Below, piece after piece: positions 1 through 64,000 of a DNA stretch of 64,000 bases. The stretch is from Wenjunlia vitaminophila DSM 41686 (lineage in GTDB: Bacteria; Actinomycetota; Actinomycetes; Streptomycetales; Streptomycetaceae). Numbering within the stretch: the first letter of the stretch is position 1; every line of letters begins with the position of its first letter. Location: NCBI RefSeq assembly GCF_000380165.1, contig NZ_KB904663.1:1-64000 (forward strand), given 5' to 3'. The position numbers and the translations under genes were made by a program. The notes under the pieces are model-generated. The model searched no databases, was not told where the DNA came from, and saw only the letters and a list, made by a program, of their open reading frames with translations.

Positions 1-119
1 GCCTTCTCCTTGCCCTTCTCGACCACGTCCTCAACCGGATCAGGAACGAAGTCACCCGCGTCGAAAGGACCCAACCCCAAGCCCACCCCAGCCCCCCGGG
101 ACGTCTGCGGCCAAACCAC
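1..119 (-). CDS. possible 5' end of an unrecognised gene, cut by the window edge
   Basis: On the minus strand an open frame runs off the left edge. A possible GTG start lies at 119, just after an in-frame TAG. The last visible residues read DFVPDPVEDVVEKGKEKA, with mostly G or C at third codon positions, which is why I think it may be coding. No SD sequence stands out and I do not recognise the family. The plus strand is also open here, so this is a weak call. Confidence 0.3.
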   Translation of the reverse strand, partial: MVWPQTSRGAGVGLGLGPFDAGDFVPDPVEDVVEKGKEK

Positions 120-381
120 GTGACCAGCCGACTACCTTCCGTTCCCCGCCCGTCAACACCGTATCCATCGGTCACGCCCGCGGGGGAATGATTGCGACAG
201 CACGGCGCGCTGTCGGGTCAGGGTCGGCAACCCTTCCCGCCTGGGCAGGAGCCGGCCAGCTCCTCCCCGTTCGTGGTCGGTGGGCTGCCGTACCCCCGGC
301 CCTCGGCCCCATCGAAAGTTCCGGCAATGTGGGGGCGCACCCCATATCGGTGACTGTGACCAGCTTCTACCGTCCAGCGGC

Positions 382-1395
382 ATGACAACGATGAGAACCG
401 CACCATCACCGTCACCACTCCGTCGCCGCCGCGGGGGTCTGCTCGTGGCTCTGTTGCTCGCGCTAGCGGCCGTCTTGCTGCCCCCGGTTCCCAGCACCGT
501 GCACGCCGCCGGCTCGATCGAGGAGGTCACCGGGTTCGGCAGCAACCCGGGTGCCCTGCGGATGTTCCGCTACGTTCCCTCCGGCCTGCCGTCGGGGCGC
601 CCGGTCGTCGTGGCGATGCACGGTTGCACCCAGGACGCGACCGGCTACGGCACCGCCAGCGGCTGGACCCAACTCGCCGACCGCTGGGGTTTCTCCGTCG
701 TCCTGCCCCAGCAGACCGCGACCAACAACCTCAGCTCCTGCTTCAACTGGTTCCAGGCCGGGGACATCACCCGGGGGCAGGGCGAGGCCGCGTCCATCGC
801 CCAGATGGTCGATCGGCAGGTCGCCGACGCCTCGGCCGACCGGGGGAGGGTCTACGTCACCGGGCTTTCGGCCGGGGGTGGGATGACCACGGTCATGCTC
901 GCCACCTACCCGGAGAAGTTCGCCGGGGGCGGGGTCGTCGCCGGACTGCCGTACGGGTGCGCCCAGGCCGCTGGTTCGCCGTACGTGTGCATGTACGTCG
1001 GCGCCACCCAGACCCCGCGCCAGTGGGGGGACCGGGTCCGCGCCGCGGCCGGGTCGCACACCGGGGGGTGGCCGACCGTGACCGTGCTGCACGGCACCGC
1101 CGATTACACCGTCGCACCGGCCAACATGGACGACGTCGTTGACCAGTGGACCGACGTGCACGGCACCGACCAGACCCCCGACGTGACCGACACGGTCGCC
1201 GGCTATCCCCACCGCGTGTACCGGGACGCCGCGGGCCACAGTGTGGTGGAGACGTACGCCATCACCGGCATGGGGCACGGCCAGCCCGTCGATCCGGGCG
1301 CGGGTGCCACGCAGTGCGGAAGCACCGGCGCGTACTTCCTCGACGTCAACCTCTGTGCCGCGCACCGGCTGGCCACCGGCTGGAACCTGGGCTGA
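382..1395 (+). CDS. secreted PHB-depolymerase-family (CE1-like) serine esterase
   Basis: This 337-residue protein belongs to the alpha/beta-hydrolase group that contains poly(3-hydroxybutyrate) depolymerases, feruloyl and acetylxylan esterases (LpqC-like). Residues 1-43 are a signal peptide: an Arg cluster, a Leu/Ala core, then a cleavage site after the HAA at 41-43. The MHGCTQ motif (residues 79-84) fits the oxyanion-hole region, and GLSAGG holds the nucleophile Ser163. HGTADYTV and GMGHGQPVDP supply the likely Asp and His. Start ATG 382 or 391 both precede the signal peptide; an upstream in-frame codon would disrupt it. It lies just upstream of a secreted chitinase, so it probably removes ester groups from an extracellular polymer. 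The substrate cannot be told from sequence. Confidence 0.85.
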   Translation: MTTMRTAPSPSPLRRRRGGLLVALLLALAAVLLPPVPSTVHAAGSIEEVTGFGSNPGALRMFRYVPSGLPSGRPVVVAMHGCTQDATGYGTASGWTQLADRWGFSVVLPQQTATNNLSSCFNWFQAGDITRGQGEAASIAQMVDRQVADASADRGRVYVTGLSAGGGMTTVMLATYPEKFAGGGVVAGLPYGCAQAAGSPYVCMYVGATQTPRQWGDRVRAAAGSHTGGWPTVTVLHGTADYTVAPANMDDVVDQWTDVHGTDQTPDVTDTVAGYPHRVYRDAAGHSVVETYAITGMGHGQPVDPGAGATQCGSTGAYFLDVNLCAAHRLATGWNLG

Positions 1396-1560
1396 ACCGC
1401 ACCGGGTCCTTCCCTCCACTTCGTGCGGCCGGTACGAGGTGGGGGGAGCCCGCCCCGTGCCTCCCGCTCCTGCCCCCGCCTCCCACCCCCGAGGCGGAAG
1501 TGGGGGGAGTAGGGGAGAAGTGCGGCGCGTGAATTTTTATGGCGTGTCCTTGACACCATT

Positions 1561-1576
1561 ATTGGTCTGGACCAAC
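1561..1576. promoter_or_regulatory. DasR-type operator (dre) in the chitinase promoter
   Basis: The sequence ATTGGTCTGGACCAAC is a near-perfect palindrome close to the known Streptomyces dre consensus ACTGGTCTAGACCACT, where the GlcNAc regulator DasR binds. A TTGACA at 1550-1555 looks like the -35 element of the downstream chitinase, so the operator covers the spacer and -10 area. This is the usual layout of the direct or inverted repeats in Streptomyces chi promoters. Inference: repression by DasR, relieved by GlcN-6-P. Confidence 0.7.
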
Positions 1577-1624
1577 TTGGAGGTGCTACGCGCTCCCCCC
1601 GACGCCCAGTGTTCGGAGACAGAC

Positions 1625-3478
1625 GTGGACCGCACCCCGCGCACCAGACCCCGCGCCCCCCGCCCCGCCCGCCCCCTGTCCGCGGCGTTGGCCGCCGTCG
1701 TCGCGGCCGTCGCGCTGCTGGCCGGAGCCCTCTCCGGCACGGCCGCCGGCACCGCCGCAGGTGCGGTCGAGGAGAACCTGATCAGGAACGGCGGCTTCGA
1801 GACCGGCCTCGACGGCTGGAACTGCACCGCCGGCAGCGGCTCGACCGTGACCAGCCCCGTGCACAGCGGCTCTGGCGCGCTCAGGGCCATGCCGACCGCC
1901 TCCGACAACGCCCAGTGCAGCCAGACCGTCAGTGTGCGACCGGGGGAGAAGTACACCCTCAGTGGCTTCGTCCGTGGCTCGTACGTCTACCTCGGCGCCA
2001 AGGGCACCGGCACCACCGACGTCTCCACCTGGACCGCCTCCGCCCCCGACTGGCAGGAACTGACCACCAGCTTCACCACCGGTGCGTCCACCACCTCCGT
2101 CACCGTCTACGTCCACGGCTGGTACGGCCAGCCCGCCCACCACGCCGACGACCTCACCCTCGTCGGACCCGGCGGCGACCCCGGCACCCCGCCGGCCGCC
2201 CCGGGCGGCCCGCAGGTCACCTCCACCACCTCCACCTCGGTGTCCCTGGCCTGGAACGCGGTGAGCGGCGCGACCGGGTACACCGTGTACCGCGACGGCG
2301 TCAGGGCCACCTCGGTCACCGGAACCTCCGCGACCGTCACCGGCCTGACCCCCTCCACCTCGTACGCGTTCCAGGTCACCGCCACCAACGCGGCCGGCGA
2401 GTCACCCAGGTCAGCCACCGTCAACGCCACCACCGACGGCGACACCGGTGGCGGCGCCGGGGACCTCCCGCCGCACGCCCTCGTCGGCTACCTGCACACC
2501 AGCTTCGCCAACGGCTCCGGCTACACCCGGATGGCGGACGTCCCCGCGAGCTGGGACGTCATCAACCTCGCCTTCGGCGAACCCACCTCCACCACCTCCG
2601 GCGACATCCGCTTCCGGATGTGCCCGCAGACCGAGTGCCCCAACGTGGAGGGCGTCGAGGAGTTCAAGCAGGCGATCAGGGCCAAACAGGCGGAGGGCAA
2701 GAAGGTGCTGCTGTCCATCGGCGGGCAGAACGGCCAGGTCCAGCTCACCACCACCGCCGCGCGGGACGCCTTCGTCTCCTCGGTCAGCGGGATCATCGAC
2801 GCGTACGGCCTCGACGGGGTGGACATCGACTTCGAGGGCCACTCCCTCTACCTCGACGCCGGTGACACCGACTTCCGGAACCCCACCACCCCGGTCATCG
2901 TCAACCTGATCTCCGCACTGAAGTCGCTCAAGGCCAGGTACGGCGACGCGTTCGTGCTCACCATGGCCCCGGAGACGTTCTTCGTCCAGCTCGGCTACCA
3001 GTACTACGGCAGCGGCCCGTGGGGCGGCCAGGACCCGCGCTGCGGCTCGTACCTGCCGGTCATCCACGCGCTGCGGGACTCACTGACGCTGCTGCACGTC
3101 CAGGACTACAACTCCGGCCCGATCATGGGCCTGGACAACCAGTACCACACCATGGGCAGCGCCGACTTCCACATCGCCATGACCGACATGCTGCTCACCG
3201 GCTTCCCGGTCGCCGGCAACACCGACCGGGTGTTCCCCGCGCTGCGCCCAGAACAGGTCGCCGTCGGCATGCCGGCCAGCACCAACGCCGGCAACGGGCA
3301 CACCCCGCCGAGCGAGGTGAACAAGGCCCTGGACTGTCTCACCAAGGGCGCCAACTGCGGCTCGTACCGTACCCACGGCACCTGGCCGACCATGCGGGGC
3401 CTGATGACCTGGTCCATCAACTGGGACCGCTACGGCAACTGGGAGTTCATGCGGAACTTCGACACGTACTTCGGCTAG
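1625..3478 (+). CDS. secreted GH18 chitinase with CBM and fibronectin III domains
   Basis: A 617-residue extracellular chitinase. Order: signal peptide about 1-47; a CBM4/16-like beta-sandwich about 50-182 starting NLIRNGGFETG; a fibronectin type III module about 190-270; a GH18 TIM barrel to the C-terminus. The GH18 signature DGVDIDFE is at 397-404, with the catalytic acid Glu404. The layout resembles Bacillus ChiD and Streptomyces ChiC/ChiD-type enzymes. The GTG at 1625 is chosen because it gives a clean signal peptide and has GGAG at 1614-1617; an in-frame GTG at 1583 has no SD spacing. It cleaves beta-1,4-GlcNAc polymers and is probably induced through DasR. Confidence 0.95.
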   Translation: MDRTPRTRPRAPRPARPLSAALAAVVAAVALLAGALSGTAAGTAAGAVEENLIRNGGFETGLDGWNCTAGSGSTVTSPVHSGSGALRAMPTASDNAQCSQTVSVRPGEKYTLSGFVRGSYVYLGAKGTGTTDVSTWTASAPDWQELTTSFTTGASTTSVTVYVHGWYGQPAHHADDLTLVGPGGDPGTPPAAPGGPQVTSTTSTSVSLAWNAVSGATGYTVYRDGVRATSVTGTSATVTGLTPSTSYAFQVTATNAAGESPRSATVNATTDGDTGGGAGDLPPHALVGYLHTSFANGSGYTRMADVPASWDVINLAFGEPTSTTSGDIRFRMCPQTECPNVEGVEEFKQAIRAKQAEGKKVLLSIGGQNGQVQLTTTAARDAFVSSVSGIIDAYGLDGVDIDFEGHSLYLDAGDTDFRNPTTPVIVNLISALKSLKARYGDAFVLTMAPETFFVQLGYQYYGSGPWGGQDPRCGSYLPVIHALRDSLTLLHVQDYNSGPIMGLDNQYHTMGSADFHIAMTDMLLTGFPVAGNTDRVFPALRPEQVAVGMPASTNAGNGHTPPSEVNKALDCLTKGANCGSYRTHGTWPTMRGLMTWSINWDRYGNWEFMRNFDTYFG

Positions 3479-3785
3479 CGCCGGGCGTTCCCGCGGTCGC
3501 GGGGGCCGGGTCCGCGGGTGAGCCGTCCCGAGATCCGGGAGCCCGGTGCGGTCCGCGGGGCCTGTCCCATGACCGAGACATGGATCGAACACGCCAGCGA
3601 TAAGGGCCCGATCCTCCATCGCAGGAGCGAGGCAGCCGTGCCCCCGTCTTACCTGATCGAGTGGTTTGTAGGGCCATCGTCTCATTCAGAAACGAAGCGG
3701 ATGAACCTGGATGAACCACCACTTGAAACGGTCGGCGCCGTTTCGGTTCGGACGATTCACGGCGGTGACCGAGAAGGGACGGAAC
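3479..3785. other. intergenic region upstream of the small lectin-like gene
   Basis: No gene is convincing here. Directly upstream of the next gene lies a perfect inverted repeat GAAACGG-N6-CCGTTTC at 3725-3744. It could be an operator for that gene, or a weak hairpin. GC-rich imperfect repeats follow the chitinase stop, but there is no clear terminator. Confidence 0.4.
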
Positions 3786-4040
3786 ATGGCGACGTACGAC
3801 ACGGAGATCCACACGGGCGGCGGCTGGCAGAGCGACGAGCCCCTCATGCTCAGCATCGCCAACCGCGGACAGGTCGTTCCGGACGAGGGCGCTCCTCCGA
3901 CGGGGACCACCGTCACGTGGAACAGCCCTGAGGCCGGGGCGGGGAGCGTCACCTTCTTCGACGGTGGAAGCCGGTTCGAGGGCACGGCACAGTTCCCCGG
4001 CGAGGGGCCGGTCGGCTACCGGGGCACCCTGTCCACCTGA
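3786..4040 (+). CDS. small OAA-family lectin-like protein (single repeat)
   Basis: An 84-residue protein without signal peptide. Its C-terminal part, FEGTAQFPGEGPVGYRGTL, closely follows the repeat end of the Oscillatoria agardhii agglutinin family (LNGTMTYAGEGPIGFRATL). An N-terminal GGGW and the stretch LMLSIANRGQVV match the start of the same repeat. OAA proteins are beta-barrel lectins built of two or four repeats of about 67 residues that bind high-mannose glycans; here only about one repeat exists. ATG 3786 follows AAGGGACGG. Strong hairpin after the stop. Lectin activity is inferred, and a single repeat would have to dimerise to make a barrel. Confidence 0.55.
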   Translation: MATYDTEIHTGGGWQSDEPLMLSIANRGQVVPDEGAPPTGTTVTWNSPEAGAGSVTFFDGGSRFEGTAQFPGEGPVGYRGTLST

Positions 4041-4049
4041 ACGACGACC

Positions 4050-4080
4050 GCGCCCGGGCGTGCACGCCGCGCCCGGGCGC
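4050..4080. terminator. hairpin terminator between convergent genes
   Basis: Arms GCGCCCGGGCG (4050-4060) and CGCCCGGGCGC (4070-4080) form an 11-bp perfect stem with a 9-base loop. It sits between the lectin-like gene and the convergent toxin gene and can serve both. There is no long T-tract, which is usual in this group. Confidence 0.7.
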
Positions 4081-4169
4081 TTCCGTGTGCCGTGCGGACA
4101 GCCGTCGAGGTGGCGCACCCGTGTGCCGCCGGTTCTGATCAGTGGCCGTTTGCTGGCCGGCCGTGCGGG

Positions 4170-4547
4170 TCAGACCTTGATCACGGTGACGCGTCCGCCG
4201 CACAACGCGGTGGGGTGCTCGGGATCGGAGCTGAGCACCGTGACGGGCGCGGGTGCGGCCAGGGCGGTGGCGACGAGCCTGGCGTCGATCGCGTGTCCGT
4301 GGCCGTGCAGACCGGTGTCCGCGAGCAGGGCGGCCGCGGTACGGGCGACGGACTCCGTTACCGGTTGGACGACGATGCGGGACAGGGTCCATTCCAGGGC
4401 CGGCCGGTTGATCCGGGGGTGGACCACCTCGACGATGGCCGCACTGGTGAGGACCCGCATGTCGTCGGCGCGGGCCAGGGCGAGCCACTCGGTGATCTCG
4501 CGGTCGCGTGGGACGGCCCTGGACAGGCCCTCGCTGTCGAGTGCCAA
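4170..4547 (-). CDS. PIN-domain (VapC-like) toxin
   Basis: A 125-residue PIN-domain protein, normally a Mg-dependent RNase toxin. It starts with LALDSEGLS (first acidic residue and Ser). An inner conserved Glu lies in SAAIVEVVHP, followed by HAIDARLVATAL and VLSSDPEH, the further acidic and strand motifs of the fold. The frame is open back to the overlapping stop of the upstream antitoxin gene; the only usual start is TTG 4547, although a CTG near 4580 would overlap that stop. Translation coupled to the antitoxin is likely. Cut target unknown. Confidence 0.75.
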   Translation of the reverse strand: MALDSEGLSRAVPRDREITEWLALARADDMRVLTSAAIVEVVHPRINRPALEWTLSRIVVQPVTESVARTAAALLADTGLHGHGHAIDARLVATALAAPAPVTVLSSDPEHPTALCGGRVTVIKV

Positions 4548-4576
4548 CGTGCCGGCCGGCGTGGCGGTGGGACGCG

Positions 4577-4840
4577 TCAGGCGGCGTCCACTCCGCCGTG
4601 TCGCTGCTCGTCCCTGGCTCGGTGCAACTGTTCTCGCTTCGCCCTGACGTCTTCGTCGCTGACGGGCCCGTGCTCGGCCTCGGCGACCGCGATGAGCTCG
4701 TTGAGGTTGTCCCGTTCGAGCTGGCGGGCGACAGCCGCGGCGACGTATGCGGACAGCCCGGAAGGACCGCCGCGGGCGCGGGCCGCCTCGGCGATGTCCC
4801 TGGGCATCGTGATCGAGTACTTCCCGGTGGGCTCACCCAT
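4577..4840 (-). CDS. ribbon-helix-helix antitoxin partner of the PIN toxin
   Basis: An 87-residue protein. The N-terminal segment KYSITMPRDIAEAARARGG followed by GLSAYVAAAVARQL is the beta strand plus two helices of a CopG/VapB-like ribbon-helix-helix domain. A charged C-terminal tail (about 55-87) would wrap the toxin. ATG 4840 follows GAGGAG; a longer frame to 4882 lacks an SD. It lies directly upstream of the PIN gene, the standard antitoxin-first order, and probably represses its own promoter with the toxin as co-repressor. Confidence 0.75.
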   Translation of the reverse strand: MGEPTGKYSITMPRDIAEAARARGGPSGLSAYVAAAVARQLERDNLNELIAVAEAEHGPVSDEDVRAKREQLHRARDEQRHGGVDAA

Positions 4841-4924
4841 GCTCCTCAAACTAACCGAGCCGCACGGCCCGGGGGCCGCCACGTCACGTGTGGCGGCCCC
4901 CGGGGGTCGGGTGGAGGTACCGGT

Positions 4925-7900
4925 TCAGGCGCCGTCGGCGGGCCGCTCGCCCGGGGGGTAACCCGTCGGCAGGTCGATCGGCGTACCGTACACGCGCATC
5001 TCCGCGGCGGCGGCGAACGGCTGCCCGTTGAGCGCGCTGAGGCCGGTGAACCTCACGTACGAGGCCCGGACCCGGTCGAAGGAGATCCGCTGCATCTCCG
5101 GGACGTCCTTGAGGGTGCCCTCGGCCACCGTCGTCCAGTTCGTGCCGTCCTGCGAGACGGCGACCTGGTAGCCGGCGATGCGCCCGTTGGACCCGCCGGT
5201 CTGCCGGTTCTGGTAGCCGAAGCCGTCCACGTCGGCCTCCCCGCCCAGCTCGAGCGTCACCCAGTGGGGGTAGGGGGTGGGCGCGTTGGCGTAGTCGGTG
5301 TGCCAGATGGTGCCCGGGTCACCGTCGAGCACGTTGGACACCGGCCCCTCTCCCGACCCCGAGGACAGGTGCTCCGAGTCGGTGGTCGCCTTCATCAGGC
5401 CGGGGGACAGGACGGGCGCGGTGGGCACCGACGCCCGGGCGTCCGCCGACACCTGCTTGGTCTCGCCGGAGTTGGCGTACGCGGCGGTCACCTTCCAGGA
5501 CGGCGAGGTGCCCGCGGCGTCGGCGGGGGGCGTCAACAGCCAGGTGGTGCTCACCCGCTCGCCGGGCTGCACCGTGTCGAACAGGTTGCCGTCCTCCTCC
5601 TTGACCTCGACCTTCCAGCCTTCGGGGAGGCCCTGGAGCCGCATGCCGACGTTGGTGGCGGCGGTCAGCTCGTGGTTGGTGAACGTGGTGACGAACGTGC
5701 CGGGCACCCCCGGGCTCAGCTCGGCACCGGTGGGGGCGGTGACGTTGGCGCAGGTGGCGCTGGACCCGGACGGGCCCAGGTCGGTCACGGTGAAGTCGTC
5801 GAGGACGAGGTCCGTGCCGCGCGCGCCGCCGAGCTTGCGCAGCCCCACCCAGGTGTCACCGCAGCCCGCGATGATCTCCTGGGTGTGGGTGGTGGTGTCC
5901 AGGGCAGGCTCCAGGACGTCCCGGGTGATGTCCCTGGACTCCACCGTGCCACCCGCGACCCGGTCCGCCCCGGTCACCCAGGCCCACTGGCCCTCGATGT
6001 TGGTCTGGTACGAGAACGAGACCGCGTACCTGTGGCCGGCCGTGAACGGCACCGTGGCGGGCACCGTGCGGTACACCAGCCCGGTGTTCTCCGCGTGGGA
6101 CTTCAGCGAGTGCTTCCCCGTGAGGACGTCGTCCACCGCCTTGCCCTGGAGCGTTCCGGAGTTGTACGGGGAGTAGGTGTTCTTCCACGCCTTCTGGCTG
6201 TAGGGCTCGTGCAGGTCGCTGATGCTGGTCCGCGGGTCGGTGACACCGCCCGCGTCGCCCTTCACGAACGGGCCCCAGCCCGGCTGGTTGCCCTCGAAGT
6301 CCTCGCGGACCACCGTGCCGTCCTTCGCCCCGGACAGCGGCGCGGTGGTGTCCCGCATGATGCGCACGTCGTCCAGGACGACCGCTGGCTTCCCGGCGGC
6401 CGCGCCCAGCTCCACGGTGACCCTGCCGCTGGGCGGGGCCGTGAACGCGACGGAGGCACGCTGGGAGTAGGAGTCCCGCTTCTCGTCGGACGCCATCCAG
6501 TTCCGCGCCGGGGTGGTGTCGAAGGTCTTCGCCGCCTCGGCGCCGCGCACCCGCAGCGTCGTCGCCCGGCGCTCCCCGGGACCGATCTCGACGTCGGCGC
6601 CGAGCGTGTAGCGCCGGCCCGGAGTGAGGCCGGAGACCTCCTGCGCGATGCCGGAGGCGCGGCTGCCCAGGCGGACCACGTTGTCGCCGTTGTCGGCGCG
6701 CACGATCTCAGCGCCGCCCCGCGGGTCCCACGCGTCGAGGTTCCCGGCGTTGAAACCCGGGTCGGTGAGGCCGGTGCCCTCGCCGTAGTGCGGGTTGTGG
6801 TGCGGCGCCTTGCCACCCGTCGGCACCAGGACGTACGGCTGCCCCTTCTTGGCGGTGAGCGTCACCTTCCCGTCCTGGGCGGTCACCCGGGTGGCCCGTG
6901 CCCGACCCTGGTCGGTGAGCTGGTAGAGGGTGAAGTCCCGGTTCCCGGCGAACTGGTCGGTCAGGTCGAAGGTGTGCGTGCCGCCGGAGGCGCTGTGGAA
7001 GTACATCTTGTCGGCGTCGCTGGGCGAGGACGTGCCGTTGCCCTCCGGGGCGTTCCCCCAGGGCAGCAGGTAGGTGTCGCCCCTGAGCACGACGGTGTCG
7101 CCCATGGAGATCTGGCGCTGGTCACCCACCATCCGCACGCTGACGCCGTCGCTGAGCGTCGCGGACTTGCCGAAGTCCCAGTCCAGCACCTGGTAGTGCT
7201 GGAGGAACTTGGTGGGCAGGTTGTCGGTCCAGATGTTGCGGTAGAAGGCGTTCCAGTCGTCGTGGCCGGTCCAGCCCTCGAACTCGACGATGTTGGCGCC
7301 GCCGAGGAGCTTGTCGACGTTCCACACGTCGCGGTCAGAGTTGGCGATGAACCGGACGATGTTGGAGTTGATGCCCTTGTTGGTGACACCGCCGTAGTTC
7401 TTGTCGGCTGCCCAGTGGGACCACACCGAGTTGCCCTCGAACTTGTACGACCACTCGGTGGCGACCTCGAAGCCCATCTTCCGCAGCTCGGCGGTGAGCC
7501 CGTCGGCGAGCCAGCCGCTGGAGTAGTAGGCGTCGATGTAGAGCGTCTTCAGGTCGGGTGACTCCGCGCGGAGCTGCTTGAACCGGTCGAGGATGGCGCC
7601 GGTGCCCAGGTCCCGGCGCTGGTTGATGTGGTACGCCTGGTTGAGCCAGTCCCACCCGTTGGGCTGGCCCTTGACCAGTTCCTCGCTGAAGTTCTTCGCC
7701 TGCGCGTACGCCTCGGTGGCGTTGACGTGCACACCGAAGTCCGCGTTGTAGTCGGCGCCGATCCTGGTGAGCTCGTTGAAGTCCTTGAGCCCGCCCGCGC
7801 GCACGTTCTCGTTGCCGCCGTAGTCGGGGTGGGCGGAGTCGTGTCCCTCGCTGGCGTAGCCCTTCTCCAGCACCCACTGCCCGAGGTTGTCGGTGGCCAT

Positions 7901-8959
7901 GGAGATGCGCTTGGTGTTGTCCAGCGTCTTGAGGAAGGGGTTGGTGGCCTGGCTGGCGAAGTTGAACGGGATGCGCTGGACGACGCGCTCGGGCACCCGG
8001 TCCGCGCCGAGCGGCCGGTCCATGTGGTCACGGTGGGCGATGGCGCCGTCCTGCCAGTCCACGGTCCCGTCGCCGTTGGCGTCGGCGGCGAGCACCACGG
8101 TCGCCCGGGGCAACGCGTAGGTGCTGACCCGCGGGTCGGTGGCGTCCTTGGGGGCGTAGGTGTAGGTGCCGACCGACAGTTCCGCCCGGCGTCGGCCGTC
8201 CCCGGCGTCGACGATCTGGGACTGGAGGCGGTTGTTCCAGTTCGTGTTGTCGTTCTGCTGCGAGTCCTCGGTCGCGTTGGTGATGATGCCGGCGGAGAGC
8301 TGCGCGTTGCTGACGAACCCGTACGGTGTGCCGACGGCTTTCTGGTCCGGGACCGTGTCACCCGTGATGGGGATGAACCGGTCCGCCGTCGTCGTCGAGT
8401 CCGCGGAGATCCTCGTCCGGGCGAGGCTCGCACCGGGGTCGGAGGAGTCCACGGAGACCAGGGACTGCCCGGGAACCGCCAGGGTGCGCACCGTCGCGGC
8501 GGCGCTCCCGGAGATCTCCTCGACGGCGAAGACGACCGTCCTGTCGTCGGTCACCGTGATGCTCGAGGTGATGGTGAGGTCGGGCAGGTCCTCGAAGGTG
8601 GAGGTGTAGGTGGCCTTGCTCTCCTCGGCCCGCATGGTGGTGGCGGCGCGGTGCGGGGTGCCGTTGATGGTGAAGCTGTCCAGCACGGACGGCTGTCCCC
8701 CGAGGGTGCGCCCGCCCAGTTGGTAGGAGATGACCTGGGGGAACTCCTTGGCCACGGTGACGGTCAGCCCGCCCCGGGCCAGCTCCACCGGCGACGCCGC
8801 CGCGGCCACGCCGGACCGGGGGGACTGCGGGGAGGCCACGGCGGCGGGTATGGCGGCGCTCGAGAGCATCCCCAGGGAGAGGAGCAGGGCTGCCGCGGAC
8901 ACGGCGCCCGGTCTGGGGGAGCCTTTCCCCCTGGGCGGTCGTGGTGATCGAGATGTCAT
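4925..8959 (-). CDS. secreted GH101 endo-alpha-N-acetylgalactosaminidase
   Basis: A 1344-residue extracellular enzyme that would release Gal-beta-1,3-GalNAc from Ser/Thr of mucin-type O-glycoproteins. Signal peptide about 1-43; N-terminal beta-sandwich to about 320, with a DANGDGTVD calcium-type loop near 293; GH101 TIM barrel about 325-620. The likely nucleophile is Asp476 (YIDAYY) and the acid/base Glu502 (ATEWSYK). Galactose-binding and beta-sandwich modules follow, then a NEW3 alpha-galactosidase-associated domain near 1080-1170, and an F5/8 type C (discoidin) module at the C-terminus. No sortase motif is seen. ATG 8959 has AGGTGG upstream. It is last in the O-glycan locus after the ABC and GH35 genes. 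GH101 is best known from bifidobacteria and pneumococci. Confidence 0.9.
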   Translation of the reverse strand: MTSRSPRPPRGKGSPRPGAVSAAALLLSLGMLSSAAIPAAVASPQSPRSGVAAAASPVELARGGLTVTVAKEFPQVISYQLGGRTLGGQPSVLDSFTINGTPHRAATTMRAEESKATYTSTFEDLPDLTITSSITVTDDRTVVFAVEEISGSAAATVRTLAVPGQSLVSVDSSDPGASLARTRISADSTTTADRFIPITGDTVPDQKAVGTPYGFVSNAQLSAGIITNATEDSQQNDNTNWNNRLQSQIVDAGDGRRRAELSVGTYTYAPKDATDPRVSTYALPRATVVLAADANGDGTVDWQDGAIAHRDHMDRPLGADRVPERVVQRIPFNFASQATNPFLKTLDNTKRISMATDNLGQWVLEKGYASEGHDSAHPDYGGNENVRAGGLKDFNELTRIGADYNADFGVHVNATEAYAQAKNFSEELVKGQPNGWDWLNQAYHINQRRDLGTGAILDRFKQLRAESPDLKTLYIDAYYSSGWLADGLTAELRKMGFEVATEWSYKFEGNSVWSHWAADKNYGGVTNKGINSNIVRFIANSDRDVWNVDKLLGGANIVEFEGWTGHDDWNAFYRNIWTDNLPTKFLQHYQVLDWDFGKSATLSDGVSVRMVGDQRQISMGDTVVLRGDTYLLPWGNAPEGNGTSSPSDADKMYFHSASGGTHTFDLTDQFAGNRDFTLYQLTDQGRARATRVTAQDGKVTLTAKKGQPYVLVPTGGKAPHHNPHYGEGTGLTDPGFNAGNLDAWDPRGGAEIVRADNGDNVVRLGSRASGIAQEVSGLTPGRRYTLGADVEIGPGERRATTLRVRGAEAAKTFDTTPARNWMASDEKRDSYSQRASVAFTAPPSGRVTVELGAAAGKPAVVLDDVRIMRDTTAPLSGAKDGTVVREDFEGNQPGWGPFVKGDAGGVTDPRTSISDLHEPYSQKAWKNTYSPYNSGTLQGKAVDDVLTGKHSLKSHAENTGLVYRTVPATVPFTAGHRYAVSFSYQTNIEGQWAWVTGADRVAGGTVESRDITRDVLEPALDTTTHTQEIIAGCGDTWVGLRKLGGARGTDLVLDDFTVTDLGPSGSSATCANVTAPTGAELSPGVPGTFVTTFTNHELTAATNVGMRLQGLPEGWKVEVKEEDGNLFDTVQPGERVSTTWLLTPPADAAGTSPSWKVTAAYANSGETKQVSADARASVPTAPVLSPGLMKATTDSEHLSSGSGEGPVSNVLDGDPGTIWHTDYANAPTPYPHWVTLELGGEADVDGFGYQNRQTGGSNGRIAGYQVAVSQDGTNWTTVAEGTLKDVPEMQRISFDRVRASYVRFTGLSALNGQPFAAAAEMRVYGTPIDLPTGYPPGERPADGA

Positions 8960-9037
8960 GTTTTCCACCTGTTGCTTTCTCTCGTGTCGGGTGAGGAACG
9001 GGATAGGTGGTGACAGTGCTGGCTGGTACGGATGACA

Positions 9038-9055
9038 CCCACGCGGTCGCGTGGG
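9038..9055. repeat. short hairpin between the GH35 and GH101 genes
   Basis: CCCACGCG and CGCGTGGG are perfect complementary arms with two bases between them. In the gap between GH35 and GH101 this could weaken read-through or stabilise the upstream message. No T-tract. Confidence 0.4.
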
Positions 9056-9104
9056 GAGATTGTGACGCCCCATCGGTGGATGGCGTGTCGCTGGCGGGAC
9101 ACGG

Positions 9105-10919
9105 TCAGGAGAACGTTTCGACGTACTCCTCGGTGGGTCCCAGTTCGGGTCGGTCGCGTAGCTCGACCCGGTCACCCAGCCGCTGGAGCTCCAGCAGGGT
9201 GACGGTGTTCTCCCCCGGCACCAGCAGCGGCGAGGGCAGGTAGAGGGTGGTCTGCGGGCCGATCTCCCAGTAGCGGCCCAACAGGTGGCCGTTGACCCAC
9301 GCGAAGCCCTTGGCGAAGCCCGGGAAGGCGAGGAAGGCGTCCGCGGGCTCGGGGATGGTGAACCGTGCCGTGGCGAAGCCCGCGGAACCGTCCGGTTCCG
9401 CGGCCGAGACGGCACGGGCCAGGTCGTCCGGGGTCCACTCGTCGAGCGGCAGACGGTGCATCGTCCAGCCGTGCACCAGGCGGCGGCCGAGCGTGACGGC
9501 GCCGAGGACGCCCTTGTGCAGGCCCAGCAGGGGGCCGTAGTTGACGCGCCCCTGGTTCTCCACCAGGAGTTCCAGCCGCACCCGTTCGCCGTCCCCCGTG
9601 ACGTCGAGCGAGGCGGTCTCCCGGTCGAGGACGCCGACGGGGGCGCCGTCGAGGAAGACCTGTGCGCGGTCGTGCAGACCCCGGACCGTCAGGGTGTTGG
9701 CCCCGCTCGGCAACCGCGGTTCGGCGCGGTAGAGGACGAGGCCGGAGGCCTGCTCCAGTTCCTCGAAGCTCAACGGGTGGGGCGAGGCCACCGCCGGGGA
9801 GACCGCGCCCAGCGCACCCAGCAGTCCCGCGCCCGGGGCGACCGGCAGGGTGCGGGGCGCGAGCACCCGCGGCTGGGCGGGCAGCGGACGGCCCGGTGCC
9901 CCCGTCAGGGCCAGCAACCGATCCCGGATCGCGAAGAACTTGGGGGTCAGCGCGCCGTGCTCGGCGATCGGGGCGTCCGAGTCGTAGCTGGTCACGGTCG
10001 GTTTGATCGCGTCGCCGCCGTGGAGGGCTCCCGCCCACAGACCGAAGTTGGTGCCGCCGTGGGCCATGTACAGGCTGACCGAGCCGCCGGCGTCGAGGAT
10101 GTCGGCGAGTGTTCCCGCAGCGCTCTCCACGGAACGCACGTGGTGCTTCCCGCCCCAGTGGTCGAACCAGCCGTTCCAGAACTCGGCGCACAGGAACGGC
10201 TCGCCCCGGCGGCGTGAGCGCAGCAGCTCGGCGGCCTCGTGGGCGCGGGAGCCGAACGTCGCGGCGGCGAGGTGCCCGGCCAGGGACCCGTGGTCCTGCA
10301 TCGGCCCGGTGGGGCCGTCGGCCGTGTACAGCAGCTCGGTGACACCGCGTTCGACCAGGGCGTCCCGCACCCAGCGGACGTACGCGTGGTCGTCCCCGTA
10401 GCTGCCGTACTCGTTCTCGACCTGCACGGCGACCACGGGACCGCCCCGGGCCGCCTGCAGGGCGGCGACGCGCGGAACCAGCTCGTCGAACCAGCGCCCG
10501 ACCTCGGTGAGGAAGGGCTCGTGGGAGGAGCGGACCCGCATGCCCGGCCTGCCGGTCAACCAGGCCGGCAGCCCGCCGTTGTCCCACTCGGCGCAGATGT
10601 AGGGGCCGGGCCGGACGATCACGTCAAGGCCGGTGTCCTGGGCGAGCCGGACGAACCGTTCGACGTCCTGCCAGCCGGTGAAGCGGTACCGGCCGGGGCG
10701 CGGCTCGTGGAAGTTCCACGGCACGTAGGTGTCCACGGTGTTCAGGCCCATGGCCGCGACCCGCTGGAGCCGGTCGGCCCACTGCTCGGGGTGGACGCGG
10801 AAGTAGTGCAGCGATCCGGCGAGGACGCGGTGCGGACGGCCGTCGCGCAACAGCGTGCCGTGGGGGTGGGTCAGGACGGGGGCCGGCCGCGCGGGGGCCT
10901 GGGGTGGGGCGCTGCTCAC
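9105..10919 (-). CDS. cytoplasmic GH35 beta-galactosidase
   Basis: A 604-residue family 35 beta-galactosidase. The barrel starts with GSLHYFRVHPEQW and contains GPYICAEWDNGGLP. The acid/base is Glu170 in VENEYGSYG and the nucleophile Glu246 in CAEFWNGWFDHWGG. C-terminal jelly-roll domains contain AKGFAWVNGHLLGRYW. There is no signal peptide, so it acts inside the cell on the imported sugar. Many GH35 enzymes prefer beta-1,3-linked galactose, which fits the Gal-beta-1,3-GalNAc product of the neighbouring GH101. GTG 10919 overlaps the stop of the upstream permease by four bases, so translation is coupled. Confidence 0.93.
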   Translation of the reverse strand: MSSAPPQAPARPAPVLTHPHGTLLRDGRPHRVLAGSLHYFRVHPEQWADRLQRVAAMGLNTVDTYVPWNFHEPRPGRYRFTGWQDVERFVRLAQDTGLDVIVRPGPYICAEWDNGGLPAWLTGRPGMRVRSSHEPFLTEVGRWFDELVPRVAALQAARGGPVVAVQVENEYGSYGDDHAYVRWVRDALVERGVTELLYTADGPTGPMQDHGSLAGHLAAATFGSRAHEAAELLRSRRRGEPFLCAEFWNGWFDHWGGKHHVRSVESAAGTLADILDAGGSVSLYMAHGGTNFGLWAGALHGGDAIKPTVTSYDSDAPIAEHGALTPKFFAIRDRLLALTGAPGRPLPAQPRVLAPRTLPVAPGAGLLGALGAVSPAVASPHPLSFEELEQASGLVLYRAEPRLPSGANTLTVRGLHDRAQVFLDGAPVGVLDRETASLDVTGDGERVRLELLVENQGRVNYGPLLGLHKGVLGAVTLGRRLVHGWTMHRLPLDEWTPDDLARAVSAAEPDGSAGFATARFTIPEPADAFLAFPGFAKGFAWVNGHLLGRYWEIGPQTTLYLPSPLLVPGENTVTLLELQRLGDRVELRDRPELGPTEEYVETFS

Positions 10920-11791
10920 TTGACGGCTCCAGTGGTCATACCGGCGCGCCAGAAGCGCTGGAGGGCGAGGAAGGCGACGACGAGCGGGACGACGGACACC
11001 AGCGACCCGATCACCACCAGCGGCGGGGGCACGGCCACGTGGCTGGCGTTCCAGCCGACGAGTCCGACGGTGACCGGCTGGAGCCGGTCGTCGGAGAGCA
11101 CCATCGCGGGCAGCAGGTAGTTGTTCCAGATCTCGACGAACTGGAAGAGGAAGATGGTCACCAGGGCGGGGAGCATCATCCGGACACTGAGGGTGCGGAA
11201 GATGCGGAACTCCCCGGCGCCGTCGAGCCGGCCGGCCTCGATGACCTCGTCCGGTACGGAGCGCGCGGCGAAGACCCGGGAGAGGTAGACGCCGAACGGG
11301 CTGACGACGCTGGGCAGCAGCACGGCGAGCGGGTTGTTGACCAGGCCGATGCCGGAGAACATCAGGTACAGGGGGAGAGTGAAGAGGATCTTGGGGATCA
11401 GTACCGCGGCGAGCACCAGGCCGAAGACCACCCCGCGCCCCGGGAACTGGTACTTGGCGAGGGTGTAGCCGGCGAGCGCGGACAGGAACGTGCCGACCAG
11501 GGCGCCGACACCGCAGTACAGGACGCTGTTGAGCATCCACCGCCAGAAGATCCCGTCGTTCTGCTCGGTGAGCCGCGTGAGGTTGTCGAAGAGCCCGAAG
11601 CCGTCGAACCACAGCCCGCCGCCGCTGAACTGCTCGCCGAACGGTCTGGTGGCGGCGACGAGCAGCCACCACAGCGGGAAGAGGAAGTAGACGGCGGAGA
11701 CGGCGAGCACCACCATCACCAACGCCCGGCTCACCGGGGTGGTGTCCCGGCGCGCCCGTGGCCCGGCCGGCTTCCTGAGGACGGAACTCAT
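10916..11791 (-). CDS. sugar ABC transporter permease (MalG/UgpE type)
   Basis: A 291-residue inner-membrane permease of the carbohydrate uptake type 1 family. Six hydrophobic segments begin with LVMVVLAVSAVYFLFPLWW. The cytoplasmic EAA loop, EAGRLDGAGEFRIF, contacts the ATPase. ATG 11791 overlaps the preceding permease stop as ATGA. It pairs with the other permease and with the binding protein upstream. No ATPase gene is present; Streptomyces transporters of this type commonly share MsiK, encoded elsewhere. Confidence 0.93.
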   Translation of the reverse strand: MSSVLRKPAGPRARRDTTPVSRALVMVVLAVSAVYFLFPLWWLLVAATRPFGEQFSGGGLWFDGFGLFDNLTRLTEQNDGIFWRWMLNSVLYCGVGALVGTFLSALAGYTLAKYQFPGRGVVFGLVLAAVLIPKILFTLPLYLMFSGIGLVNNPLAVLLPSVVSPFGVYLSRVFAARSVPDEVIEAGRLDGAGEFRIFRTLSVRMMLPALVTIFLFQFVEIWNNYLLPAMVLSDDRLQPVTVGLVGWNASHVAVPPPLVVIGSLVSVVPLVVAFLALQRFWRAGMTTGAVK

Positions 11792-12744
11792 GCCTGATCA
11801 CCCCGGCCGGTCAGCCTGAAGAAGACGAACGACACCACGCCCACCAGCACGGCCAGGACCACCGACTGCGCCGCGGCGTAGGGGTAGTCGCCGGCGGCCA
11901 CCGCCGCCTGCGCCGACATGATCGGGGTGAACGTCGAGGAGACCGCGCCGCTGGAGATGGGTTGCAGCACCGACGGCTCGTTGAACAACTGCGCCGAGCC
12001 GATGATGGAGAAGACCGCGGTCAGGACCAGGGCACTGCGGACCGCCGGGATCTTGATGCTCCAGGCGATCCGCAGGGCGGAGGCGCCGTCCGTCCTGGCT
12101 GCCTCCAGCACCTCCGCAGGGATCGACTGCAGCGCGGCGTAGATGATGATCATGTTGTAGCCGGTCCAGCTCCAGGTGACGATGTTCGCCACCGACCACA
12201 GGACGACGCCGTCGTCGAAGAACGGGATGCGGACGCCGGCCGGTTCCAGCAGGTGGTTGACGGGGCTGGACTGCGAGGCGTACATGAACGACCACACCAG
12301 TGCGGCGCTCACCCCGGGGATCGCGTAGGGCAGGAAGCCGGAGAGCCGGAAGAAGCCCCGGCCCCGTGCGGAACGCGAGTCGATCAGCAGCGCCAGCGTC
12401 AGCGCGACGGCGAGCATCACCGGCACCTGGACGACGCCGAAGAGGGCGACGCGGCCCAGCGAGGCCGTGAAGTCACCGTCGTCAAGGGCCCGCGAGTAGT
12501 TGGCGAGCGGGTCGAACACCTCGGTGGGCCCCGTCAGTCCCAGGCCGGACCGGCGGATGACGAACAGGCTCTTGACCGCCGCGTACACGATGGGCGCCAG
12601 GTACATGGCGAGGAAGAGCACGACGAACGGGCCGCAGAACAACAGGGGGGTCCGCAGGGTCGCCGTGCGGCGCCTCCCGCGGGGGACCGGATCGGCCGCG
12701 CGGCCCGCGGGCGCGGCCTCCGTCCTGGTGGCAGTGGTGGTCAC
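11788..12744 (-). CDS. sugar ABC transporter permease (MalF/UgpA type)
   Basis: A 318-residue permease, first of the pair. A charged N-terminus precedes PLLFCGPFVVLFLAMYLAP (TM1). Further segments and the EAA loop EAARTDGASALRIAWSIKIP follow. GTG 12744 is chosen because it gives a normal N-terminus; the longer open frame overlaps the binding-protein gene. It is 35 bases downstream of that gene and overlaps the next permease. Function inferred from context: import of the O-glycan disaccharide. Confidence 0.92.
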   Translation of the reverse strand: MTTTATRTEAAPAGRAADPVPRGRRRTATLRTPLLFCGPFVVLFLAMYLAPIVYAAVKSLFVIRRSGLGLTGPTEVFDPLANYSRALDDGDFTASLGRVALFGVVQVPVMLAVALTLALLIDSRSARGRGFFRLSGFLPYAIPGVSAALVWSFMYASQSSPVNHLLEPAGVRIPFFDDGVVLWSVANIVTWSWTGYNMIIIYAALQSIPAEVLEAARTDGASALRIAWSIKIPAVRSALVLTAVFSIIGSAQLFNEPSVLQPISSGAVSSTFTPIMSAQAAVAAGDYPYAAAQSVVLAVLVGVVSFVFFRLTGRGDQA

Positions 12745-12779
12745 AGGATCTCTTCTCCGAACGGCGGCGGGTCCGCGGG

Positions 12780-14078
12780 TCACCGGGAGGAGACCTGCAT
12801 GCCCTGCTTCTCCAGGGCGGTCACCGTCTTGTCCTGCGCGGTCCCCAGGGCGTCGCTGATGGTGCCCTTGCCGGCCCACGCCTTGCCGAGTCCGTCGTTG
12901 AGGTCCGCGGTCGTCTTCGTCATGACCGGACCCCAGGTCCAGTCGGTGTTCACCCTCGGCGCCGCCTCGGCGAAGACCTCGTAGATCTTCTGTCCGCCGA
13001 AGTACGGATCACCCGACGTCAGCGCGGGCAGGTCCAGCAGCGACGTGGCGGCGGGGAAGAGCGACGCCTTCTCCACCAGCGTCCCGAACACCTCGCGGTC
13101 CGTGCTCATCCAGTGCGCGAACTCCCAGGCGGCCTCGGGTGACTCGCAGTCCTTCAGCACCGCGGTCGACGACCCGCCGGCGTTGCCTACCTCGTCGCCG
13201 CCCTCGGTCCACTGCGGCATGGGCGCCACGGCCCACTTGCCCGAGGCGTCCTTGGCGCCACCCTTGATCACGCCGGCCTGCCAGACGGCCCCGACGACCG
13301 TGGCGATCTCGCCCCTGCCGATGCCGGTGTACCAGGACTGGTCGTACATGGGGGCGTCGCTGATCAGACCGTCGTCCACCAGCCCCTGCCAGTACCCCGC
13401 CACCTTCTCGTTGGCTTCCGAGGCGAGGGAGACCTCCCACGCGTCGCCGTCGATGCCGAACCACGGGGCGCCCGCCTGCCAGGCCAGACCCGCGTAGTCG
13501 TAGTCCAGGTAGGGCGACGAGATGAACCTGTCCGGGTCGGAGGCGTGGATCTTCTTCGCCGCGGCGCGGTACTCCTCCCACGTCGTGGGGGGTTCCAGGC
13601 CGAGCGAGTCGAACAGCTCCTTGTTGTAGAAGAGAGCCATCGGGCCGGTGTCAACGGGGGCGGCATAGACGTTCTCGCCGAGCGTCACGGACTTCCAGGC
13701 GGCCTCCTGGAAGTCACCCTTGTCATCGTTCGCATACTTCGCCACGTTCTGCAGTGCCCCCTGCGCGGCGAAGCTGGGCAGGGTCTCGTAGCCGACCTGG
13801 GCCAGACACGGGGCGTTGCCCGCCTTCACCGCGTTCAGCATCTTCTGGTAGCCGCCCTTGGCGCCGGGCTGCACCTCCTGGTACGTGACCTCGATGTCGG
13901 GATGCGCGGCGTTGAACGCCTTGACGGCGTCGGCGTAGCCCGGGGCCCAGCCCCAGAATGTTATCGATGCCTTGCCATCGCCCTCCTTGCTCTCGCCCCC
14001 GCCACATCCGGCGATCGCGGCCAGTCCGAGCCCCAGCACCCCTGCCGTTGCGACCGTTCTCCTGATCCGCTTCCTCAC
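12780..14078 (-). CDS. sugar ABC transporter substrate-binding lipoprotein
   Basis: A 432-residue extracellular binding protein of the family 1 sugar group. The lipobox LAAIAGC puts the lipidated Cys at residue 25. The mature part starts ITFWGWAPGY and has the two-lobe pattern with PVDTGPMALFYNKELFD and the Trp-rich stretch SWYTGIGRGE. GTG 14078 follows AAGGAGAG. It is the first gene of the O-glycan locus, transcribed from the promoter at 14179-14207, and carries a second copy of the operator motif inside its coding sequence (13958-13971). Confidence 0.93.
   Translation of the reverse strand: MRKRIRRTVATAGVLGLGLAAIAGCGGGESKEGDGKASITFWGWAPGYADAVKAFNAAHPDIEVTYQEVQPGAKGGYQKMLNAVKAGNAPCLAQVGYETLPSFAAQGALQNVAKYANDDKGDFQEAAWKSVTLGENVYAAPVDTGPMALFYNKELFDSLGLEPPTTWEEYRAAAKKIHASDPDRFISSPYLDYDYAGLAWQAGAPWFGIDGDAWEVSLASEANEKVAGYWQGLVDDGLISDAPMYDQSWYTGIGRGEIATVVGAVWQAGVIKGGAKDASGKWAVAPMPQWTEGGDEVGNAGGSSTAVLKDCESPEAAWEFAHWMSTDREVFGTLVEKASLFPAATSLLDLPALTSGDPYFGGQKIYEVFAEAAPRVNTDWTWGPVMTKTTADLNDGLGKAWAGKGTISDALGTAQDKTVTALEKQGMQVSSR
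13958..13971. promoter_or_regulatory. intragenic second copy of the LacI-type operator motif
   Basis: The 14-mer ATGTTATCGATGCC is identical to the copy in the intergenic region 234 bases away. It lies in codons about 36-40 of the binding-protein gene. A TA-rich 14-mer recurring this close in such GC-rich DNA suggests an auxiliary operator, possibly for looping. Coincidence cannot be excluded. Confidence 0.4.
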
Positions 14079-14178
14079 GGCTCTCTCCTTGAATAACTGC
14101 AGGCAGGAGAGGGTTCAGCTCCTCTGTGGCCCACAACGTCTGATGCGGCGCACCTGGGCGCACGCGTTGATGGCCGGA

Positions 14179-14207
14179 ACTATGACACAGGATGTTATCG
14201 ATGCCAA
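14179..14207 (-). promoter_or_regulatory. promoter of the O-glycan utilisation operon
   Basis: Reading the minus strand, TTGGCA (14207-14202) and CATAGT (14184-14179) are separated by exactly 17 bases. They make a good vegetative -35/-10 pair and would give a leader of roughly 90 bases before the binding-protein start. The operator motif sits on the -35 and spacer. Confidence 0.55.
14192..14205. promoter_or_regulatory. putative LacI-family operator
   Basis: ATGTTATCGATGCC contains a perfect half of the ATGTTATCGATAACAT palindrome that many LacI-family repressors bind, centred on ATCGAT; the other half is degenerate. It overlaps the promoter of the divergent ABC operon, and the LacI gene starts about 90 bases away. 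Inference: the adjacent LacI protein represses here. Confidence 0.55.
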
Positions 14208-14293
14208 TAGTGTGGCCCGCTGTAGACTGCTCTGTGAGACCGGAGCCCGCGATGACGCGGCCCGAAGCCGCGAAGTCCAGGGGGAAACGAGCG

Positions 14294-15367
14294 ATGGCAT
14301 CGGCAACACCGAGGGCCGGGAAGACGCTGACGGAGAAGCGGAGCGGGGGCGACGGCGCGCGCCAGCCCGGCATGACCGACGTCGCCCGGCTCGCCGGGGT
14401 GTCCGCCCAGACGGTGTCACGCACCCTGGCCGGGCACCCCAACGTGCAGCCCAAGACCCGCGCCAAGGTCCTCGCGGCCGTGGAACAACTCGGCTACCGC
14501 AAGAACAACGCGGCGCGCGTACTGTCGTCCGGGCGCAGCCGGACGATCGGCGTCGTGACCCTGCAGACCAACTTCTACTCGCGCGCCAACCTGACCTGCG
14601 GCATCGAGACCGCGGCGCGCGAGGCCGGCTACTCGGTCAGCACCGCGACCACCGCGTCGCTGGACACCGCCGCCATCGAGGACGCGATGACGCGGCTGGC
14701 GGACCAGGGCGTCGAGGGGGTCATCCTCGCCGTGCCGCTGGTCCACGTGAGCCCGAGGATCGAACAGCTCACCCGCTCCGTGCCCACCATCACCGTCGAC
14801 GGGTCGCGGACCCCGGCCACCGAGGTCGTCGCCGTGGACCAGTCCCTGGCGGCGCGCCTGGCCACACGCCACCTGATCGAACTGGGACACGAGAACATCT
14901 GGCACGTCGCGGGCCCCGGGGAGTGGCTCGACGCGTCCAGCCGCTGCGCCGGCTGGCGCGACACCCTGGAAGCGGAGGGCCTGCCCGTGCCGCCGGTGCT
15001 GGAGGGCGACTGGACGCCCGCGTCCGGCTACCGCAACGGCCTGATCCTGGGCAAGATCCCCGACGTCACCGCCGTTTTCGTGGCGAGCGACGAAATGGCC
15101 TTCGGGGTGATCCGCGCCCTCCACGAACTCGGCAGGAAGGTGCCCGAGGACATCTCCGTCGTGGGCGTGGACGACATCGACCTGGCCGAGTACTGCTCGC
15201 CCTCACTCACCACGGTCGCCCAGCCGTTCGCCGAGATGGGGGCGCTGGCGGTCGCCCACCTGATGCGGCACGTGGCCGACCCGGACGCCGCCCCCGCCCC
15301 CGCCTCCGTCGAACCCAAACTGATCGTCCGCGCCAGCACGGGGCGGGTGCGGGGCGCGGCCGGGTAG
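14294..15367 (+). CDS. LacI-family transcriptional regulator of the O-glycan locus
   Basis: A 357-residue repressor. An N-terminal extension of about 26 residues precedes the HTH (MTDVARLAGVSAQTVSRTL) and the hinge GYRKNNAARVLSSGRSRTIG. The periplasmic-binding-protein-like sensor domain follows, with VFVASDEMAFGVIRALHELG and DISVVGVDDIDLA near its end. ATG 14294 has AGGGGGAAA upstream; an internal ATG at the HTH has no SD. It is divergent from the ABC/GH35/GH101 operon, which identifies it as the local regulator. The effector is presumably the imported disaccharide or its product. Confidence 0.92.
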   Translation: MASATPRAGKTLTEKRSGGDGARQPGMTDVARLAGVSAQTVSRTLAGHPNVQPKTRAKVLAAVEQLGYRKNNAARVLSSGRSRTIGVVTLQTNFYSRANLTCGIETAAREAGYSVSTATTASLDTAAIEDAMTRLADQGVEGVILAVPLVHVSPRIEQLTRSVPTITVDGSRTPATEVVAVDQSLAARLATRHLIELGHENIWHVAGPGEWLDASSRCAGWRDTLEAEGLPVPPVLEGDWTPASGYRNGLILGKIPDVTAVFVASDEMAFGVIRALHELGRKVPEDISVVGVDDIDLAEYCSPSLTTVAQPFAEMGALAVAHLMRHVADPDAAPAPASVEPKLIVRASTGRVRGAAG

Positions 15368-15484
15368 CGGTCGCGGCCGGTGCGGGTGCGGCGGGGTGGT
15401 CTTGGTGAACCCGAGCGACCCCGCCTGACCGCATCCGGGGCCCCTGGCACCCACCGGGCCCCGTTGCCCGTGGGGGATGCTCGC

Positions 15485-15904
15485 TCAGGACGTCGGTTCC
15501 GAGGTGTCCTGGGTGAGGGAGGCCAGTGCGCGGGTGCCGAAGGGGTTGTCGATCACGTACCGCCAACGCCCGTCGGAGCCCCGCCGAGCGACGTCGGTGG
15601 CGGTGCCCTCGACGTGCACCGGCCGTCCCTCCCCGTCGGTCCCGTCGATGACCCAGTCAACGATCAACAGCGCCAGGTCCCCGCTGCGGTACACGTGCCG
15701 CGGACGGACCGAGATGGGAACCCCGAGCTTCTGGAGGCGGCCGTTGGCGGCGTGTAGGTCCTGGCCGGTCGCCGGCGTTCCCGGCTGTGGGACCAGCACC
15801 GCCGCGTCCGCGTACACCTGCGCCAGCGCGGCGGCGTCGCCGCTGTTGAACCGCTCGGCGAACACCGCGGGCACCTCTTCGGGGCGATCGGCCAGTTCTC
15901 GCAT
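15485..15904 (-). CDS. SnoaL-like / NTF2-fold protein
   Basis: A protein of about 139 residues with the DUF4440/SnoaL_3 pattern: an N-terminal helix pair PAVFAERFNSGDAAALAQVYADAAVLVP, then strands including VYRSGDLALLIVDWVIDG and WRYVIDNPFG. The cone-shaped NTF2 fold is used by isomerases, hydrolases and orphan ligand-binding proteins, so no reaction can be named. ATG 15904 fits the fold start; a GTG at 15949 would add 15 residues. It is divergent from the HxlR relic, a common pairing of an HxlR regulator with its target gene. Confidence 0.75.
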   Translation of the reverse strand: MRELADRPEEVPAVFAERFNSGDAAALAQVYADAAVLVPQPGTPATGQDLHAANGRLQKLGVPISVRPRHVYRSGDLALLIVDWVIDGTDGEGRPVHVEGTATDVARRGSDGRWRYVIDNPFGTRALASLTQDTSEPTS

Positions 15905-15967
15905 GATCGACAGACGTCCTTCCGGGGCGGGAGAATCGAAGTGCCCCACACGCTAGGAGGCGATCTC

Positions 15968-16144
15968 GTGACTCACCGAACGGTTGGTCACCCGGCAGGG
16001 CTCCCCGACGACCCGCACGCCCACACCACCGCGCCCACCCCCGAATGCCCCGTCGAGATCACGCTGGCGGCCCTGCACGGCCGTTGGACCACGCTGGTGG
16101 TCCGCGAACTGCTCCGTGGCGACCGCTCCCGTCGGCGCCTGTGA
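15968..16144 (+). pseudogene. 3'-truncated HxlR-family regulator at the island junction
   Basis: GTG 15968 follows a perfect AGGAGG. The product matches HxlR winged-helix regulators (CPVEITLAALHGRWTTLV then VRELLRGDRS) and then stops at 58 residues after RRRL. The family normally continues with SELRRALPGIS and the wing, about 110-130 residues in all. Similarity ends at about 16130, where base composition drops. The missing half is not found downstream of the island. This is therefore a gene cut by the rearrangement that placed the restriction-modification island here. Confidence 0.7.
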
Positions 16145-16263
16145 GTGTTCGAGCTTGATAATGCGGTGCCCATGTTGTGTTCGAGGTCTGGGGTAATCGC
16201 GTCAGCAGCGTAGACTCCCATGCTCAAGAACCGAGCGAAACCAACATCTTCCTTGAAACCCAT
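16141..16263 (-). pseudogene. 5' fragment of an unknown gene coupled to the controller gene
   Basis: ATG 16263 overlaps the stop of the controller gene as TGATG, a typical coupled start. The frame reads [16 protein letters not shown] then VYAADAITPDLE for about 41 codons. After that it enters DNA that codes, on the other strand, for the HxlR relic. The open frame runs to 15988 only by chance. I do not recognise the protein. The gene seems to have lost its 3' part at the same junction that truncated HxlR. Confidence 0.45.
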
Positions 16264-16502
16264 CAAATGCCTTCGAGTAGATGTGCGGCATCGACCTTAA
16301 GTGCACGTGCGAGGGCAATGATGTTGTCAAGGCTTACGTTGCGCTGACCTCGTTCCAACGAAGAGACGTAGGTGCGGTGGATCCCCGCAGCTTCCGCGAG
16401 CTCTTCTTGTGAGAGGCCTACCGAGAGACGGTACTCCCGCACGCGGCGGCCAAACGCCTCGCGATGCCGCTGAATGCGGGGTTTGTCGGAGGCTTGCGTC
16501 AT
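16263..16502 (-). CDS. XRE-family controller (C) protein of the restriction-modification island
   Basis: A 79-residue single-domain HTH protein: [20 protein letters not shown], then [20 protein letters not shown] and [20 protein letters not shown]. The length and the SxLERGxRNVSL pattern are those of controller proteins of type II restriction-modification systems (C.PvuII, C.AhdI), which time endonuclease expression after entry into a new host. It diverges from the methyltransferase gene, and a C-box-like site lies between them. No clear SD precedes ATG 16502, so the message may have a very short leader. Confidence 0.8.
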
Positions 16503-16535
16503 GATGTAAGGACGCTAGGACGGTGCAGACGATGG

Positions 16536-16548
16536 GTCTACAGACTAT
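16536..16548. promoter_or_regulatory. C-box-like operator between controller and methyltransferase genes
   Basis: GTCTACAGACTAT has the GTCT-N2-AGAC dyad. The exact reverse complement occurs before the endonuclease gene at 18478-18490. C proteins of this family bind GACT/AGTC-type dyads. A further AGAC half-site lies at 16527-16530. The position fits control of both divergent genes. Confidence 0.6.
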
Positions 16549-16551
16549 GAG

Positions 16552-16557
16552 TAACAT
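16552..16557 (+). promoter_or_regulatory. candidate -10 element for a leaderless methyltransferase message
   Basis: TAACAT ends seven bases before the ATG at 16565, and no SD precedes any of the in-frame starts (GTG 16523, ATG 16532, 16547, 16565). This suggests that transcription starts at or next to ATG 16565. No good -35 is seen, in keeping with control by a bound protein. Confidence 0.35.
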
Positions 16558-16564
16558 TGGCGGC

Positions 16565-18268
16565 ATGGCTGAGGAGATCGTGGTGGGCCGTGGTGACCCT
16601 GCCTACCTCGCGCACGCCTACCTGACGAAGGTTCCCGTGCCTGCGATTACGCCGTTCATCGAGGCGTACTGTCCGCCCGGCGGCGTCGTGGTCGACCCGT
16701 TCGCTGGATCTGGCATGACGGGGGTCGCGGCGCGGATCACCGGGCGCCAGGTGCGCCTGTCAGACATCTCTGTGCTGGGCCGGCACATTGGGTCCAATTA
16801 CCTGAACATGGTGGAAGGGCACGAGTTCACCAGTAGCGCGCAGGCCGTCATTAAGCGGGCTAAGGACGCTGTGGGCAAGATCTACGAGGTCCCCTGCAGT
16901 GGGTGCGGCGGGAACGGCCAACTTGCGAAGACTGTCTGGAGCGTTCTGGTGAGGTGTGCGGGCTGTGAGAAGCCCGTGAACTACTACCACTCGCTCGAGG
17001 CTGCGGAGTGGTCGAAGCCGAAGATGGTCTGCCCCCATTGCTCGGCCCACATTTCGAGCAAGCTTGATCGAGTGGGTGAGCAGCCCGTGGTCGACTATGT
17101 GAACTGCGCGTGTTCCCCGACGCAGCGTGAGCAGCCGGCGGTCGCCGCGCCGAGCATTGACGTCGACGGCCTGGACTTTCCCCACGTTGAGATTACGCCT
17201 GACCGGGAGATGTACCGGGCATCTGCGCTGGGCAAGAGCGGCTACACGACCGTGGCTTCGTTCTATTCGCCGCGTAACCTGCGTACTCTGGTGGCCCTGC
17301 GCGATGAGATCCGCGCAATTGAGGACCGCGCCCTGAGCCAAAAGCTACTGTTCGCGTTCACTGCGACATTGACTCGGGCGAGCAAGCGGTACCAGTGGTC
17401 GCACAAACGTCCGTTGAACGCCGCGAACCAGAATTACTACATCGCGCCGGTCTTCTACGAGTGGAACGTCTTTGAACTCTTCGAGCGCAAGACGACCGCC
17501 GTGCTGAAGGCTGATGACTGGATCCGGACGCAGGCGTTCACGCGCAACGTGGATGCGGACACGGTGCCCGCGGAGTACGTCACGGAGAGCGCTGCGGAGC
17601 TGTCCCTGCCGGACGCGAGCGTGGACTACGTGTTCACGGACCCGCCGTTTGGTTCGAACCTCTTCTATGCGGATATGGCGCTGTTCCAGGAGGGCTGGCT
17701 GGATGGCTTCACGGACGTCGGCAAGGAAGCGGTCATCGATCGCTCCACCGGCACGAAGCGCACGGCAGGCCGCTACGAGGCGCTGCTGACGGAGTCGCTC
17801 AAGCAGTGCCGTCGCATCCTGAAGCCTCACGGGCGCATCTCGATGGTCTTCGGTAACTCCTCGGGCAAGATCTGGGCAGTAGTCCAGCGAGCAGTCGCAG
17901 CAGCCGGCCTGCGCATCGAGCCGGAGAAAATCGCCATCCTGAACAAGGGGCAGCGCTCCGTGAAGGGGCTGGCCTCGGGCTTTGAGGACGTCGCTACGCT
18001 CGACCTTGTCCTGACGATGGTTCCGCAGGACGACGCTGAGGCTTCGTTCCAGCAGCCGACGGCTGAAGCCGTTGCTGCGGCGACGCGAGAGTTGGTTGGG
18101 GCTGCCGGCCCTGCCTCTCCGAGCCACCTGTATCTGGAGCTGCTCCGCCGCGCGCTTCGTGAGGGATGGAGCGTCGCGGACCTCGACCTGCAGACGGCGA
18201 CGGCAACGCTGCTTGATGACGGGTGGAGTATCGACCCGAAGACGGGCCTGTTGGTCGAGCCCGAGTAG
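16565..18268 (+). CDS. DNA methyltransferase (N4/N6 amino type) with zinc-ribbon insertion
   Basis: A 567-residue modification enzyme of the restriction-modification island. Motif I DPFAGSGMTG lies near residue 45, the catalytic motif IV DPPFGS near residue 365, and a late motif near ILKPHGRISMVFGN. The order I before IV is that of class alpha-like amino-methyltransferases. Between them is a Cys-rich insertion (CSGC, CAGC, CPHC, CACS, about residues 105-185) that looks like a zinc ribbon and may read the target. It is larger than, and unlike, M.PvuII. Start chosen as ATG 16565 because of the promoter geometry; starts up to GTG 16523 are possible. GC content is clearly below that of the flanks. 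Confidence 0.85.
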   Translation: MAEEIVVGRGDPAYLAHAYLTKVPVPAITPFIEAYCPPGGVVVDPFAGSGMTGVAARITGRQVRLSDISVLGRHIGSNYLNMVEGHEFTSSAQAVIKRAKDAVGKIYEVPCSGCGGNGQLAKTVWSVLVRCAGCEKPVNYYHSLEAAEWSKPKMVCPHCSAHISSKLDRVGEQPVVDYVNCACSPTQREQPAVAAPSIDVDGLDFPHVEITPDREMYRASALGKSGYTTVASFYSPRNLRTLVALRDEIRAIEDRALSQKLLFAFTATLTRASKRYQWSHKRPLNAANQNYYIAPVFYEWNVFELFERKTTAVLKADDWIRTQAFTRNVDADTVPAEYVTESAAELSLPDASVDYVFTDPPFGSNLFYADMALFQEGWLDGFTDVGKEAVIDRSTGTKRTAGRYEALLTESLKQCRRILKPHGRISMVFGNSSGKIWAVVQRAVAAAGLRIEPEKIAILNKGQRSVKGLASGFEDVATLDLVLTMVPQDDAEASFQQPTAEAVAAATRELVGAAGPASPSHLYLELLRRALREGWSVADLDLQTATATLLDDGWSIDPKTGLLVEPE

Positions 18269-18271
18269 GCG

Positions 18272-18329
18272 CTTCGAGTAGCCGGAGGGCGGCTGCCAGC
18301 TCAACAAAGGGTGGCCGCTCTACTCGAAG
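18272..18329. repeat. long inverted repeat after the methyltransferase gene
   Basis: CTTCGAGTAG (18272-18281) and CTACTCGAAG (18320-18329) are perfect 10-base arms with a partly self-complementary interior (GGCGGC and GCCGC). It starts just after the stop codon and probably forms a terminator-like hairpin separating the methyltransferase and endonuclease genes. Confidence 0.5.
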
Positions 18330-18477
18330 ATCAGCCGGTGGTCGCTCTTGCATCCGGCACTTACTCAGACGCCAGGCCAGCGCTCGGGTCGGGTGGGAGC
18401 TCGTACACCAGTTCCAAGGCAGCAACCCTACGCACTCGAACACCGGACCCTCGCGTTCCGCATCCTTTAAGTTGCTT

Positions 18478-18490
18478 ATAGTCTGTAGAC
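18478..18490. promoter_or_regulatory. C-box-like operator upstream of the endonuclease gene
   Basis: ATAGTCTGTAGAC is the exact reverse complement of the site at 16536-16548. A TATAGG at 18502-18507 could be the -10 element, leaving only a few bases of leader before GTG 18521. Inference: the controller protein switches the endonuclease from this site. Confidence 0.6.
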
Positions 18491-18520
18491 GTTGATCTAG
18501 GTATAGGCGACTGTTCCTAT

Positions 18521-19177
18521 GTGACTGAACATCAGCCCATCCCGAGGCAGAGAGACCAGGAAGGTCGGGGGTCCCTACTCCGTCCGCAAGGTGACATCCG
18601 CAAGATCGTAGAACTAGGTTTACAGCTTCAGAGGAGCGCCTCGGAGCGGCATATCCATAACGTGTTTGACGATGGTGGCTACAAGGAACTACTGCTACTT
18701 GAATTGTTCAATCTCACCAAGGGAGGGGGGCGAGTCGGTAACGATGCAACAGATGCGCTGGGACGCGAGTATGAAATCAAGACTGTCGCAAGATTGAATT
18801 TCAAAGGTGAGCGTAAGAAGAGTCTCAGTATTACTACGGAACATACGCTCACTCTCGACAACATTGATCGCTACCGGTTGGTCCACCTCTGGATCGTTGC
18901 GGTTTTCGACCAGTCGACTCCTGAAGCAATCTACGAGATCCATCCGAGAAATCTTGAGCCGTATTTCTCCCAATGGGAAGCGGCGCTTCGGAAACAGATG
19001 GAGATCGATGCTCGTCGGGGCGGGGGTGCGCGTCCTCACCTCAACAACCCCAAAATTCCTCTGAACTTCGTTGCTCGGCATGGTGTGAAGGTGTGGCCTC
19101 CAGATGATCCCGCTCAGGCCATGCTGCCGAACTATGTTCAAGAAGGACTCGAGGAAGCCCAAGAATTCACCGAGTGA
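18521..19177 (+). CDS. type II restriction endonuclease of the PvuII family
   Basis: A 218-residue endonuclease. RVGNDATDALGREYEIKT reproduces the PvuII active site (GND-AVDNAGQEY-ELK) with identical spacing: Asp75, Glu85, Lys87 for PvuII Asp58, Glu68, Lys70. Similarity continues through EAIYEIHPRNLEPYFSQWE and LNNPKIPLNFVARHGVKVW, also present in PvuII. In the recognition region the PvuII His-His-His run is replaced by a TTEHT stretch that keeps one His, so specificity may be CAGCTG or a variant. PvuII is 157 residues; this protein has an N-terminal extension of about 17 and a C-terminal one. GC content is only about half by eye, a mark of transfer. It has its own C-box rather than being fused to the controller operon. 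Confidence 0.85.
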   Translation: MTEHQPIPRQRDQEGRGSLLRPQGDIRKIVELGLQLQRSASERHIHNVFDDGGYKELLLLELFNLTKGGGRVGNDATDALGREYEIKTVARLNFKGERKKSLSITTEHTLTLDNIDRYRLVHLWIVAVFDQSTPEAIYEIHPRNLEPYFSQWEAALRKQMEIDARRGGGARPHLNNPKIPLNFVARHGVKVWPPDDPAQAMLPNYVQEGLEEAQEFTE

Positions 19178-19281
19178 GCCATTAGTTATCTTTCACTCCC
19201 AGTGTGATGCATAGAAGCTTGCTGAGTACGTCGCAGCATCGAAGGTCATCCTGGTGAGAGCGGGTAAAACTCGCACTGAGT

Positions 19282-19331
19282 GCGCAGGTGAATGGTTCAA
19301 TGCGTGAATCGATCCGACCATTCACCTGCGC
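19282..19331. repeat. perfect 15-bp inverted repeat between endonuclease and integrase
   Basis: GCGCAGGTGAATGGT (19282-19296) and ACCATTCACCTGCGC (19317-19331) are perfect complements with a 20-base loop. There is no T-tract. It may end the endonuclease transcript, or be a recombination or protein-binding site of the former mobile element. Confidence 0.5.
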
Positions 19332-19448
19332 TATGTCTGCTCGTTACTGCGCTCCTAGTGCGAGTGGACAGGGGCGTGAAAACCTTGACCTCCTCGATGC
19401 GAACTACGGGCGCTGCGGTCGCACCTGCTGCCGCCTCCGCGTCGGGAG

Positions 19449-20417
19449 GTGGAGCGGTCGGACGAGGTGGTGGCGGCTGCGAGCTGGATCGCCAGGGCGT
19501 CATTGCCGGTCGCGGAGCTGACTGAGGCGGGTCACGCGCAGGCGCTGGTGGAGGCGCTGGAACGCAAGCTGGATGGCAAACCGGCGGCGTACCAGACCTA
19601 CCGGCGGCGCCGGGCCGTGGTGTTCAACCTGCTGGAGTTCGCCCGGGAGACGGGAACCCTGTCCGCCAACCCCCTGGGGCAGGTACGGCGCAAGCGCGGG
19701 CACAAGCCGGTTCAGGAGGTGGACCGGCGCGTCGTGGTCAACCCCCGGCAGGCACGGGAGCTGTTGACCTCGGTCACCTACGTCGGTGGGTACCGGCGGG
19801 CCAGTGGTCGCCGGCTGAGGGCCTTCTACGGGTGCATGTACTACGCGGCGATGCGGCCGGGGGAGGTGCTGGGGCTGCGCCTGTCCGACTGCGAGTTGCC
19901 CCTCAATGGCTGGGGCAGGGTCACGGTGGAGGAGACGCGGCCCACGGCGGGCAAGGCGTGGACGGATTCCGGTGAGGCCCATGACCGGCGGGGGCTGAAG
20001 CAGCGGAGCCCCGGTGAGGTCCGGCTCGTTCCCATCCCGCCTCCGCTGGTGCGGATGCTCCGGGACCACGTGAAGGAGTTCGGCACGGCGGAGGACGGGC
20101 GGCTGTTCTCCAGCGAGCGGGGGAACGTGGTGGCGGCCTCGTCGTACTACCGGGTGTGGCGGCAGGCCCGGGAGCTGGCGTTACGACCGGGCCAGGTCTC
20201 CTCGGTGCTGGCGGCCCGGCCGTACGACCTGCGGCACGCCTGCGTCTCGCAGTGGTTGAGCTCGGGGGTTCCCGCCGCGGAGGTGGCGGCGCGCGCCGGG
20301 CACTCGGTCGAGGTGCTGCTGAAGATCTACGCCAAGTGCGTGGACGGGCAGGAGACGGAGATGAACCAACGGATCATGGCAGGGCTGGGGGAGGAGCCCG
20401 ACGAACTGACCACCTGA
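19449..20417 (+). CDS. tyrosine recombinase/integrase, probably 5'-truncated
   Basis: The 322-residue frame holds the whole catalytic domain: first Arg in AAMRPGEVLGL, Lys region near GLKQRSPGEVRLVPI, RHAC box in PYDLRHACVSQWL, His in AGHSVEVL, and the nucleophile Tyr in LKIYAKC. Actinomycete integrases of this type normally have about 130-150 more N-terminal residues (arm-binding and SAM-like domains). The frame stays open with coding-like content for about 18 codons upstream of GTG 19449, to a TGA near 19393, but offers no start with an SD. This indicates a broken 5' end. It reads toward the tRNA-Arg 3' end, as in pSAM2-type elements. Probably inactive. Confidence 0.75.
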   Translation: MERSDEVVAAASWIARASLPVAELTEAGHAQALVEALERKLDGKPAAYQTYRRRRAVVFNLLEFARETGTLSANPLGQVRRKRGHKPVQEVDRRVVVNPRQARELLTSVTYVGGYRRASGRRLRAFYGCMYYAAMRPGEVLGLRLSDCELPLNGWGRVTVEETRPTAGKAWTDSGEAHDRRGLKQRSPGEVRLVPIPPPLVRMLRDHVKEFGTAEDGRLFSSERGNVVAASSYYRVWRQARELALRPGQVSSVLAARPYDLRHACVSQWLSSGVPAAEVAARAGHSVEVLLKIYAKCVDGQETEMNQRIMAGLGEEPDELTT

Positions 20418-20436
20418 GCGACCTGTGACGGACGGG

Positions 20437-20460
20437 AGCCCCGGAGAGATCCGGGGCTTT
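20437..20460 (+). terminator. rho-independent terminator after the integrase
   Basis: AGCCCCGGA, loop GAGA, TCCGGGGCT followed by TT. A perfect 9-bp stem, 19 bases after the integrase stop. Confidence 0.85.
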
Positions 20461-20530
20461 CGCCATGCCCGGAGAACGGTGCGGACTGGTGGTGGAGAAC
20501 CCCTGCTGACCTGCGTAAACGCCAGCAAGA

Positions 20531-20551
20531 TCATTACGTGGTCATTACGTG
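20531..20551. repeat. direct repeats between integrase and tRNA, possible arm sites
   Basis: TCATTACGTG occurs twice (20531-20540 and 20542-20551). A second pair, CTGGTCACAG, lies at 20634-20643 and 20654-20663, nearer the tRNA 3' end. Direct repeats flanking an integrase-tRNA junction are typical of att-site arm-type binding sequences. Function inferred. Confidence 0.4.
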
Positions 20552-20667
20552 ATCACTGACAGACGGCTGCTTCCGGCGGCATTCGCCGGCGTCTGGCTGC
20601 ACAACGAAGAAACCCCGTGCCATGGCATTGTGCCTGGTCACAGGGTCTTTTTGCTGGTCACAGTGGG

Positions 20668-20739
20668 TGCCCCCGGCAGGATTCGAACCTGCGCACACGG
20701 CTCCGGAGGCCGTTGCTCTATCCCCTGAGCTACGGGGGC
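20668..20739 (-). tRNA. tRNA-Arg (anticodon CCG)
   Basis: The minus strand folds as a 72-base tRNA: acceptor GCCCCCG/CGGGGGC, D arm GCTC...GAGC, anticodon stem ACGGC/GCCGT with loop CTCCGGA (anticodon CCG), variable GTGC, T arm GCAGG-TTCGAAT-CCTGC and discriminator A. No CCA is encoded. Its 3' end faces the integrase remnant, so it is the probable attachment site of the lost element. Confidence 0.95.
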
Positions 20740-20940
20740 TTGTCCTTGCGACGGGCAGAACACTACCAGCTCCCAGGGGGTGCCCCGGTACTCGGTTTTC
20801 TGCGGGTGGAAGGGGGCGGGACGGGCCTGGGGCCGTGGTTCGGTGGTTGTTCGGGGCGGGGGCCGAGTGGCTGTCCCTCGCACGGGGCCGAAGTGGGCAA
20901 AACGCGGACGCACCGCGCGGTGCCGGCCTAGGCTCTCAGT

Positions 20941-21372
20941 GTGCCTGGGGTGTCTGGCCGGGTCCTTGTCGTGGATGACAGCAAGGTGATCCGGCAACTG
21001 ATCAGGGTCAATCTCGAGCTTGAGGGCTTCGAGGTGGTGACCGCGGTCGATGGTGCCGAGTGTCTGGAGATCGTCCACCAGGTGCGGCCGGACGTGGTGA
21101 CGCTTGACGTCGTCATGCCTCGGCTGGACGGGTTGCGGACGGCCGCGCGGCTGAGGGCCGATCCGCGGACGCGGGGTCTGAGGCTCGCCATCGTCAGCGC
21201 GTGTACCCACTTCGACCTCGAACGGGGCGAAGCAGCCGGGGTTGACGGGTATCTGGGGAAGCCGTTCGAGCCGGGAGAGCTGGTGCGCCTGGTGCGGCGC
21301 CTGATGCACGTGGAGCGGACCGAGTCGCAGTCCCAGCACAGCCATCACTCCCAGCCGACGCAGCACCCCTGA
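20941..21372 (+). CDS. stand-alone response regulator receiver domain protein
   Basis: A 143-residue CheY-like receiver with no output domain. The acidic pocket is VVDDS (12-13), the phosphorylation site Asp56 in TLDVVMP, a Ser in AIVSAC, and Lys107 in LGKPFE. A His/Gln/Ser-rich tail of about 18 residues ends it. A TAGGCT -10 at 20929-20934 is followed by only six bases before GTG 20941 and there is no SD, so the message is probably leaderless. It lies between tRNA-Arg and argS. Partner kinase unknown. Confidence 0.9.
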   Translation: MPGVSGRVLVVDDSKVIRQLIRVNLELEGFEVVTAVDGAECLEIVHQVRPDVVTLDVVMPRLDGLRTAARLRADPRTRGLRLAIVSACTHFDLERGEAAGVDGYLGKPFEPGELVRLVRRLMHVERTESQSQHSHHSQPTQHP

Positions 21373-21626
21373 TCCCCTGGGGACGGCCAGCCCGCGGGGG
21401 CGAGACCGGAACGACGCGGGCGCTCCGCCGTCGGGCCGGCGGGAGCCGAGGGCACGCGGGGGGCAGGCGCGCGTCGGGTAGGGCGACGCGGTGGCCTCGG
21501 GAAGTGCCGCGTGCCCGGGCCCCGAGCCACCCGCCGCCGAAACCGCCGCCCCCAGGCGCCCCCCGCGCCGCGTCCGGGGCGTCCCAGCGGGTGAAACCCG
21601 TTGGCGGGGGGACCCCGCTGTTCCCC

Positions 21627-21632
21627 TACGCT
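21627..21632 (+). promoter_or_regulatory. -10 element for a leaderless argS message
   Basis: TACGCT ends six bases before GTG 21639, and no SD lies between. A TTGGCG at 21601-21606 is a possible but distant -35 (20-base spacer). Confidence 0.4.
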
Positions 21633-21638
21633 TGACCT

Positions 21639-23300
21639 GTGACACCCGCAGAGCTCTCCCAGGCAGTCCTGTCCGCAGTTCGATCCGCCGTCGCGGACGG
21701 TGAGCTGGTCGTTCCCGTGCCCGAGCAGGCCACGGTGGAGCGACCCAAGAGCCGGGAGCACGGCGACTACGCCACCAACATCGCGTTGCGGCTGGCCAAG
21801 GCCGCGAAGATGCCGCCGCGGGCGGTGGCCGAGGTGCTGGCCGGGCGGCTGGCCCAGGCGCCCGGGGTGGCCCGCGTGGACGTCGCGGGGCCGGGTTTCC
21901 TCAATGTGGTCCTGGACACAGCGGCGCAGGGTGACCTGGCCCGGCAGATCGTGGAGGCGGGCCGGGAGTACGGGCGGGGCGACGCGGCGAAGGGGCTGCG
22001 GATCAACCTCGAGTTCGTCTCCGCCAACCCCACGGGCCCCATCCACATCGGAGGGGTGCGCTGGGCCGCGGTCGGGGACTCGCTGGCGCGCATCCTTCGG
22101 GCCGCCGGTGCCGACGTCACCACCGAGTACTACATCAATGACTACGGCGTGCAGATCGACAAGTTCGCCGCCACCCTCCAGGCCGTGGCCAACGGCCGGC
22201 CGGTCCCGGAGGACGGGTACCGGGGCGCGTACGTGGACGAGATCGCCAAGACGATCGTCGAGGGCAACCCGGACGTGCTGGGGCTTGCCGAGGACGAGCA
22301 GCGGGCGGTCTTCAGGCGTGAGGGCCTGCGGTTGATGACGGCCGAGATCCAGCGGTCCATGGAGGAGTTCGGCACCCACTTCGACGTGTGGTTCTCCGAG
22401 CGGAGCCTGCACGAGTCGGGCGCCGTCGAACGGGCGATCCAGCGGCTGCGGGAGCAGGGGCACGTCTTCGAGCGGGACGGCGCCATCTGGCTGCGGACCA
22501 CGGACTTCGGCGACGACAAGGACCGGGTGCTGGTCAAGGCGGACGGCGACACCACCTACTTCGCCTCGGACGCGGCCTACTACCTGGACAAGCGGGACCG
22601 CGGGAACGAGACGTGCGTCTACATGCTGGGCGCCGACCACCACGGTTACGTGGGTCGGCTCAAGGCGATCGTGGCCTGTGCGGGGGACGACCCGGAGCAC
22701 AACATCGAGGTGCTGATCGGGCAGTTCGTCAAGATGCTCAAGGACGGCACCGAGGTGCGCATGTCCAAGCGGGCCGGCAACATCATCACCATCGACGACG
22801 TCGTGGACTGGATCGGTGTGGACGCGGCCCGTTACGCCCTGGCCAGGTCCAGCACCGACTCCACGCTGACGCTCGACATCGACGTGCTGACCAGCCAGAA
22901 GAACGACAACCCGGTGTTCTACGTGCAGTACGCGCACACCCGCATGTGCGGGGTGCAGCGGAACGCCGCGGACCTCGGCATCGACAAGGGTTCGGCGGGG
23001 GACTTCCGGCCCGAGCTGCTCACCCACCCGCGGGAGAACGAGCTGCTGGGGTCGCTGGCCGAGTTCCCTCGGGTGGTGGCCACCGCCGCCGAGCTGCGGG
23101 AACCGCACCGGGTCGCCCGTTACCTGGAGGACCTGGCGGGCAGGTACCACCGTTTCTACGACGCCTGCCGCATCCTCCCGTTCGGTGACGACGAGGTCAC
23201 CGACCTGAACCGGGCGCGGCTGTGGCTCGCCGAGGCCACCCGCACGGTGCTCGCCAACGGCCTCGAGCTGCTGGGTGTGAGCGCTCCCGAGCGGATGTGA
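21639..23300 (+). CDS. argS: arginyl-tRNA synthetase
   Basis: A 553-residue class I synthetase that charges tRNA-Arg. The N-terminal additional domain (about 1-110) is followed by the HIGH-type motif PIHIGG near 134-139 and the KMSKS-type VRMSKRAG near 375. The C-terminal anticodon domain contains [14 protein letters not shown] and the ending [18 protein letters not shown] 21639 is the natural start, probably leaderless. It heads the cluster that continues with lysA and the threonine genes. Confidence 0.97.
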
Positions 23301-23850
23301 CCATGGGGTCCGCGCCACCTCGGCCCGCCGGCCTGGTCCGCTCCGGGCCCGGGTCGGGTCCGTCGCCCCGGTGCGACGCCGACGGCGAGGCGTGGACCCC
23401 AGGGGCCAGCACCGTGGCGGCTCCCGGCGGACCTCGGCGAGCCCGCAGCACGGGGGAGCTCCGGGGGACACCCCGGAGCTCCGCTGACCAGACCACCCGA
23501 CCCCAGCCCCCACCGGCCCGCCCGTGCCCAGCGTCGTGTCCGGCGGCCGGTGCCCCCCAGACCAGTGCCCCCCAGACCGGCACCTCACGGACCAGTGCCC
23601 GTGAGGACGGGGCCCGCAAGAACAGGGTCCGCAAGAACAGGGTCTGGTCCTCCCGACCGGCCGCCCCGGGCCCCGGGTGCCGACCAGTGCGGCGGAGGCC
23701 CGTGGGCACCCGCGGCCCGGGCGTGAACCAGGGCCCCGCCCCGAGGGTGTGGCCCGTCCCGACAGTGATGGAGCAAGCAGTCGTGAGTCATGGATGCCTC
23801 GGCGGGCGCCCCCTGCCCGCCGGCCGGAGGAACCCGCGGGCGGGTGCGTC
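23301..23850. other. 550-bp gap between argS and lysA
   Basis: Very GC-rich, with no convincing gene; the open plus-strand frame codes for a low-complexity Pro/Arg/Ser product. It contains an exact 15-base tandem duplication (CCGCAAGAACAGGGT at 23614-23628 and 23629-23643) and several degenerate CCCAGACC/ACCAGTGCCC repeats at 23555-23600. A lysA promoter or leader element is possible, but I see no recognisable riboswitch. Confidence 0.4.
23614..23643. repeat. two tandem 15-bp repeats upstream of lysA
   Basis: CCGCAAGAACAGGGT occurs twice with no gap. A multiple of three, in the argS-lysA gap. Confidence 0.7.
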
Positions 23851-25242
23851 ATGAGCCGTTCCGCGCACCCGGCGGGGCCCCGCCACGCCGATGTGCTGGC
23901 TGAGTGGTCCCGTCCCGTCCCGCCGGTGGACGTGAACGCCCTGGACCCCAAGGTGTGGGCCGGCGGGGTGACCCGTGGCGCCGACGGCGTGGTCACCGTG
24001 GGCGGCATCGACGTGCGGGCGCTCGCTGCCGAGTTCGGCACGCCCGTGTACGTGCTCGACGAGAACGACTTCCGCACCCGCTGCCGGGCGTGGCGGGACG
24101 CCTTCGGGCCGGGCGCCGACGTGTTCTACGCCGGGAAGGCCTTCTTGTCCCGCGCGGTCGCCCGGTGGGTGAACGAGGAGGGACTCAACCTCGACGTGTG
24201 CACCGGCGGTGAGCTGGTCACCGCGCTGGCCGGCGGGATGCCGCCGGAGCGGATCGCCTACCACGGCAACAACAAGTCGGTCGCCGAGCTGGAACGGGCG
24301 GTCGAGGCCGGGGTGGGCCGGATCGTGGTGGACTCGTTCCAGGAGATCGTCCGGGTGGCGGACGTCGCCGCCCGGCGCGGGGTGCGGCAGCGGGTGCTGG
24401 TGCGGGTGACCGTGGGGGTGGAGGCCCACACCCACGAGTTCATCGCCACCGCCCACGAGGACCAGAAGTTCGGTCTCGCGCTCAGCACCGGGGAGGCCGA
24501 GGAGGCCGCCCGCCGGGTGCTGAAGCTGGGTTCCCTGGAACTGGTGGGGCTGCACTCGCACATCGGCTCGCAGATCTTCGACATGGCCGGGTTCGAGGTG
24601 GCCGCCCGCCGGGTGGTGGGGTTGCTGCGCCGGTTGCGTGAGGAACACGGGGTGGAACTGCCCGAGATCGACCTCGGTGGCGGCCTGGGGATCGCGTACA
24701 CCAGCGACGACGACCCGCCGGACCCATGGAGCGTGGCCAAGGCGCTGACCGAGATCGTCACCCATGAGTGTGAAGCGGCGGGCCTCGCGGTGCCGCGCCT
24801 CTCGGTGGAACCGGGACGGGCCATCGTCGGCCCCACCGCGTTCACCCTCTACGAGGTCGGCACGGTCAAGCCGCTGGAGGGCCTGCGCACCTACGTGAGC
24901 GTGGACGGCGGCATGTCGGACAACATCAGGACCGCGCTGTACGACGCCGAGTACTCGGTGACCCTGGCGTCGCGGGCGTCGGACGAGGCGCCGGTGCTGT
25001 GCCGGGTGGTGGGCAAGCACTGTGAGTCCGGTGACATCGTGGTGCGGGACGCCTACCTCCCGGCCGACCTGGCGGCGGGGGACCTGCTCGCGGTGCCGGC
25101 CACCGGCGCCTACTGCCGTTCCCTGGCCAGCAACTACAACTACGTGCCGCGCCCCCCGGTGGTCGCGGTCCGGGACGGGCGGGCCCGGGTGATCGTCCGG
25201 CGGGAGACCGAGGAGGATCTCCTGCGGTTGGACATCGACTGA
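23851..25242 (+). CDS. lysA: diaminopimelate decarboxylase
   Basis: A 463-residue PLP enzyme making L-lysine from meso-diaminopimelate. The PLP lysine lies in VFYAGKAF near residue 96. The His and Gly-rich phosphate site is HSHIGSQIF, and EPGRAIVG and the C-terminal barrel motif CESGDIV (partner-subunit Cys) follow. ATG 23851 gives the expected N-terminus, but its SD (GGAGGAA) is unusually far, and an upstream ATG at 23794 is in frame. It precedes hom, thrC and thrB: the aspartate-family cluster. Confidence 0.96.
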
Positions 25243-25340
25243 CGAGAAAAACGGTCTCAGATGGTGGACCCGGCGTGGATACATCCGCCGGGTGCACGAG
25301 ACTGGAACTGACCCATGACGGTGAAGAGGCGAGGTCGGAT

Positions 25341-26639
25341 ATGCGTACGCGACCGCTGAGGGTGGCGCTGCTGGGCTGTGGAGTCGTCGGCTCAGAGGTG
25401 GCGCGCATCATGGCGACGCAACGGGACGACCTCGCCGCCCGCATCGGCGCCCCGGTGGAGCTCGCCGGGGTGGCGGTCCGCCGGCCGAACCGGTCCCGAC
25501 CGGGGGTGCCCCCCGAGCTGATCACCGCGGACGCGGTCGAACTGGTCAAACGCGACGACATCGACGTCGCCGTGGAGGTCATCGGGGGCATCGAGCCGGC
25601 CCGTGAGCTGATCACCACCGCCATGGAGCACGGCGCCAGCGTGGTCACCGCGAACAAGGCCCTGCTCGCCGCCGACGGTGCCGCGCTGCACGCCGCCGCG
25701 GTGAAACACGGCGTGGACCTGTACTACGAGGCCGCGGTCGCCGGGGCGATCCCGCTGATCCGGCCGCTGCGCGAGTCGCTCGCCGGGGACACGGTCAACC
25801 GGGTGCTCGGCATCGTCAACGGCACCACCAACTTCGTCCTGGACCGGATGGACACCACCGGCGCCGGCTACTCCGAGGCGCTGGACGAGGCCACCACCCT
25901 GGGCTACGCCGAGGCCGACCCGACCGCCGACGTGGAGGGCTTCGACGCCGCCGCCAAGGCGGCCATCCTCGCCGGCATCGCCTTCCACACCCGGGTGACG
26001 GCCGCGGACGTGCACCGTGAGGGGATCACCGAGGTCACCGCGGCGGACATCGCCAGTGCCCGGGAGATGGGCTGCGTGGTGAAGCTGCTGGCGATCTGCG
26101 AGCGGACCGCGGACGGCGCCTCGGTGACGGCCAGGGTGCACCCGGCGATGATCCCGCTGAGCCACCCGCTGGCCAGCGTCCGCGAGGCGTACAACGCGGT
26201 GTTCGTCGAGGCCGAGGCCGCCGGCCGGCTGATGTTCTACGGGCCGGGCGCCGGCGGCGCGCCGACCGCGAGCGCGGTGCTCGGGGACCTGGTGGCGGTG
26301 TGCCGGAACAAGCTGAACGGGACCACGGGGCCGGGGGAGTCGGCGTACGCCAGGCTCCCGGTGCGCCCGATGGGCGACGTGGTGACCCGTTACCACGTCA
26401 GCCTGGACGTGGCGGACCGGGCGGGGGTCCTCGCCCAGGTCGCCACGGTCTTCGCCGAGCACGGGGTGTCCATCGACACGGTGCGTCAGCAGGTTCGGGG
26501 CGGAGAGGCGTCGCTCGTCGTGGTGACGCACCGGGCGTCGGACGCGGCCCTGTCCGGGACCGTCGCGGCGCTGCGGCGGTTGGACACCGTACGGGGCGTG
26601 GCCAGCATCATGCGCGTAGAAGGAGAGCAGCCCAAGTGA
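25341..26639 (+). CDS. hom: homoserine dehydrogenase
   Basis: A 432-residue NAD(P)-dependent enzyme converting aspartate semialdehyde to homoserine. Rossmann motif [11 protein letters not shown] at the N-terminus; catalytic segment with [11 protein letters not shown] and [17 protein letters not shown]-terminal ACT domain ([18 protein letters not shown]) that usually confers threonine feedback inhibition. ATG 25341 follows GAGGCGAGG. Its stop overlaps the thrC start as GTGA. Confidence 0.97.
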
Positions 26640-27739
26640 ACGCGGTTGTCGGCAGGCCCAGCGAGGTGGGCCCGGGGCGTGGCCCCCACCAGTGGCGCGG
26701 AGTCATCGAGGAGTACCGGGACCGGTTGCCGGTGACCCCGGACACCCCCGTGGTCACCCTGGGCGAGGGTGGGACGCCACTGGTCAGGGCGCAGGTGCTG
26801 AGCGAGCGCACCGGGTGCGAGGTGTACCTGAAGGTGGAGGGCGCCAACCCGACCGGCTCGTTCAAGGACCGCGGGATGACGATGGCGATCTCCGCGGCCA
26901 AGGAGGCCGGGGCGCAGGCGGTGATCTGCGCGTCCACCGGGAACACCTCCGCGTCGGCCGCGGCGTACGCCGTACGGGCGGGGATGGTGTGCGCGGTGCT
27001 GGTGCCCCGCGGCAAGATCGCGCCGGGCAAGATGGGGCAGGCACTGGTGCACGGGGCGCGCATCCTGGAGGTGGACGGGAACTTCGACGACTGCCTGACC
27101 CTGGCGCGCGGCCTGTCGGAGCGCTACCCGGTGGCCCTGGTGAACTCGGTCAACCCGGTGCGGATCGAGGGGCAGAAGACGGCGGCCTTCGAGGTGGTGG
27201 ACGCCCTCGGGGACGCCCCTGACCTGCACCTGCTGCCGGTGGGGAACGCCGGGAACATCACCGCCTACTGGAAGGGGTACCGGGAGTACGCCGCGGACGG
27301 CGTGGCCAGCCGCACCCCCCGGATGTGGGGGTTCCAGGCGGCGGGGGCCGCTCCGATCGTGAACGGGAAGCCGGTCGCCAGCCCGCAGACCATCGCCACC
27401 GCGATCCGGATCGGCAACCCGGCCTCGTGGCGGCTGGCCGAGGAGGCCAGGGACGCGTCCGGGGGGCTGATCGAAGCTGTGACGGATCGTCAGATCCTCT
27501 CGGCGTACCGCCTGCTGGCGTCCCGTGAGGGCGTCTTCGTGGAGCCGGCCTCCGCGGCGAGCGCAGCCGGTCTGCTCGCGGCCGCCGAGGCGGGCCGGGT
27601 CGAGCCGGGCCAGCGGATCGTGTGCACGGTGACCGGGAACGGGCTCAAGGACCCGGACTGGGCGGTGAGCGGCGCGCCGCAGCCGATCACCGTGCCGGTG
27701 GACGCCGACACCGCGGCCAAGCAGCTCGGCCTGGGCTGA
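26636..27739 (+). CDS. thrC: threonine synthase
   Basis: A 367-residue PLP-dependent enzyme making threonine from O-phosphohomoserine. The PLP lysine is in [14 protein letters not shown] near residue 76. [13 protein letters not shown] and the phosphate-binding [13 protein letters not shown] follow. GTG 26636 overlaps the hom stop by four bases, with AGGAGAG upstream, so the two are translated together. Confidence 0.97.
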
Positions 27740-28156
27740 CCGCCCGCCGGCCCCGGCTGAGTGGCGCCCCGGAAAAGCCTTTCGCCGGGCTTGTGACCCG
27801 CTACAGCAACGCTCATCACCGGCCAAAACGCCGGTGCGAGCTGGACAGTTGCCGGAAGGAGCACGGGGTAGCACACGACACGCAGGATGCGCCGTTCGTG
27901 CGCCGTATGTCGCGTCGGAACCTCTCTTCGATAAGCTGTGGGCATCCGGCGGCTTGTTCCGCCGTCACGGACCACCCGGCCGGGGGCTCGGGGGTTGCTT
28001 CGCCATCCGCTCAGTTCAGGTTCCGCACACATCAGGTTCCGGCAGCCTCCCGGCAGCACAGCAGTACCCCGGATCACCGGGTGTCCCGGTGTGTTCCGTC
28101 CCGCACCTGGTGGACGGGGCGGAATGGCAGATTCCTACGAGGAGAGTCCACAGCGT
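27740..28156. other. 417-bp gap between thrC and thrB
   Basis: No gene with coding character is seen. The DNA is slightly less GC-rich than its neighbours between 27790 and 28100, and the open frames crossing it use atypical codons. It probably holds a separate thrB promoter, but I could not fix -35/-10 boxes with confidence. Confidence 0.35.
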
Positions 28157-29074
28157 ATGGCCGGTCCCGCGTTCCGCGCCGCCGCAGTCCGGGTGCGCAC
28201 GCCCGCGACCAGCGCGAACCTCGGCCCAGGCTTCGATGCCTGCGGCCTCGCGCTGGGTCTGTACGACGACGTGGTGGTCCGCGTGGCGGACTCCGGACTC
28301 CACGTCGACATCGCGGGGGAGGGCGCCAAGACCCTGCCCAGGGATGAGCGACATCTGGTGGTCAGGGCGCTCCGCACCGCGTTCGACCTGCTCGGCGGCC
28401 AGCCCCGCGGCCTCGAGGTGGTGTGCGCCAACCGGGTTCCGCACGGCCGCGGCCTGGGGTCGTCCTCGGCGGCGATCTGCGCGGGCATCGTGGCGGCCCG
28501 GGCGGTCACCATAGGCGGCTCCGAGCGGCTCGACGACGCGGGGCTGCTCGAGCTCGCGGGGGAGCTCGAGGGGCACCCGGACAACGTGGCGGCCTGCCTC
28601 CTCGGGGGGTTCACCATCGCCTGGACCGAGCACGGTGCGGCCCGCGCGGTGCGCCTCGAGCCGGCTTCCGCGGTGGCTCCCGTGGTGTTCGTGCCGGCCG
28701 CCGAGCTGGCCACCGAGACCGCCCGGGGCCTGCTGCCGCGGACCGTGCCGCACGTGGACGCCGCCGCCAACGCGGGGCGCGCCGCGCTCCTGGTGGAAGC
28801 CCTGTCGCGCCGCCCGGAGCTGTTGTTCGCCGCCACCGAGGACCGCATCCACCAGGAGTACCGCGCACCGGCGATGCCACACAGCGTGGCGCTGGTGACG
28901 GCGCTGCGTGACGAGGGGGTGCCCGCGGTGATCTCGGGCGCCGGGCCCACGGTGCTGGCGTTCGCCGAGGACGGGACAGCCGAGAAGGTGGCCGCGCTCG
29001 CCGGGGACGGCTGGGCCGCGCACCGACTCCAACTGGACTTGACGGGAGCGAGTGTCCTCCCGTTGGGGGCATGA
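28157..29074 (+). CDS. thrB: homoserine kinase
   Basis: A 305-residue GHMP-family kinase that phosphorylates homoserine. N-terminal VRVRTPATSANLGPGFDACG; the ATP-binding GHMP loop PHGRGLGSSSAAICAG; GHPDNVAACLLGGF; the C-terminal glycine motif VISGAGPTVLAF. ATG 28157 gives the conserved start MAGPAFRAAAVRV with GAGGAG about 12 bases upstream. It is separated from thrC by 417 bases. Confidence 0.97.
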   Translation: MAGPAFRAAAVRVRTPATSANLGPGFDACGLALGLYDDVVVRVADSGLHVDIAGEGAKTLPRDERHLVVRALRTAFDLLGGQPRGLEVVCANRVPHGRGLGSSSAAICAGIVAARAVTIGGSERLDDAGLLELAGELEGHPDNVAACLLGGFTIAWTEHGAARAVRLEPASAVAPVVFVPAAELATETARGLLPRTVPHVDAAANAGRAALLVEALSRRPELLFAATEDRIHQEYRAPAMPHSVALVTALRDEGVPAVISGAGPTVLAFAEDGTAEKVAALAGDGWAAHRLQLDLTGASVLPLGA

Positions 29075-29362
29075 CCGGCGCCGTGCGCCGGAGCAGGTCA
29101 GCACAGCCATGGGAAAAGCCATCGGACGTCCGGTCGCCGGAGCGACGCGGGGGGAGGCGAGACCGTGACCAGGGGGTTTGAACAGCCATCGGGTACGGGA
29201 ACGCAAGCCCCCGAGGTTGCCGTGGGCGCCGGGAGAACCAGCCGCCACACGACACGAAAAGCGGCTGGGGAGAGGGGGAATGTTTGCCGGATCCTGTAGT
29301 GTTAACCTCATGTCGGCACCAGGCGCCCTAAGAGGCGCAGTGCTCAGTGTCCCGACTTCAGA

Positions 29363-29512
29363 GGTATCCCCAGCACTGGTAATCCAGGTGCCGGAGTGTC
29401 CAACTTGGGAATCTCCGGTATCGCAATCTCTGGCATGGGAATCTTCAGAACTGGAATCCTCAGTACTGGAGCACCCAGCACCGGAGTGGCCAGCACTGGC
29501 CTCCCAAACGTG
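29363..29512 (+). repeat. ten degenerate 15-bp tandem repeats in the rho leader
   Basis: Units start with GG(A/T/C), or GC in one, and follow roughly GGAATCCCCAGCACT. Examples are GGAATCTTCAGAACT, GGAATCCTCAGTACT and GGAGTGGCCAGCACT. The strict 15-base phase means that in one frame every fifth residue is Gly (GISGIAISGMGIFRTGILST). I do not know this element. Confidence 0.7.
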
Positions 29513-29677
29513 GGAGTGACCTCAAAGAACCGGGACCGTCACTCTCCGGGAACCACCCCACCACCTGCGCATCCTGCCTGTGTGGCGCTGGCTGTCCAGT
29601 ACCGGAACGGCGCGAGTGACGACGACGGACTTCGCGCCGCCTGCCTTTCCGTCCAAGATCGGCAGGGAATCCTCTGA
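29396..29677 (+). CDS. possible small ORF with Gly-every-fifth-residue repeats upstream of rho
   Basis: A GTG at 29396 could start a 93-residue product: eight glycine-led pentapeptides (GISGI, GIFRT, GILST, GAPST, GVAST, GLPNV), then unrelated sequence to a TGA. No good SD precedes it, and stops lie upstream in the same frame. It is not the A(D/N)LXX type of pentapeptide repeat. Listed only because the repeats keep a triplet phase; it may equally be a non-coding leader. Confidence 0.22.
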   Translation: MSNLGISGIAISGMGIFRTGILSTGAPSTGVASTGLPNVGVTSKNRDRHSPGTTPPPAHPACVALAVQYRNGASDDDGLRAACLSVQDRQGIL

Positions 29678-29791
29678 CCGCCGTAGGGCGGACCACTCCG
29701 CCCGGACCTGCACCGACAAGTGGCAGATCCGGACAGCACAACCGGTCGCCGAGCCAGACAGGCCGACGCCCGCTCCAGGGAAGGACCCTTC

Positions 29792-31876
29792 GTGAGCGAC
29801 ACCACCGATCTGATGGGCGTGCGCCCGGACGCCGCGCCCACCCCGGACGCTCCCGCCGCTCCCGCCACCGGTGCCGCCCCCAGGCGCCGCCGATCGGGCA
29901 CCGGCCTTAACGGCATGGTCCTGGCGGAGCTCCAGCAGCTTGCCTCCCGCCTTGGCATCAGCGGCACCGCCCGCATGCGCAAGAGCCAGCTCATTGAGGT
30001 GATCAAGGAGAAGCAGGCCACGCTCGGCGGCGCCGAGACCGCGTCCAAGGCGGCGTCCGACGGTACGGCCGGGAAGGCCGCGTCCGACAAGGCCACCACC
30101 AACAACGTGGCCGAGCGCGCCGCGTCCGACAAGGGCGCCGCCGAGCCGGCCGCCGAGAAGCCCAAGCGCCGGGCCACCTCACGGGCACGCACCGGGGACA
30201 CCGCGGTCGCGGTGGACACCACCACCCAGCAGCAGATCGACATCCCCGGTCAGCCCCAGTCCGACGAGGCGCCGGTGGAACGACGCCGCCGTCGGGCCAC
30301 CGCCCCCAGCGGCTCGCCCGAGACGGTGACCGCCGAGGCGGAGACCGGCCAGGGCAGGGAGTCCCGTGAGTCCGGCCAGGACACCAGGGCCGCCGCGGCC
30401 ACGGACGGCGCCGAGGGCAGGGCGGCGGAGGGCGCCAGGACCGGCGAGGACCGCCAGGACGGCCGTCGGGGCCAGAAGAACGACCGCCGGGACCGCGGCG
30501 AGCGCGGGGAGCGCGGGGAGCGCGGGGAGCGCGGCGGCCAGCGTGACCGCCGCAAGGCGGGCGACGGCGCCGGCGAGGGCGGCGAGGGCCGTCAGCGGGA
30601 CCGCCAGCAGGGACCGCAGGCCCAGGACGACGAGGACTTCGAGGGCGGCGGACGCCGCCGCCGGGGCCGCTACCGCGACCGTCGGGGTCGCCGCGGACGC
30701 GAGGACTTCGCCAACGAGCCGCAGGTCGCCGACGACGACGTCCTGATCCCGGTCGCCGGCATCCTGGACATCCTGGACAACTACGCGTTCATCCGCACCT
30801 CGGGCTACCTGCCCGGGCCGAACGACGTGTACGTGTCGCTGGCCCAGGTCCGCAAGAACGGGCTCCGCAAGGGTGACCACGTCACCGGTGCGGTGCGTCA
30901 GCCCCGGGAGGGCGAGCGCCGGGAGAAGTTCAACGCCCTGGTGCGGCTGGACTCCGTCAACGGCATGGCGCCGGAGAGCGGCCGTGGCCGTCCCGAGTTC
31001 AACAAGCTCACCCCGCTGTACCCGCAGGAGCGGCTGCGCCTGGAGACCGACCCCGGCGGCCTGATCAACCGGATCATCGACCTGGTGACACCGATCGGCA
31101 AGGGACAGCGCGGGCTGATCGTGGCCCCGCCGAAGACCGGCAAGACCACGATCATGCAGTCGATCGCCAACGCGATCACCCGCAACAACCCCGAGTGCCA
31201 CCTGATGGTCGTCCTGGTCGACGAGCGTCCGGAAGAGGTCACCGACATGCAGCGCGCGGTCAAGGGCGAGGTCATCTCCTCGACCTTCGACCGGCCCGCC
31301 GAGGACCACACCACCATCGCCGAGCTCGCGATCGAGCGGGCCAAGCGGCTGGTGGAGCTCGGTCACGACGTGGTGGTCCTGCTGGACAACATCACCCGTC
31401 TGGGCCGTGCGTACAACCTGGCGGCCCCGGCGTCCGGCCGGATCCTGTCCGGTGGTGTGGACTCCACCGCCCTCTACCCGCCGAAGAGGTTCTTCGGTGC
31501 GGCGCGCAACATCGAGGACGGCGGCTCGCTGACCATCCTGGCCACCGCGCTGGTCGAGACCGGCTCGCGGATGGACGAGGTGATCTTCGAGGAGTTCAAG
31601 GGCACCGGCAACATGGAGCTCAAGCTCGACCGGAAGCTCGCCGACAAGCGGATCTTCCCCGCGGTGGACGTGGACGCGTCCAGCACCCGCAAGGAGGAGA
31701 TCCTGATGACGGGCGAGGAGCTGAACATCGTCTGGAAGCTCCGCCGGGTGCTGCACGCCCTGGACCAGCAGCAGGCCATCGAGCTGCTGCTGGACCGGAT
31801 GAAGCAGACCAAGAGCAACGCCGAGTTCCTGATGCAGATCGCCAAGACGACGCCCGGCATGGGCAACAACGACTGA
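29792..31876 (+). CDS. rho: transcription termination factor Rho
   Basis: A 694-residue RNA-dependent hexameric helicase. The Rho-N segment ([15 protein letters not shown], about 40-75) is followed by an actinobacterial insertion of about 230 residues, first Ala/Lys-rich, then Arg/Gly/Asp-rich with GER repeats encoded by 9-base tandem units at about 30495-30535. Then come the RNA-binding cold-shock domain ([20 protein letters not shown]) and the ATPase with Walker A PPKTGKTT near 447-454, and the Q/R-loop region. GTG 29792 has GGAAGGA upstream. A strong hairpin follows the gene. Confidence 0.97.
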
Positions 31877-31905
31877 CGTCGTCCCGCCGCGCGATCGAGC
31901 GTTCC

Positions 31906-31949
31906 GGGGGCGGGGTCCGCAGGCCACCAGGCCTGTGGACCCCGCCCCC
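31906..31949 (+). terminator. terminator hairpin after rho
   Basis: Arms of about 19-20 bases (starting GGGGGCGGGGTCC and ending GGACCCCGCCCCC) with one internal mismatch and a short loop, 30 bases after the rho stop, followed by a TTCGTCATTT stretch. Confidence 0.85.
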
Positions 31950-32036
31950 GTTCGTCATTTCGACACGCCGTGCTTCGCCGCCGCGTTCGGGGGAACCCGG
32001 GAGAGGAACATCTGACCGGCAGCAACCGAGGAGCCG

Positions 32037-33158
32037 ATGGCACAGCGGGGCGGTGGTGAGGAGAGAGTCGGGCCGGGGCGCGAAGGCGCCGGGTCCCGTC
32101 GGCTCCGGCGTGTCCTGAGGGTGCTGACCTGGCTGCTCATCGGTGTGGTGCTGCTGGTGGCCGGGGTGGTGGCCCTGCTCCACATCCTGTTCAGCGGCAA
32201 CCTCGAGGGCATCGACATCGACGGCCAGCTCGGCGGCGACCGCCCCCGGGACGTGCCCAACGGCACCATGGACCTGCTGATCCTGGGATCGGACTCAAGG
32301 GCCGGGCAGAACGCCAGGTACGGGCGGGCGTCCGGTGCCCGGGCGGACACCGCGATGGTGGTGCACGTGGCCGCCGGCCACAAGGAGGCCACCGTGGTGA
32401 GCATCCCGCGGGACACCCTGGTGGACCGCCCGTCCTGCCGTCGCCCGGGGGGCGGACACACGCCGGCCCGGCAACGTGTGATGTTCAACGACTCCTACCG
32501 GGTCGGGGGCCCCGCCTGCTCGGTCAAGACCGTGGAGGCGATGACCGGAATCCGCATGGACCACTACCTGGAGATGGACTTCGCCGGCTTCAAGAAGCTG
32601 GTGGACGCCCTGGGTGGGGTGACCGTCACCACCCGCAAGCCCATCGACGACCGGGACAGCAAACTGAGGTTGCCCGCCGGCACCCACCACCTCGACGGCG
32701 AGGAGTCGCTCAGCTTCGTCCGCACCAGGCACGGCGTGGGCGACGGCAGTGACCTGGCCCGGATCGAGCTCCAGCAGCGCTTCCTCACCGCACTGCTGAA
32801 CAAGGTGCACGACCGCAGGCTGCTCACCAACCCGGCCAAGCTGTACCGGGTCGCCGACGCCGCCTCCGGGGCCCTGACCACCGACTCGGAGATCGCCTCC
32901 GTGAAGGGGGTCACCGACCTCGCCGACGACCTCGGGGGGATCAAGTCGGACCGGCTCACCACCATGGTCCTGCCGGTCGACTACGACTCCGCCGACCCCA
33001 ACCGACTGGTCCCCCGCGGCCCACAGGCCCGCCAGGTGTGGGCCGCGCTCCGGGCGGACCGCCCCGTGCCCGAGTCGGCGCTGAACGCCAGGCCCGAGCC
33101 GGCCAGGACCGACCCCCACCCGCCGGTGACCTCCCGGCTCGCGCCCGTACCGCGCTGA
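32037..33158 (+). CDS. LytR-CpsA-Psr (LCP) family cell-wall ligase
   Basis: A 373-residue membrane-anchored protein. A cytoplasmic Arg-rich start, one TM helix (LTWLLIGVVLLVAGVVALL, about 30-50), then the extracellular LCP domain: DLLILGSDSRAG, DTAMVVHV, VSIPRDTLVD, and the conserved Asp/Arg positions DDRDSKLRLPAGTHHLDGEE and FVRTRHGVGDGSDLARIELQQ. LCP enzymes attach teichoic-acid or other glycopolymers from lipid carriers to peptidoglycan. Fits with wecA nearby. ATG 32037 follows GAGGAG. Confidence 0.92.
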   Translation: MAQRGGGEERVGPGREGAGSRRLRRVLRVLTWLLIGVVLLVAGVVALLHILFSGNLEGIDIDGQLGGDRPRDVPNGTMDLLILGSDSRAGQNARYGRASGARADTAMVVHVAAGHKEATVVSIPRDTLVDRPSCRRPGGGHTPARQRVMFNDSYRVGGPACSVKTVEAMTGIRMDHYLEMDFAGFKKLVDALGGVTVTTRKPIDDRDSKLRLPAGTHHLDGEESLSFVRTRHGVGDGSDLARIELQQRFLTALLNKVHDRRLLTNPAKLYRVADAASGALTTDSEIASVKGVTDLADDLGGIKSDRLTTMVLPVDYDSADPNRLVPRGPQARQVWAALRADRPVPESALNARPEPARTDPHPPVTSRLAPVPR

Positions 33159-33352
33159 CCGCCCACCGGCCCGCGCCCACCTGGGGCGGGGTTCCCCGGT
33201 TCCGGTGAGGTCCCCGGAACGGCGGAATAACCCCCGGCCGGGACCTGTTTTGATCCATGCGTACCTGTACTGGCAAACTGGTGCGTCGGCCCCGGTTCAC
33301 GTGCGGCAGCCGGCCGCTCGACCCGGTGCCCTCCCTGACATTTGGAGAGCCC

Positions 33353-33577
33353 GTGAAGCCCGATATTCACCCCGAGTACGTGGAGACCCAGGTCACCTGC
33401 ACCTGTGGTGCCTCCTTCACCACCCGTAGCACTGCCAAGGGCGGCCAGATCCGTGCCGACATCTGCTCGCAGTGCCACCCGTTCTACACGGGCAAGCAGA
33501 AGATCCTCGACACCGGTGGCCGGGTGGCCCGGTTCGAGGCGCGGTTCGGCAAGAACGCGAAGGCCGCCAAGAAGTAG
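33353..33577 (+). CDS. rpmE: 50S ribosomal protein L31, zinc-binding form
   Basis: A 74-residue L31: [19 protein letters not shown], then [20 protein letters not shown] and the basic tail [10 protein letters not shown]. The CxC and CxxC pairs mark the zinc-containing (C+) paralogue. GTG 33353 follows TTGGAGAG. Located between the LCP gene and prfA, its usual place. Confidence 0.96.
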
Positions 33578-33721
33578 CGACCGTCAAGCGCCGGTTCTCG
33601 GTCAGCCCAGCCCACGGGTGACCGGACCGGCGCTTTGTCGTCCCGATCCGGCGTCCGCACCACCCGTGCGACCAGTCCCACCTCCCACCACAGCGGCGCA
33701 AGCGAAGGGGAGCCCACAACC

Positions 33722-34792
33722 ATGTTCGAGGCGGTCCAGGACCTGATCGGCGAGCACGCCCTCCTGGAGCAGCGGCTGGCCGACCCGGCGCTCCACACCG
33801 ACCAGGCCGAGGCGCGCAGGCTGAACAAGCGCTACGCCGAGCTGACGCCCATCGTGACGACCTACCGTGACTGGCAGAGCACCGGCGAGGACATCGAGAC
33901 GGCCCGCGAGCTCGCGGCGGAGGACCCCGAGTTCGCCGTCGAGGTCAAGACGCTCCAGCAGCGCAACGAGGAGCTGACCGACCGGCTGCGGCTGCTGCTC
34001 GTCCCCCGCGACCCCAGCGACGACAAGGACGTCATCCTGGAGATCAAGGCGGGGGAGGGCGGCGAGGAGTCCGCCCTGTTCGCCGGCGACCTGCTGCGGA
34101 TGTACCTGCGGTACGCCGAGCGCGTCGGCTGGCGCACCGAGCTCCTCGACGCCAACGAGTCGGACCTCGGGGGCTACCGGGACGTCTCGGTGGCGGTGAA
34201 GTCCCGCGGCCAGGTCGAGCCCGGGGCCGGTGTGTGGGCCCGGCTGAAGTACGAGGGCGGGGTCCACCGGGTCCAGCGGGTCCCCGCGACCGAGTCCCAG
34301 GGCCGCATCCACACCTCGGCAGCCGGGGTGCTGGTGATGCCCGAGGCGGAGGACGTCGAGGTGGAGATCAACCCCAACGACCTGCGGATCGACGTCTACC
34401 GTTCGTCCGGGCCCGGCGGCCAGTCCGTCAACACCACCGACTCGGCCGTGCGGATCACCCACCTGCCCACCGGCATCGTGGTCTCGTGCCAGAACGAGAA
34501 GAGCCAGTTGCAGAACAAGGAGCAGGCGCTGCGCATCCTGCGGGCCCGGCTGCTGGCCGCGGCGCAGGAGGAGGCGGACCGGGAGGCGTCGGACGCCCGC
34601 CGCAGCCAGGTCCGCACGGTGGACCGCTCCGAGCGGATCCGCACCTACAACTTTCCGGAGAACCGCATTTCGGACCACCGGGTGGGCTTCAAGGCGTACA
34701 ACCTTGACCAGGTGCTGGACGGTGAGCTCGACCCGGTGATCCAGGCGTGTGTGGACGCGGACTCCGCGGCCAAACTCGCCGCCGCCCAGTGA
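33722..34792 (+). CDS. prfA: peptide chain release factor 1
   Basis: A 356-residue RF1 that ends translation at UAA/UAG. The N-terminal coiled-coil (1-100) is followed by [16 protein letters not shown], the stop-codon reading PAT tripeptide in [18 protein letters not shown], and the GGQ loop at about 232-234 ([20 protein letters not shown]). ATG 33722 lies after AAGGGGAG. prmC, which methylates the GGQ Gln, is the next gene. Confidence 0.97.
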
Positions 34793-34834
34793 GGGCGCCG
34801 TCCGGCGCCGGCCGACTGCGCGAGGAGGCGTGAC

Positions 34835-35680
34835 GTGAACCTGCTGCTCGCAGAGGTGGCACAGGCCACCCAGCGGCTGGCCGACGCCGGCGTGCCGTCG
34901 CCACGGTTCGACGCGGAGGAACTGGCCGCCTACGTGCACGGGGTCAAACGCGGGGAACTGCACACCGTGCCGGACGCCGACTTCGACGCCAGGTACTGGG
35001 AGGCGGTGGCCCGCCGGGAGGCCAGGGAACCGCTCCAGCACATCACCGGGCGGGCCTTCTTCCGCTACCTGGAGCTACGGGTCGGCCCCGGTGTGTTCGT
35101 CCCCCGGCCGGAGACCGAGTCGGTGGTGGGCTGGGCGATAGACGCCCTGCGGGCCATGGACGTGGCCGAGCCGCTGGTCGTGGACCTGTGCACCGGGTCG
35201 GGGGCGATCGCCCTCGCGCTCGCCCAGGAGGTGCCGCGGAGCACCGTGCACGCGGTGGAGCTGGACGAGCGGGCACTGGCGTGGGCCCGTCGGAACGTCG
35301 CCGGCTCCCGGGTCGTGCTCCACCACCAGGACGCGCTGCACGCCCTGCCCGGGTTCGACGGCCAGGTGGACCTGGTGATCAGCAACCCGCCGTACGTTCC
35401 GCTCGAGGAGTGGGAGAACGTCGCCCCCGAGGCCCGCGACCACGACCCGGAGCTCGCGCTGTTCTCCGGGCAGGACGGCCTCGACACCATCCGTGGCCTG
35501 GAGCGCACCGCCCGCCGCCTGCTGCGCCCCGGCGGCGTGGTGGTGGTGGAGCACGCCGACACCCAGGGCGGTCAGGTTCCGTGGATCTTCAACGAGGACG
35601 CCGGCTGGACCGACGCCGCCGACCACCGGGACCTGAACAACCGGCCCAGGTTCACCACGGCCCGCAGGGCCGTGCCGTGA
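34835..35680 (+). CDS. prmC: release factor glutamine methyltransferase
   Basis: A 281-residue SAM-dependent enzyme (HemK) methylating the Gln of the GGQ motif. The N-terminal helical domain is followed by VFVPRPETE, the SAM motif VVDLCTGSGAIALALA, and the catalytic NPPY at about 184-187 (ISNPPYVPLEEW). GTG 34835 follows GAGGAGG. Forms an operon with prfA. Confidence 0.96.
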   Translation: MNLLLAEVAQATQRLADAGVPSPRFDAEELAAYVHGVKRGELHTVPDADFDARYWEAVARREAREPLQHITGRAFFRYLELRVGPGVFVPRPETESVVGWAIDALRAMDVAEPLVVDLCTGSGAIALALAQEVPRSTVHAVELDERALAWARRNVAGSRVVLHHQDALHALPGFDGQVDLVISNPPYVPLEEWENVAPEARDHDPELALFSGQDGLDTIRGLERTARRLLRPGGVVVVEHADTQGGQVPWIFNEDAGWTDAADHRDLNNRPRFTTARRAVP

Positions 35681-35851
35681 CCGCGGGTGGCACGGGCGAC
35701 GACGAGGAGGGAGCGAGGCAGCCGTGACCGCTCGACCAGGAGCGACACCGCCGGGTGCGTACGTTCGGCGGCGCACGCGTCACAATGTCGCGCCGGGTAC
35801 CAGCGCTCGCCTTGGGCGAGCGCGCCGCAACACAGCCAAGGAGGCCCCCTG

Positions 35852-36499
35852 ATGGCACGCCGCTACGACTGCTCCGACGCGTCCGACCGCTCCATCGGCC
35901 TGCGCGAGGCCGCCTCCGCGGTCCGCCGCGGCGAGCTGGTGGTGCTGCCCACGGACACCGTCTACGGCGTTGGCGCCGACGCCTTCTCCGCCGAGGCCGT
36001 GGGTGACCTGCTCGAGGCCAAGGGCCGCGGCAGGAACATGCCTTCCCCGGTCCTCGTCGGCTCCCCGAACACGCTGCACGGCCTGGTCAGCGACTTCTCC
36101 GAGCAGGCCTGGGAGCTGGTGGACGCGTTCTGGCCCGGCGCGCTGACCCTGGTGGCCAAGCACCAGCCGTCGCTGCGCTGGGACCTGGGTGACACCCGTG
36201 GCACCGTCGCGGTGCGCATGCCGTTGCACCCGGTGGCGATCGAGCTGCTCACCGAGACCGGCCCGATGGCGGTCAGCAGTGCCAACGCCACCGGGCGCCC
36301 GGCCCCGCAGGACTGCGACACGGCCCAGGAGATGCTCGGCGACGCCGTCTCCGTGTACCTCGACGGGGGACCGACCCCGGACATCGTCCCTTCGTCCATC
36401 GTCGATGTGACCGGTCGGGTCCCGGTGCTGCTGCGCCAGGGAGCCATCTCGCTGGAGGAGCTGCGCGCGGTGGTACCGGGCACGGGGGCGGCCAGTTGA
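35852..36499 (+). CDS. L-threonylcarbamoyladenylate synthase (TsaC/Sua5 type)
   Basis: A 215-residue YrdC-domain protein making threonylcarbamoyl-AMP for the t6A modification of tRNA. Contains VVLPTDTVYGVGADAF, the KGRGRNMPSPVLVG loop and PMAVSSANATGRPAPQD. It lacks the extra C-terminal Sua5 domain, so it is TsaC-like. ATG 35852 with AAGGAGG. The stop overlaps the next gene as TTGA. Confidence 0.94.
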   Translation: MARRYDCSDASDRSIGLREAASAVRRGELVVLPTDTVYGVGADAFSAEAVGDLLEAKGRGRNMPSPVLVGSPNTLHGLVSDFSEQAWELVDAFWPGALTLVAKHQPSLRWDLGDTRGTVAVRMPLHPVAIELLTETGPMAVSSANATGRPAPQDCDTAQEMLGDAVSVYLDGGPTPDIVPSSIVDVTGRVPVLLRQGAISLEELRAVVPGTGAAS

Positions 36500-37182
36500 C
36501 CGGGCCCCACCGGCCGCCGGGTGGGACCGCGGGGCCCCAGCGGGGCATACCAGGCCACACTCCCTCGTACGACTGTTTCCGCATCCTGCACGTGTGCACC
36601 GGCAACGTCTGCCGCTCACCCATCGCCGAGCGGCTGACCAGGCACGAACTACACCTGCGGCTCGGCGAGGGAGCGGCCGGGATCGTGGTGGAGAGCGCCG
36701 GGACCTGGGGGCACGAGGGTGCCCCCATGGAGAGCCACGCCGCCGCGGTGCTCACCGAGTACGGGGCGGACCCGGACGGTTTCACCGGACGGGAGCTGCT
36801 CGACGACCACGTGGTCGAGGCCGACCTGGTGTTGACCGCGACCCGGGACCACCGCGCCCAGGTGATCTCCATGGGGCACGCGGCGGGCCTGCGCACGTTC
36901 ACCCTCAAGGAGTTCACCCGGCTGGTGCGGGCCATAGACCCGGCCACGCTCCCCCAGGACGGCGGGGTGATCGCCCGGGCCCGCTCCCTGGTCCGGGCGG
37001 CGGCGGCGCTGCGCGGGTGGCTGATGGCCCCCACCCCGGACGCGGACGAGGTGTACGACCCGTACGGGGCGCCGCTGACGGTCTTCCGCAACTGTGGCGA
37101 CGAGATCTACCACGCCCTCGACCCGGTGGTGACCGCGTTGACGGGTGTCTCCGGCCCCGTGGCCGTGCCGTGGCGGCGCTAG
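36496..37182 (+). CDS. low-molecular-weight protein tyrosine phosphatase
   Basis: A 228-residue phosphatase. The P-loop C34TGNVCRS (CX5RS) is preceded by FRILHV. The GTWGHEGAPM region and an acidic partner DPYGAPLTVFRNCGDE near the C-terminus complete the family pattern. TTG 36496 overlaps the stop of the upstream gene, so it is translated by coupling; the first 27 residues are a variable extension. Substrate unknown, possibly exopolysaccharide or developmental kinases. Confidence 0.92.
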   Translation: MTGPHRPPGGTAGPQRGIPGHTPSYDCFRILHVCTGNVCRSPIAERLTRHELHLRLGEGAAGIVVESAGTWGHEGAPMESHAAAVLTEYGADPDGFTGRELLDDHVVEADLVLTATRDHRAQVISMGHAAGLRTFTLKEFTRLVRAIDPATLPQDGGVIARARSLVRAAAALRGWLMAPTPDADEVYDPYGAPLTVFRNCGDEIYHALDPVVTALTGVSGPVAVPWRR

Positions 37183-37757
37183 GGTGACGCCCCGGGGGAC
37201 TCGGTGGCCACGGCGCACCCGAGCCGCTACGGGGACCCGCCAGGCACTCGGGTGGGGGTCCCCGGTACGCTCACCACGTCGGGTCATGGCACCGTCACCG
37301 TCCGCGGTGGCCAGGTGTCCCGTTCCGGCGACGTCCCGACGGGTGCAACCGTTCGCCGGGCCCAGGAGTCTTCCTCGGTGCCCTGTCCGTCCCCGTCTCA
37401 CGCGTCTCCGCACTGTCAGCCTCAGTACCGTCGGTGGCCGTCCGTTGTCTCGTCCGCTTTGGTTTCTGTCCGTTTCGAGCAGTGAATCGTCCGAGTCCCG
37501 TTGGTTTCCGTCCTGTTCCTTGCAGTGCGGTTGCTCCGGGGCCAGTGCGGCGCCGAGCCCGCGGGTGCGGTGCCCCGAGGGAGCGGCGTCCCGTCCCGCC
37601 CCATCCAGGTGCGCAATTTTGTCCACTTCTGCTCCTGACCGTCACCCGAACGTCGGCCGGCACGGTCGTTTCGGCGTTCGCGGTGACCTGAGCCACACGC
37701 ATAGGGTGTGATCCGTGAGGACGCAGCGAGACCAGTCACCCCGGACGAGGGGCCGCC
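37183..37757. other. 575-bp gap between the phosphatase gene and wecA
   Basis: No gene. From about 37380 to 37560 the plus strand is poor in A and G and rich in CCGT, TTTC and GTCC (TTTGGTTTCTGTCC, TTGGTTTCCGTCC), unlike its surroundings. A transcript of this pyrimidine-rich stretch would be a plausible Rho-binding leader for wecA. In S. coelicolor, as I recall, a glyA gene occupies this place; nothing like it is left here. Confidence 0.45.
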
Positions 37758-39074
37758 GTGCGTGAGTACCTGCTGACCCTCCTGGTGACCGCGGCCGTCA
37801 CCTACCTGCTCACCGGACCGGTCCGGAAGTTCGCCATCGCCGCCAAGGCGATGCCGGAGATCCGGGAACGGGACGTGCACCGGGAGCCGACCCCCAGGCT
37901 GGGCGGCATCGCGATGTTCGGGGGGCTGTGCGTGGGTCTCCTGGTCGCCTCGGAACTCCCCCACATCGGAACGGTCTTCACCGAGACCGACGAGCCCCGG
38001 GCGCTGTTGTCCGGGGCCGGGCTGATCTGGCTGCTCGGGGTGCTGGACGACAAGTGGGGCGTGGACGCGCTGATCAAGCTCGGCGGGCAGATGGTGGCCG
38101 CCGGCGTGATGGTCCTGCAGGGCCTGCAGATCCTGTCCCTGCCGGTGCCGGGGATCGGCCAGCTCACCCTGACGCCGATCCAGTCCACCCTGCTCACCGT
38201 GGCGCTGGTGGTGGTCACCATCAACGCGGTGAACTTCGTGGACGGCCTGGACGGGCTGGCCTCGGGCATGGTGTGCATCGCCGCCATCGCGTTCTTCGCC
38301 TACGCCTACCGTCTGTGGTTCGGCCACAACATCGAGTCGGCCGCGCCGGCGACGCTCTTCAGCGCCATCCTCATCGGCATGTGCCTGGGCTTCCTGCCGC
38401 ACAACCTGCACCCCGCCCGCATCTTCATGGGCGATTCCGGATCGATGTTGATCGGTCTGATGCTCTCCGCCTCGGCGATCTCGGTCACCGGTCAGGTCAA
38501 CTACGACGACCTGGTGAACGAGGCCAACGGCTCGCAGACCGAGGCGGTCTACGAGATGGTCCCGGTCTACATCCCGCTACTGCTGCCGTTGGCGCTGATC
38601 GCGGTGCCCATGACCGACCTGGTGCTGGCAGTGGTCCGCCGCACCTGGAACGGCAAGTCCCCGTTCGCCGCGGACAAGCAGCACCTGCACCACCGGCTGT
38701 TGGAGATCGGGCACTCGCACAGCAGGGCCGTGTTGATCATGTACTTCTGGTCGGCACTGATCGCCCTCGGCACCGTCGCGTTCTCCGTGCAGTCCAACTC
38801 CACCGTGCTACCACTGGTCGGTATTGTCCTGTGCGCGATCGGTCTCGTTGTGCTGTTGATGCCGAGGTTTCGGCCCAAGGCCCCAGAGTGGTCACATTCG
38901 TTCGTTCCGCCCCGTTACCGGGCCGGGCGAGGCCGGGCGGCCCGGCGGCTGGGCGAGGCGTCGCCGACAGAGCAGCCGTCACTCAACGGAGCCACCGCGA
39001 TGGGCGGCCGGCACAGGTCCGCGAACCGCCCCCACGCGCACTCCGCGGCGGGAACGCAGGGGGGAGAGGGGTAG
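37758..39074 (+). CDS. wecA: undecaprenyl-phosphate GlcNAc-1-phosphate transferase (WecA/MraY family)
   Basis: A 438-residue polytopic membrane enzyme starting glycopolymer synthesis on the lipid carrier. Eleven hydrophobic segments; conserved loops RERDVHREPTPRLGG, LLGVLDDKWG, NFVDGLDGLASG, RIFMGDSGS and the HLHHRLLEIGHSHS signature of the WecA subgroup. The C-terminal 70 residues are a hydrophilic Arg/Ser/Ala-rich tail. GTG 37758 follows GAGGGG. Lies just before the atp operon. Confidence 0.92.
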   Translation: MREYLLTLLVTAAVTYLLTGPVRKFAIAAKAMPEIRERDVHREPTPRLGGIAMFGGLCVGLLVASELPHIGTVFTETDEPRALLSGAGLIWLLGVLDDKWGVDALIKLGGQMVAAGVMVLQGLQILSLPVPGIGQLTLTPIQSTLLTVALVVVTINAVNFVDGLDGLASGMVCIAAIAFFAYAYRLWFGHNIESAAPATLFSAILIGMCLGFLPHNLHPARIFMGDSGSMLIGLMLSASAISVTGQVNYDDLVNEANGSQTEAVYEMVPVYIPLLLPLALIAVPMTDLVLAVVRRTWNGKSPFAADKQHLHHRLLEIGHSHSRAVLIMYFWSALIALGTVAFSVQSNSTVLPLVGIVLCAIGLVVLLMPRFRPKAPEWSHSFVPPRYRAGRGRAARRLGEASPTEQPSLNGATAMGGRHRSANRPHAHSAAGTQGGEG

Positions 39075-39170
39075 CGGAGGCATTGTCCCGCCACTGGCGC
39101 GAACCCGTTGGCAAGAGCCGGATCGTGTGACAGGGAGCACATCTGGCAGGTAAAGCTCTCATCAAATAGT

Positions 39171-39188
39171 TTGTGATACCGTTCACGA
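39171..39188. promoter_or_regulatory. Rex-like redox operator upstream of the atp operon
   Basis: TTGTGATACCGTTCACGA closely follows the Streptomyces Rex operator TTGTGAACGCGTTCACAA (both arms recognisable, centre ACCG). It lies about 170 bases before atpI in a notably AT-richer stretch (CATCAAATAGTTTGTGATAC) likely to hold the promoter. Rex control of respiratory genes by NADH/NAD is established in Streptomyces; its action here is inferred. Confidence 0.6.
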
Positions 39189-39356
39189 ACACCAGGGGTA
39201 GCGCCGAAAGACCACACGGAACGGCCATTCGCCACCGGGAGTGCGCCTCGAGTTCCACCTCGGGCTGTGCCTCGCTCGTCGATCGGTGTTCCCCGCCCCT
39301 TCGTCACTGTCAGTCACGTGAGTACCGCTGTCCTCCAACCCGCCGGAGCTGCCCGC

Positions 39357-39794
39357 ATGCAGTCCAACGACGCCCGGATCCTGCTGAGCGCCGCTGTTCC
39401 CACCGCTGCCGTCGGCGTCGTCGCCATCGGGATCTCGGTGGCCGTGGCCGGGAGCAAGGGGGCCATCGGCGCGGCCTTCGGCCTGGTGCTGGTGCTCGCG
39501 TTCTTCTCCGCGGGGCTCGTCGCCCTCCAGCGGTCAGCCAGGTCGCTGCCGCACCTCTTCCAGGCGATGGGAATGCTGGTCTACACCACGCAGCTCCTGC
39601 TGTTGGCGATCGTGCTCGCGCTGGTGAAGGACACCGAGGCGTTCAACCCCAAGGCGTTCGCGTTCACCCTGATCGGCTGCACGGTGGCCTGGGTCGCGGC
39701 CCAGGCGCGGGGGCACATGAAGGCCAAGATCCTGTACGTGGACCCGGCTTCCGGGGCCGACGGGCCGGCCAAGCTCACGGAGCCCCGGACATGA
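39357..39794 (+). CDS. atpI: ATP synthase protein I
   Basis: A 145-residue membrane protein with four hydrophobic segments (AVPTAAVGVVAIGISVAV; IGAAFGLVLVLAFFSAGL; GMLVYTTQLLLLAIVLALV; FTLIGCTVAWVAA). AtpI proteins assist assembly of the c-ring or cation supply. ATG 39357 follows CCGGAG. First gene of the operon, behind the Rex-like site. Confidence 0.85.
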   Translation: MQSNDARILLSAAVPTAAVGVVAIGISVAVAGSKGAIGAAFGLVLVLAFFSAGLVALQRSARSLPHLFQAMGMLVYTTQLLLLAIVLALVKDTEAFNPKAFAFTLIGCTVAWVAAQARGHMKAKILYVDPASGADGPAKLTEPRT

Positions 39795-40046
39795 CAACCA
39801 GGGGTCGTGTCGGGAAGATCTCCGGCGCCTGCTATCGTCCGGTGCCAACTACGGCTCAGCGAGCGAGGGCAGTCGCTGTGCCCGGATCGTTCATCCGGGA
39901 CGGCGGCGGCCCACGCTTTCGCATGCGCCTTTCGGGCCCCTCGGTCCCTCCCTATCCGCACGACCTGTCCAGTGCCGCTCCGCGGCTCGCGCCGCGCCGA
40001 CACATCGAGGTAGCCGTACCCATGCGTTATGCCGAAGGAGCTCGCG

Positions 40047-40856
40047 GTGAGTGCTGACCAGATGCTCGCCTTCGAGACCGACTGCCACATCTTCGACGGT
40101 TGCGGTTTCCCCTCACCCGGCCTGAGCTCCTTCCTCTTCAAGCCGATGTTCGAGGTCGGCGGATTCGAGTTCAACAAGCCGATGCTGCTGGCGCTGCTCT
40201 CGACGCTGGTGGTGTGCGGCTTCTTCTGGGCGGCGTTCGCCAAGCCGAAGGTGGTCCCGGGCAAGCTCCAGATGGTCGGCGAGGCGGGGTACGACTTCGT
40301 CCGGCGGGGGATCGTCTACGAGACGATCGGCAAGAAGGAGGGCGAGAAGTACGTCCCCTTCATCGTCTCGATGTTCTTCTTCATCTGGATCATGAACATC
40401 TGGTCGGTCGTCCCGCTCGCCCAGTTCCCAGTGCCCTCGCTCATCGCCTTCCCGGCGGGCCTGGCGGGCGTGGTCTGGCTCACCTGGATGTCGATCAACT
40501 TCAAGCGCCACGGCTTCGTGGGCGGCATCAAGAACCTGTGCTACATGCCGGGGCTGCCCAAGGCGATCTACCCCCTGCTGATCCCGATCGAGTTCCTGTC
40601 GAACGTGCTGGTCCGGCCGTTCACCCACGCGGTGCGGCTCTTCGCCAACATGTTCGCCGGCCACCTGCTGCTGCTGATCTTCACCATCGCAAGCTGGTAC
40701 CTGCTCAACGGCATCGGTATCGCCTACGCGGGGGTGTCGTTCGTCATGGTCGTGGTGATGACCATGTTCGAGCTCTTCATCCAGGCGTTGCAGGCGTACG
40801 TCTTCGTCCTGCTGGCCTGCACCTACATCGAGGGTGCCCTGCACGCCGACCACTGA
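40047..40856 (+). CDS. atpB: ATP synthase Fo subunit a
   Basis: A 269-residue membrane subunit forming the proton half-channels. The essential Arg is in LSNVLVRPFTHAVRLFANMFAGH, followed by the helix FELFIQALQAYVFVLLACTYI. GTG 40047 is preferred over ATG 40029 because AAGGAG lies at the right distance upstream of it. Confidence 0.96.
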   Translation: MSADQMLAFETDCHIFDGCGFPSPGLSSFLFKPMFEVGGFEFNKPMLLALLSTLVVCGFFWAAFAKPKVVPGKLQMVGEAGYDFVRRGIVYETIGKKEGEKYVPFIVSMFFFIWIMNIWSVVPLAQFPVPSLIAFPAGLAGVVWLTWMSINFKRHGFVGGIKNLCYMPGLPKAIYPLLIPIEFLSNVLVRPFTHAVRLFANMFAGHLLLLIFTIASWYLLNGIGIAYAGVSFVMVVVMTMFELFIQALQAYVFVLLACTYIEGALHADH

Positions 40857-40931
40857 TCCACCACACACCCGCACCCAGAACGTCCGGTGGCCAAACCCCA
40901 CCGGCCCCGTGAAGAAGAAGGAAGAAACGGC

Positions 40932-41174
40932 ATGTCCGCTCTCCAGACCCTCGCCGCCGACGGCATCCACGGCTCCGTCGCCTCGATCGGCTACGGCCTG
41001 GCCGCCGTCGGCCCCGGCATCGGTGTCGGCATCATCTTCGGTAACGGCACCCAGGCCCTGGCCCGTCAGCCCGAGGCCGCCGGCCTGATCCGGCAGAACC
41101 AGATCCTCGGCTTCGCGCTCTGCGAGGCGCTCGCCCTGATCGGCATCGTCATGCCGTTCGTCTTCGGCAAGTGA
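40932..41174 (+). CDS. atpE: ATP synthase Fo subunit c
   Basis: An 80-residue proteolipid: two helices joined by the polar loop ARQPEAAGLIRQ; the ion-carrying carboxylate is Glu65 in FALCEALALIGIV. The Gly-rich first helix GLAAVGPGIGVGIIFG is typical. ATG 40932 follows AAGGAAG. Confidence 0.97.
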   Translation: MSALQTLAADGIHGSVASIGYGLAAVGPGIGVGIIFGNGTQALARQPEAAGLIRQNQILGFALCEALALIGIVMPFVFGK

Positions 41175-41229
41175 TCCGGGACGACCGGTAGGCCCATTCA
41201 CACGGCCAAAACAGACGGAAGGTCCAGAC

Positions 41230-41778
41230 GTGAATCTCCTGCACATGGCGTCAGAGGAAGAGCAGAATCCTCTAGTCCCCGAGATTCCGGAGCTCGTCGT
41301 CGGTCTGCTCGCCTTCGGGATCGTCTTCTGGCTCTTCTACGCCAAGCTCGTGCCCAGCATCAACAAGGTGTTGGACGAGCGGCGGGAAGCCATCGAGGGC
41401 GGTATCGAGAAGGCCGACGAGGCTCAGGCCGAGGCCCAGCGGGTGCTGGAGGAATACCGCGCCCAGCTCGCCGACGCGCGGCACGAGGCCGCGCGCCTGC
41501 GCCAGGAGGCGCAGGAGCAGGGCGCGGCGCTCATCGCGGAGATGCGCGCCGAGGGCCAGCGGCAGAAGGAAGCCATCATCGAGGCCGGCCACACCCAGCT
41601 CGAGGCCGACCGCAAGCAGGCGGCGCAGGCGCTGCGCCAGGACGTGGGCCGGCTGGCCACCGACTTGGCCGGCCGGATCGTCGGCGAGTCCCTCGAGGAC
41701 CACGCCCGGCAGAGCCGCATCATCGACCGGTTCCTCGGCGAGCTCGAGGAGCGGGCCGAGGAAGGCGTCAGGCGATGA
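41230..41778 (+). CDS. atpF: ATP synthase Fo subunit b
   Basis: A 182-residue stator subunit: one TM helix (LVVGLLAFGIVFWLFYAKLV), then a long charged coiled-coil (about 50-165). GTG 41230 with GGAAGG. Followed 28 bases later by atpH. Confidence 0.95.
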   Translation: MNLLHMASEEEQNPLVPEIPELVVGLLAFGIVFWLFYAKLVPSINKVLDERREAIEGGIEKADEAQAEAQRVLEEYRAQLADARHEAARLRQEAQEQGAALIAEMRAEGQRQKEAIIEAGHTQLEADRKQAAQALRQDVGRLATDLAGRIVGESLEDHARQSRIIDRFLGELEERAEEGVRR

Positions 41779-41806
41779 GGTCGCCGCGAGACGGGGAGCG
41801 TGAGGC

Positions 41807-42622
41807 ATGAACGGCGCGAGTCGTGAGGCGCTGGCCGCCGCACGCGAGCGGCTCGACGCGCTCACCGACAACACCTCGGTGGACGCCGGGGCGGTCGCCA
41901 GCGAGCTGGCTTCCTTCGGGCGCCTGCTCGACCGTGAGGTGGCGCTGCGGCGCTTCCTGACGGACCCGGCCCAGGACGGGCAGGCCAAGGCCGACCTGCT
42001 GGGTCGGTTGCTCACCGGGCAGGTCAGGGGGGAGACCCTGGACCTGCTGGGCGGCATGGTGCGGTCCCGTTGGTCCCGCCCGCGGGACCTGGCGGACGCG
42101 GTCGAGGAGCTGTCGGTCACGGCAGAGCTCGTCGTCGCCGAACGGGAGGGCCGCCTGGACGACGTCGAGGACGAGCTCTTCCGGTTCAGCCGGATCCTGC
42201 AGTCCTCGACCGAGCTGCGGCAGGCCCTGACCGACCGGTCGGCTCCCGGCACCGCCCGTGGGGACCTGATCGGCTCGCTGCTCGGCGGAAAGGCCCACGC
42301 GGTCACGGAACGGCTGATCACCAGGCTGGTCACCCACCCGCGTGGCCTTAGCCTGGATGTGGGGCTGGAGAACTACTCCAGGCTGGCCGCGGCCCGGCGC
42401 GGGCGCATGGTCGCCGTGGTGACCACGGCGGTCCCGCTGAGCTCCGGGCAGAAGGACCGTCTCGGCTCGGTCCTGGCCCGGCTGTACGGGCGCGACGTGC
42501 ACCTGAACCTCGACGTGGACCCCGAGGTCCGCGGCGGGATCAGCGTGCGGGTCGGCGACGAGGTCATCGACGGCTCGATCAGCAGCCGCCTGGACGAGGC
42601 GGCCCGCCGGCTGGCCGGTTGA
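41807..42622 (+). CDS. atpH: ATP synthase F1 subunit delta
   Basis: A 271-residue delta subunit, of the long actinobacterial form (E. coli about 177). The conserved C-terminal part includes GRMVAVVTTAVPLSSGQKDRL and DPEVRGGISVRVGDEVIDGS. Links the b-dimer stalk to the top of F1. ATG 41807. Confidence 0.95.
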   Translation: MNGASREALAAARERLDALTDNTSVDAGAVASELASFGRLLDREVALRRFLTDPAQDGQAKADLLGRLLTGQVRGETLDLLGGMVRSRWSRPRDLADAVEELSVTAELVVAEREGRLDDVEDELFRFSRILQSSTELRQALTDRSAPGTARGDLIGSLLGGKAHAVTERLITRLVTHPRGLSLDVGLENYSRLAAARRGRMVAVVTTAVPLSSGQKDRLGSVLARLYGRDVHLNLDVDPEVRGGISVRVGDEVIDGSISSRLDEAARRLAG

Positions 42623-42748
42623 GCCCGGCCTGCCGAAGTCGGCACAACTCAACAAGCATGGATTGATGCGGCCCGGGTTGGGCCGTGCCAGACACGCGGT
42701 CGCCGGTGACGGCGGCCCGGGCCCAACTAGGGAGAGCAGGGACACCAG

Positions 42749-44344
<1,596 letters not shown>

Positions 44345-44364
44345 CGGAAGGAACCGGCTGACCC

Positions 44365-46733
<2,369 letters not shown>

Positions 46734-46745
46734 GCCCCCGGCTCG

Positions 46746-46779
46746 GGGTGGGGGGCGGGCCCGGGCCCGCCCCCCACCC
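46746..46779. repeat. 34-bp perfect palindrome between atpD and atpC
   Basis: An uninterrupted palindrome centred on CCCGGG, with 15-base arms beginning GGGTGGGGGGCGGGC, followed by GCACTCCCGTTATTC. A very stable hairpin inside the operon; it may act as attenuator or mRNA 3' end, making atpC lower or separately expressed. Confidence 0.75.
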
Positions 46780-46844
46780 GCACTCCCGTTATTCTTTGAC
46801 CCGACACCGGTCGTACCCGGCCGGTGCTGAACCAAGGAGCCGTT

Positions 46845-47222
46845 GTGGCTGAGCTGCACGTCGAGCTGGTCGCCGCCGACCGCAAGGTCTGGTCCGGAGA
46901 GGCCACCATCGTCGTCGCGCGCACCTCGTCCGGTGACATCGGTATCATGCCGGGTCACCAGCCGCTGCTCGGCGTGCTGGAGTCCGGCCCGGTGACGATC
47001 CGCGGCGTGGACGGTGGGACGGTCGTCGCCGCCGTGCACGGCGGCTTCCTGTCGTTCGCGGACGACAACCTGTCGATCCTCGCCGAGATCGCCGAACTGG
47101 CGGACGAGATCGACATCGAGCGTGCGGAGCGCGCACTGGGACGGGCCAAGTCGGAGACGGACGCCGCAGCCGAGCGGCGGGCCGAGGTACGACTGCGGGC
47201 CGCCGCGGGCGCGTCACGCTGA
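46845..47222 (+). CDS. atpC: ATP synthase F1 subunit epsilon
   Basis: A 125-residue subunit: beta-sandwich (ELHVELVAADRKVWSGEA, GDIGIMPGHQPLLGVL) and C-terminal helices (IDIERAERALGRAKSE). GTG 46845 follows AAGGAG. Preceded by the palindrome; a TTGACC in 46796-46801 could belong to a separate promoter. Confidence 0.97.
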   Translation: MAELHVELVAADRKVWSGEATIVVARTSSGDIGIMPGHQPLLGVLESGPVTIRGVDGGTVVAAVHGGFLSFADDNLSILAEIAELADEIDIERAERALGRAKSETDAAAERRAEVRLRAAAGASR

Positions 47223-47364
47223 CCGACCGTCGGGCCACCGGCCCGACGGTCGGCACCAGCAGTACGCGAACGGGGCGCCCACCGGGTGGCCAGGGCACAA
47301 CGGACCGTACTCGGCAGGTCACATGTAGGGCAGGTGGGGCACGGCGTCTCGAGCGAGGAGGTCG

Positions 47365-47874
47365 GTGGGCGTGATCCTCGCGTTGGAGGTGCTCGGTGTC
47401 GTGGTGGCCGTCGCCCTGCTCGGACTGTTCGCCTTCGGGCTGCGCCGCCGGCTGATCCAACGCTCCGGGGGCACCTTCGACTGTTCCCTGCGGCTGCGGA
47501 TGCCCGCCGACGCCGAGGCCCAGGCCCCCGCGCTGCCCGGCGACGCCGGTGACGTCCTGGGCGAGACCGTCGAGCCCAGTGGCAAGGGATGGGTCTTCGG
47601 GGTCGCCAGGTACAGCGGCGACCGGGTGGAGTGGTTCCGGGTCTTCAGCTACGCGCCGCGTCCCCGCCGGGCGCTGGAACGCGCCGAGATCGAGGTGCTG
47701 CGCCGCCGCACCCCGCGCGGGCAGGAGGAGCTGGCGCTGCTCTCCGGCGCCGTGGTGCTCACCTGCCGCCACCGGGGCGCCCTGCTGGAACTGGCGATGA
47801 GCGAGGACGCCCTCACGGGCTTCCTGGCCTGGCTGGAGGCCGCCCCGCCGGGCCAGCGGGTGAACGTCGCCTGA
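47365..47874 (+). CDS. DUF2550 family membrane protein
   Basis: A 169-residue protein with one N-terminal TM helix (LALEVLGVVVAVALLGLFAFGL) and a cytoplasmic beta-rich domain (GGTFDCSLRL, GWVFGVARYSGDRVEWFRVFSY). This family follows atpC in most actinobacteria; its function is unknown. GTG 47365 with GAGGAGG. Confidence 0.88.
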   Translation: MGVILALEVLGVVVAVALLGLFAFGLRRRLIQRSGGTFDCSLRLRMPADAEAQAPALPGDAGDVLGETVEPSGKGWVFGVARYSGDRVEWFRVFSYAPRPRRALERAEIEVLRRRTPRGQEELALLSGAVVLTCRHRGALLELAMSEDALTGFLAWLEAAPPGQRVNVA

Positions 47875-47895
47875 TCACCCGGGCCCGGGGCGAGG

Positions 47896-48543
47896 TCACC
47901 GGGTGAGGCCGAGCTCCTGGGCGAGCACCGCGGCCTGCACCCGACTGCGCAGGCCCAGCTTCCCCAGTATCCGGCTGACATGGGTCTTGGTGGTGGTTTC
48001 CGCCATGGCCAGCCGCTCGGCGATCTCCTGGTTGGACAGCCCCTCGCCGATGCGGACGAGCACCTCCAACTCCCGTCGGGTCAGCTCCCGCACGGCGTCC
48101 GGCGTGGCCGCCACGGCCGGTTTCCCCCGGGCGAACTCGGAGATCAGCCTCCGGGTCACCGCGGGCGAGACCATGCCCTCACCGGCCGCCACCAGCCGCA
48201 CCCCTTCCAGCAGCCGTTCCGCCTCGGTGTCCTTGAGCAGGAACCCGGCGGCGCCCGCGCGCAACGCCCCGAAGACGTACTCGTCGAGGTCGAAGGTGGT
48301 CAGCACCAGGACGTCCGCCAGCCCCTCCGCGACGACGGCGCGGGTGGCCGCGACCCCGTCGAGGCGCGGCATCTGCACGTCCATCAGCACCACGTCGGGC
48401 CGCAGCTCACGGGCGAGCCGCACCGCCTCCACCCCGTCCACCGCCTCGCCGACCACGGTGATGTCCGGAGCGGACCGCAGGATCAGTACCAGGCCGGCCC
48501 GAACGGCGTTCTGGTCCTCGGCGACGACGACGCGGATGGTCAC
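47896..48543 (-). CDS. NarL/LuxR-family response regulator
   Basis: A 215-residue regulator: receiver with VVVAEDQ, phospho-Asp55 in VLMDVQMPR and Lys in FLLKDTEAE; C-terminal LuxR HTH (LTRRELEVLVRIGEGLSNQE, TKTHVSRILGKLGLRSRVQA). GTG 48543 follows CAGGGAGC. Located 20 bases downstream of its kinase gene. Confidence 0.95.
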   Translation of the reverse strand: MTIRVVVAEDQNAVRAGLVLILRSAPDITVVGEAVDGVEAVRLARELRPDVVLMDVQMPRLDGVAATRAVVAEGLADVLVLTTFDLDEYVFGALRAGAAGFLLKDTEAERLLEGVRLVAAGEGMVSPAVTRRLISEFARGKPAVAATPDAVRELTRRELEVLVRIGEGLSNQEIAERLAMAETTTKTHVSRILGKLGLRSRVQAAVLAQELGLTR

Positions 48544-48563
48544 GGTGACGGTGCTCCCTGGGT

Positions 48564-49817
48564 TCAGTTGGTGGCCGGGGTGCCGACCGGCTCGGAGTGC
48601 AGCGGGAGCTCGGCGCGGACCCGCCACACCGGCCCGGGGCGCGGCTCGCCGTCGGGCCCCTCCACCGGGCCGTGCGAGGGACCGGCCAGGAGGGTTCCCT
48701 CGAGCAGCGCGGCCCGCTCGGCCATGCCGATCAGGCCAGCCCCCGCGCCGGGGACGCGCGGCCCCGGCCGGGCGCGGAACGGGCTGTCCACGGTGATGGC
48801 CAGCCGCTGCCTGCACTGCTCGAGGGTGATGTCCACGGCGCCAGGGGCGGCGTGCTTCAGGGCGTTGGTCACGGACTCCTGGACGATGCGGTACGCGGCC
48901 AGCTCCACCGGCGTGGGCACGGCCTGGGCCCGCGGCCTGCGGTCGTGGAGGCTGAACGTCAGCCCGCTGGCCGTTCCCGCCACACCGGCCGGCTCGAGCA
49001 GCGAGTCGAGGGCGTCGAGCCGGGAAACCGGCGCCGGCTGCTCGTCGGCGCTCGCGGTGCGCAGCAGCCCGATCAGCCTGCGCATCTCGGCCAGACCGGC
49101 GACGCTGCTCTCCCGGATGGTTCCGAGCGCCTGCTGGGCGGCCTCCGGGTCGTTCCGGGCCACCGACAGCGCGGCGCTGGAGTGGATGGCGATGGCGGAC
49201 AGGTGGTTGGCCACCATGTCGTGGAGCTCCCGGGCCATCCTGGCCCGTTCGGCGTGGACCGCGCCGCGCCGGTCCAGCTCGGCGAGGAGGGCGGTCTGCT
49301 CGGCCCTGAGCCGTTCCGTCTCGGCGGTCTCCCGGTGGGCGCGCATCCCCGCGCCGGTCCACGCCGGGGCCAGGACCACCAGGCCGACGACCGCGCCGAC
49401 CAGCAGCGTGTCCACGTCCCGGGTGACCGCCAGGGGCACCACGGTGGCGAGGACGGTGAGTGCGACGCAGACCAGGGGGATGCGGCGGGCCCGGGCGGGC
49501 GTGCCGTAGTAGACCGCCGCGTACACCACGTCGGTGAACATCAGGACGGTGGCGAGCAGCGAGCCGGCCGCCTGGTCGAGGGCGAGGGCGACCGTCGCCA
49601 CCGGCAGCGCCACCGCGGGCGCGGTCCTGCGCAGCAGCTCCGCGCCGGTCATCACCGCCAGCGGCACCAGCGTCAGGGCGCCGGGCACGGCCAGGGGCAC
49701 CGGGCAGTCGCTGGTGGCCAGCCCGAGGGACCACAGGACCAGCCCGCTGAGCAGTCCGGCAGCGGCAATGACCACATCGTGTCGGTGGGGTCGAGGCGTC
49801 CGCCCGAGCAGTCGCAT
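48564..49817 (-). CDS. two-component sensor histidine kinase (HisKA_3 family)
   Basis: A 417-residue membrane kinase. Five or six TM segments (about 15-155) with hardly any extracellular loop, a linker coiled-coil, then the dimerisation box ARMARELHDMVANHLSAIAI with phospho-His199, and an ATPase domain (RIVQESVTNALKHA; GAGLIGMAERAALL). Operon with the response regulator. The signal is unknown. Confidence 0.93.
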   Translation of the reverse strand: MRLLGRTPRPHRHDVVIAAAGLLSGLVLWSLGLATSDCPVPLAVPGALTLVPLAVMTGAELLRRTAPAVALPVATVALALDQAAGSLLATVLMFTDVVYAAVYYGTPARARRIPLVCVALTVLATVVPLAVTRDVDTLLVGAVVGLVVLAPAWTGAGMRAHRETAETERLRAEQTALLAELDRRGAVHAERARMARELHDMVANHLSAIAIHSSAALSVARNDPEAAQQALGTIRESSVAGLAEMRRLIGLLRTASADEQPAPVSRLDALDSLLEPAGVAGTASGLTFSLHDRRPRAQAVPTPVELAAYRIVQESVTNALKHAAPGAVDITLEQCRQRLAITVDSPFRARPGPRVPGAGAGLIGMAERAALLEGTLLAGPSHGPVEGPDGEPRPGPVWRVRAELPLHSEPVGTPATN

Positions 49818-49997
49818 CGTGTGTCTTCCGTTCGTCGGGTCGCCCCATCACACCATCGATGGGCCGATCTGTCGTCGCCACGGGGGAGGGCGGGCCGGGG
49901 CTCGTCGTACATCGAACGATGCAGTGCGGAATCACCACCGCCGACGAGGCGGTCCCCGGGGTGGCCCGGGGAGACTCGGCAGGCGGGAGGAGGAGCT

Positions 49998-50573
49998 GTG
50001 CTGACGTTGGTTGTCGCCTGCGAGGTCGGGTTCTGGGTGCTGCTGTTGCTCGGCCTGGCCCTGCGCTACGCGCTGGGGCTGCGCAGGACGAGCACGGTGG
50101 TGCTCGCGGGGGTGCCGCTGGTGGACGTCGTGCTGCTGGTGGCAGCCGTGATCGACCTGCGCGACGGGGGAGCGGCGAGCTCCTCGCACGGGCTGGCCGC
50201 GGTGTACCTCGGGTTCTCGGTGGGGTACGGCCACTGGACGATCAGCCGGGTGGACGCCTGGGCCGCGCACCGTCTCTCCGGGGGGCCCAAGCCGGCGCGA
50301 CCGCCGAGGTACGGCCGGGCCAGGTCCCGGTACGAGTGGGCGCTGTGGCTGCGCACGCTGGTCGCCGCGGCGGTGGCGGGGGCGCTGCTCCAACTCGCCG
50401 TGTGGATGGTGGACGACCCGCGGCGGACGGAACCGCTGACCTGGTGGCAGGACAGGATGGTCGCGGTGACCGTGATCCACCTGCTGATCGCGGGCAGCTA
50501 CTCCGTGTGGCCCAAGCCGGAGCCGGAACGTCCGGAAGGCTCAGGGAGGGCTCCCGGGACGGGCGCGGACTGA
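49998..50573 (+). CDS. conserved actinobacterial membrane protein
   Basis: A 191-residue protein with four predicted TM helices: LVVACEVGFWVLLLLGLALR, VVLAGVPLVDVVLLVAAVID, LWLRTLVAAAVAGALLQLAV and MVAVTVIHLLIAGSYSVWP. A basic loop PARPPRYGRARSRYE lies in between. GTG 49998 with GGAGGAGG. I do not recognise a function; it is convergent with the adenosyltransferase gene. Confidence 0.75.
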   Translation: MLTLVVACEVGFWVLLLLGLALRYALGLRRTSTVVLAGVPLVDVVLLVAAVIDLRDGGAASSSHGLAAVYLGFSVGYGHWTISRVDAWAAHRLSGGPKPARPPRYGRARSRYEWALWLRTLVAAAVAGALLQLAVWMVDDPRRTEPLTWWQDRMVAVTVIHLLIAGSYSVWPKPEPERPEGSGRAPGTGAD

Positions 50574-50604
50574 CCGGCGGTGGGCGGCCCGGGTCGGCAG
50601 GGTG

Positions 50605-51177
50605 TCAGCGGTTCTCGCCGGGCACCCACAGCACGTCGCCGCGCTCCTTGTTCGCCGTCCTGGCCAGGATGAACAGCAGGTCCGAGAGCCGGTTGAGGTA
50701 GGTGGCGGTCAGCGGGTTCATGGTGTCCGCGTGGACCTCCAGGGCCGCCCAGGTCGAACGTTCGGCGCGGCGCACCACCGTGCACGCCTGGTGCAGCAGG
50801 GCCGCACCGGGGGTGCCGCCGGGCAGGATGAAGCTGCGCAGCTTGTCCAGGTCGGCCAGGAAGCGGTCACACTCGGCCTCGAGCCGGTCCACGTAGCCCT
50901 GCCCGACCCGCAGCGGCGGGTACTCGGGGTTCTCCTGGACCGGGGTGGCCAGGTCGGCCCCCACGTCGAACAGGTCGTTCTGCACCCGGGTGAGCACGGT
51001 CACCAGGGGCTCGGACAGCCCGCCGAGGGCGAGTGCCACGCCGATCGCGGCGTTGGCCTCGTTCGCGTCCGCGTACGCGGAGATCCGCAGGTCGGTCTTG
51101 GCCGTGCGGCTCATGTCGCCGAGCGCCGTCGTGCCGTCGTCACCGGTCCTGGTGTAGATGCGCGTGAGGTTGACCAT
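50605..51177 (-). CDS. PduO-type cob(I)alamin adenosyltransferase
   Basis: A 190-residue enzyme that makes adenosylcobalamin. N-terminal YTRTGDDGTTALGD; central DANEANAAIGVA; signature RSFILPGGTPGAALLHQACTVVRRAERS with the ATP/cobalamin Arg and the Asn-rich YLNRLSDLLFILAR. Trimeric PduO family rather than CobA/CobO. ATG 51177 is 83 bases from the divergent murA start. Confidence 0.93.
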   Translation of the reverse strand: MVNLTRIYTRTGDDGTTALGDMSRTAKTDLRISAYADANEANAAIGVALALGGLSEPLVTVLTRVQNDLFDVGADLATPVQENPEYPPLRVGQGYVDRLEAECDRFLADLDKLRSFILPGGTPGAALLHQACTVVRRAERSTWAALEVHADTMNPLTATYLNRLSDLLFILARTANKERGDVLWVPGENR

Positions 51178-51247
51178 GGGGTGAGCCTAGCGAGCGGGGT
51201 ACGGCAAGTGGGTGACACCGCACCGGGGGTTTGCGGCAAACCACACA

Positions 51248-51253
51248 TAAGAT
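51248..51253 (+). promoter_or_regulatory. -10 element for a leaderless murA message
   Basis: TAAGAT ends six bases before ATG 51260, and no SD lies in between. No convincing -35 at 17-18 bases. Confidence 0.45.
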
Positions 51254-51259
51254 TCTCAG

Positions 51260-52537
51260 ATGGAACGGTTCCGAGTGCAGGGCGGGGCGCGCCTCGCCGG
51301 AAGCGTGACGGTCCCGGGAGCGAAGAACAGCGCGCTGAAGCTGATGGCCGCCACGCTGCTCGCTGAGGGCACCAGTCGCCTCGGCAACGTCCCCCGCATC
51401 CTGGACGTCGAGATCATGGCCGATCTGCTCCATGACCTCGGAGCGGTGGTGGACGTCGAGTGGACGGGCGAGGGTGGCCACTGCGGCACGGCGTGGATCA
51501 CCAGCCCACAGCGGCCGGGGCACGAGGTGGACGAGCGCCTGGCCCGGCGGATGCGGGCGTCGATCAGTCTGCTCGGGCCGTTGCTGGCCCGGTGCGGGCA
51601 GGTCAGGATCGCCTTGCCGGGCGGGGACGCGATCGGGGCCCGCGGGTTGGACATGCACGTCCACGGGCTGTTGCGGCTCGGCGCCGAGGTGGAGATGGAC
51701 CAGGGGTTCCTGGTGGCCCGGGCCCCGGACGGGCTGCGGGGCCGGCCGGTGGCGCTGGCGTTCCCCAGCGTGGGGGCGACCGAGACGCTGCTGATGGCGT
51801 CGGCGACCGCCCGCGGGGCCACGGTGATCGAGAACGCCGCGCGGGAGCCGGAGATCGTTGACCTGTGCACCATGCTCGAGGAGATGGGAGCGAAGATCGG
51901 CGGGGCGGGCTCTCCGACGATCGAGGTGCAGGGGGTGGAGCGGCTCTCCTCGGTGGTGTACGAGACGGTGCCGGACCGGATCGTTGCCGGCACCTACGCC
52001 GTCGGGGCGGCGATGACCTGCGGCGACGTGACCATCAGGCGGGCCAGGACGGACCACCTGCAGATCGTCCTGGACAAGCTGGCAGAGACGGGCGCGTCGG
52101 TGGTGCGGACGCCGGACGGCTTCCGGGTGCGGATGGACCGGCGCCCGTCGGCGGTGGACGTGGCGACGCTGCCCTACCCGGGGTTCGCGACCGACCTGCA
52201 ACCGCAGTTCGCGGCGCTCAACGCGATCGCTGAGGGATCAGCAATGATTACCGAGAACGTGTTCGAGGCCCGCTTCCTCTTCCTCCACGAGCTCACCCAG
52301 ATGGGTGCGCGGATCGAGATGGACGGACACCACGCGGTGGTCCGCGGGGTGGAGCGGCTCACCGGTGCCGCCGTGCGGGCCAGCGACGTGCGGGCCGGGG
52401 CCGGTCTGCTGTTGGCGGGTCTGGTCGCGGAGGGGGAGACCACGGTGAGCGAGATCCACCACATCGACCGGGGCTACGCGGGGCTGCTCGAGCACTTCCG
52501 TGCCCTGGGGGCGAGCATCCACCGCGTCCCCCGCTGA
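51260..52537 (+). CDS. murA: UDP-N-acetylglucosamine 1-carboxyvinyltransferase
   Basis: A 425-residue enzyme for the first committed step of peptidoglycan synthesis. N-terminal [12 protein letters not shown]; the active loop reads [16 protein letters not shown], with Asp123 where most bacteria have the fosfomycin-alkylated Cys (Cys115 of E. coli). The same Asp occurs in mycobacterial MurA and causes intrinsic fosfomycin resistance. [12 protein letters not shown] and [10 protein letters not shown] complete the family pattern. Likely leaderless. Confidence 0.95.
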
Positions 52538-52643
52538 CCGTCCCTCCCCGCCCTGGGCAGTGCGATGTGACGCACACCTCGTCCGGGTGCCACGGACAGT
52601 GAACGACCGTTAAGGTCAGCGCCCAGGGATAGTGAGAGGGGAC

Positions 52644-53498
52644 ATGTCAGTGGCGAAGAAGCTTGCCGTCATCGGCGCCGGCCTCATGGGAGCCGGCATC
52701 GCGCAGGTCTCGGCTCAGGCCGGGTACGACGTGGTGCTCCGTGACGTCACCGAGGAAGCGCTCGGCCGGGCCAAGGACGGCATCTCGGCGAGTTACGCGA
52801 AGTTCGTGGCCAAGGGGAAGCTGACGGAGGCGGACGCCGACGCCGCTCTGGCCAGGATCACCACCACCACGGAGCTGGACGCGGCGGCGGACGCCGAGAT
52901 CGTGGTCGAGGCGGTGTTCGAGAAGATCGAGATCAAGCAACAGCTCTTCCGCGACCTCGACGGGCTGGTCAGGGACGACGCGGTGCTCGCCTCCAACACC
53001 TCGGCCATCCCGATCACCAAGATCGCCGCGGTGACCAAGCGCCCGGAACGGGTGGTGGGCACGCACTTCTTCTCGCCCGTTCCGCTGATGCAGCTCTGCG
53101 AGCTGGTGCGCGGCTACAAGACCGACGACGCCACGCTCGCCGCCGCCAGGACCTTCGCCGAGGAGGTGGGCAAGACGGTGATCGTGGTCAACCGGGACGT
53201 GGCCGGCTTCGTCACCACGCGACTGATCTCCGCGCTGGTGGTGGAGGCCACCAAGCTGTACGAGTCGGGGGTGGCCACCGCCGAGGACATCGACACCGCC
53301 TGCCGGCTGGGCTTCGGGCACACGATGGGCCCGCTGGCGACCGCGGACCTGACCGGGATCGACATCCTGACGCACGCCACCGGCAACATCTACACCGAGA
53401 CCCAGGACGAGAAGTTCGCCCCGCCCGAGCTGATGCGGCGGATGGTGGACGCCGGCGACATCGGCCGGAAGAGCGGCCGGGGCTTCTACAACTACTGA
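52644..53498 (+). CDS. 3-hydroxybutyryl-CoA dehydrogenase
   Basis: A 284-residue NAD(P)-dependent 3-hydroxyacyl-CoA dehydrogenase (Hbd/PaaH/FadB2 type). Rossmann motif VIGAGLMGAGIA; ASNTSAIPITKIA; catalytic His in THFFSPVPLMQLCELV; partner Glu region; C-terminal DIGRKSGRGFYNY. ATG 52644 follows GAGAGGGG. A TAAGGT at about 52610-52615 is a reasonable -10. Substrate could be acetoacetyl-CoA or a longer beta-oxidation intermediate. Confidence 0.94.
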   Translation: MSVAKKLAVIGAGLMGAGIAQVSAQAGYDVVLRDVTEEALGRAKDGISASYAKFVAKGKLTEADADAALARITTTTELDAAADAEIVVEAVFEKIEIKQQLFRDLDGLVRDDAVLASNTSAIPITKIAAVTKRPERVVGTHFFSPVPLMQLCELVRGYKTDDATLAAARTFAEEVGKTVIVVNRDVAGFVTTRLISALVVEATKLYESGVATAEDIDTACRLGFGHTMGPLATADLTGIDILTHATGNIYTETQDEKFAPPELMRRMVDAGDIGRKSGRGFYNY

Positions 53499-54043
53499 GC
53501 CGTCCGGTCCGCGGCGCCGCCCCGGCCTCCGGCCGCCCCCGGTCCCGATCCCGGCGAGCGGTCACCGGCCTCGTCCAACTGGCGTTCGGTGGTACCTCCC
53601 GGCGGCGCCGTCCGGCGTTACGTCTACCATCTGACGTCACGTGGACCACGTGGTCGGACCGCCGGTCCGGAGGGCCGGCGGGCCAGGACGGCCGGCCGGG
53701 GCCCGGGGGCGGCGGGGAACGGCGGCGCCCCGGACCGACACGAGGGCCGGCGTGGCGGCGCCGGCACGGGAAGGTCGGCGTGGTGAGGTTCATTCGGACC
53801 ATGAGCGGCGGATTGTCGGGGAACACCGTCTCACCCCGAAGAGGCTCACTCGTTCGAGTGAATTTCTGACTGTTCTTGAACGGTTGACAGCGACCACATG
53901 TGCTTTCGACCGAGAGGAATGAACTCTCACCACCGATCACACCGTTTTCGACCGTGGGACGCCGGCCGGTCGGCGTCCCACCGCAGGACATCGACCGCAG
54001 GGGTCCGGCAGCACGCATTCGGCAGCACACCCAGGAGCGCATC
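53499..54043. other. 545-bp region upstream of the STAS gene
   Basis: No gene. The second half is less GC-rich and contains the hairpin TCACTCGTTCGAGTGA (53846-53861), a GTTCTTGAAC dyad, and a TTGACA at 53884-53889 without a clear -10. It is probably the control region of the STAS gene. Confidence 0.45.
53846..53861. repeat. short inverted repeat in the STAS promoter region
   Basis: TCACTCG-TT-CGAGTGA, perfect 7-base arms, about 25 bases before TTGACA. Possible operator. Confidence 0.4.
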
Positions 54044-54409
54044 ATGCACATCAGGGGCGACCACGCCGTGCTCACCGTCGGGGGCCGCCTCGACGTACGA
54101 AGCGCCGCGGACGCCCGGACGATTCTGCACACCGCGGTGGACGCGGGTGACGGAGACCTGGTTCTCGACCTCACCGAGCTGGACTCCTGGGACGCCTCCG
54201 GGCTCGGAGTGATCATGGGCGTGCACCGGAGGGCCGGTCGGTGCGACCGCAGACTGGTGCTGCGCGGGGTGCCGCCCCAGATGCAGCGGCTGCTGGTGGC
54301 CACCCGACTCCACCGGATCCTGGCCATCGAGGGCGGCCTGGCGATCGACGGGGTCTCCGACGCCAGGGAGGCGTCCACCGCCCCGGCGCCCCCGTCGGGC
54401 GACGGCTGA
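54044..54409 (+). CDS. STAS-domain anti-sigma factor antagonist
   Basis: A 121-residue STAS protein: DHAVLTVGGRLDVRSAADAR, LVLDLTELDSWDASGLGVIM with the presumed phosphorylatable Ser in DASGLG, then RLVLRGVPPQMQRLLVATRL. Such proteins release sigma factors by binding anti-sigma kinases. No kinase or sigma gene is adjacent. ATG 54044 with CAGGAG. A Ser/Pro-rich tail follows the domain. Confidence 0.88.
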   Translation: MHIRGDHAVLTVGGRLDVRSAADARTILHTAVDAGDGDLVLDLTELDSWDASGLGVIMGVHRRAGRCDRRLVLRGVPPQMQRLLVATRLHRILAIEGGLAIDGVSDAREASTAPAPPSGDG

Positions 54410-54604
54410 ACCCCGTCCGGAGAATCCCACCAGGCCCCTGCGCCACTCGAACTGACCATCGTCCGGACGGAGTAGAGTGCGCCCCTGAGCGAGTCGCCGT
54501 GCGCCAGGGGCGGAGCAGCGGACCCACCGGGAGGCGGGAGCGAAACGTCGGGCCGCGGAGCCTGCGGCGGGGCGCCCGCACCGCCGCAGTCAGGGAGTGG
54601 AGCC

Positions 54605-57136
54605 ATGAACCCACGTTCCGGTAAGTCCGCGGAGCCCGAAGAGGCACGGAACGGGCCCGACGAGGCGCCGGCACGCCGACCGGCCGAGGGCCCGTCACGG
54701 GCACTGCCCGCGCGTCCCGCCCCGGCCGGTGCCCTGCCCGCCGGCCCGTCGCTCCCCGCCCGGGGCGTCTCCGGCACGGTGGTCCCCAGCCGCACAGAAC
54801 GCCACTCCCCGGTCATCGCCGGGGAACTGGTGCTCACCCTGGGGTCACCGGACGGCACCGAGGTCGAGCCCTGCCCACCGGACGCGCTGCCGGTACCGCA
54901 CCGACTCGGTCCCGAAGAACGCGCCAGCGCGCGGCGTACGGAACCGGGCCCGCCGCCGGTCGGCAGCCAGCCGGTGGAGGAACTGCCGCTGCTGGAACGG
55001 GAAGGCGACCGCGACCGCCTGGTCCGGCTGCTGGCCGGAGGCCGCTGCGTCCGACTCACCGCCCGCCCCGGGGCGGGCGGCAGCGCCCTGCTGCGCGCGG
55101 TCGCCGACGGCTGCGCCGACGTGGCGGCCCCGGACGGGGTCGTTCGGCTCTCCGCCTACCGACGCACCCTCACCGACGTGCTCCACGCGCTGTTCCACGC
55201 CGTGTACCGGGCCCCCCGGTACCGGCCGGACCGGGACCGACTGCTCGAACTGCTCCGCGGGGTCGGTGCCGTGGTGCTGGTGGACGACGCGGACCTCTCC
55301 GGGCAGGCGCTGGAGGAACTGGCCGCCGCCGCCCCCGAGTGCGCGTTCCTCGTGGTCGCGCCGCCGGACGCGCCCCCGCTCGCACCCGACTCGGCGTTCC
55401 AGGACGTGCGGCTGTCCGGGCTGAGCCAGGACGCCTGCGAGGAGTTGCTCAGCCGGGCGGTGCGCCGCCCGTTGGCGGAGGACGAACGGTCCTGGGCCGC
55501 CGACCTGTGGTTCGAGTCCGAGGGGATGCCCCTGCGGTTCGTGCAGGCCGGCGCGCTGCTGCGGCAGCGTGACGCCCAGTGCGCCGAGTTGGCCTCGCGA
55601 CTGCGGGCCGCCGACCGCAACCCGTTCGACCCGCAGGAGGCCAACGAGGACGACGCACTGCTGGACGACGCCGAGGACCGCACCTCGCAGCCGCAGGTGC
55701 CGTTGCCGACGTTCGCGCAGAGCGCCGCCCCGGCGAGCCGGCTCGCCGCCGACGTGAGCGAGGCGGCCCGGGAGACCCTGCGGTTCGCCGTCGCGCTCGG
55801 CGGCCAGTGCCCCAACCCCGCGCACCTGCCGGCCCTGGTCGGCGACGCCCTGGGGGACTCGGCGCTGGCCGAGCTGGTCAGCCGTGGGCTGGCCGTTCCG
55901 GTGGCCACCCACCACCGGCTCGCCCCCGGGGTCCGCACCCAACTGGAGGACCTGCCCGGACGGCCCGCCGGGTACGCCAGGTCCGCCGCCCACTACTACG
56001 CCTGGTGGGCCGCCCACCCCTCGGTGACCGTGGACAGGGTCGACGCCGAGGCGGAGGTCCTGCTCGCGACCATGGCGAGTTGCCGGGACCACGGCGAGCA
56101 CGAGGCCACGGTACGGCTGGCGCTCGCCGCGGCCCCGGCGTTCGCCGCCTCGTTGCGGTGGGGCGCCTGGGAACGGGCGCTGCGTCTCGGCCAGGAGGCG
56201 GCCCGGCAGGCCGGCGACGTCGCCGCGGAGGCGTACTGCCACCACGAGTTGGGCGTGCTGGCGCTGTGCACCGGCAGTGTCCAGCGGGCGCGCGCCGAAC
56301 TGGAGGCGTCCATCGCGCTGCGCGGGGCGCTGGGCGACCAGGAGGGGACCGCGGCGGGCCGCCGCGTCCTGGGGCTGGTTCCCCGGTCCCCCCGGGGCCG
56401 GGACGCGGAGGCGCTCACCGCCCCGCTGCCCCGGACCCGGGCCGCCGCGACGATCCGGAGACCGGCCGTGGGCGCTGCGCGCGGTGCCGCCCGGTCAGGT
56501 CCCGGGGGTGCCCAGAGCCGGGCCGGGCGGCGCCCGTGGGACCGGCTGCGTGCGGCGGGCCGTGCCCGGTCGCGCCGGAACCTGGCAGTGGCCGGGGCGG
56601 GCGCGCTGCTCGCCGTGGTGTTGGGTGCGGTGGTCGGCCTCACCGGCGCCTCGGAGGACGGGGGAGGGCCCCGCACCCCGCTGAACGTGGGCCCGGTGGA
56701 CACCGCGCAGGACCGGGACCCGGGCAGCCCGACCCCGAAGGACTCCGCGCCGGCGGTGGCCACGCCCGAGGCCGGCGCGCCGCCGACCGGCGCGACCACC
56801 CCGGGGCAGCGGACGGACCCCGAGCCGCAGCGGCGGTCGTGGCCCTCGTCCTCGCCGTCACCGTCCACCCCGCCGCGCGGGGACCGACCCCCCGCCGCCA
56901 CCTCGCCCTCCGGGTCACCGAGCGCCAGCGCGTCGGCCAGCCGACCCGGCGGCGGTCAGACATCGCCCTCGACCACTACCAGCCCCTCGCCGAGCACCAG
57001 CCCGTCCCCGGGCGACGGCTCACCCTCCCCGAGCCCCAGCGACAGCGCGTCCGAGTCCGAGCCGCCCCCGGACTCCCCGCTGGCGGGGGACCCCGACAGC
57101 GGGTCCCAGGAGAGCGGCGAGCCGGTGTCCCGGTAG
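54605..57136 (+). CDS. large ATP-binding-like membrane protein with Ser/Pro-rich C-terminal tail
   Basis: An 843-residue protein. A disordered Pro/Ala N-terminus (1-120) is followed by an AAA/NB-ARC-like region with TARPGAGGSALLRAV near 150-165 and VVLVDDADLSG as Walker B. The P-loop Lys is replaced by Gly, so ATP hydrolysis is doubtful. Then come helical, TPR-like segments (about 470-620), one TM helix (AVAGAGALLAVVLGAVVGL, about 660-682) and a 160-residue Ser/Pro/Thr-rich tail, presumably outside the cell. Similar proteins follow STAS genes in other Streptomyces, as far as I recall; function unknown. ATG 54605 with GGAG. Confidence 0.75.
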   Translation: MNPRSGKSAEPEEARNGPDEAPARRPAEGPSRALPARPAPAGALPAGPSLPARGVSGTVVPSRTERHSPVIAGELVLTLGSPDGTEVEPCPPDALPVPHRLGPEERASARRTEPGPPPVGSQPVEELPLLEREGDRDRLVRLLAGGRCVRLTARPGAGGSALLRAVADGCADVAAPDGVVRLSAYRRTLTDVLHALFHAVYRAPRYRPDRDRLLELLRGVGAVVLVDDADLSGQALEELAAAAPECAFLVVAPPDAPPLAPDSAFQDVRLSGLSQDACEELLSRAVRRPLAEDERSWAADLWFESEGMPLRFVQAGALLRQRDAQCAELASRLRAADRNPFDPQEANEDDALLDDAEDRTSQPQVPLPTFAQSAAPASRLAADVSEAARETLRFAVALGGQCPNPAHLPALVGDALGDSALAELVSRGLAVPVATHHRLAPGVRTQLEDLPGRPAGYARSAAHYYAWWAAHPSVTVDRVDAEAEVLLATMASCRDHGEHEATVRLALAAAPAFAASLRWGAWERALRLGQEAARQAGDVAAEAYCHHELGVLALCTGSVQRARAELEASIALRGALGDQEGTAAGRRVLGLVPRSPRGRDAEALTAPLPRTRAAATIRRPAVGAARGAARSGPGGAQSRAGRRPWDRLRAAGRARSRRNLAVAGAGALLAVVLGAVVGLTGASEDGGGPRTPLNVGPVDTAQDRDPGSPTPKDSAPAVATPEAGAPPTGATTPGQRTDPEPQRRSWPSSSPSPSTPPRGDRPPAATSPSGSPSASASASRPGGGQTSPSTTTSPSPSTSPSPGDGSPSPSPSDSASESEPPPDSPLAGDPDSGSQESGEPVSR

Positions 57137-57322
57137 GCACGTCCCGGGTCCGGTTCGTGTACCGGGCAGCGAGTCGCGGCGCGACCGGGGCGACGGAACG
57201 CGCATCGACGCGGCGCCGCCCCCTCCAGCAGACTGTTCACCGCGGCCCCGGCGAACCCGGCACCCACGGCGCAGGCGCCCGCGCGAGGGCAGCCATGCCG
57301 TCCGACGACCCGAGGGACACCC

Positions 57323-57931
57323 GTGAACCCCGTACCCGCCCCGCTCCTCCTCACCGGCCACGACCTGGTGCTGCGGGAGTGGTCCGACGAGGACCTCGCC
57401 GTGATGAGCGAGCTCTTCGACGACCCCGACATCGCGCACTGGACGCCGCTGGAGTCCCCCTTCGACCTGACCGCGGCCCGCAGGTACCTGGACCGGGCCA
57501 GGCAGGCGCGGCGCGACGGCGAACGCATCCAACTGGCGATCACCACGGATGGGCGGCAGGCCCTGGGCGAGGTGCTGCTCAGCCCGGTCACGGGCGTCCT
57601 CGGCTACGGCGTGGGCCCCGCCCACAGGGGACAGCGCCTGGCGACGCGGGCCCTGCGGGTCATGACCGAGTACGCCCACCAGGAGCTGGGGCTGCCCCGG
57701 CTGACGCTGAAGATAGAGGCGGACAACCACGCCAGCACGGGGGTGGCCAGGTCGGCGGGCTTCCGGCTCACCGACGCGGCACCGGAGACCGTCACCGACA
57801 AGGGCCGGGACTGCCACCTGCTGACCTGGGAGCACCGCGCGACCGCGGGTCCGGTAGGTGAGCCGACGGGTGCTGCGCCGGGCTTCCCTCGCGTGTGCGG
57901 GACGGCACGCCGTCCCGGGCCCGGGCACTGA
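57323..57931 (+). CDS. GNAT-family N-acetyltransferase (RimJ/RimL type)
   Basis: A 202-residue acetyltransferase: LVLREWSDEDLAVMSELFDD, the acetyl-CoA loop YGVGPAHRGQRLATRAL (Q/RxxGxG/A), and LKIEADNHASTGVARSAGFR. The last 30 residues are low-complexity. GTG 57323. The acceptor is unknown. Confidence 0.88.
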   Translation: MNPVPAPLLLTGHDLVLREWSDEDLAVMSELFDDPDIAHWTPLESPFDLTAARRYLDRARQARRDGERIQLAITTDGRQALGEVLLSPVTGVLGYGVGPAHRGQRLATRALRVMTEYAHQELGLPRLTLKIEADNHASTGVARSAGFRLTDAAPETVTDKGRDCHLLTWEHRATAGPVGEPTGAAPGFPRVCGTARRPGPGH

Positions 57932-58038
57932 GGACGGTGCGCACCCCGCCGCCGGGCACGGGCCCTCACATCAGTCGGTACAGGCAGTCCCCGACCCCGT
58001 ACTCTGACAGTGACGAACTGGACAGAGAGGGGCGAGGC

Positions 58039-58260
58039 GTGTCACCTGGTGCTACCCCGGACCCGTACGCCGACCCGCTGGTGTTCGGCCAGCGCATGCA
58101 GATAGTTCCGTGTTCGTCGAGGAACGAGCCGGCCCGTGCTTGCCGGACTCCTCGCCAGATCGCCGAGTTGGGTCAAACAGGTTGAGAACGGCAGGTTGCG
58201 CGCCCCCCTTCCCATGACCTCACGTACCGAGGAGGTTCTGTGCGTTCGAGGTGTCACCGA
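58039..58260 (+). pseudogene. frameshifted XRE-family regulator
   Basis: GTG 58039 (SD GAGAGGGG) begins VSPGATPDPYADPLVFGQRMQI, the usual start of a large Streptomyces XRE family. The frame then fails, but the family sequence continues one frame over as RPVLAGLLARSPSWVKQVENGRL from about 58125. After TEEVLCVRGVTDLTG (about 58260) similarity stops; roughly 200 further residues are missing. A frameshift near 58100 plus a 3' deletion make this a relic. Confidence 0.65.
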
Positions 58261-58350
58261 CCTGACCGGTTCAGCAATCGGTCCATCCAGGCACGGGGTT
58301 CGATCTCGGCGGGCCGCATGCCGGCGGCGTCGAGGGCGTGCAACTGCTCC
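58254..58350 (-). pseudogene. C-terminal relic of an unidentified gene
   Basis: On the minus strand the frame AEQLHALDAAGMRPAEIEPR then AWMDRLLNRSGR ends at a TGA (58256-58254) and has strong coding character. It is cut by a stop just upstream, where another frame reads QRRWIEWVTG. It looks like the end of an oxidoreductase-type gene, but this is a guess. It overlaps the AraC gene end and the XRE relic end. Confidence 0.35.
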
Positions 58351-58355
58351 GCCCG

Positions 58356-59330
58356 TCACCCACTCGATCCAGCGTCGCTGGTGGTGACCCCCGGCCAGGC
58401 CGCGCGCACCTCACGGCGGTAACCGCCCGGGGCCTGCCCGTACTCGCGCTTGAAGGCCTTGGCGAAGGAGTACTCGGAGCCGTAACCGGTGCGCGCGGCG
58501 ACCGCGGACAGCGGGACCTCGGACCCCCGCAGGAGCCGCGCGGCGGTCGTCATGCGCCAGCGGGTCAGATACGCCATGGGCGGCTCACCGACCAGGTCGT
58601 TGAACCGGCGGGCGAAGGCCGCACGGGACAGGCCCGCGCGGGCGGCCAGCGACTCCACGGTCCACTGGGCGCCGGGCTTCTCGTGGATCGCCGCCAGGGC
58701 CGGCGCGACCGCCGCGTCACCGAGCGCGGCGGCCCAGCCCCTGGCCTGCACGGCCGGACGTTCCTCCAGCCAGGCGCGCAGGATGTACAGGAGCAGCGAG
58801 TCGATCAGCGCGGGCACGATGCCGACGGAGCCCGGCCGGGGCTGTTCCAGTTCCGTGCGCAATAGCTGGACGGCCGAGGCCAGTTCGGGATGTCGGGCGG
58901 GGCTCGCGGGCAGATGGATGATCTCCGGTAGCTGCCGTACGAGGGGGTGCGGGCGGTCCTGGTCGAGGTGGTAGTTGCCGCACAGCAGGTCTGTGCGGGG
59001 GCCCTCGCCGCCGACGGTGACCGTGCCGAGCGGTGAGCCCGGGCTGAACTGGGAGGCCTGCTCGACCTCGGCCGGGGTGTCGGGGGGGTCGGCCAGGATG
59101 TGACCGCGCCCGTCCCGCAGGAAGACCACGTCGCCCGGGCCGAGCGGGAGGGGTGGCTGATGCGCCGCTTCCTCCAGCGGGACGAGCCAGCACGTACCCG
59201 ACAGCACCACGTGGAACCCCGCGCCGGCCACTGGGGGCAGCCGCAGCCCGAAGGGCACCCGTCCGGTGGTCTGGACGGACACCGGTCGGCCGGTACGCAT
59301 CGAGGCCAGCACCTCGCTGAGGATGTCCAA
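58356..59330 (-). CDS. AraC-family regulator with cupin-type sensor domain
   Basis: A 324-residue regulator. The N-terminal AraC_binding_2/cupin_6 domain (FGLRLPPVAGAGFHVVLSGT, GDVVFLRDGRGHIL) is followed by a C-terminal double HTH (WTVESLAARAGLSRAAFARR; PLSAVAARTGYGSEYSFAKA). TTG 59330 follows GAGAGGGG. The last 10 residues run into relic DNA, so the natural end may have been different. Directly downstream of the quinone oxidoreductase it probably controls. Confidence 0.88.
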   Translation of the reverse strand: MDILSEVLASMRTGRPVSVQTTGRVPFGLRLPPVAGAGFHVVLSGTCWLVPLEEAAHQPPLPLGPGDVVFLRDGRGHILADPPDTPAEVEQASQFSPGSPLGTVTVGGEGPRTDLLCGNYHLDQDRPHPLVRQLPEIIHLPASPARHPELASAVQLLRTELEQPRPGSVGIVPALIDSLLLYILRAWLEERPAVQARGWAAALGDAAVAPALAAIHEKPGAQWTVESLAARAGLSRAAFARRFNDLVGEPPMAYLTRWRMTTAARLLRGSEVPLSAVAARTGYGSEYSFAKAFKREYGQAPGGYRREVRAAWPGVTTSDAGSSG

Positions 59331-59384
59331 CCCCCGCCCCTCTCCGTAGCTCTCCCGATCTCTTCCGCACTCTAACCGCCCTGA

Positions 59385-60311
59385 TCAGGCCACTGTCAGG
59401 ACGACCTTGCCGCGGGTGCGGCCGGAACCGACCAGCTCATGGGCCTTCGCGGCCTGTTCGAGCGGGAGCGTCACGGAGACGTGCGGGCGGATGCGGCCGG
59501 CGTCGATCAGGGCCGCGATCGCCTCCAGGGAGGCGTAGTCCGGTTCGACCGAGACCCCGGCGAAGTGGCGGCCCTCCTGCTCGACGCGGGCGGCGAGCTC
59601 GGTGTTCCAGTGCTCCATGATGCTGACCAGGGTGCCGCCGGGCTTCAGGACGCTCAGCGCGCGCTCGCCCTCGGAACTGGAGTCGAAGACGACGTCGATG
59701 TCCTTGGCCGCTTCGGTGTAGTCGGTGGTGCGGTAGTCAATGATCTCGTCCGCCCCGAGTTCGCGTACGAACTCGTGGTTGGCGGCGCTCGTCAGGGCTG
59801 TGACGTGGGCGCCGCGCGCCTTGGCCATCTGCACCGCGAAGTGGCCGACGCCACCGGCCGCCCGGTGGATCAACACCCGCTGTCCCTCGGCGACTCGGGC
59901 CGCGTCGACCAGGCCCTGCCAGGCGGTGAGGGCGGCGAGCGGCACGGCGGCGGCCTGCACGTGGTCGAGCGTCGCGGGCTTGCGGGCCACCTGGCGCGAG
60001 GGCACTGCTACGTAGTCGGCGTAGCCGGTGGCGGCGCGCGGGAAGAACGGCATGCCGAAGACCTCGTCCCCTGGCTTGAAGCGGGCACCGGGTCCGGCTT
60101 CCTCGACGACACCGGAGATGTCCCAGCCGACACCGAACGGCGGCTGGCCGAGGAGCGGGTAGGCGCCGGAGCGCACAGCCACGTCAACCGGATTGACGCC
60201 GCTCGCGTGAACGCGGACGAGGACCTCGCCGCCGAGCGGGGCGGGCTTTTCGCTCTCGGTGAGTTCGAGGACCTCGGGGCCGCCGAAGGACCTCTGGATG
60301 ACAGCACGCAT
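59385..60311 (-). CDS. zinc-independent NADP-dependent oxidoreductase (quinone oxidoreductase family)
   Basis: A 308-residue MDR-family enzyme: N-terminal MRAVIQRSFGGPEVLELTES, GVNPVDVAVRSG, GDEVFGMPFFPRAATGYADY, cofactor loop HRAAGGVGHFAVQMAKARG, C-terminal GRTRGKVVLTVA. No zinc Cys ligands. ATG 60311. Same strand and 54 bases upstream of the AraC gene. Substrate unknown. Confidence 0.92.
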   Translation of the reverse strand: MRAVIQRSFGGPEVLELTESEKPAPLGGEVLVRVHASGVNPVDVAVRSGAYPLLGQPPFGVGWDISGVVEEAGPGARFKPGDEVFGMPFFPRAATGYADYVAVPSRQVARKPATLDHVQAAAVPLAALTAWQGLVDAARVAEGQRVLIHRAAGGVGHFAVQMAKARGAHVTALTSAANHEFVRELGADEIIDYRTTDYTEAAKDIDVVFDSSSEGERALSVLKPGGTLVSIMEHWNTELAARVEQEGRHFAGVSVEPDYASLEAIAALIDAGRIRPHVSVTLPLEQAAKAHELVGSGRTRGKVVLTVA

Positions 60312-60512
60312 GGTGAACTCCCTGTTGTGGTGGTGGTCTCGGGGCGACCGCCCCTCGTCTGCCTCCACACTAGGAAGATCGAACGAGCTGCTGAATATCC
60401 TCCAGTCTCCGGAAGATGTCCGAGCGTCCACCCGCCGGGTCGTGAGGGCCCTGGACCGTGCGGACGTACGGGCGTCCCAGACCACTGAACCACCCGGCCC
60501 CGCTGACTCGCG

Positions 60513-60595
60513 CTGAGCACCCGGCTTCGGGAGGTCAACCACCGCAGCAGGAGGCGGGAGGCACGGCCGTGGTGAGGCGCGGCTTGCCCGCGGCG
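60513..60595. repeat. 83-bp direct repeat, copy 1
   Basis: Matches 61783-61865 with only about three mismatches (offset exactly 1270). This copy is the detached 3' end of the gene whose intact form lies at 61480-61845: it encodes LSTRLREVNHRSRRREARPW and a stop without the rest. It marks one edge of a duplicated or inserted segment. Confidence 0.85.
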
Positions 60596-61183
60596 TCATC
60601 GACCGTCTGCCGGCACGCCGTTCGGTGAGGTCTCCTTCGCGTGTGGTGATCCCTGGTCGTCGGACAGGGCCGCGAGTGCCGTGGCCCAGGGGAACGCCGC
60701 GGGGTTCCCCTGCTTCGGCGGGTGTGGCTGGTATCCGTCGGGGCCGTACAGCACCCGCACCCTTTGCTCGCGCAACGCTGCGATGCTTCGCGCCACGGCT
60801 GGTTGAGCCCCTTGTGCCTGGTTGAAGTAGGGCATGGCCGCGACCGGCACGCCCAGGTGCACTCCTTCGGACACCAGGCCGAGGGCAAGGGTGTCTGAGA
60901 TCCCAGCACCCCATTTGTTCAGGCTGGAGCAGCTCAGCGGCGCGACGAGCATGGCGTCCGCCTTCGGCAGGGCATCCCTCTCCCACGGCATTCGGTACTC
61001 GGACCGCACCGGATGTCCGGTCAACGCCTCCAGGTCTCCGAGACGGTCGGCCCACCAGCGAGCAGCGGACGGCGTGAGGACCAGGCACGTGTCCCAACCG
61101 GCGGCTTGTGCCTTGCGGACGGCCGTGTCGATGTGTTCGGTCGGGCCGGCGGCACAGGCGATCAGGTAGAGGGCTCTGGTCAT
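60596..61183 (-). CDS. flavoprotein (HFCD family)
   Basis: A 195-residue protein of the FMN-binding HFCD family (phosphopantothenoylcysteine decarboxylase-like). YLIACAAGPTEHIDTAVRKA at the start; DAMLVAPLSCSSLNKWGAGI with SDTLALGLV forms the FMN/substrate loop. Lone members of this family are common next to XRE-TPR regulators in Streptomyces; the reaction is unknown. Its stop touches repeat copy 1, so the C-terminus may be altered. ATG 61183. Confidence 0.8.
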   Translation of the reverse strand: MTRALYLIACAAGPTEHIDTAVRKAQAAGWDTCLVLTPSAARWWADRLGDLEALTGHPVRSEYRMPWERDALPKADAMLVAPLSCSSLNKWGAGISDTLALGLVSEGVHLGVPVAAMPYFNQAQGAQPAVARSIAALREQRVRVLYGPDGYQPHPPKQGNPAAFPWATALAALSDDQGSPHAKETSPNGVPADGR

Positions 61184-61195
61184 GCCTTGAGTCCA

Positions 61196-61470
61196 CAGCG
61201 TTCTGCCAGAGCTAGCAACTCTCCGGTGGGCACGGCGTTACACCGAGGACATCGCGCACCAGAGCGACAGAGGTGGGTCTGCTCCGCACTTCTTCCGGTG
61301 CCATCCGCTCGGCTTCCAGCAGACACCGGGCGGCCTGAGTTCTGCGTCGTGTCAGCAGCGAGGCGCGCCAGCGCAAGGAGGTGCTCCGCCCGGCGCTCGC
61401 GGGTGAGGCCGGCGAACGCCTCGGCCTCCACCCCGCCGGCGGCGTCCATCGCGGACCAGGGCGGGAGACG
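61196..61470 (-). pseudogene. frameshifted C-terminal relic of an XRE-TPR regulator
   Basis: Three overlapping minus-strand pieces join into one familiar Streptomyces ending: FAGLTRERRAEHLLALAR, then in another frame LLTRRRTQAARCLLEAERMA and PEEVRSRPTSVALVRDVLG, then back as TGELLALAERCGLKA. This is the usual end of the HTH-plus-TPR regulators that precede flavoprotein genes. Two frameshifts and loss of the 5' part make it non-functional. The flavoprotein start lies 12 bases downstream. Confidence 0.55.
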
Positions 61471-61479
61471 GGTGCGGTG

Positions 61480-61845
61480 ATGGGGGATGGGCGTACCGGG
61501 GTCACGTACTGGTTGGTCCGTTGTGGTGCTGCTCAGTCCTGGCCGGCCTGGCCTGTGGTGAGGGTTCTCGGTCGTGGGGACTTCGTGGCCGTTCCGCCGG
61601 TGTGGATCACCCGTGGTCCGGGGCCGCACTGGCGGGTGCCGTTCTCCGCCGAGGAGTTCCTGACCGCACCTGGTCCTCTGCGCGCCGCGCTGCGTGTCGC
61701 CGTGGAGCGGCCCCGGGGGCCGGGGGCCGACGCCCCGCGGCCTGGTCTCACCGCCGCGCAGCGTGCCTGGCGGGACGCGGTTCTGAGCACCCGGCTTCGG
61801 GAGGTCAACCACCGCAGCAGGAGGCGGGAGGCGCGGCCGTGGTGA
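61480..61845 (+). CDS. conserved Streptomyces hypothetical protein
   Basis: A 121-residue protein: GVTYWLVRCGAAQSWPAWPV, VRVLGRGDFVAVPPVWITRG, HWRVPFSAEEFLTAPG and an Arg-rich C-terminus LSTRLREVNHRSRRREARPW. Codon use fits a real gene. GTG 61477 or ATG 61480, with GGGAG upstream. I do not recognise a domain. Its 3' end is duplicated at 60513-60595. Confidence 0.6.
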   Translation: MGDGRTGVTYWLVRCGAAQSWPAWPVVRVLGRGDFVAVPPVWITRGPGPHWRVPFSAEEFLTAPGPLRAALRVAVERPRGPGADAPRPGLTAAQRAWRDAVLSTRLREVNHRSRRREARPW

Positions 61846-61865
61846 GGCACGGCTCGCCCGCGGCG
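61783..61865. repeat. 83-bp direct repeat, copy 2
   Basis: Contains the last 20 codons of the 61480-61845 gene plus 20 bases beyond. See copy 1. Confidence 0.85.
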
Positions 61866-62388
61866 GAATCGCACATTCATATCGAACTGTCAAGAGGATG
61901 ATGTTAGGCTCGCGCTGCGCTGGGGGCTGTCGGCGACGGCGTGGGGGCACAACGACGCTGTAATGCCTGGCCGTTGTGACGGCATCGGCGGGATTCCTCG
62001 TAATGCCGCGTGGCTGGGCGCCGTATCTCCTCACGGTTCTGCTTGCCACAGTGCTCGGCCTCCAGTTCTTTCGCACCGCTCTTCGTCCCGGGACGTGCTG
62101 TGACCCACCGCACCGCGGCGCGCTCGCGCGAAGCGTTAGCCGCTCAAGAACCCGTGCTGGCAGCCGTCCTGCTGGCGTTCCGGCCCCTGTGCCGGCACCG
62201 GGGATTCCCGCCCCGCCGCTCGTCGTTATCCCCGGCGATCGGTGTGCGAGGGGCTCCCCGCGCGAGTTCGCACGCGGAATCGCGCACTCCTCACCTACGA
62301 CACCGCTTCTCCACCGGCCCTCCCCCATCCGGCGTCTTGCTCCGAACCACCGAACTGACGGAACAAAAGCGAGAAAGAAGGTGGGCTC
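61866..62388. other. 523-bp region upstream of the terpene-cyclase-like gene
   Basis: No convincing gene, although several frames are open by composition. GC is lower near 61868-61905 (CACATTCATATCGAACTG), where TAGGCT at 61915-61920 could be a -10. It is the presumed control region of the cyclase-like gene. Confidence 0.35.
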
Positions 62389-64000
62389 ATGTGCTCATCG
62401 TTGGATAGCCGGGTTGAGGAATCGATCGAACAAGCCGCCGAGGCCTTGTTCGGGTTGCAGCGCTCCAATGGCTCATGGCCGAATCGACGGCCCACTTCCG
62501 TCATGGGAACGGCCGGTGCGCTGACCGCTCTGCACGTCGTTGACCGCGAGCGGTCACACGACCTCATCGAGGGCGGCGTCCGGTGGTTGCTCGACACCCA
62601 GAACGCCGACGGCGGTTGGGGTGGAACCGCCGGAGCTCCCACACAGATCGTGCCGACCGTGATGGCGGCGACGGCCCTGCGCCTGGCCGCCCCGCACGCC
62701 TCGCAGTCGGTGCGGCGCGCGCTGGACGTGGTGGAGTCGCATGGCGGGGTGCAGGCCCTCCCGGACCCCGGGATGACCCTTGTGACCTCGGTGTTCCTCG
62801 AACTCGCCGAACTCGGTGACGTACGCGGGATCAAGCGTGTCCCACGGGAACTGTTCCTCCTGCCCCAGCAGCTCTGGCGCAGGCACCTGTCCTTCGGCGT
62901 CGCCCTCGTCATCGCGATCTCGTTCATCCAGACGCGCAAGGGCCTGCCGGGGGCACGGCGCCTGCTGGACCGGCTGGCCAGGCCGGCCGCGCTCCGCGCG
63001 CTCGAACAGGTGGACCGCTCCGAGACGCGGCGTGGTGGCTACGGCGGGGACAACTGGCTGGCCTCGGCGGTGTGTGTCGGCCTGAGCTGTGCCGAGGAAG
63101 TCCCGAGCCGCATGATCTCCGACATCGTGGACTACCTCCGGTCGAACGTGCACGAGGACGGATCGTGGCACATGATCCAGGGCCTTGACCTGATCGGCAG
63201 CGCCTACGTCTCGCAGGGCCTCGCGGACGCCGGCTACGCCTCCGATCCCCGGATGGCGCTGGCCAGGCAGTGGTTGCGCAGTTGCCGGCAGGACGAGGCG
63301 TCCCCGGTCTTCGACACTCCCGCCGGTGGGTGGAGCTGGGAGGGGCCCCGCGGATGGCCGAACTTCCTCGACACCGCCAACGTCCTGACGGCCCTCGCGG
63401 CCGGTGGCTCCGAGGAGCCCAGTGAGCACCTGCGCCACGGGCTGCGCTGGCTGGAGTCCCGGCAGGACCGCAGGGGCTCATGGGGGACGTTCATCCCCAA
63501 CACCACGTTCCCCAACGACGGTCCCTGCCCCTATGCGACCGCGAAGTGTGTGGAAGTCCTGATCGAGAACGGTGTCCCCCGGGACGACCCCAGGATTCGC
63601 AAGGCCGTGGACTGGCTGTTCACCCAGCAGAGGGAGGACGGCACCTACGAGTCCCTGTGGTACCGGGGGCTCACACCGGGGACGGCCATGGCGCTGGTGG
63701 CCTTCTGCCGTGCCGGCGTCACCGGCCACCCGGCCGCCCGCCGTGCCCGGGAGGCGCTGCTCGGCGCCCAGCTCCCGGACGGTTCATGGGCCTCCGGCAA
63801 GACGGGCAAGCTCGGAGACGACCACGCGAAGGGAACCGTCGAGGAGACGGCGTGGGCGCTGCACGCCCTGCTGGCCTCCGGCGTGCCCGCGGACGAGCCG
63901 CGCGTGCGGCGCGCAGCGGACTGGATCATGGCCGCGCAGCAGCCCGACGGCCTGTGGCCGGCGAGTCCGGTCCACATGTACATCCGCGACCTCAAGTACT
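62389..64000 (+). CDS. squalene/hopene-cyclase-like repeat protein, partial at right edge
   Basis: The first 537 residues of a protein with at least eight QW-like repeats (QRSNGSW, QNADGGWGG, VHEDGSWH, AGGWSW, QDRRGSWG, REDGTYESLW, LPDGSWAS, QPDGLW). This is the alpha/alpha-barrel fold of class II terpene cyclases and prenyltransferases. Where hopene cyclases carry the protonating DxDD, this reads GPRGWPNFLDTANVLTAL, with only one Asp. ETAWALHALLASGV matches the cyclase C-terminal repeat. ATG 62389 follows AAGAAGGTGG. No stop before the edge. Either a cyclase with a different acid motif or a non-cyclising relative. Confidence 0.78.
   Translation, partial: MCSSLDSRVEESIEQAAEALFGLQRSNGSWPNRRPTSVMGTAGALTALHVVDRERSHDLIEGGVRWLLDTQNADGGWGGTAGAPTQIVPTVMAATALRLAAPHASQSVRRALDVVESHGGVQALPDPGMTLVTSVFLELAELGDVRGIKRVPRELFLLPQQLWRRHLSFGVALVIAISFIQTRKGLPGARRLLDRLARPAALRALEQVDRSETRRGGYGGDNWLASAVCVGLSCAEEVPSRMISDIVDYLRSNVHEDGSWHMIQGLDLIGSAYVSQGLADAGYASDPRMALARQWLRSCRQDEASPVFDTPAGGWSWEGPRGWPNFLDTANVLTALAAGGSEEPSEHLRHGLRWLESRQDRRGSWGTFIPNTTFPNDGPCPYATAKCVEVLIENGVPRDDPRIRKAVDWLFTQQREDGTYESLWYRGLTPGTAMALVAFCRAGVTGHPAARRAREALLGAQLPDGSWASGKTGKLGDDHAKGTVEETAWALHALLASGVPADEPRVRRAADWIMAAQQPDGLWPASPVHMYIRDLKY

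Follow-up and report, generated by a model that had tools for sequence, protein, structure and literature searches.

The window analysed here is a stretch of 64,000 nucleotides from Wenjunlia vitaminophila DSM 41686 (genome G000) that contains a PvuII-family restriction-modification (R-M) locus next to an integrase gene and a tRNA gene. The profile scan around the system covered the controller (C), methyltransferase (MTase), endonuclease (R) and integrase genes together with three flanking ORFs. The features of the locus are as follows:

16148 to 16266, minus strand: remnant of gene X, its first ~33–40 codons, the start overlapping the C stop codon
16263 to 16502, minus strand: C (controller) protein, XRE/HTH_3, 79 aa, PADLOC Control_protein 70.9 bits
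16528 to 16552, minus strand: 25-nt C operator separating the C and MTase genes, sharing its first 16 nt with the pPvu1 operator
16565 to 18268, plus strand: DNA amino-methyltransferase, 567 aa, ATG start, PF01555 63.2 bits and PADLOC matches
18474 to 18498, plus strand: second C operator copy ahead of the endonuclease, with a recognisable left half and the outer right box out of register
18521 to 19177, plus strand: PvuII-family restriction endonuclease, 218 aa, GTG start, from PF09225, PDB PvuII matches and alignment
19449 to 20417, plus strand: tyrosine recombinase (integrase) beside the system, PF00589 40.2 bits
20666 to 20739, minus strand: tRNA-Arg (CCG), probable integration site, ARAGORN

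The C, MTase and endonuclease genes are intact open frames, and an alternative GTG start at 16523 is also possible for the MTase. A truncated ORF at 15941–16144 looked HxlR-like by eye and had no Pfam match at E values up to 0.01.

The endonuclease matched PF09225 at 102.6 bits in a Pfam profile search (cut-off 25, E 2.7e-29), and all six matches in a PDB sequence search were PvuII (E 1.1e-39 to 2.2e-18); neither search placed the protein outside the PvuII family. In PvuII, D58, E68 and K70 are catalytic, and D34, H84, H85, N140 and N141 contact the bases. The three catalytic residues align with D75, E85 and K87, are invariant in 12 aligned proteins and retain the PvuII spacing, bearing out the family assignment and exact active-site spacing claimed in the preliminary description of this DNA. 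D34, N140 and N141 align with the identical residues D51, N175 and N176. That description had also reported that the loop histidines differ from those of PvuII; in the recognition loop, which reads TTEHT, this is correct for H83 (E107) and H85 (T109) and incorrect for H84, which is kept as H108. The endonuclease shares its family, its catalytic residues and most recognition positions with PvuII of the Proteus vulgaris plasmid pPvu1 (NC_002632), and differs in length (218 aa against 157 aa) and in having Thr where PvuII has H85.

Its partner belongs to another family than M.PvuII. The alignable part of the two proteins is limited to 56 aa at the SAM motif, and the motif order is reversed, with FAGSG at 46 preceding DPPF at 359 in the MTase and SPPF at 45 preceding FGGS at 265 in M.PvuII; neither SPPF before the SAM motif nor the full-length similarity that would mark an M.PvuII-type (beta-class amino-) methyltransferase was found. 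The closest family model was PADLOC MTase_II (PDLC03312, a profile of 1344 positions), which matched at 319 bits over residues 3–486, followed by the homologous PglXI (PDLC02541), at 242 bits with its best stretch at residues 220–499. PglXI of the BREX-3 loci of Roseomonas and Roseicitreum is ~920 aa long, whereas the MTase described here has 567 aa and partners a Type II endonuclease and a C protein. A zinc-ribbon-like insert lies between the SAM motif and DPPF. Its three CxxC pairs (111/114, 131/134 and 156/159) are all invariant in five aligned proteins, and two of the three in a six-row alignment; a fourth cysteine pair takes the form C-x-C. Both the zinc ribbon and the dissimilarity to M.PvuII had been noted in the preliminary description and are upheld. 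A fold search with the AlphaFold model (pLDDT 81.2) returned general Rossmann methyltransferases, the best being Trm11 (Z 13.9, 172 aligned, rmsd 3.0). The MTase had no match in phage records and occurred at 56% in two viral contigs.

The C protein is of the C.PvuII type, with a Control_protein match, a PvuII-type operator upstream and 47.6% identity to C of pPvu1 over 63 aa; the kind of C protein and the operator core are common to both systems. The sequence ATAGTCTGTAGAC occurs exactly twice in the 64 kb (1.5e-4 expected), once in the C/MTase gap and once upstream of the endonuclease, confirming that the endonuclease has an operator of its own. The operator type of the C/MTase gap was also found in loci L002, L052 and L053 and, with small changes, in L003 and L004; L002 has the same second operator arrangement before the endonuclease. 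Esp1396I is likewise reported to have a C protein with operators at both the MTase and the endonuclease genes, a likeness by description in that one C acts at more than one promoter.

The left edge of the locus is not plain flank: 16148–16266 is the stump of a disrupted gene X. In tblastn with the X protein of L052, the remnant matched at 88% over 33 aa plus a further 10-aa piece; it scored 31.5 bits against an X profile, and the C/X junction of the window matches those of L002, L052 and L053. In relatives, X is a HEAT-repeat protein of ~490 aa and a member of the module, possibly a nuclease. Its predicted N-terminal core consists of three strands and a helix; D59 and E70, both invariant, fall in the second strand (59–62) and the third (68–74), respectively. 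X had no match in plasmids or in PADLOC. It accompanies an endonuclease and an M.PvuII-type MTase in L035 and L041, and the window-type MTase in L055. Found alongside both types of MTase in R-M loci, X appears to be a hitherto undescribed part of PvuII-type systems.

In all five chromosomal loci in which a PvuII-family endonuclease of this kind was found (the window, L002, L003, L004 and L007), the MTase gene adjoins the endonuclease gene; gene order is shuffled among them. The window and Streptomyces niphimycinicus both place the endonuclease after the MTase, with a separate copy of the operator; the layout, called unusual in the preliminary description, does depart from the C-endonuclease operon of the PvuII system, to which relatives also add X, and represents one variant among several in which a C/MTase/endonuclease/X module occurs. 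No paper describing this arrangement was found in the portions of the open-access literature available to us. The adjoining integrase and tRNA-Arg agree with the proposed island character of the locus. L002 and L052 have the same tRNA-Arg close to the system, and L053 and L003 have part of it; a search of the window for another att site duplicating the tRNA-Arg end gave no convincing candidate.

CAGCTG, the PvuII site and the probable site of this system, is nearly absent from the host. The window contains none (21.0 expected under a Markov model), and the whole genome has 169 in 6.43 Mb, the second lowest of 394 family genomes. This corresponds to 26 per Mb in G000 compared with 324 in the same-genus G403, a drop far larger than that of the reversed control motif GTCGAC (305 versus 787 per Mb). 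In a sample of the host genome, CAGCTG was the most avoided of 44 testable palindromes (11 versus 95.8 expected), whereas the G403 sample had 122 versus 175.6 expected. When the best three candidates per genome were scored at E values up to 1e-30, the MTase was found in three of the 394 family genomes, which rank 1, 2 and 6 in CAGCTG depletion. S. niphimycinicus, with the same MTase, has 18 CAGCTG per Mb. Dactylosporangium roseum, which also has it, has 24 per Mb, the lowest of 31 genomes; the 30 relatives in that comparison, taken irrespective of the system, have at least 205. Genomes G647 and G688, which encode C, MTase and X and have no PF09225 match, have 40 and 15 per Mb. Two other carriers, Frankia with 150 CAGCTG per Mb and G055 with 195, are not strongly depleted by their absolute counts. 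The sites of orthodox Type II systems are reported to be avoided in hosts where the systems have resided for long (PMC4687349), and independent R and M genes together with avoidance of CAGCTG, the assumed site, characterize the present system as orthodox Type II.

The near absence of CAGCTG suggests that the system still aims at these six letters, and its target is probably unchanged. The opposite had been raised in the preliminary description, and a changed specificity was the first reading we examined: the TTEHT clade has Thr in place of PvuII H85, and the MTase comes from a different family. We rejected this reading on the CAGCTG counts, in the host sample as in four other MTase carriers (S. 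niphimycinicus, D. roseum, G647 and G688), and consider it very improbable. The equivalents of H84, N140, N141 and D34 are kept, and viral contig L022 couples a TTEHT-loop endonuclease with an M.PvuII-type MTase. It is quite improbable, too, that the depletion is unrelated to the system, being a lineage trait, the work of another CAGCTG system or the result of methylation-caused mutation. G680, G684 and G662, which are among the six most depleted family genomes, had no match for M.PvuII, X, PF09225 or the MTase, so depletion has other origins as well; one screen of depleted genomes matched none of 11 genomes and none of its controls, with a query that did match G000 in other searches. However, depletion marks carriers from two genera of the family and from Dactylosporangium but not most relatives, and 7 of the 11 residual sites in the sample fall within one 20-kb stretch, as expected if newly gained DNA keeps them. 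Among one-step neighbours of CAGCTG, the most raised were CACCTG (1.37) and GAGCTG (1.28), whereas CAACTG, the C-to-T product, was not enriched (1.07); deamination at a methylated C is therefore an unlikely cause, though an A-to-G route may have acted.

The X stump and the eroded island edge might indicate a decaying island whose endonuclease has lost its expression or activity and whose site avoidance is a relic, but the frames of C, MTase and endonuclease are open, the active sites are conserved and the two operators are present, and we regard decay as improbable. A possible, though less likely, explanation is that X is a second, unrelated nuclease restricting CAGCTG independently, with X and the PvuII-type endonuclease interchangeable or additive around a fixed C-MTase core. 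X occupies the place of R in the C-R operon, with overlapping start and stop, and accompanies both MTase types; its predicted core carries D59 and E70 on adjacent strands, a PD-(D/E)XK nuclease being expected to have an alpha-beta-beta-beta core with Asp and Glu-x-Lys so placed; and depletion occurs in G647 and G688, where C, MTase and X are accompanied by no PF09225 match. Against this, the assignment comes from topology and motif, the fold search was dominated by the HEAT part and gave HEAT/ARM-type and other proteins with no restriction nuclease among the 50 matches listed per list, and the third residue, position 72, is Lys or Arg, being Arg in L041, L035 and L055. Moreover, the depletion of G647 and G688 may be the trace of a lost R, and in L055, where no endonuclease lies in the sequence covered, the contig ends shortly after X and R could lie beyond. 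More tentatively still, one C-MTase core might serve either the PvuII-type endonuclease or X, the latter as a new PD-(D/E)XK-HEAT nuclease aimed at the same site, and either of the two could be lost. If so, either nuclease would maintain restriction alone, X only in G647 and G688 and R only in the window.

We propose, with considerable confidence, that the locus is a mobile Type II R-M system that cuts unmodified CAGCTG, in which a PvuII-type endonuclease and C switch are combined with an MTase of another family marking the same site. The MTase, which has a SAM motif before the catalytic motif and a zinc-ribbon insert and is akin to BREX-3 PglXI, would place its putative methyl mark within CAGCTG. 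On entry into a new cell, the MTase would be produced first; C would then accumulate, bind the operator beside the MTase gene and switch the endonuclease on through the second operator copy, which has the activating left half and lacks the outer right box. Because of this structure, the endonuclease promoter is likely to show activation without late repression. An arrangement like that of D. roseum, with C-endonuclease-X divergent from the MTase, was probably ancestral; in the window, the endonuclease would have been relocated behind the MTase and X cut down.

Since site avoidance indicates the target without a methylome, the claim is directly testable. The endonuclease and C switch apparently retain their site while the protecting enzyme has been swapped for one of another family, and two MTase families may therefore be compared on one site.

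ORF analysis of the window resolved three open genes within 16263-19177:

C regulator gene (C), 79 aa, minus strand
methyltransferase gene (MTase, M), 567 aa, plus strand
PvuII-family endonuclease gene (R), 218 aa, plus strand

The endonuclease matched PF09225 at 102.6 bits (cut-off 25), and a sequence search of the PDB returned PvuII entries only. In an alignment with 11 relatives, its D75, E85 and K87 fall on PvuII D58, E68 and K70, which we take to be catalytic, and its D51, N175 and N176 on D34, N140 and N141, which together with H84 and H85 presumably contact bases. Loop residue H84 is retained (H108), while H83 is replaced by Glu and H85 by Thr (T109). The H83 position also varies (His, Asn, Asp) among relatives paired with M.PvuII-type MTases, and a viral contig, L022, pairs an MTase of that type with an endonuclease bearing the window's TTEHT loop, which suggests that replacing H85 does not by itself have to alter the site.

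The C protein matches PADLOC controller models and shows 47.6% identity across 63 aa with C of the reference PvuII system on Proteus vulgaris plasmid pPvu1, and the operator between C and the MTase gene has 16 consecutive nt in common with the pPvu1 operator. The window and S. niphimycinicus each carry a second operator copy upstream of the endonuclease. Its left half can still be recognised, bearing two changes in the window and being unchanged in S. niphimycinicus, and its outer right box is out of register. A study of PvuII ties the left operator to activation and the right to repression, with higher transcription upon disruption of the right operator (PMC3695507). By analogy, retention of the left half and loss of the outer right box would leave the endonuclease promoter activated without late repression.

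The MTase differs from M.PvuII: only 56 residues are alignable, and the motif order is reversed. It matches PF01555 and the PADLOC models MTase_II (319 bits) and BREX-3 PglXI (242 bits), and the insert between its SAM motif and DPPF carries three CxxC pairs and one CxC pair. Its plasmid relatives include BREX-3 MTases and tandem MTases of Arthrobacter-type plasmids. One such plasmid locus, L015, encodes two tandem MTases of this family (35%) with an AAA ATPase and unknown proteins, and the first part of another, L014, is similar to that of L015; these loci are possibly another defence system.

Among 38 loci examined that encode a PvuII-family endonuclease (window excluded; L042/L043 and L038/L039 are near copies), an M.PvuII-type MTase lies nearby in 25 (broken up in L009) and a window-type MTase in four; in the other nine, all viral, no MTase was found within the stretch examined. 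Gene orders with the window-type MTase, X being a HEAT-repeat gene, are:

window and S. niphimycinicus (L002): C(-) M(+) R(+)
D. roseum (L003): M(-) C(+) R(+) X(+)
L004: R(+) C(-) M(+)
L007: M(+) R(+), no clear C found

The L007 endonuclease is just 31% identical and has a different loop. The PvuII-family endonuclease at L010:3737-4519, whose annotation reads helix-turn-helix protein (260 aa), is probably a fusion of C and endonuclease. A window-type MTase (56%) also occurs in L019:6001-7719 and L020, near-identical records of one viral contig, where no endonuclease was found within the stretch examined and CAGCTG is retained (10 in 26.7 kb, 24 in 47.7 kb); it is possibly a self-protection gene.

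CAGCTG, the PvuII site, is absent from the 64-kb window, against 21.4 expected from composition and 21.0 from a maximal-order Markov model. A 262,535-b sample of the same genome, G000 (the window and 20 stretches, 11 of these contigs below 2.1 kb), held 11 against 95.8 expected, a ratio of 0.115 that is the lowest among 44 palindromes with an expectation of at least 5. The second most avoided palindrome was AGGCCT (o/e 0.36), perhaps the mark of a further restriction system, present or past. In 400,000 b of G403, from the same genus, 122 sites were observed versus 175.6 expected. Whole-genome counts were 169 in 6.43 Mb for G000 and 2755 in 8.5 Mb for G403, and those of the reversed control motif, GTCGAC, were 1959 versus 6692. 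Of the 11 sites remaining in the G000 sample, seven fall within one 20-kb stretch, L059 (G000:C3:1-20000), and 339-360 kb of D. roseum holds most of its few CAGCTG positions among those listed; such clusters perhaps mark recently gained DNA.

When 394 family genomes were ranked by CAGCTG per Mb (ranks read by eye), the lowest were G688 (15), G000 (26), G680 (34), G684 (35), G662 (36) and G647 (40), and an MTase profile (E <= 1e-30) matched exactly three of the 394: G000, G647 and G688. The chance of three random genomes all falling in the lowest six is about 2 per million draws, by a hand calculation that ignores kinship. Further carriers have 18 (S. niphimycinicus), 24 (D. roseum), 150 (Frankia) and 195 (G055) per Mb; CAGCTG is rarest in D. 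roseum among 31 genomes, the rest of which, compared by CAGCTG count alone, have at least 205. Viral loci L030, L034 and L042-L048, the nine in which no MTase was found within the stretch examined, encode PvuII-family endonucleases, several adjoining replication genes; eight of them (65,069 b; L043 omitted as a copy of L042) contain no CAGCTG versus 7.9 expected by Markov, and the nine whole records contain one, the reversed control motif also being rare there. A published survey, which used a different statistic, reports avoidance of orthodox Type II sites in about half of 1774 cases, links it to prolonged residence and describes traces left by systems since lost (PMC4687349). Searches for four genes (window-type MTase, PF09225 endonuclease, X and M.PvuII-type MTase) gave no match in G680, G684, G662, G513, G768 and G474, all strongly depleted (34-71 per Mb); systems since lost, or a CAGCTG enzyme of unknown kind, may account for this.

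In G647 and G688, the C and MTase genes share 89-94% identity with those of the window, no PF09225 endonuclease was found, and C is followed by a 489-490 aa gene, X, whose start overlaps the stop of C. X also occurs in S. niphimycinicus (83%), D. roseum (40%) and viral loci L035, L041 and L055; in the window it is a disrupted stump (16148-16266), and searches of the Frankia and G055 genomes gave no match. Its C-terminal half consists of HEAT repeats. For the N-terminal part, structure prediction (pLDDT 75.9 for X as a whole) gives a helix and three strands, with D59 and E70 on adjacent strands, an arrangement that in the model resembles a PD-(D/E)XK core; a fold search with X did not confirm this core. 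X may itself restrict CAGCTG; alternatively, X may aid R, which would make the low CAGCTG counts of G647 and G688 a relic.

To the right of the system in the window lie an integrase gene (PF00589) and tRNA-Arg(CCG); L002 and L052 have the same tRNA gene close to the system, and L053 and L003 contain 43-47 bp copies of part of it. These copies hint only weakly at a shared att site, because a tRNA match of the same 43-bp length occurs in G403, where searches for endonuclease and MTase gave no match. Flanking DNA is 70-75% alike in S. niphimycinicus, from which we infer that the window derives from the Streptomyces group. The system is rare in the samples scanned: a GTDB scan gave three close relatives of the endonuclease, and matches were limited to 2 of 396 phylum genomes for PF09225 and to 1 of 394 family genomes for the endonuclease.

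The window thus encodes a PvuII-like Type II system, acting on CAGCTG as we infer from avoidance and kinship, in which the MTase has been replaced, the endonuclease moved and the accessory gene lost.
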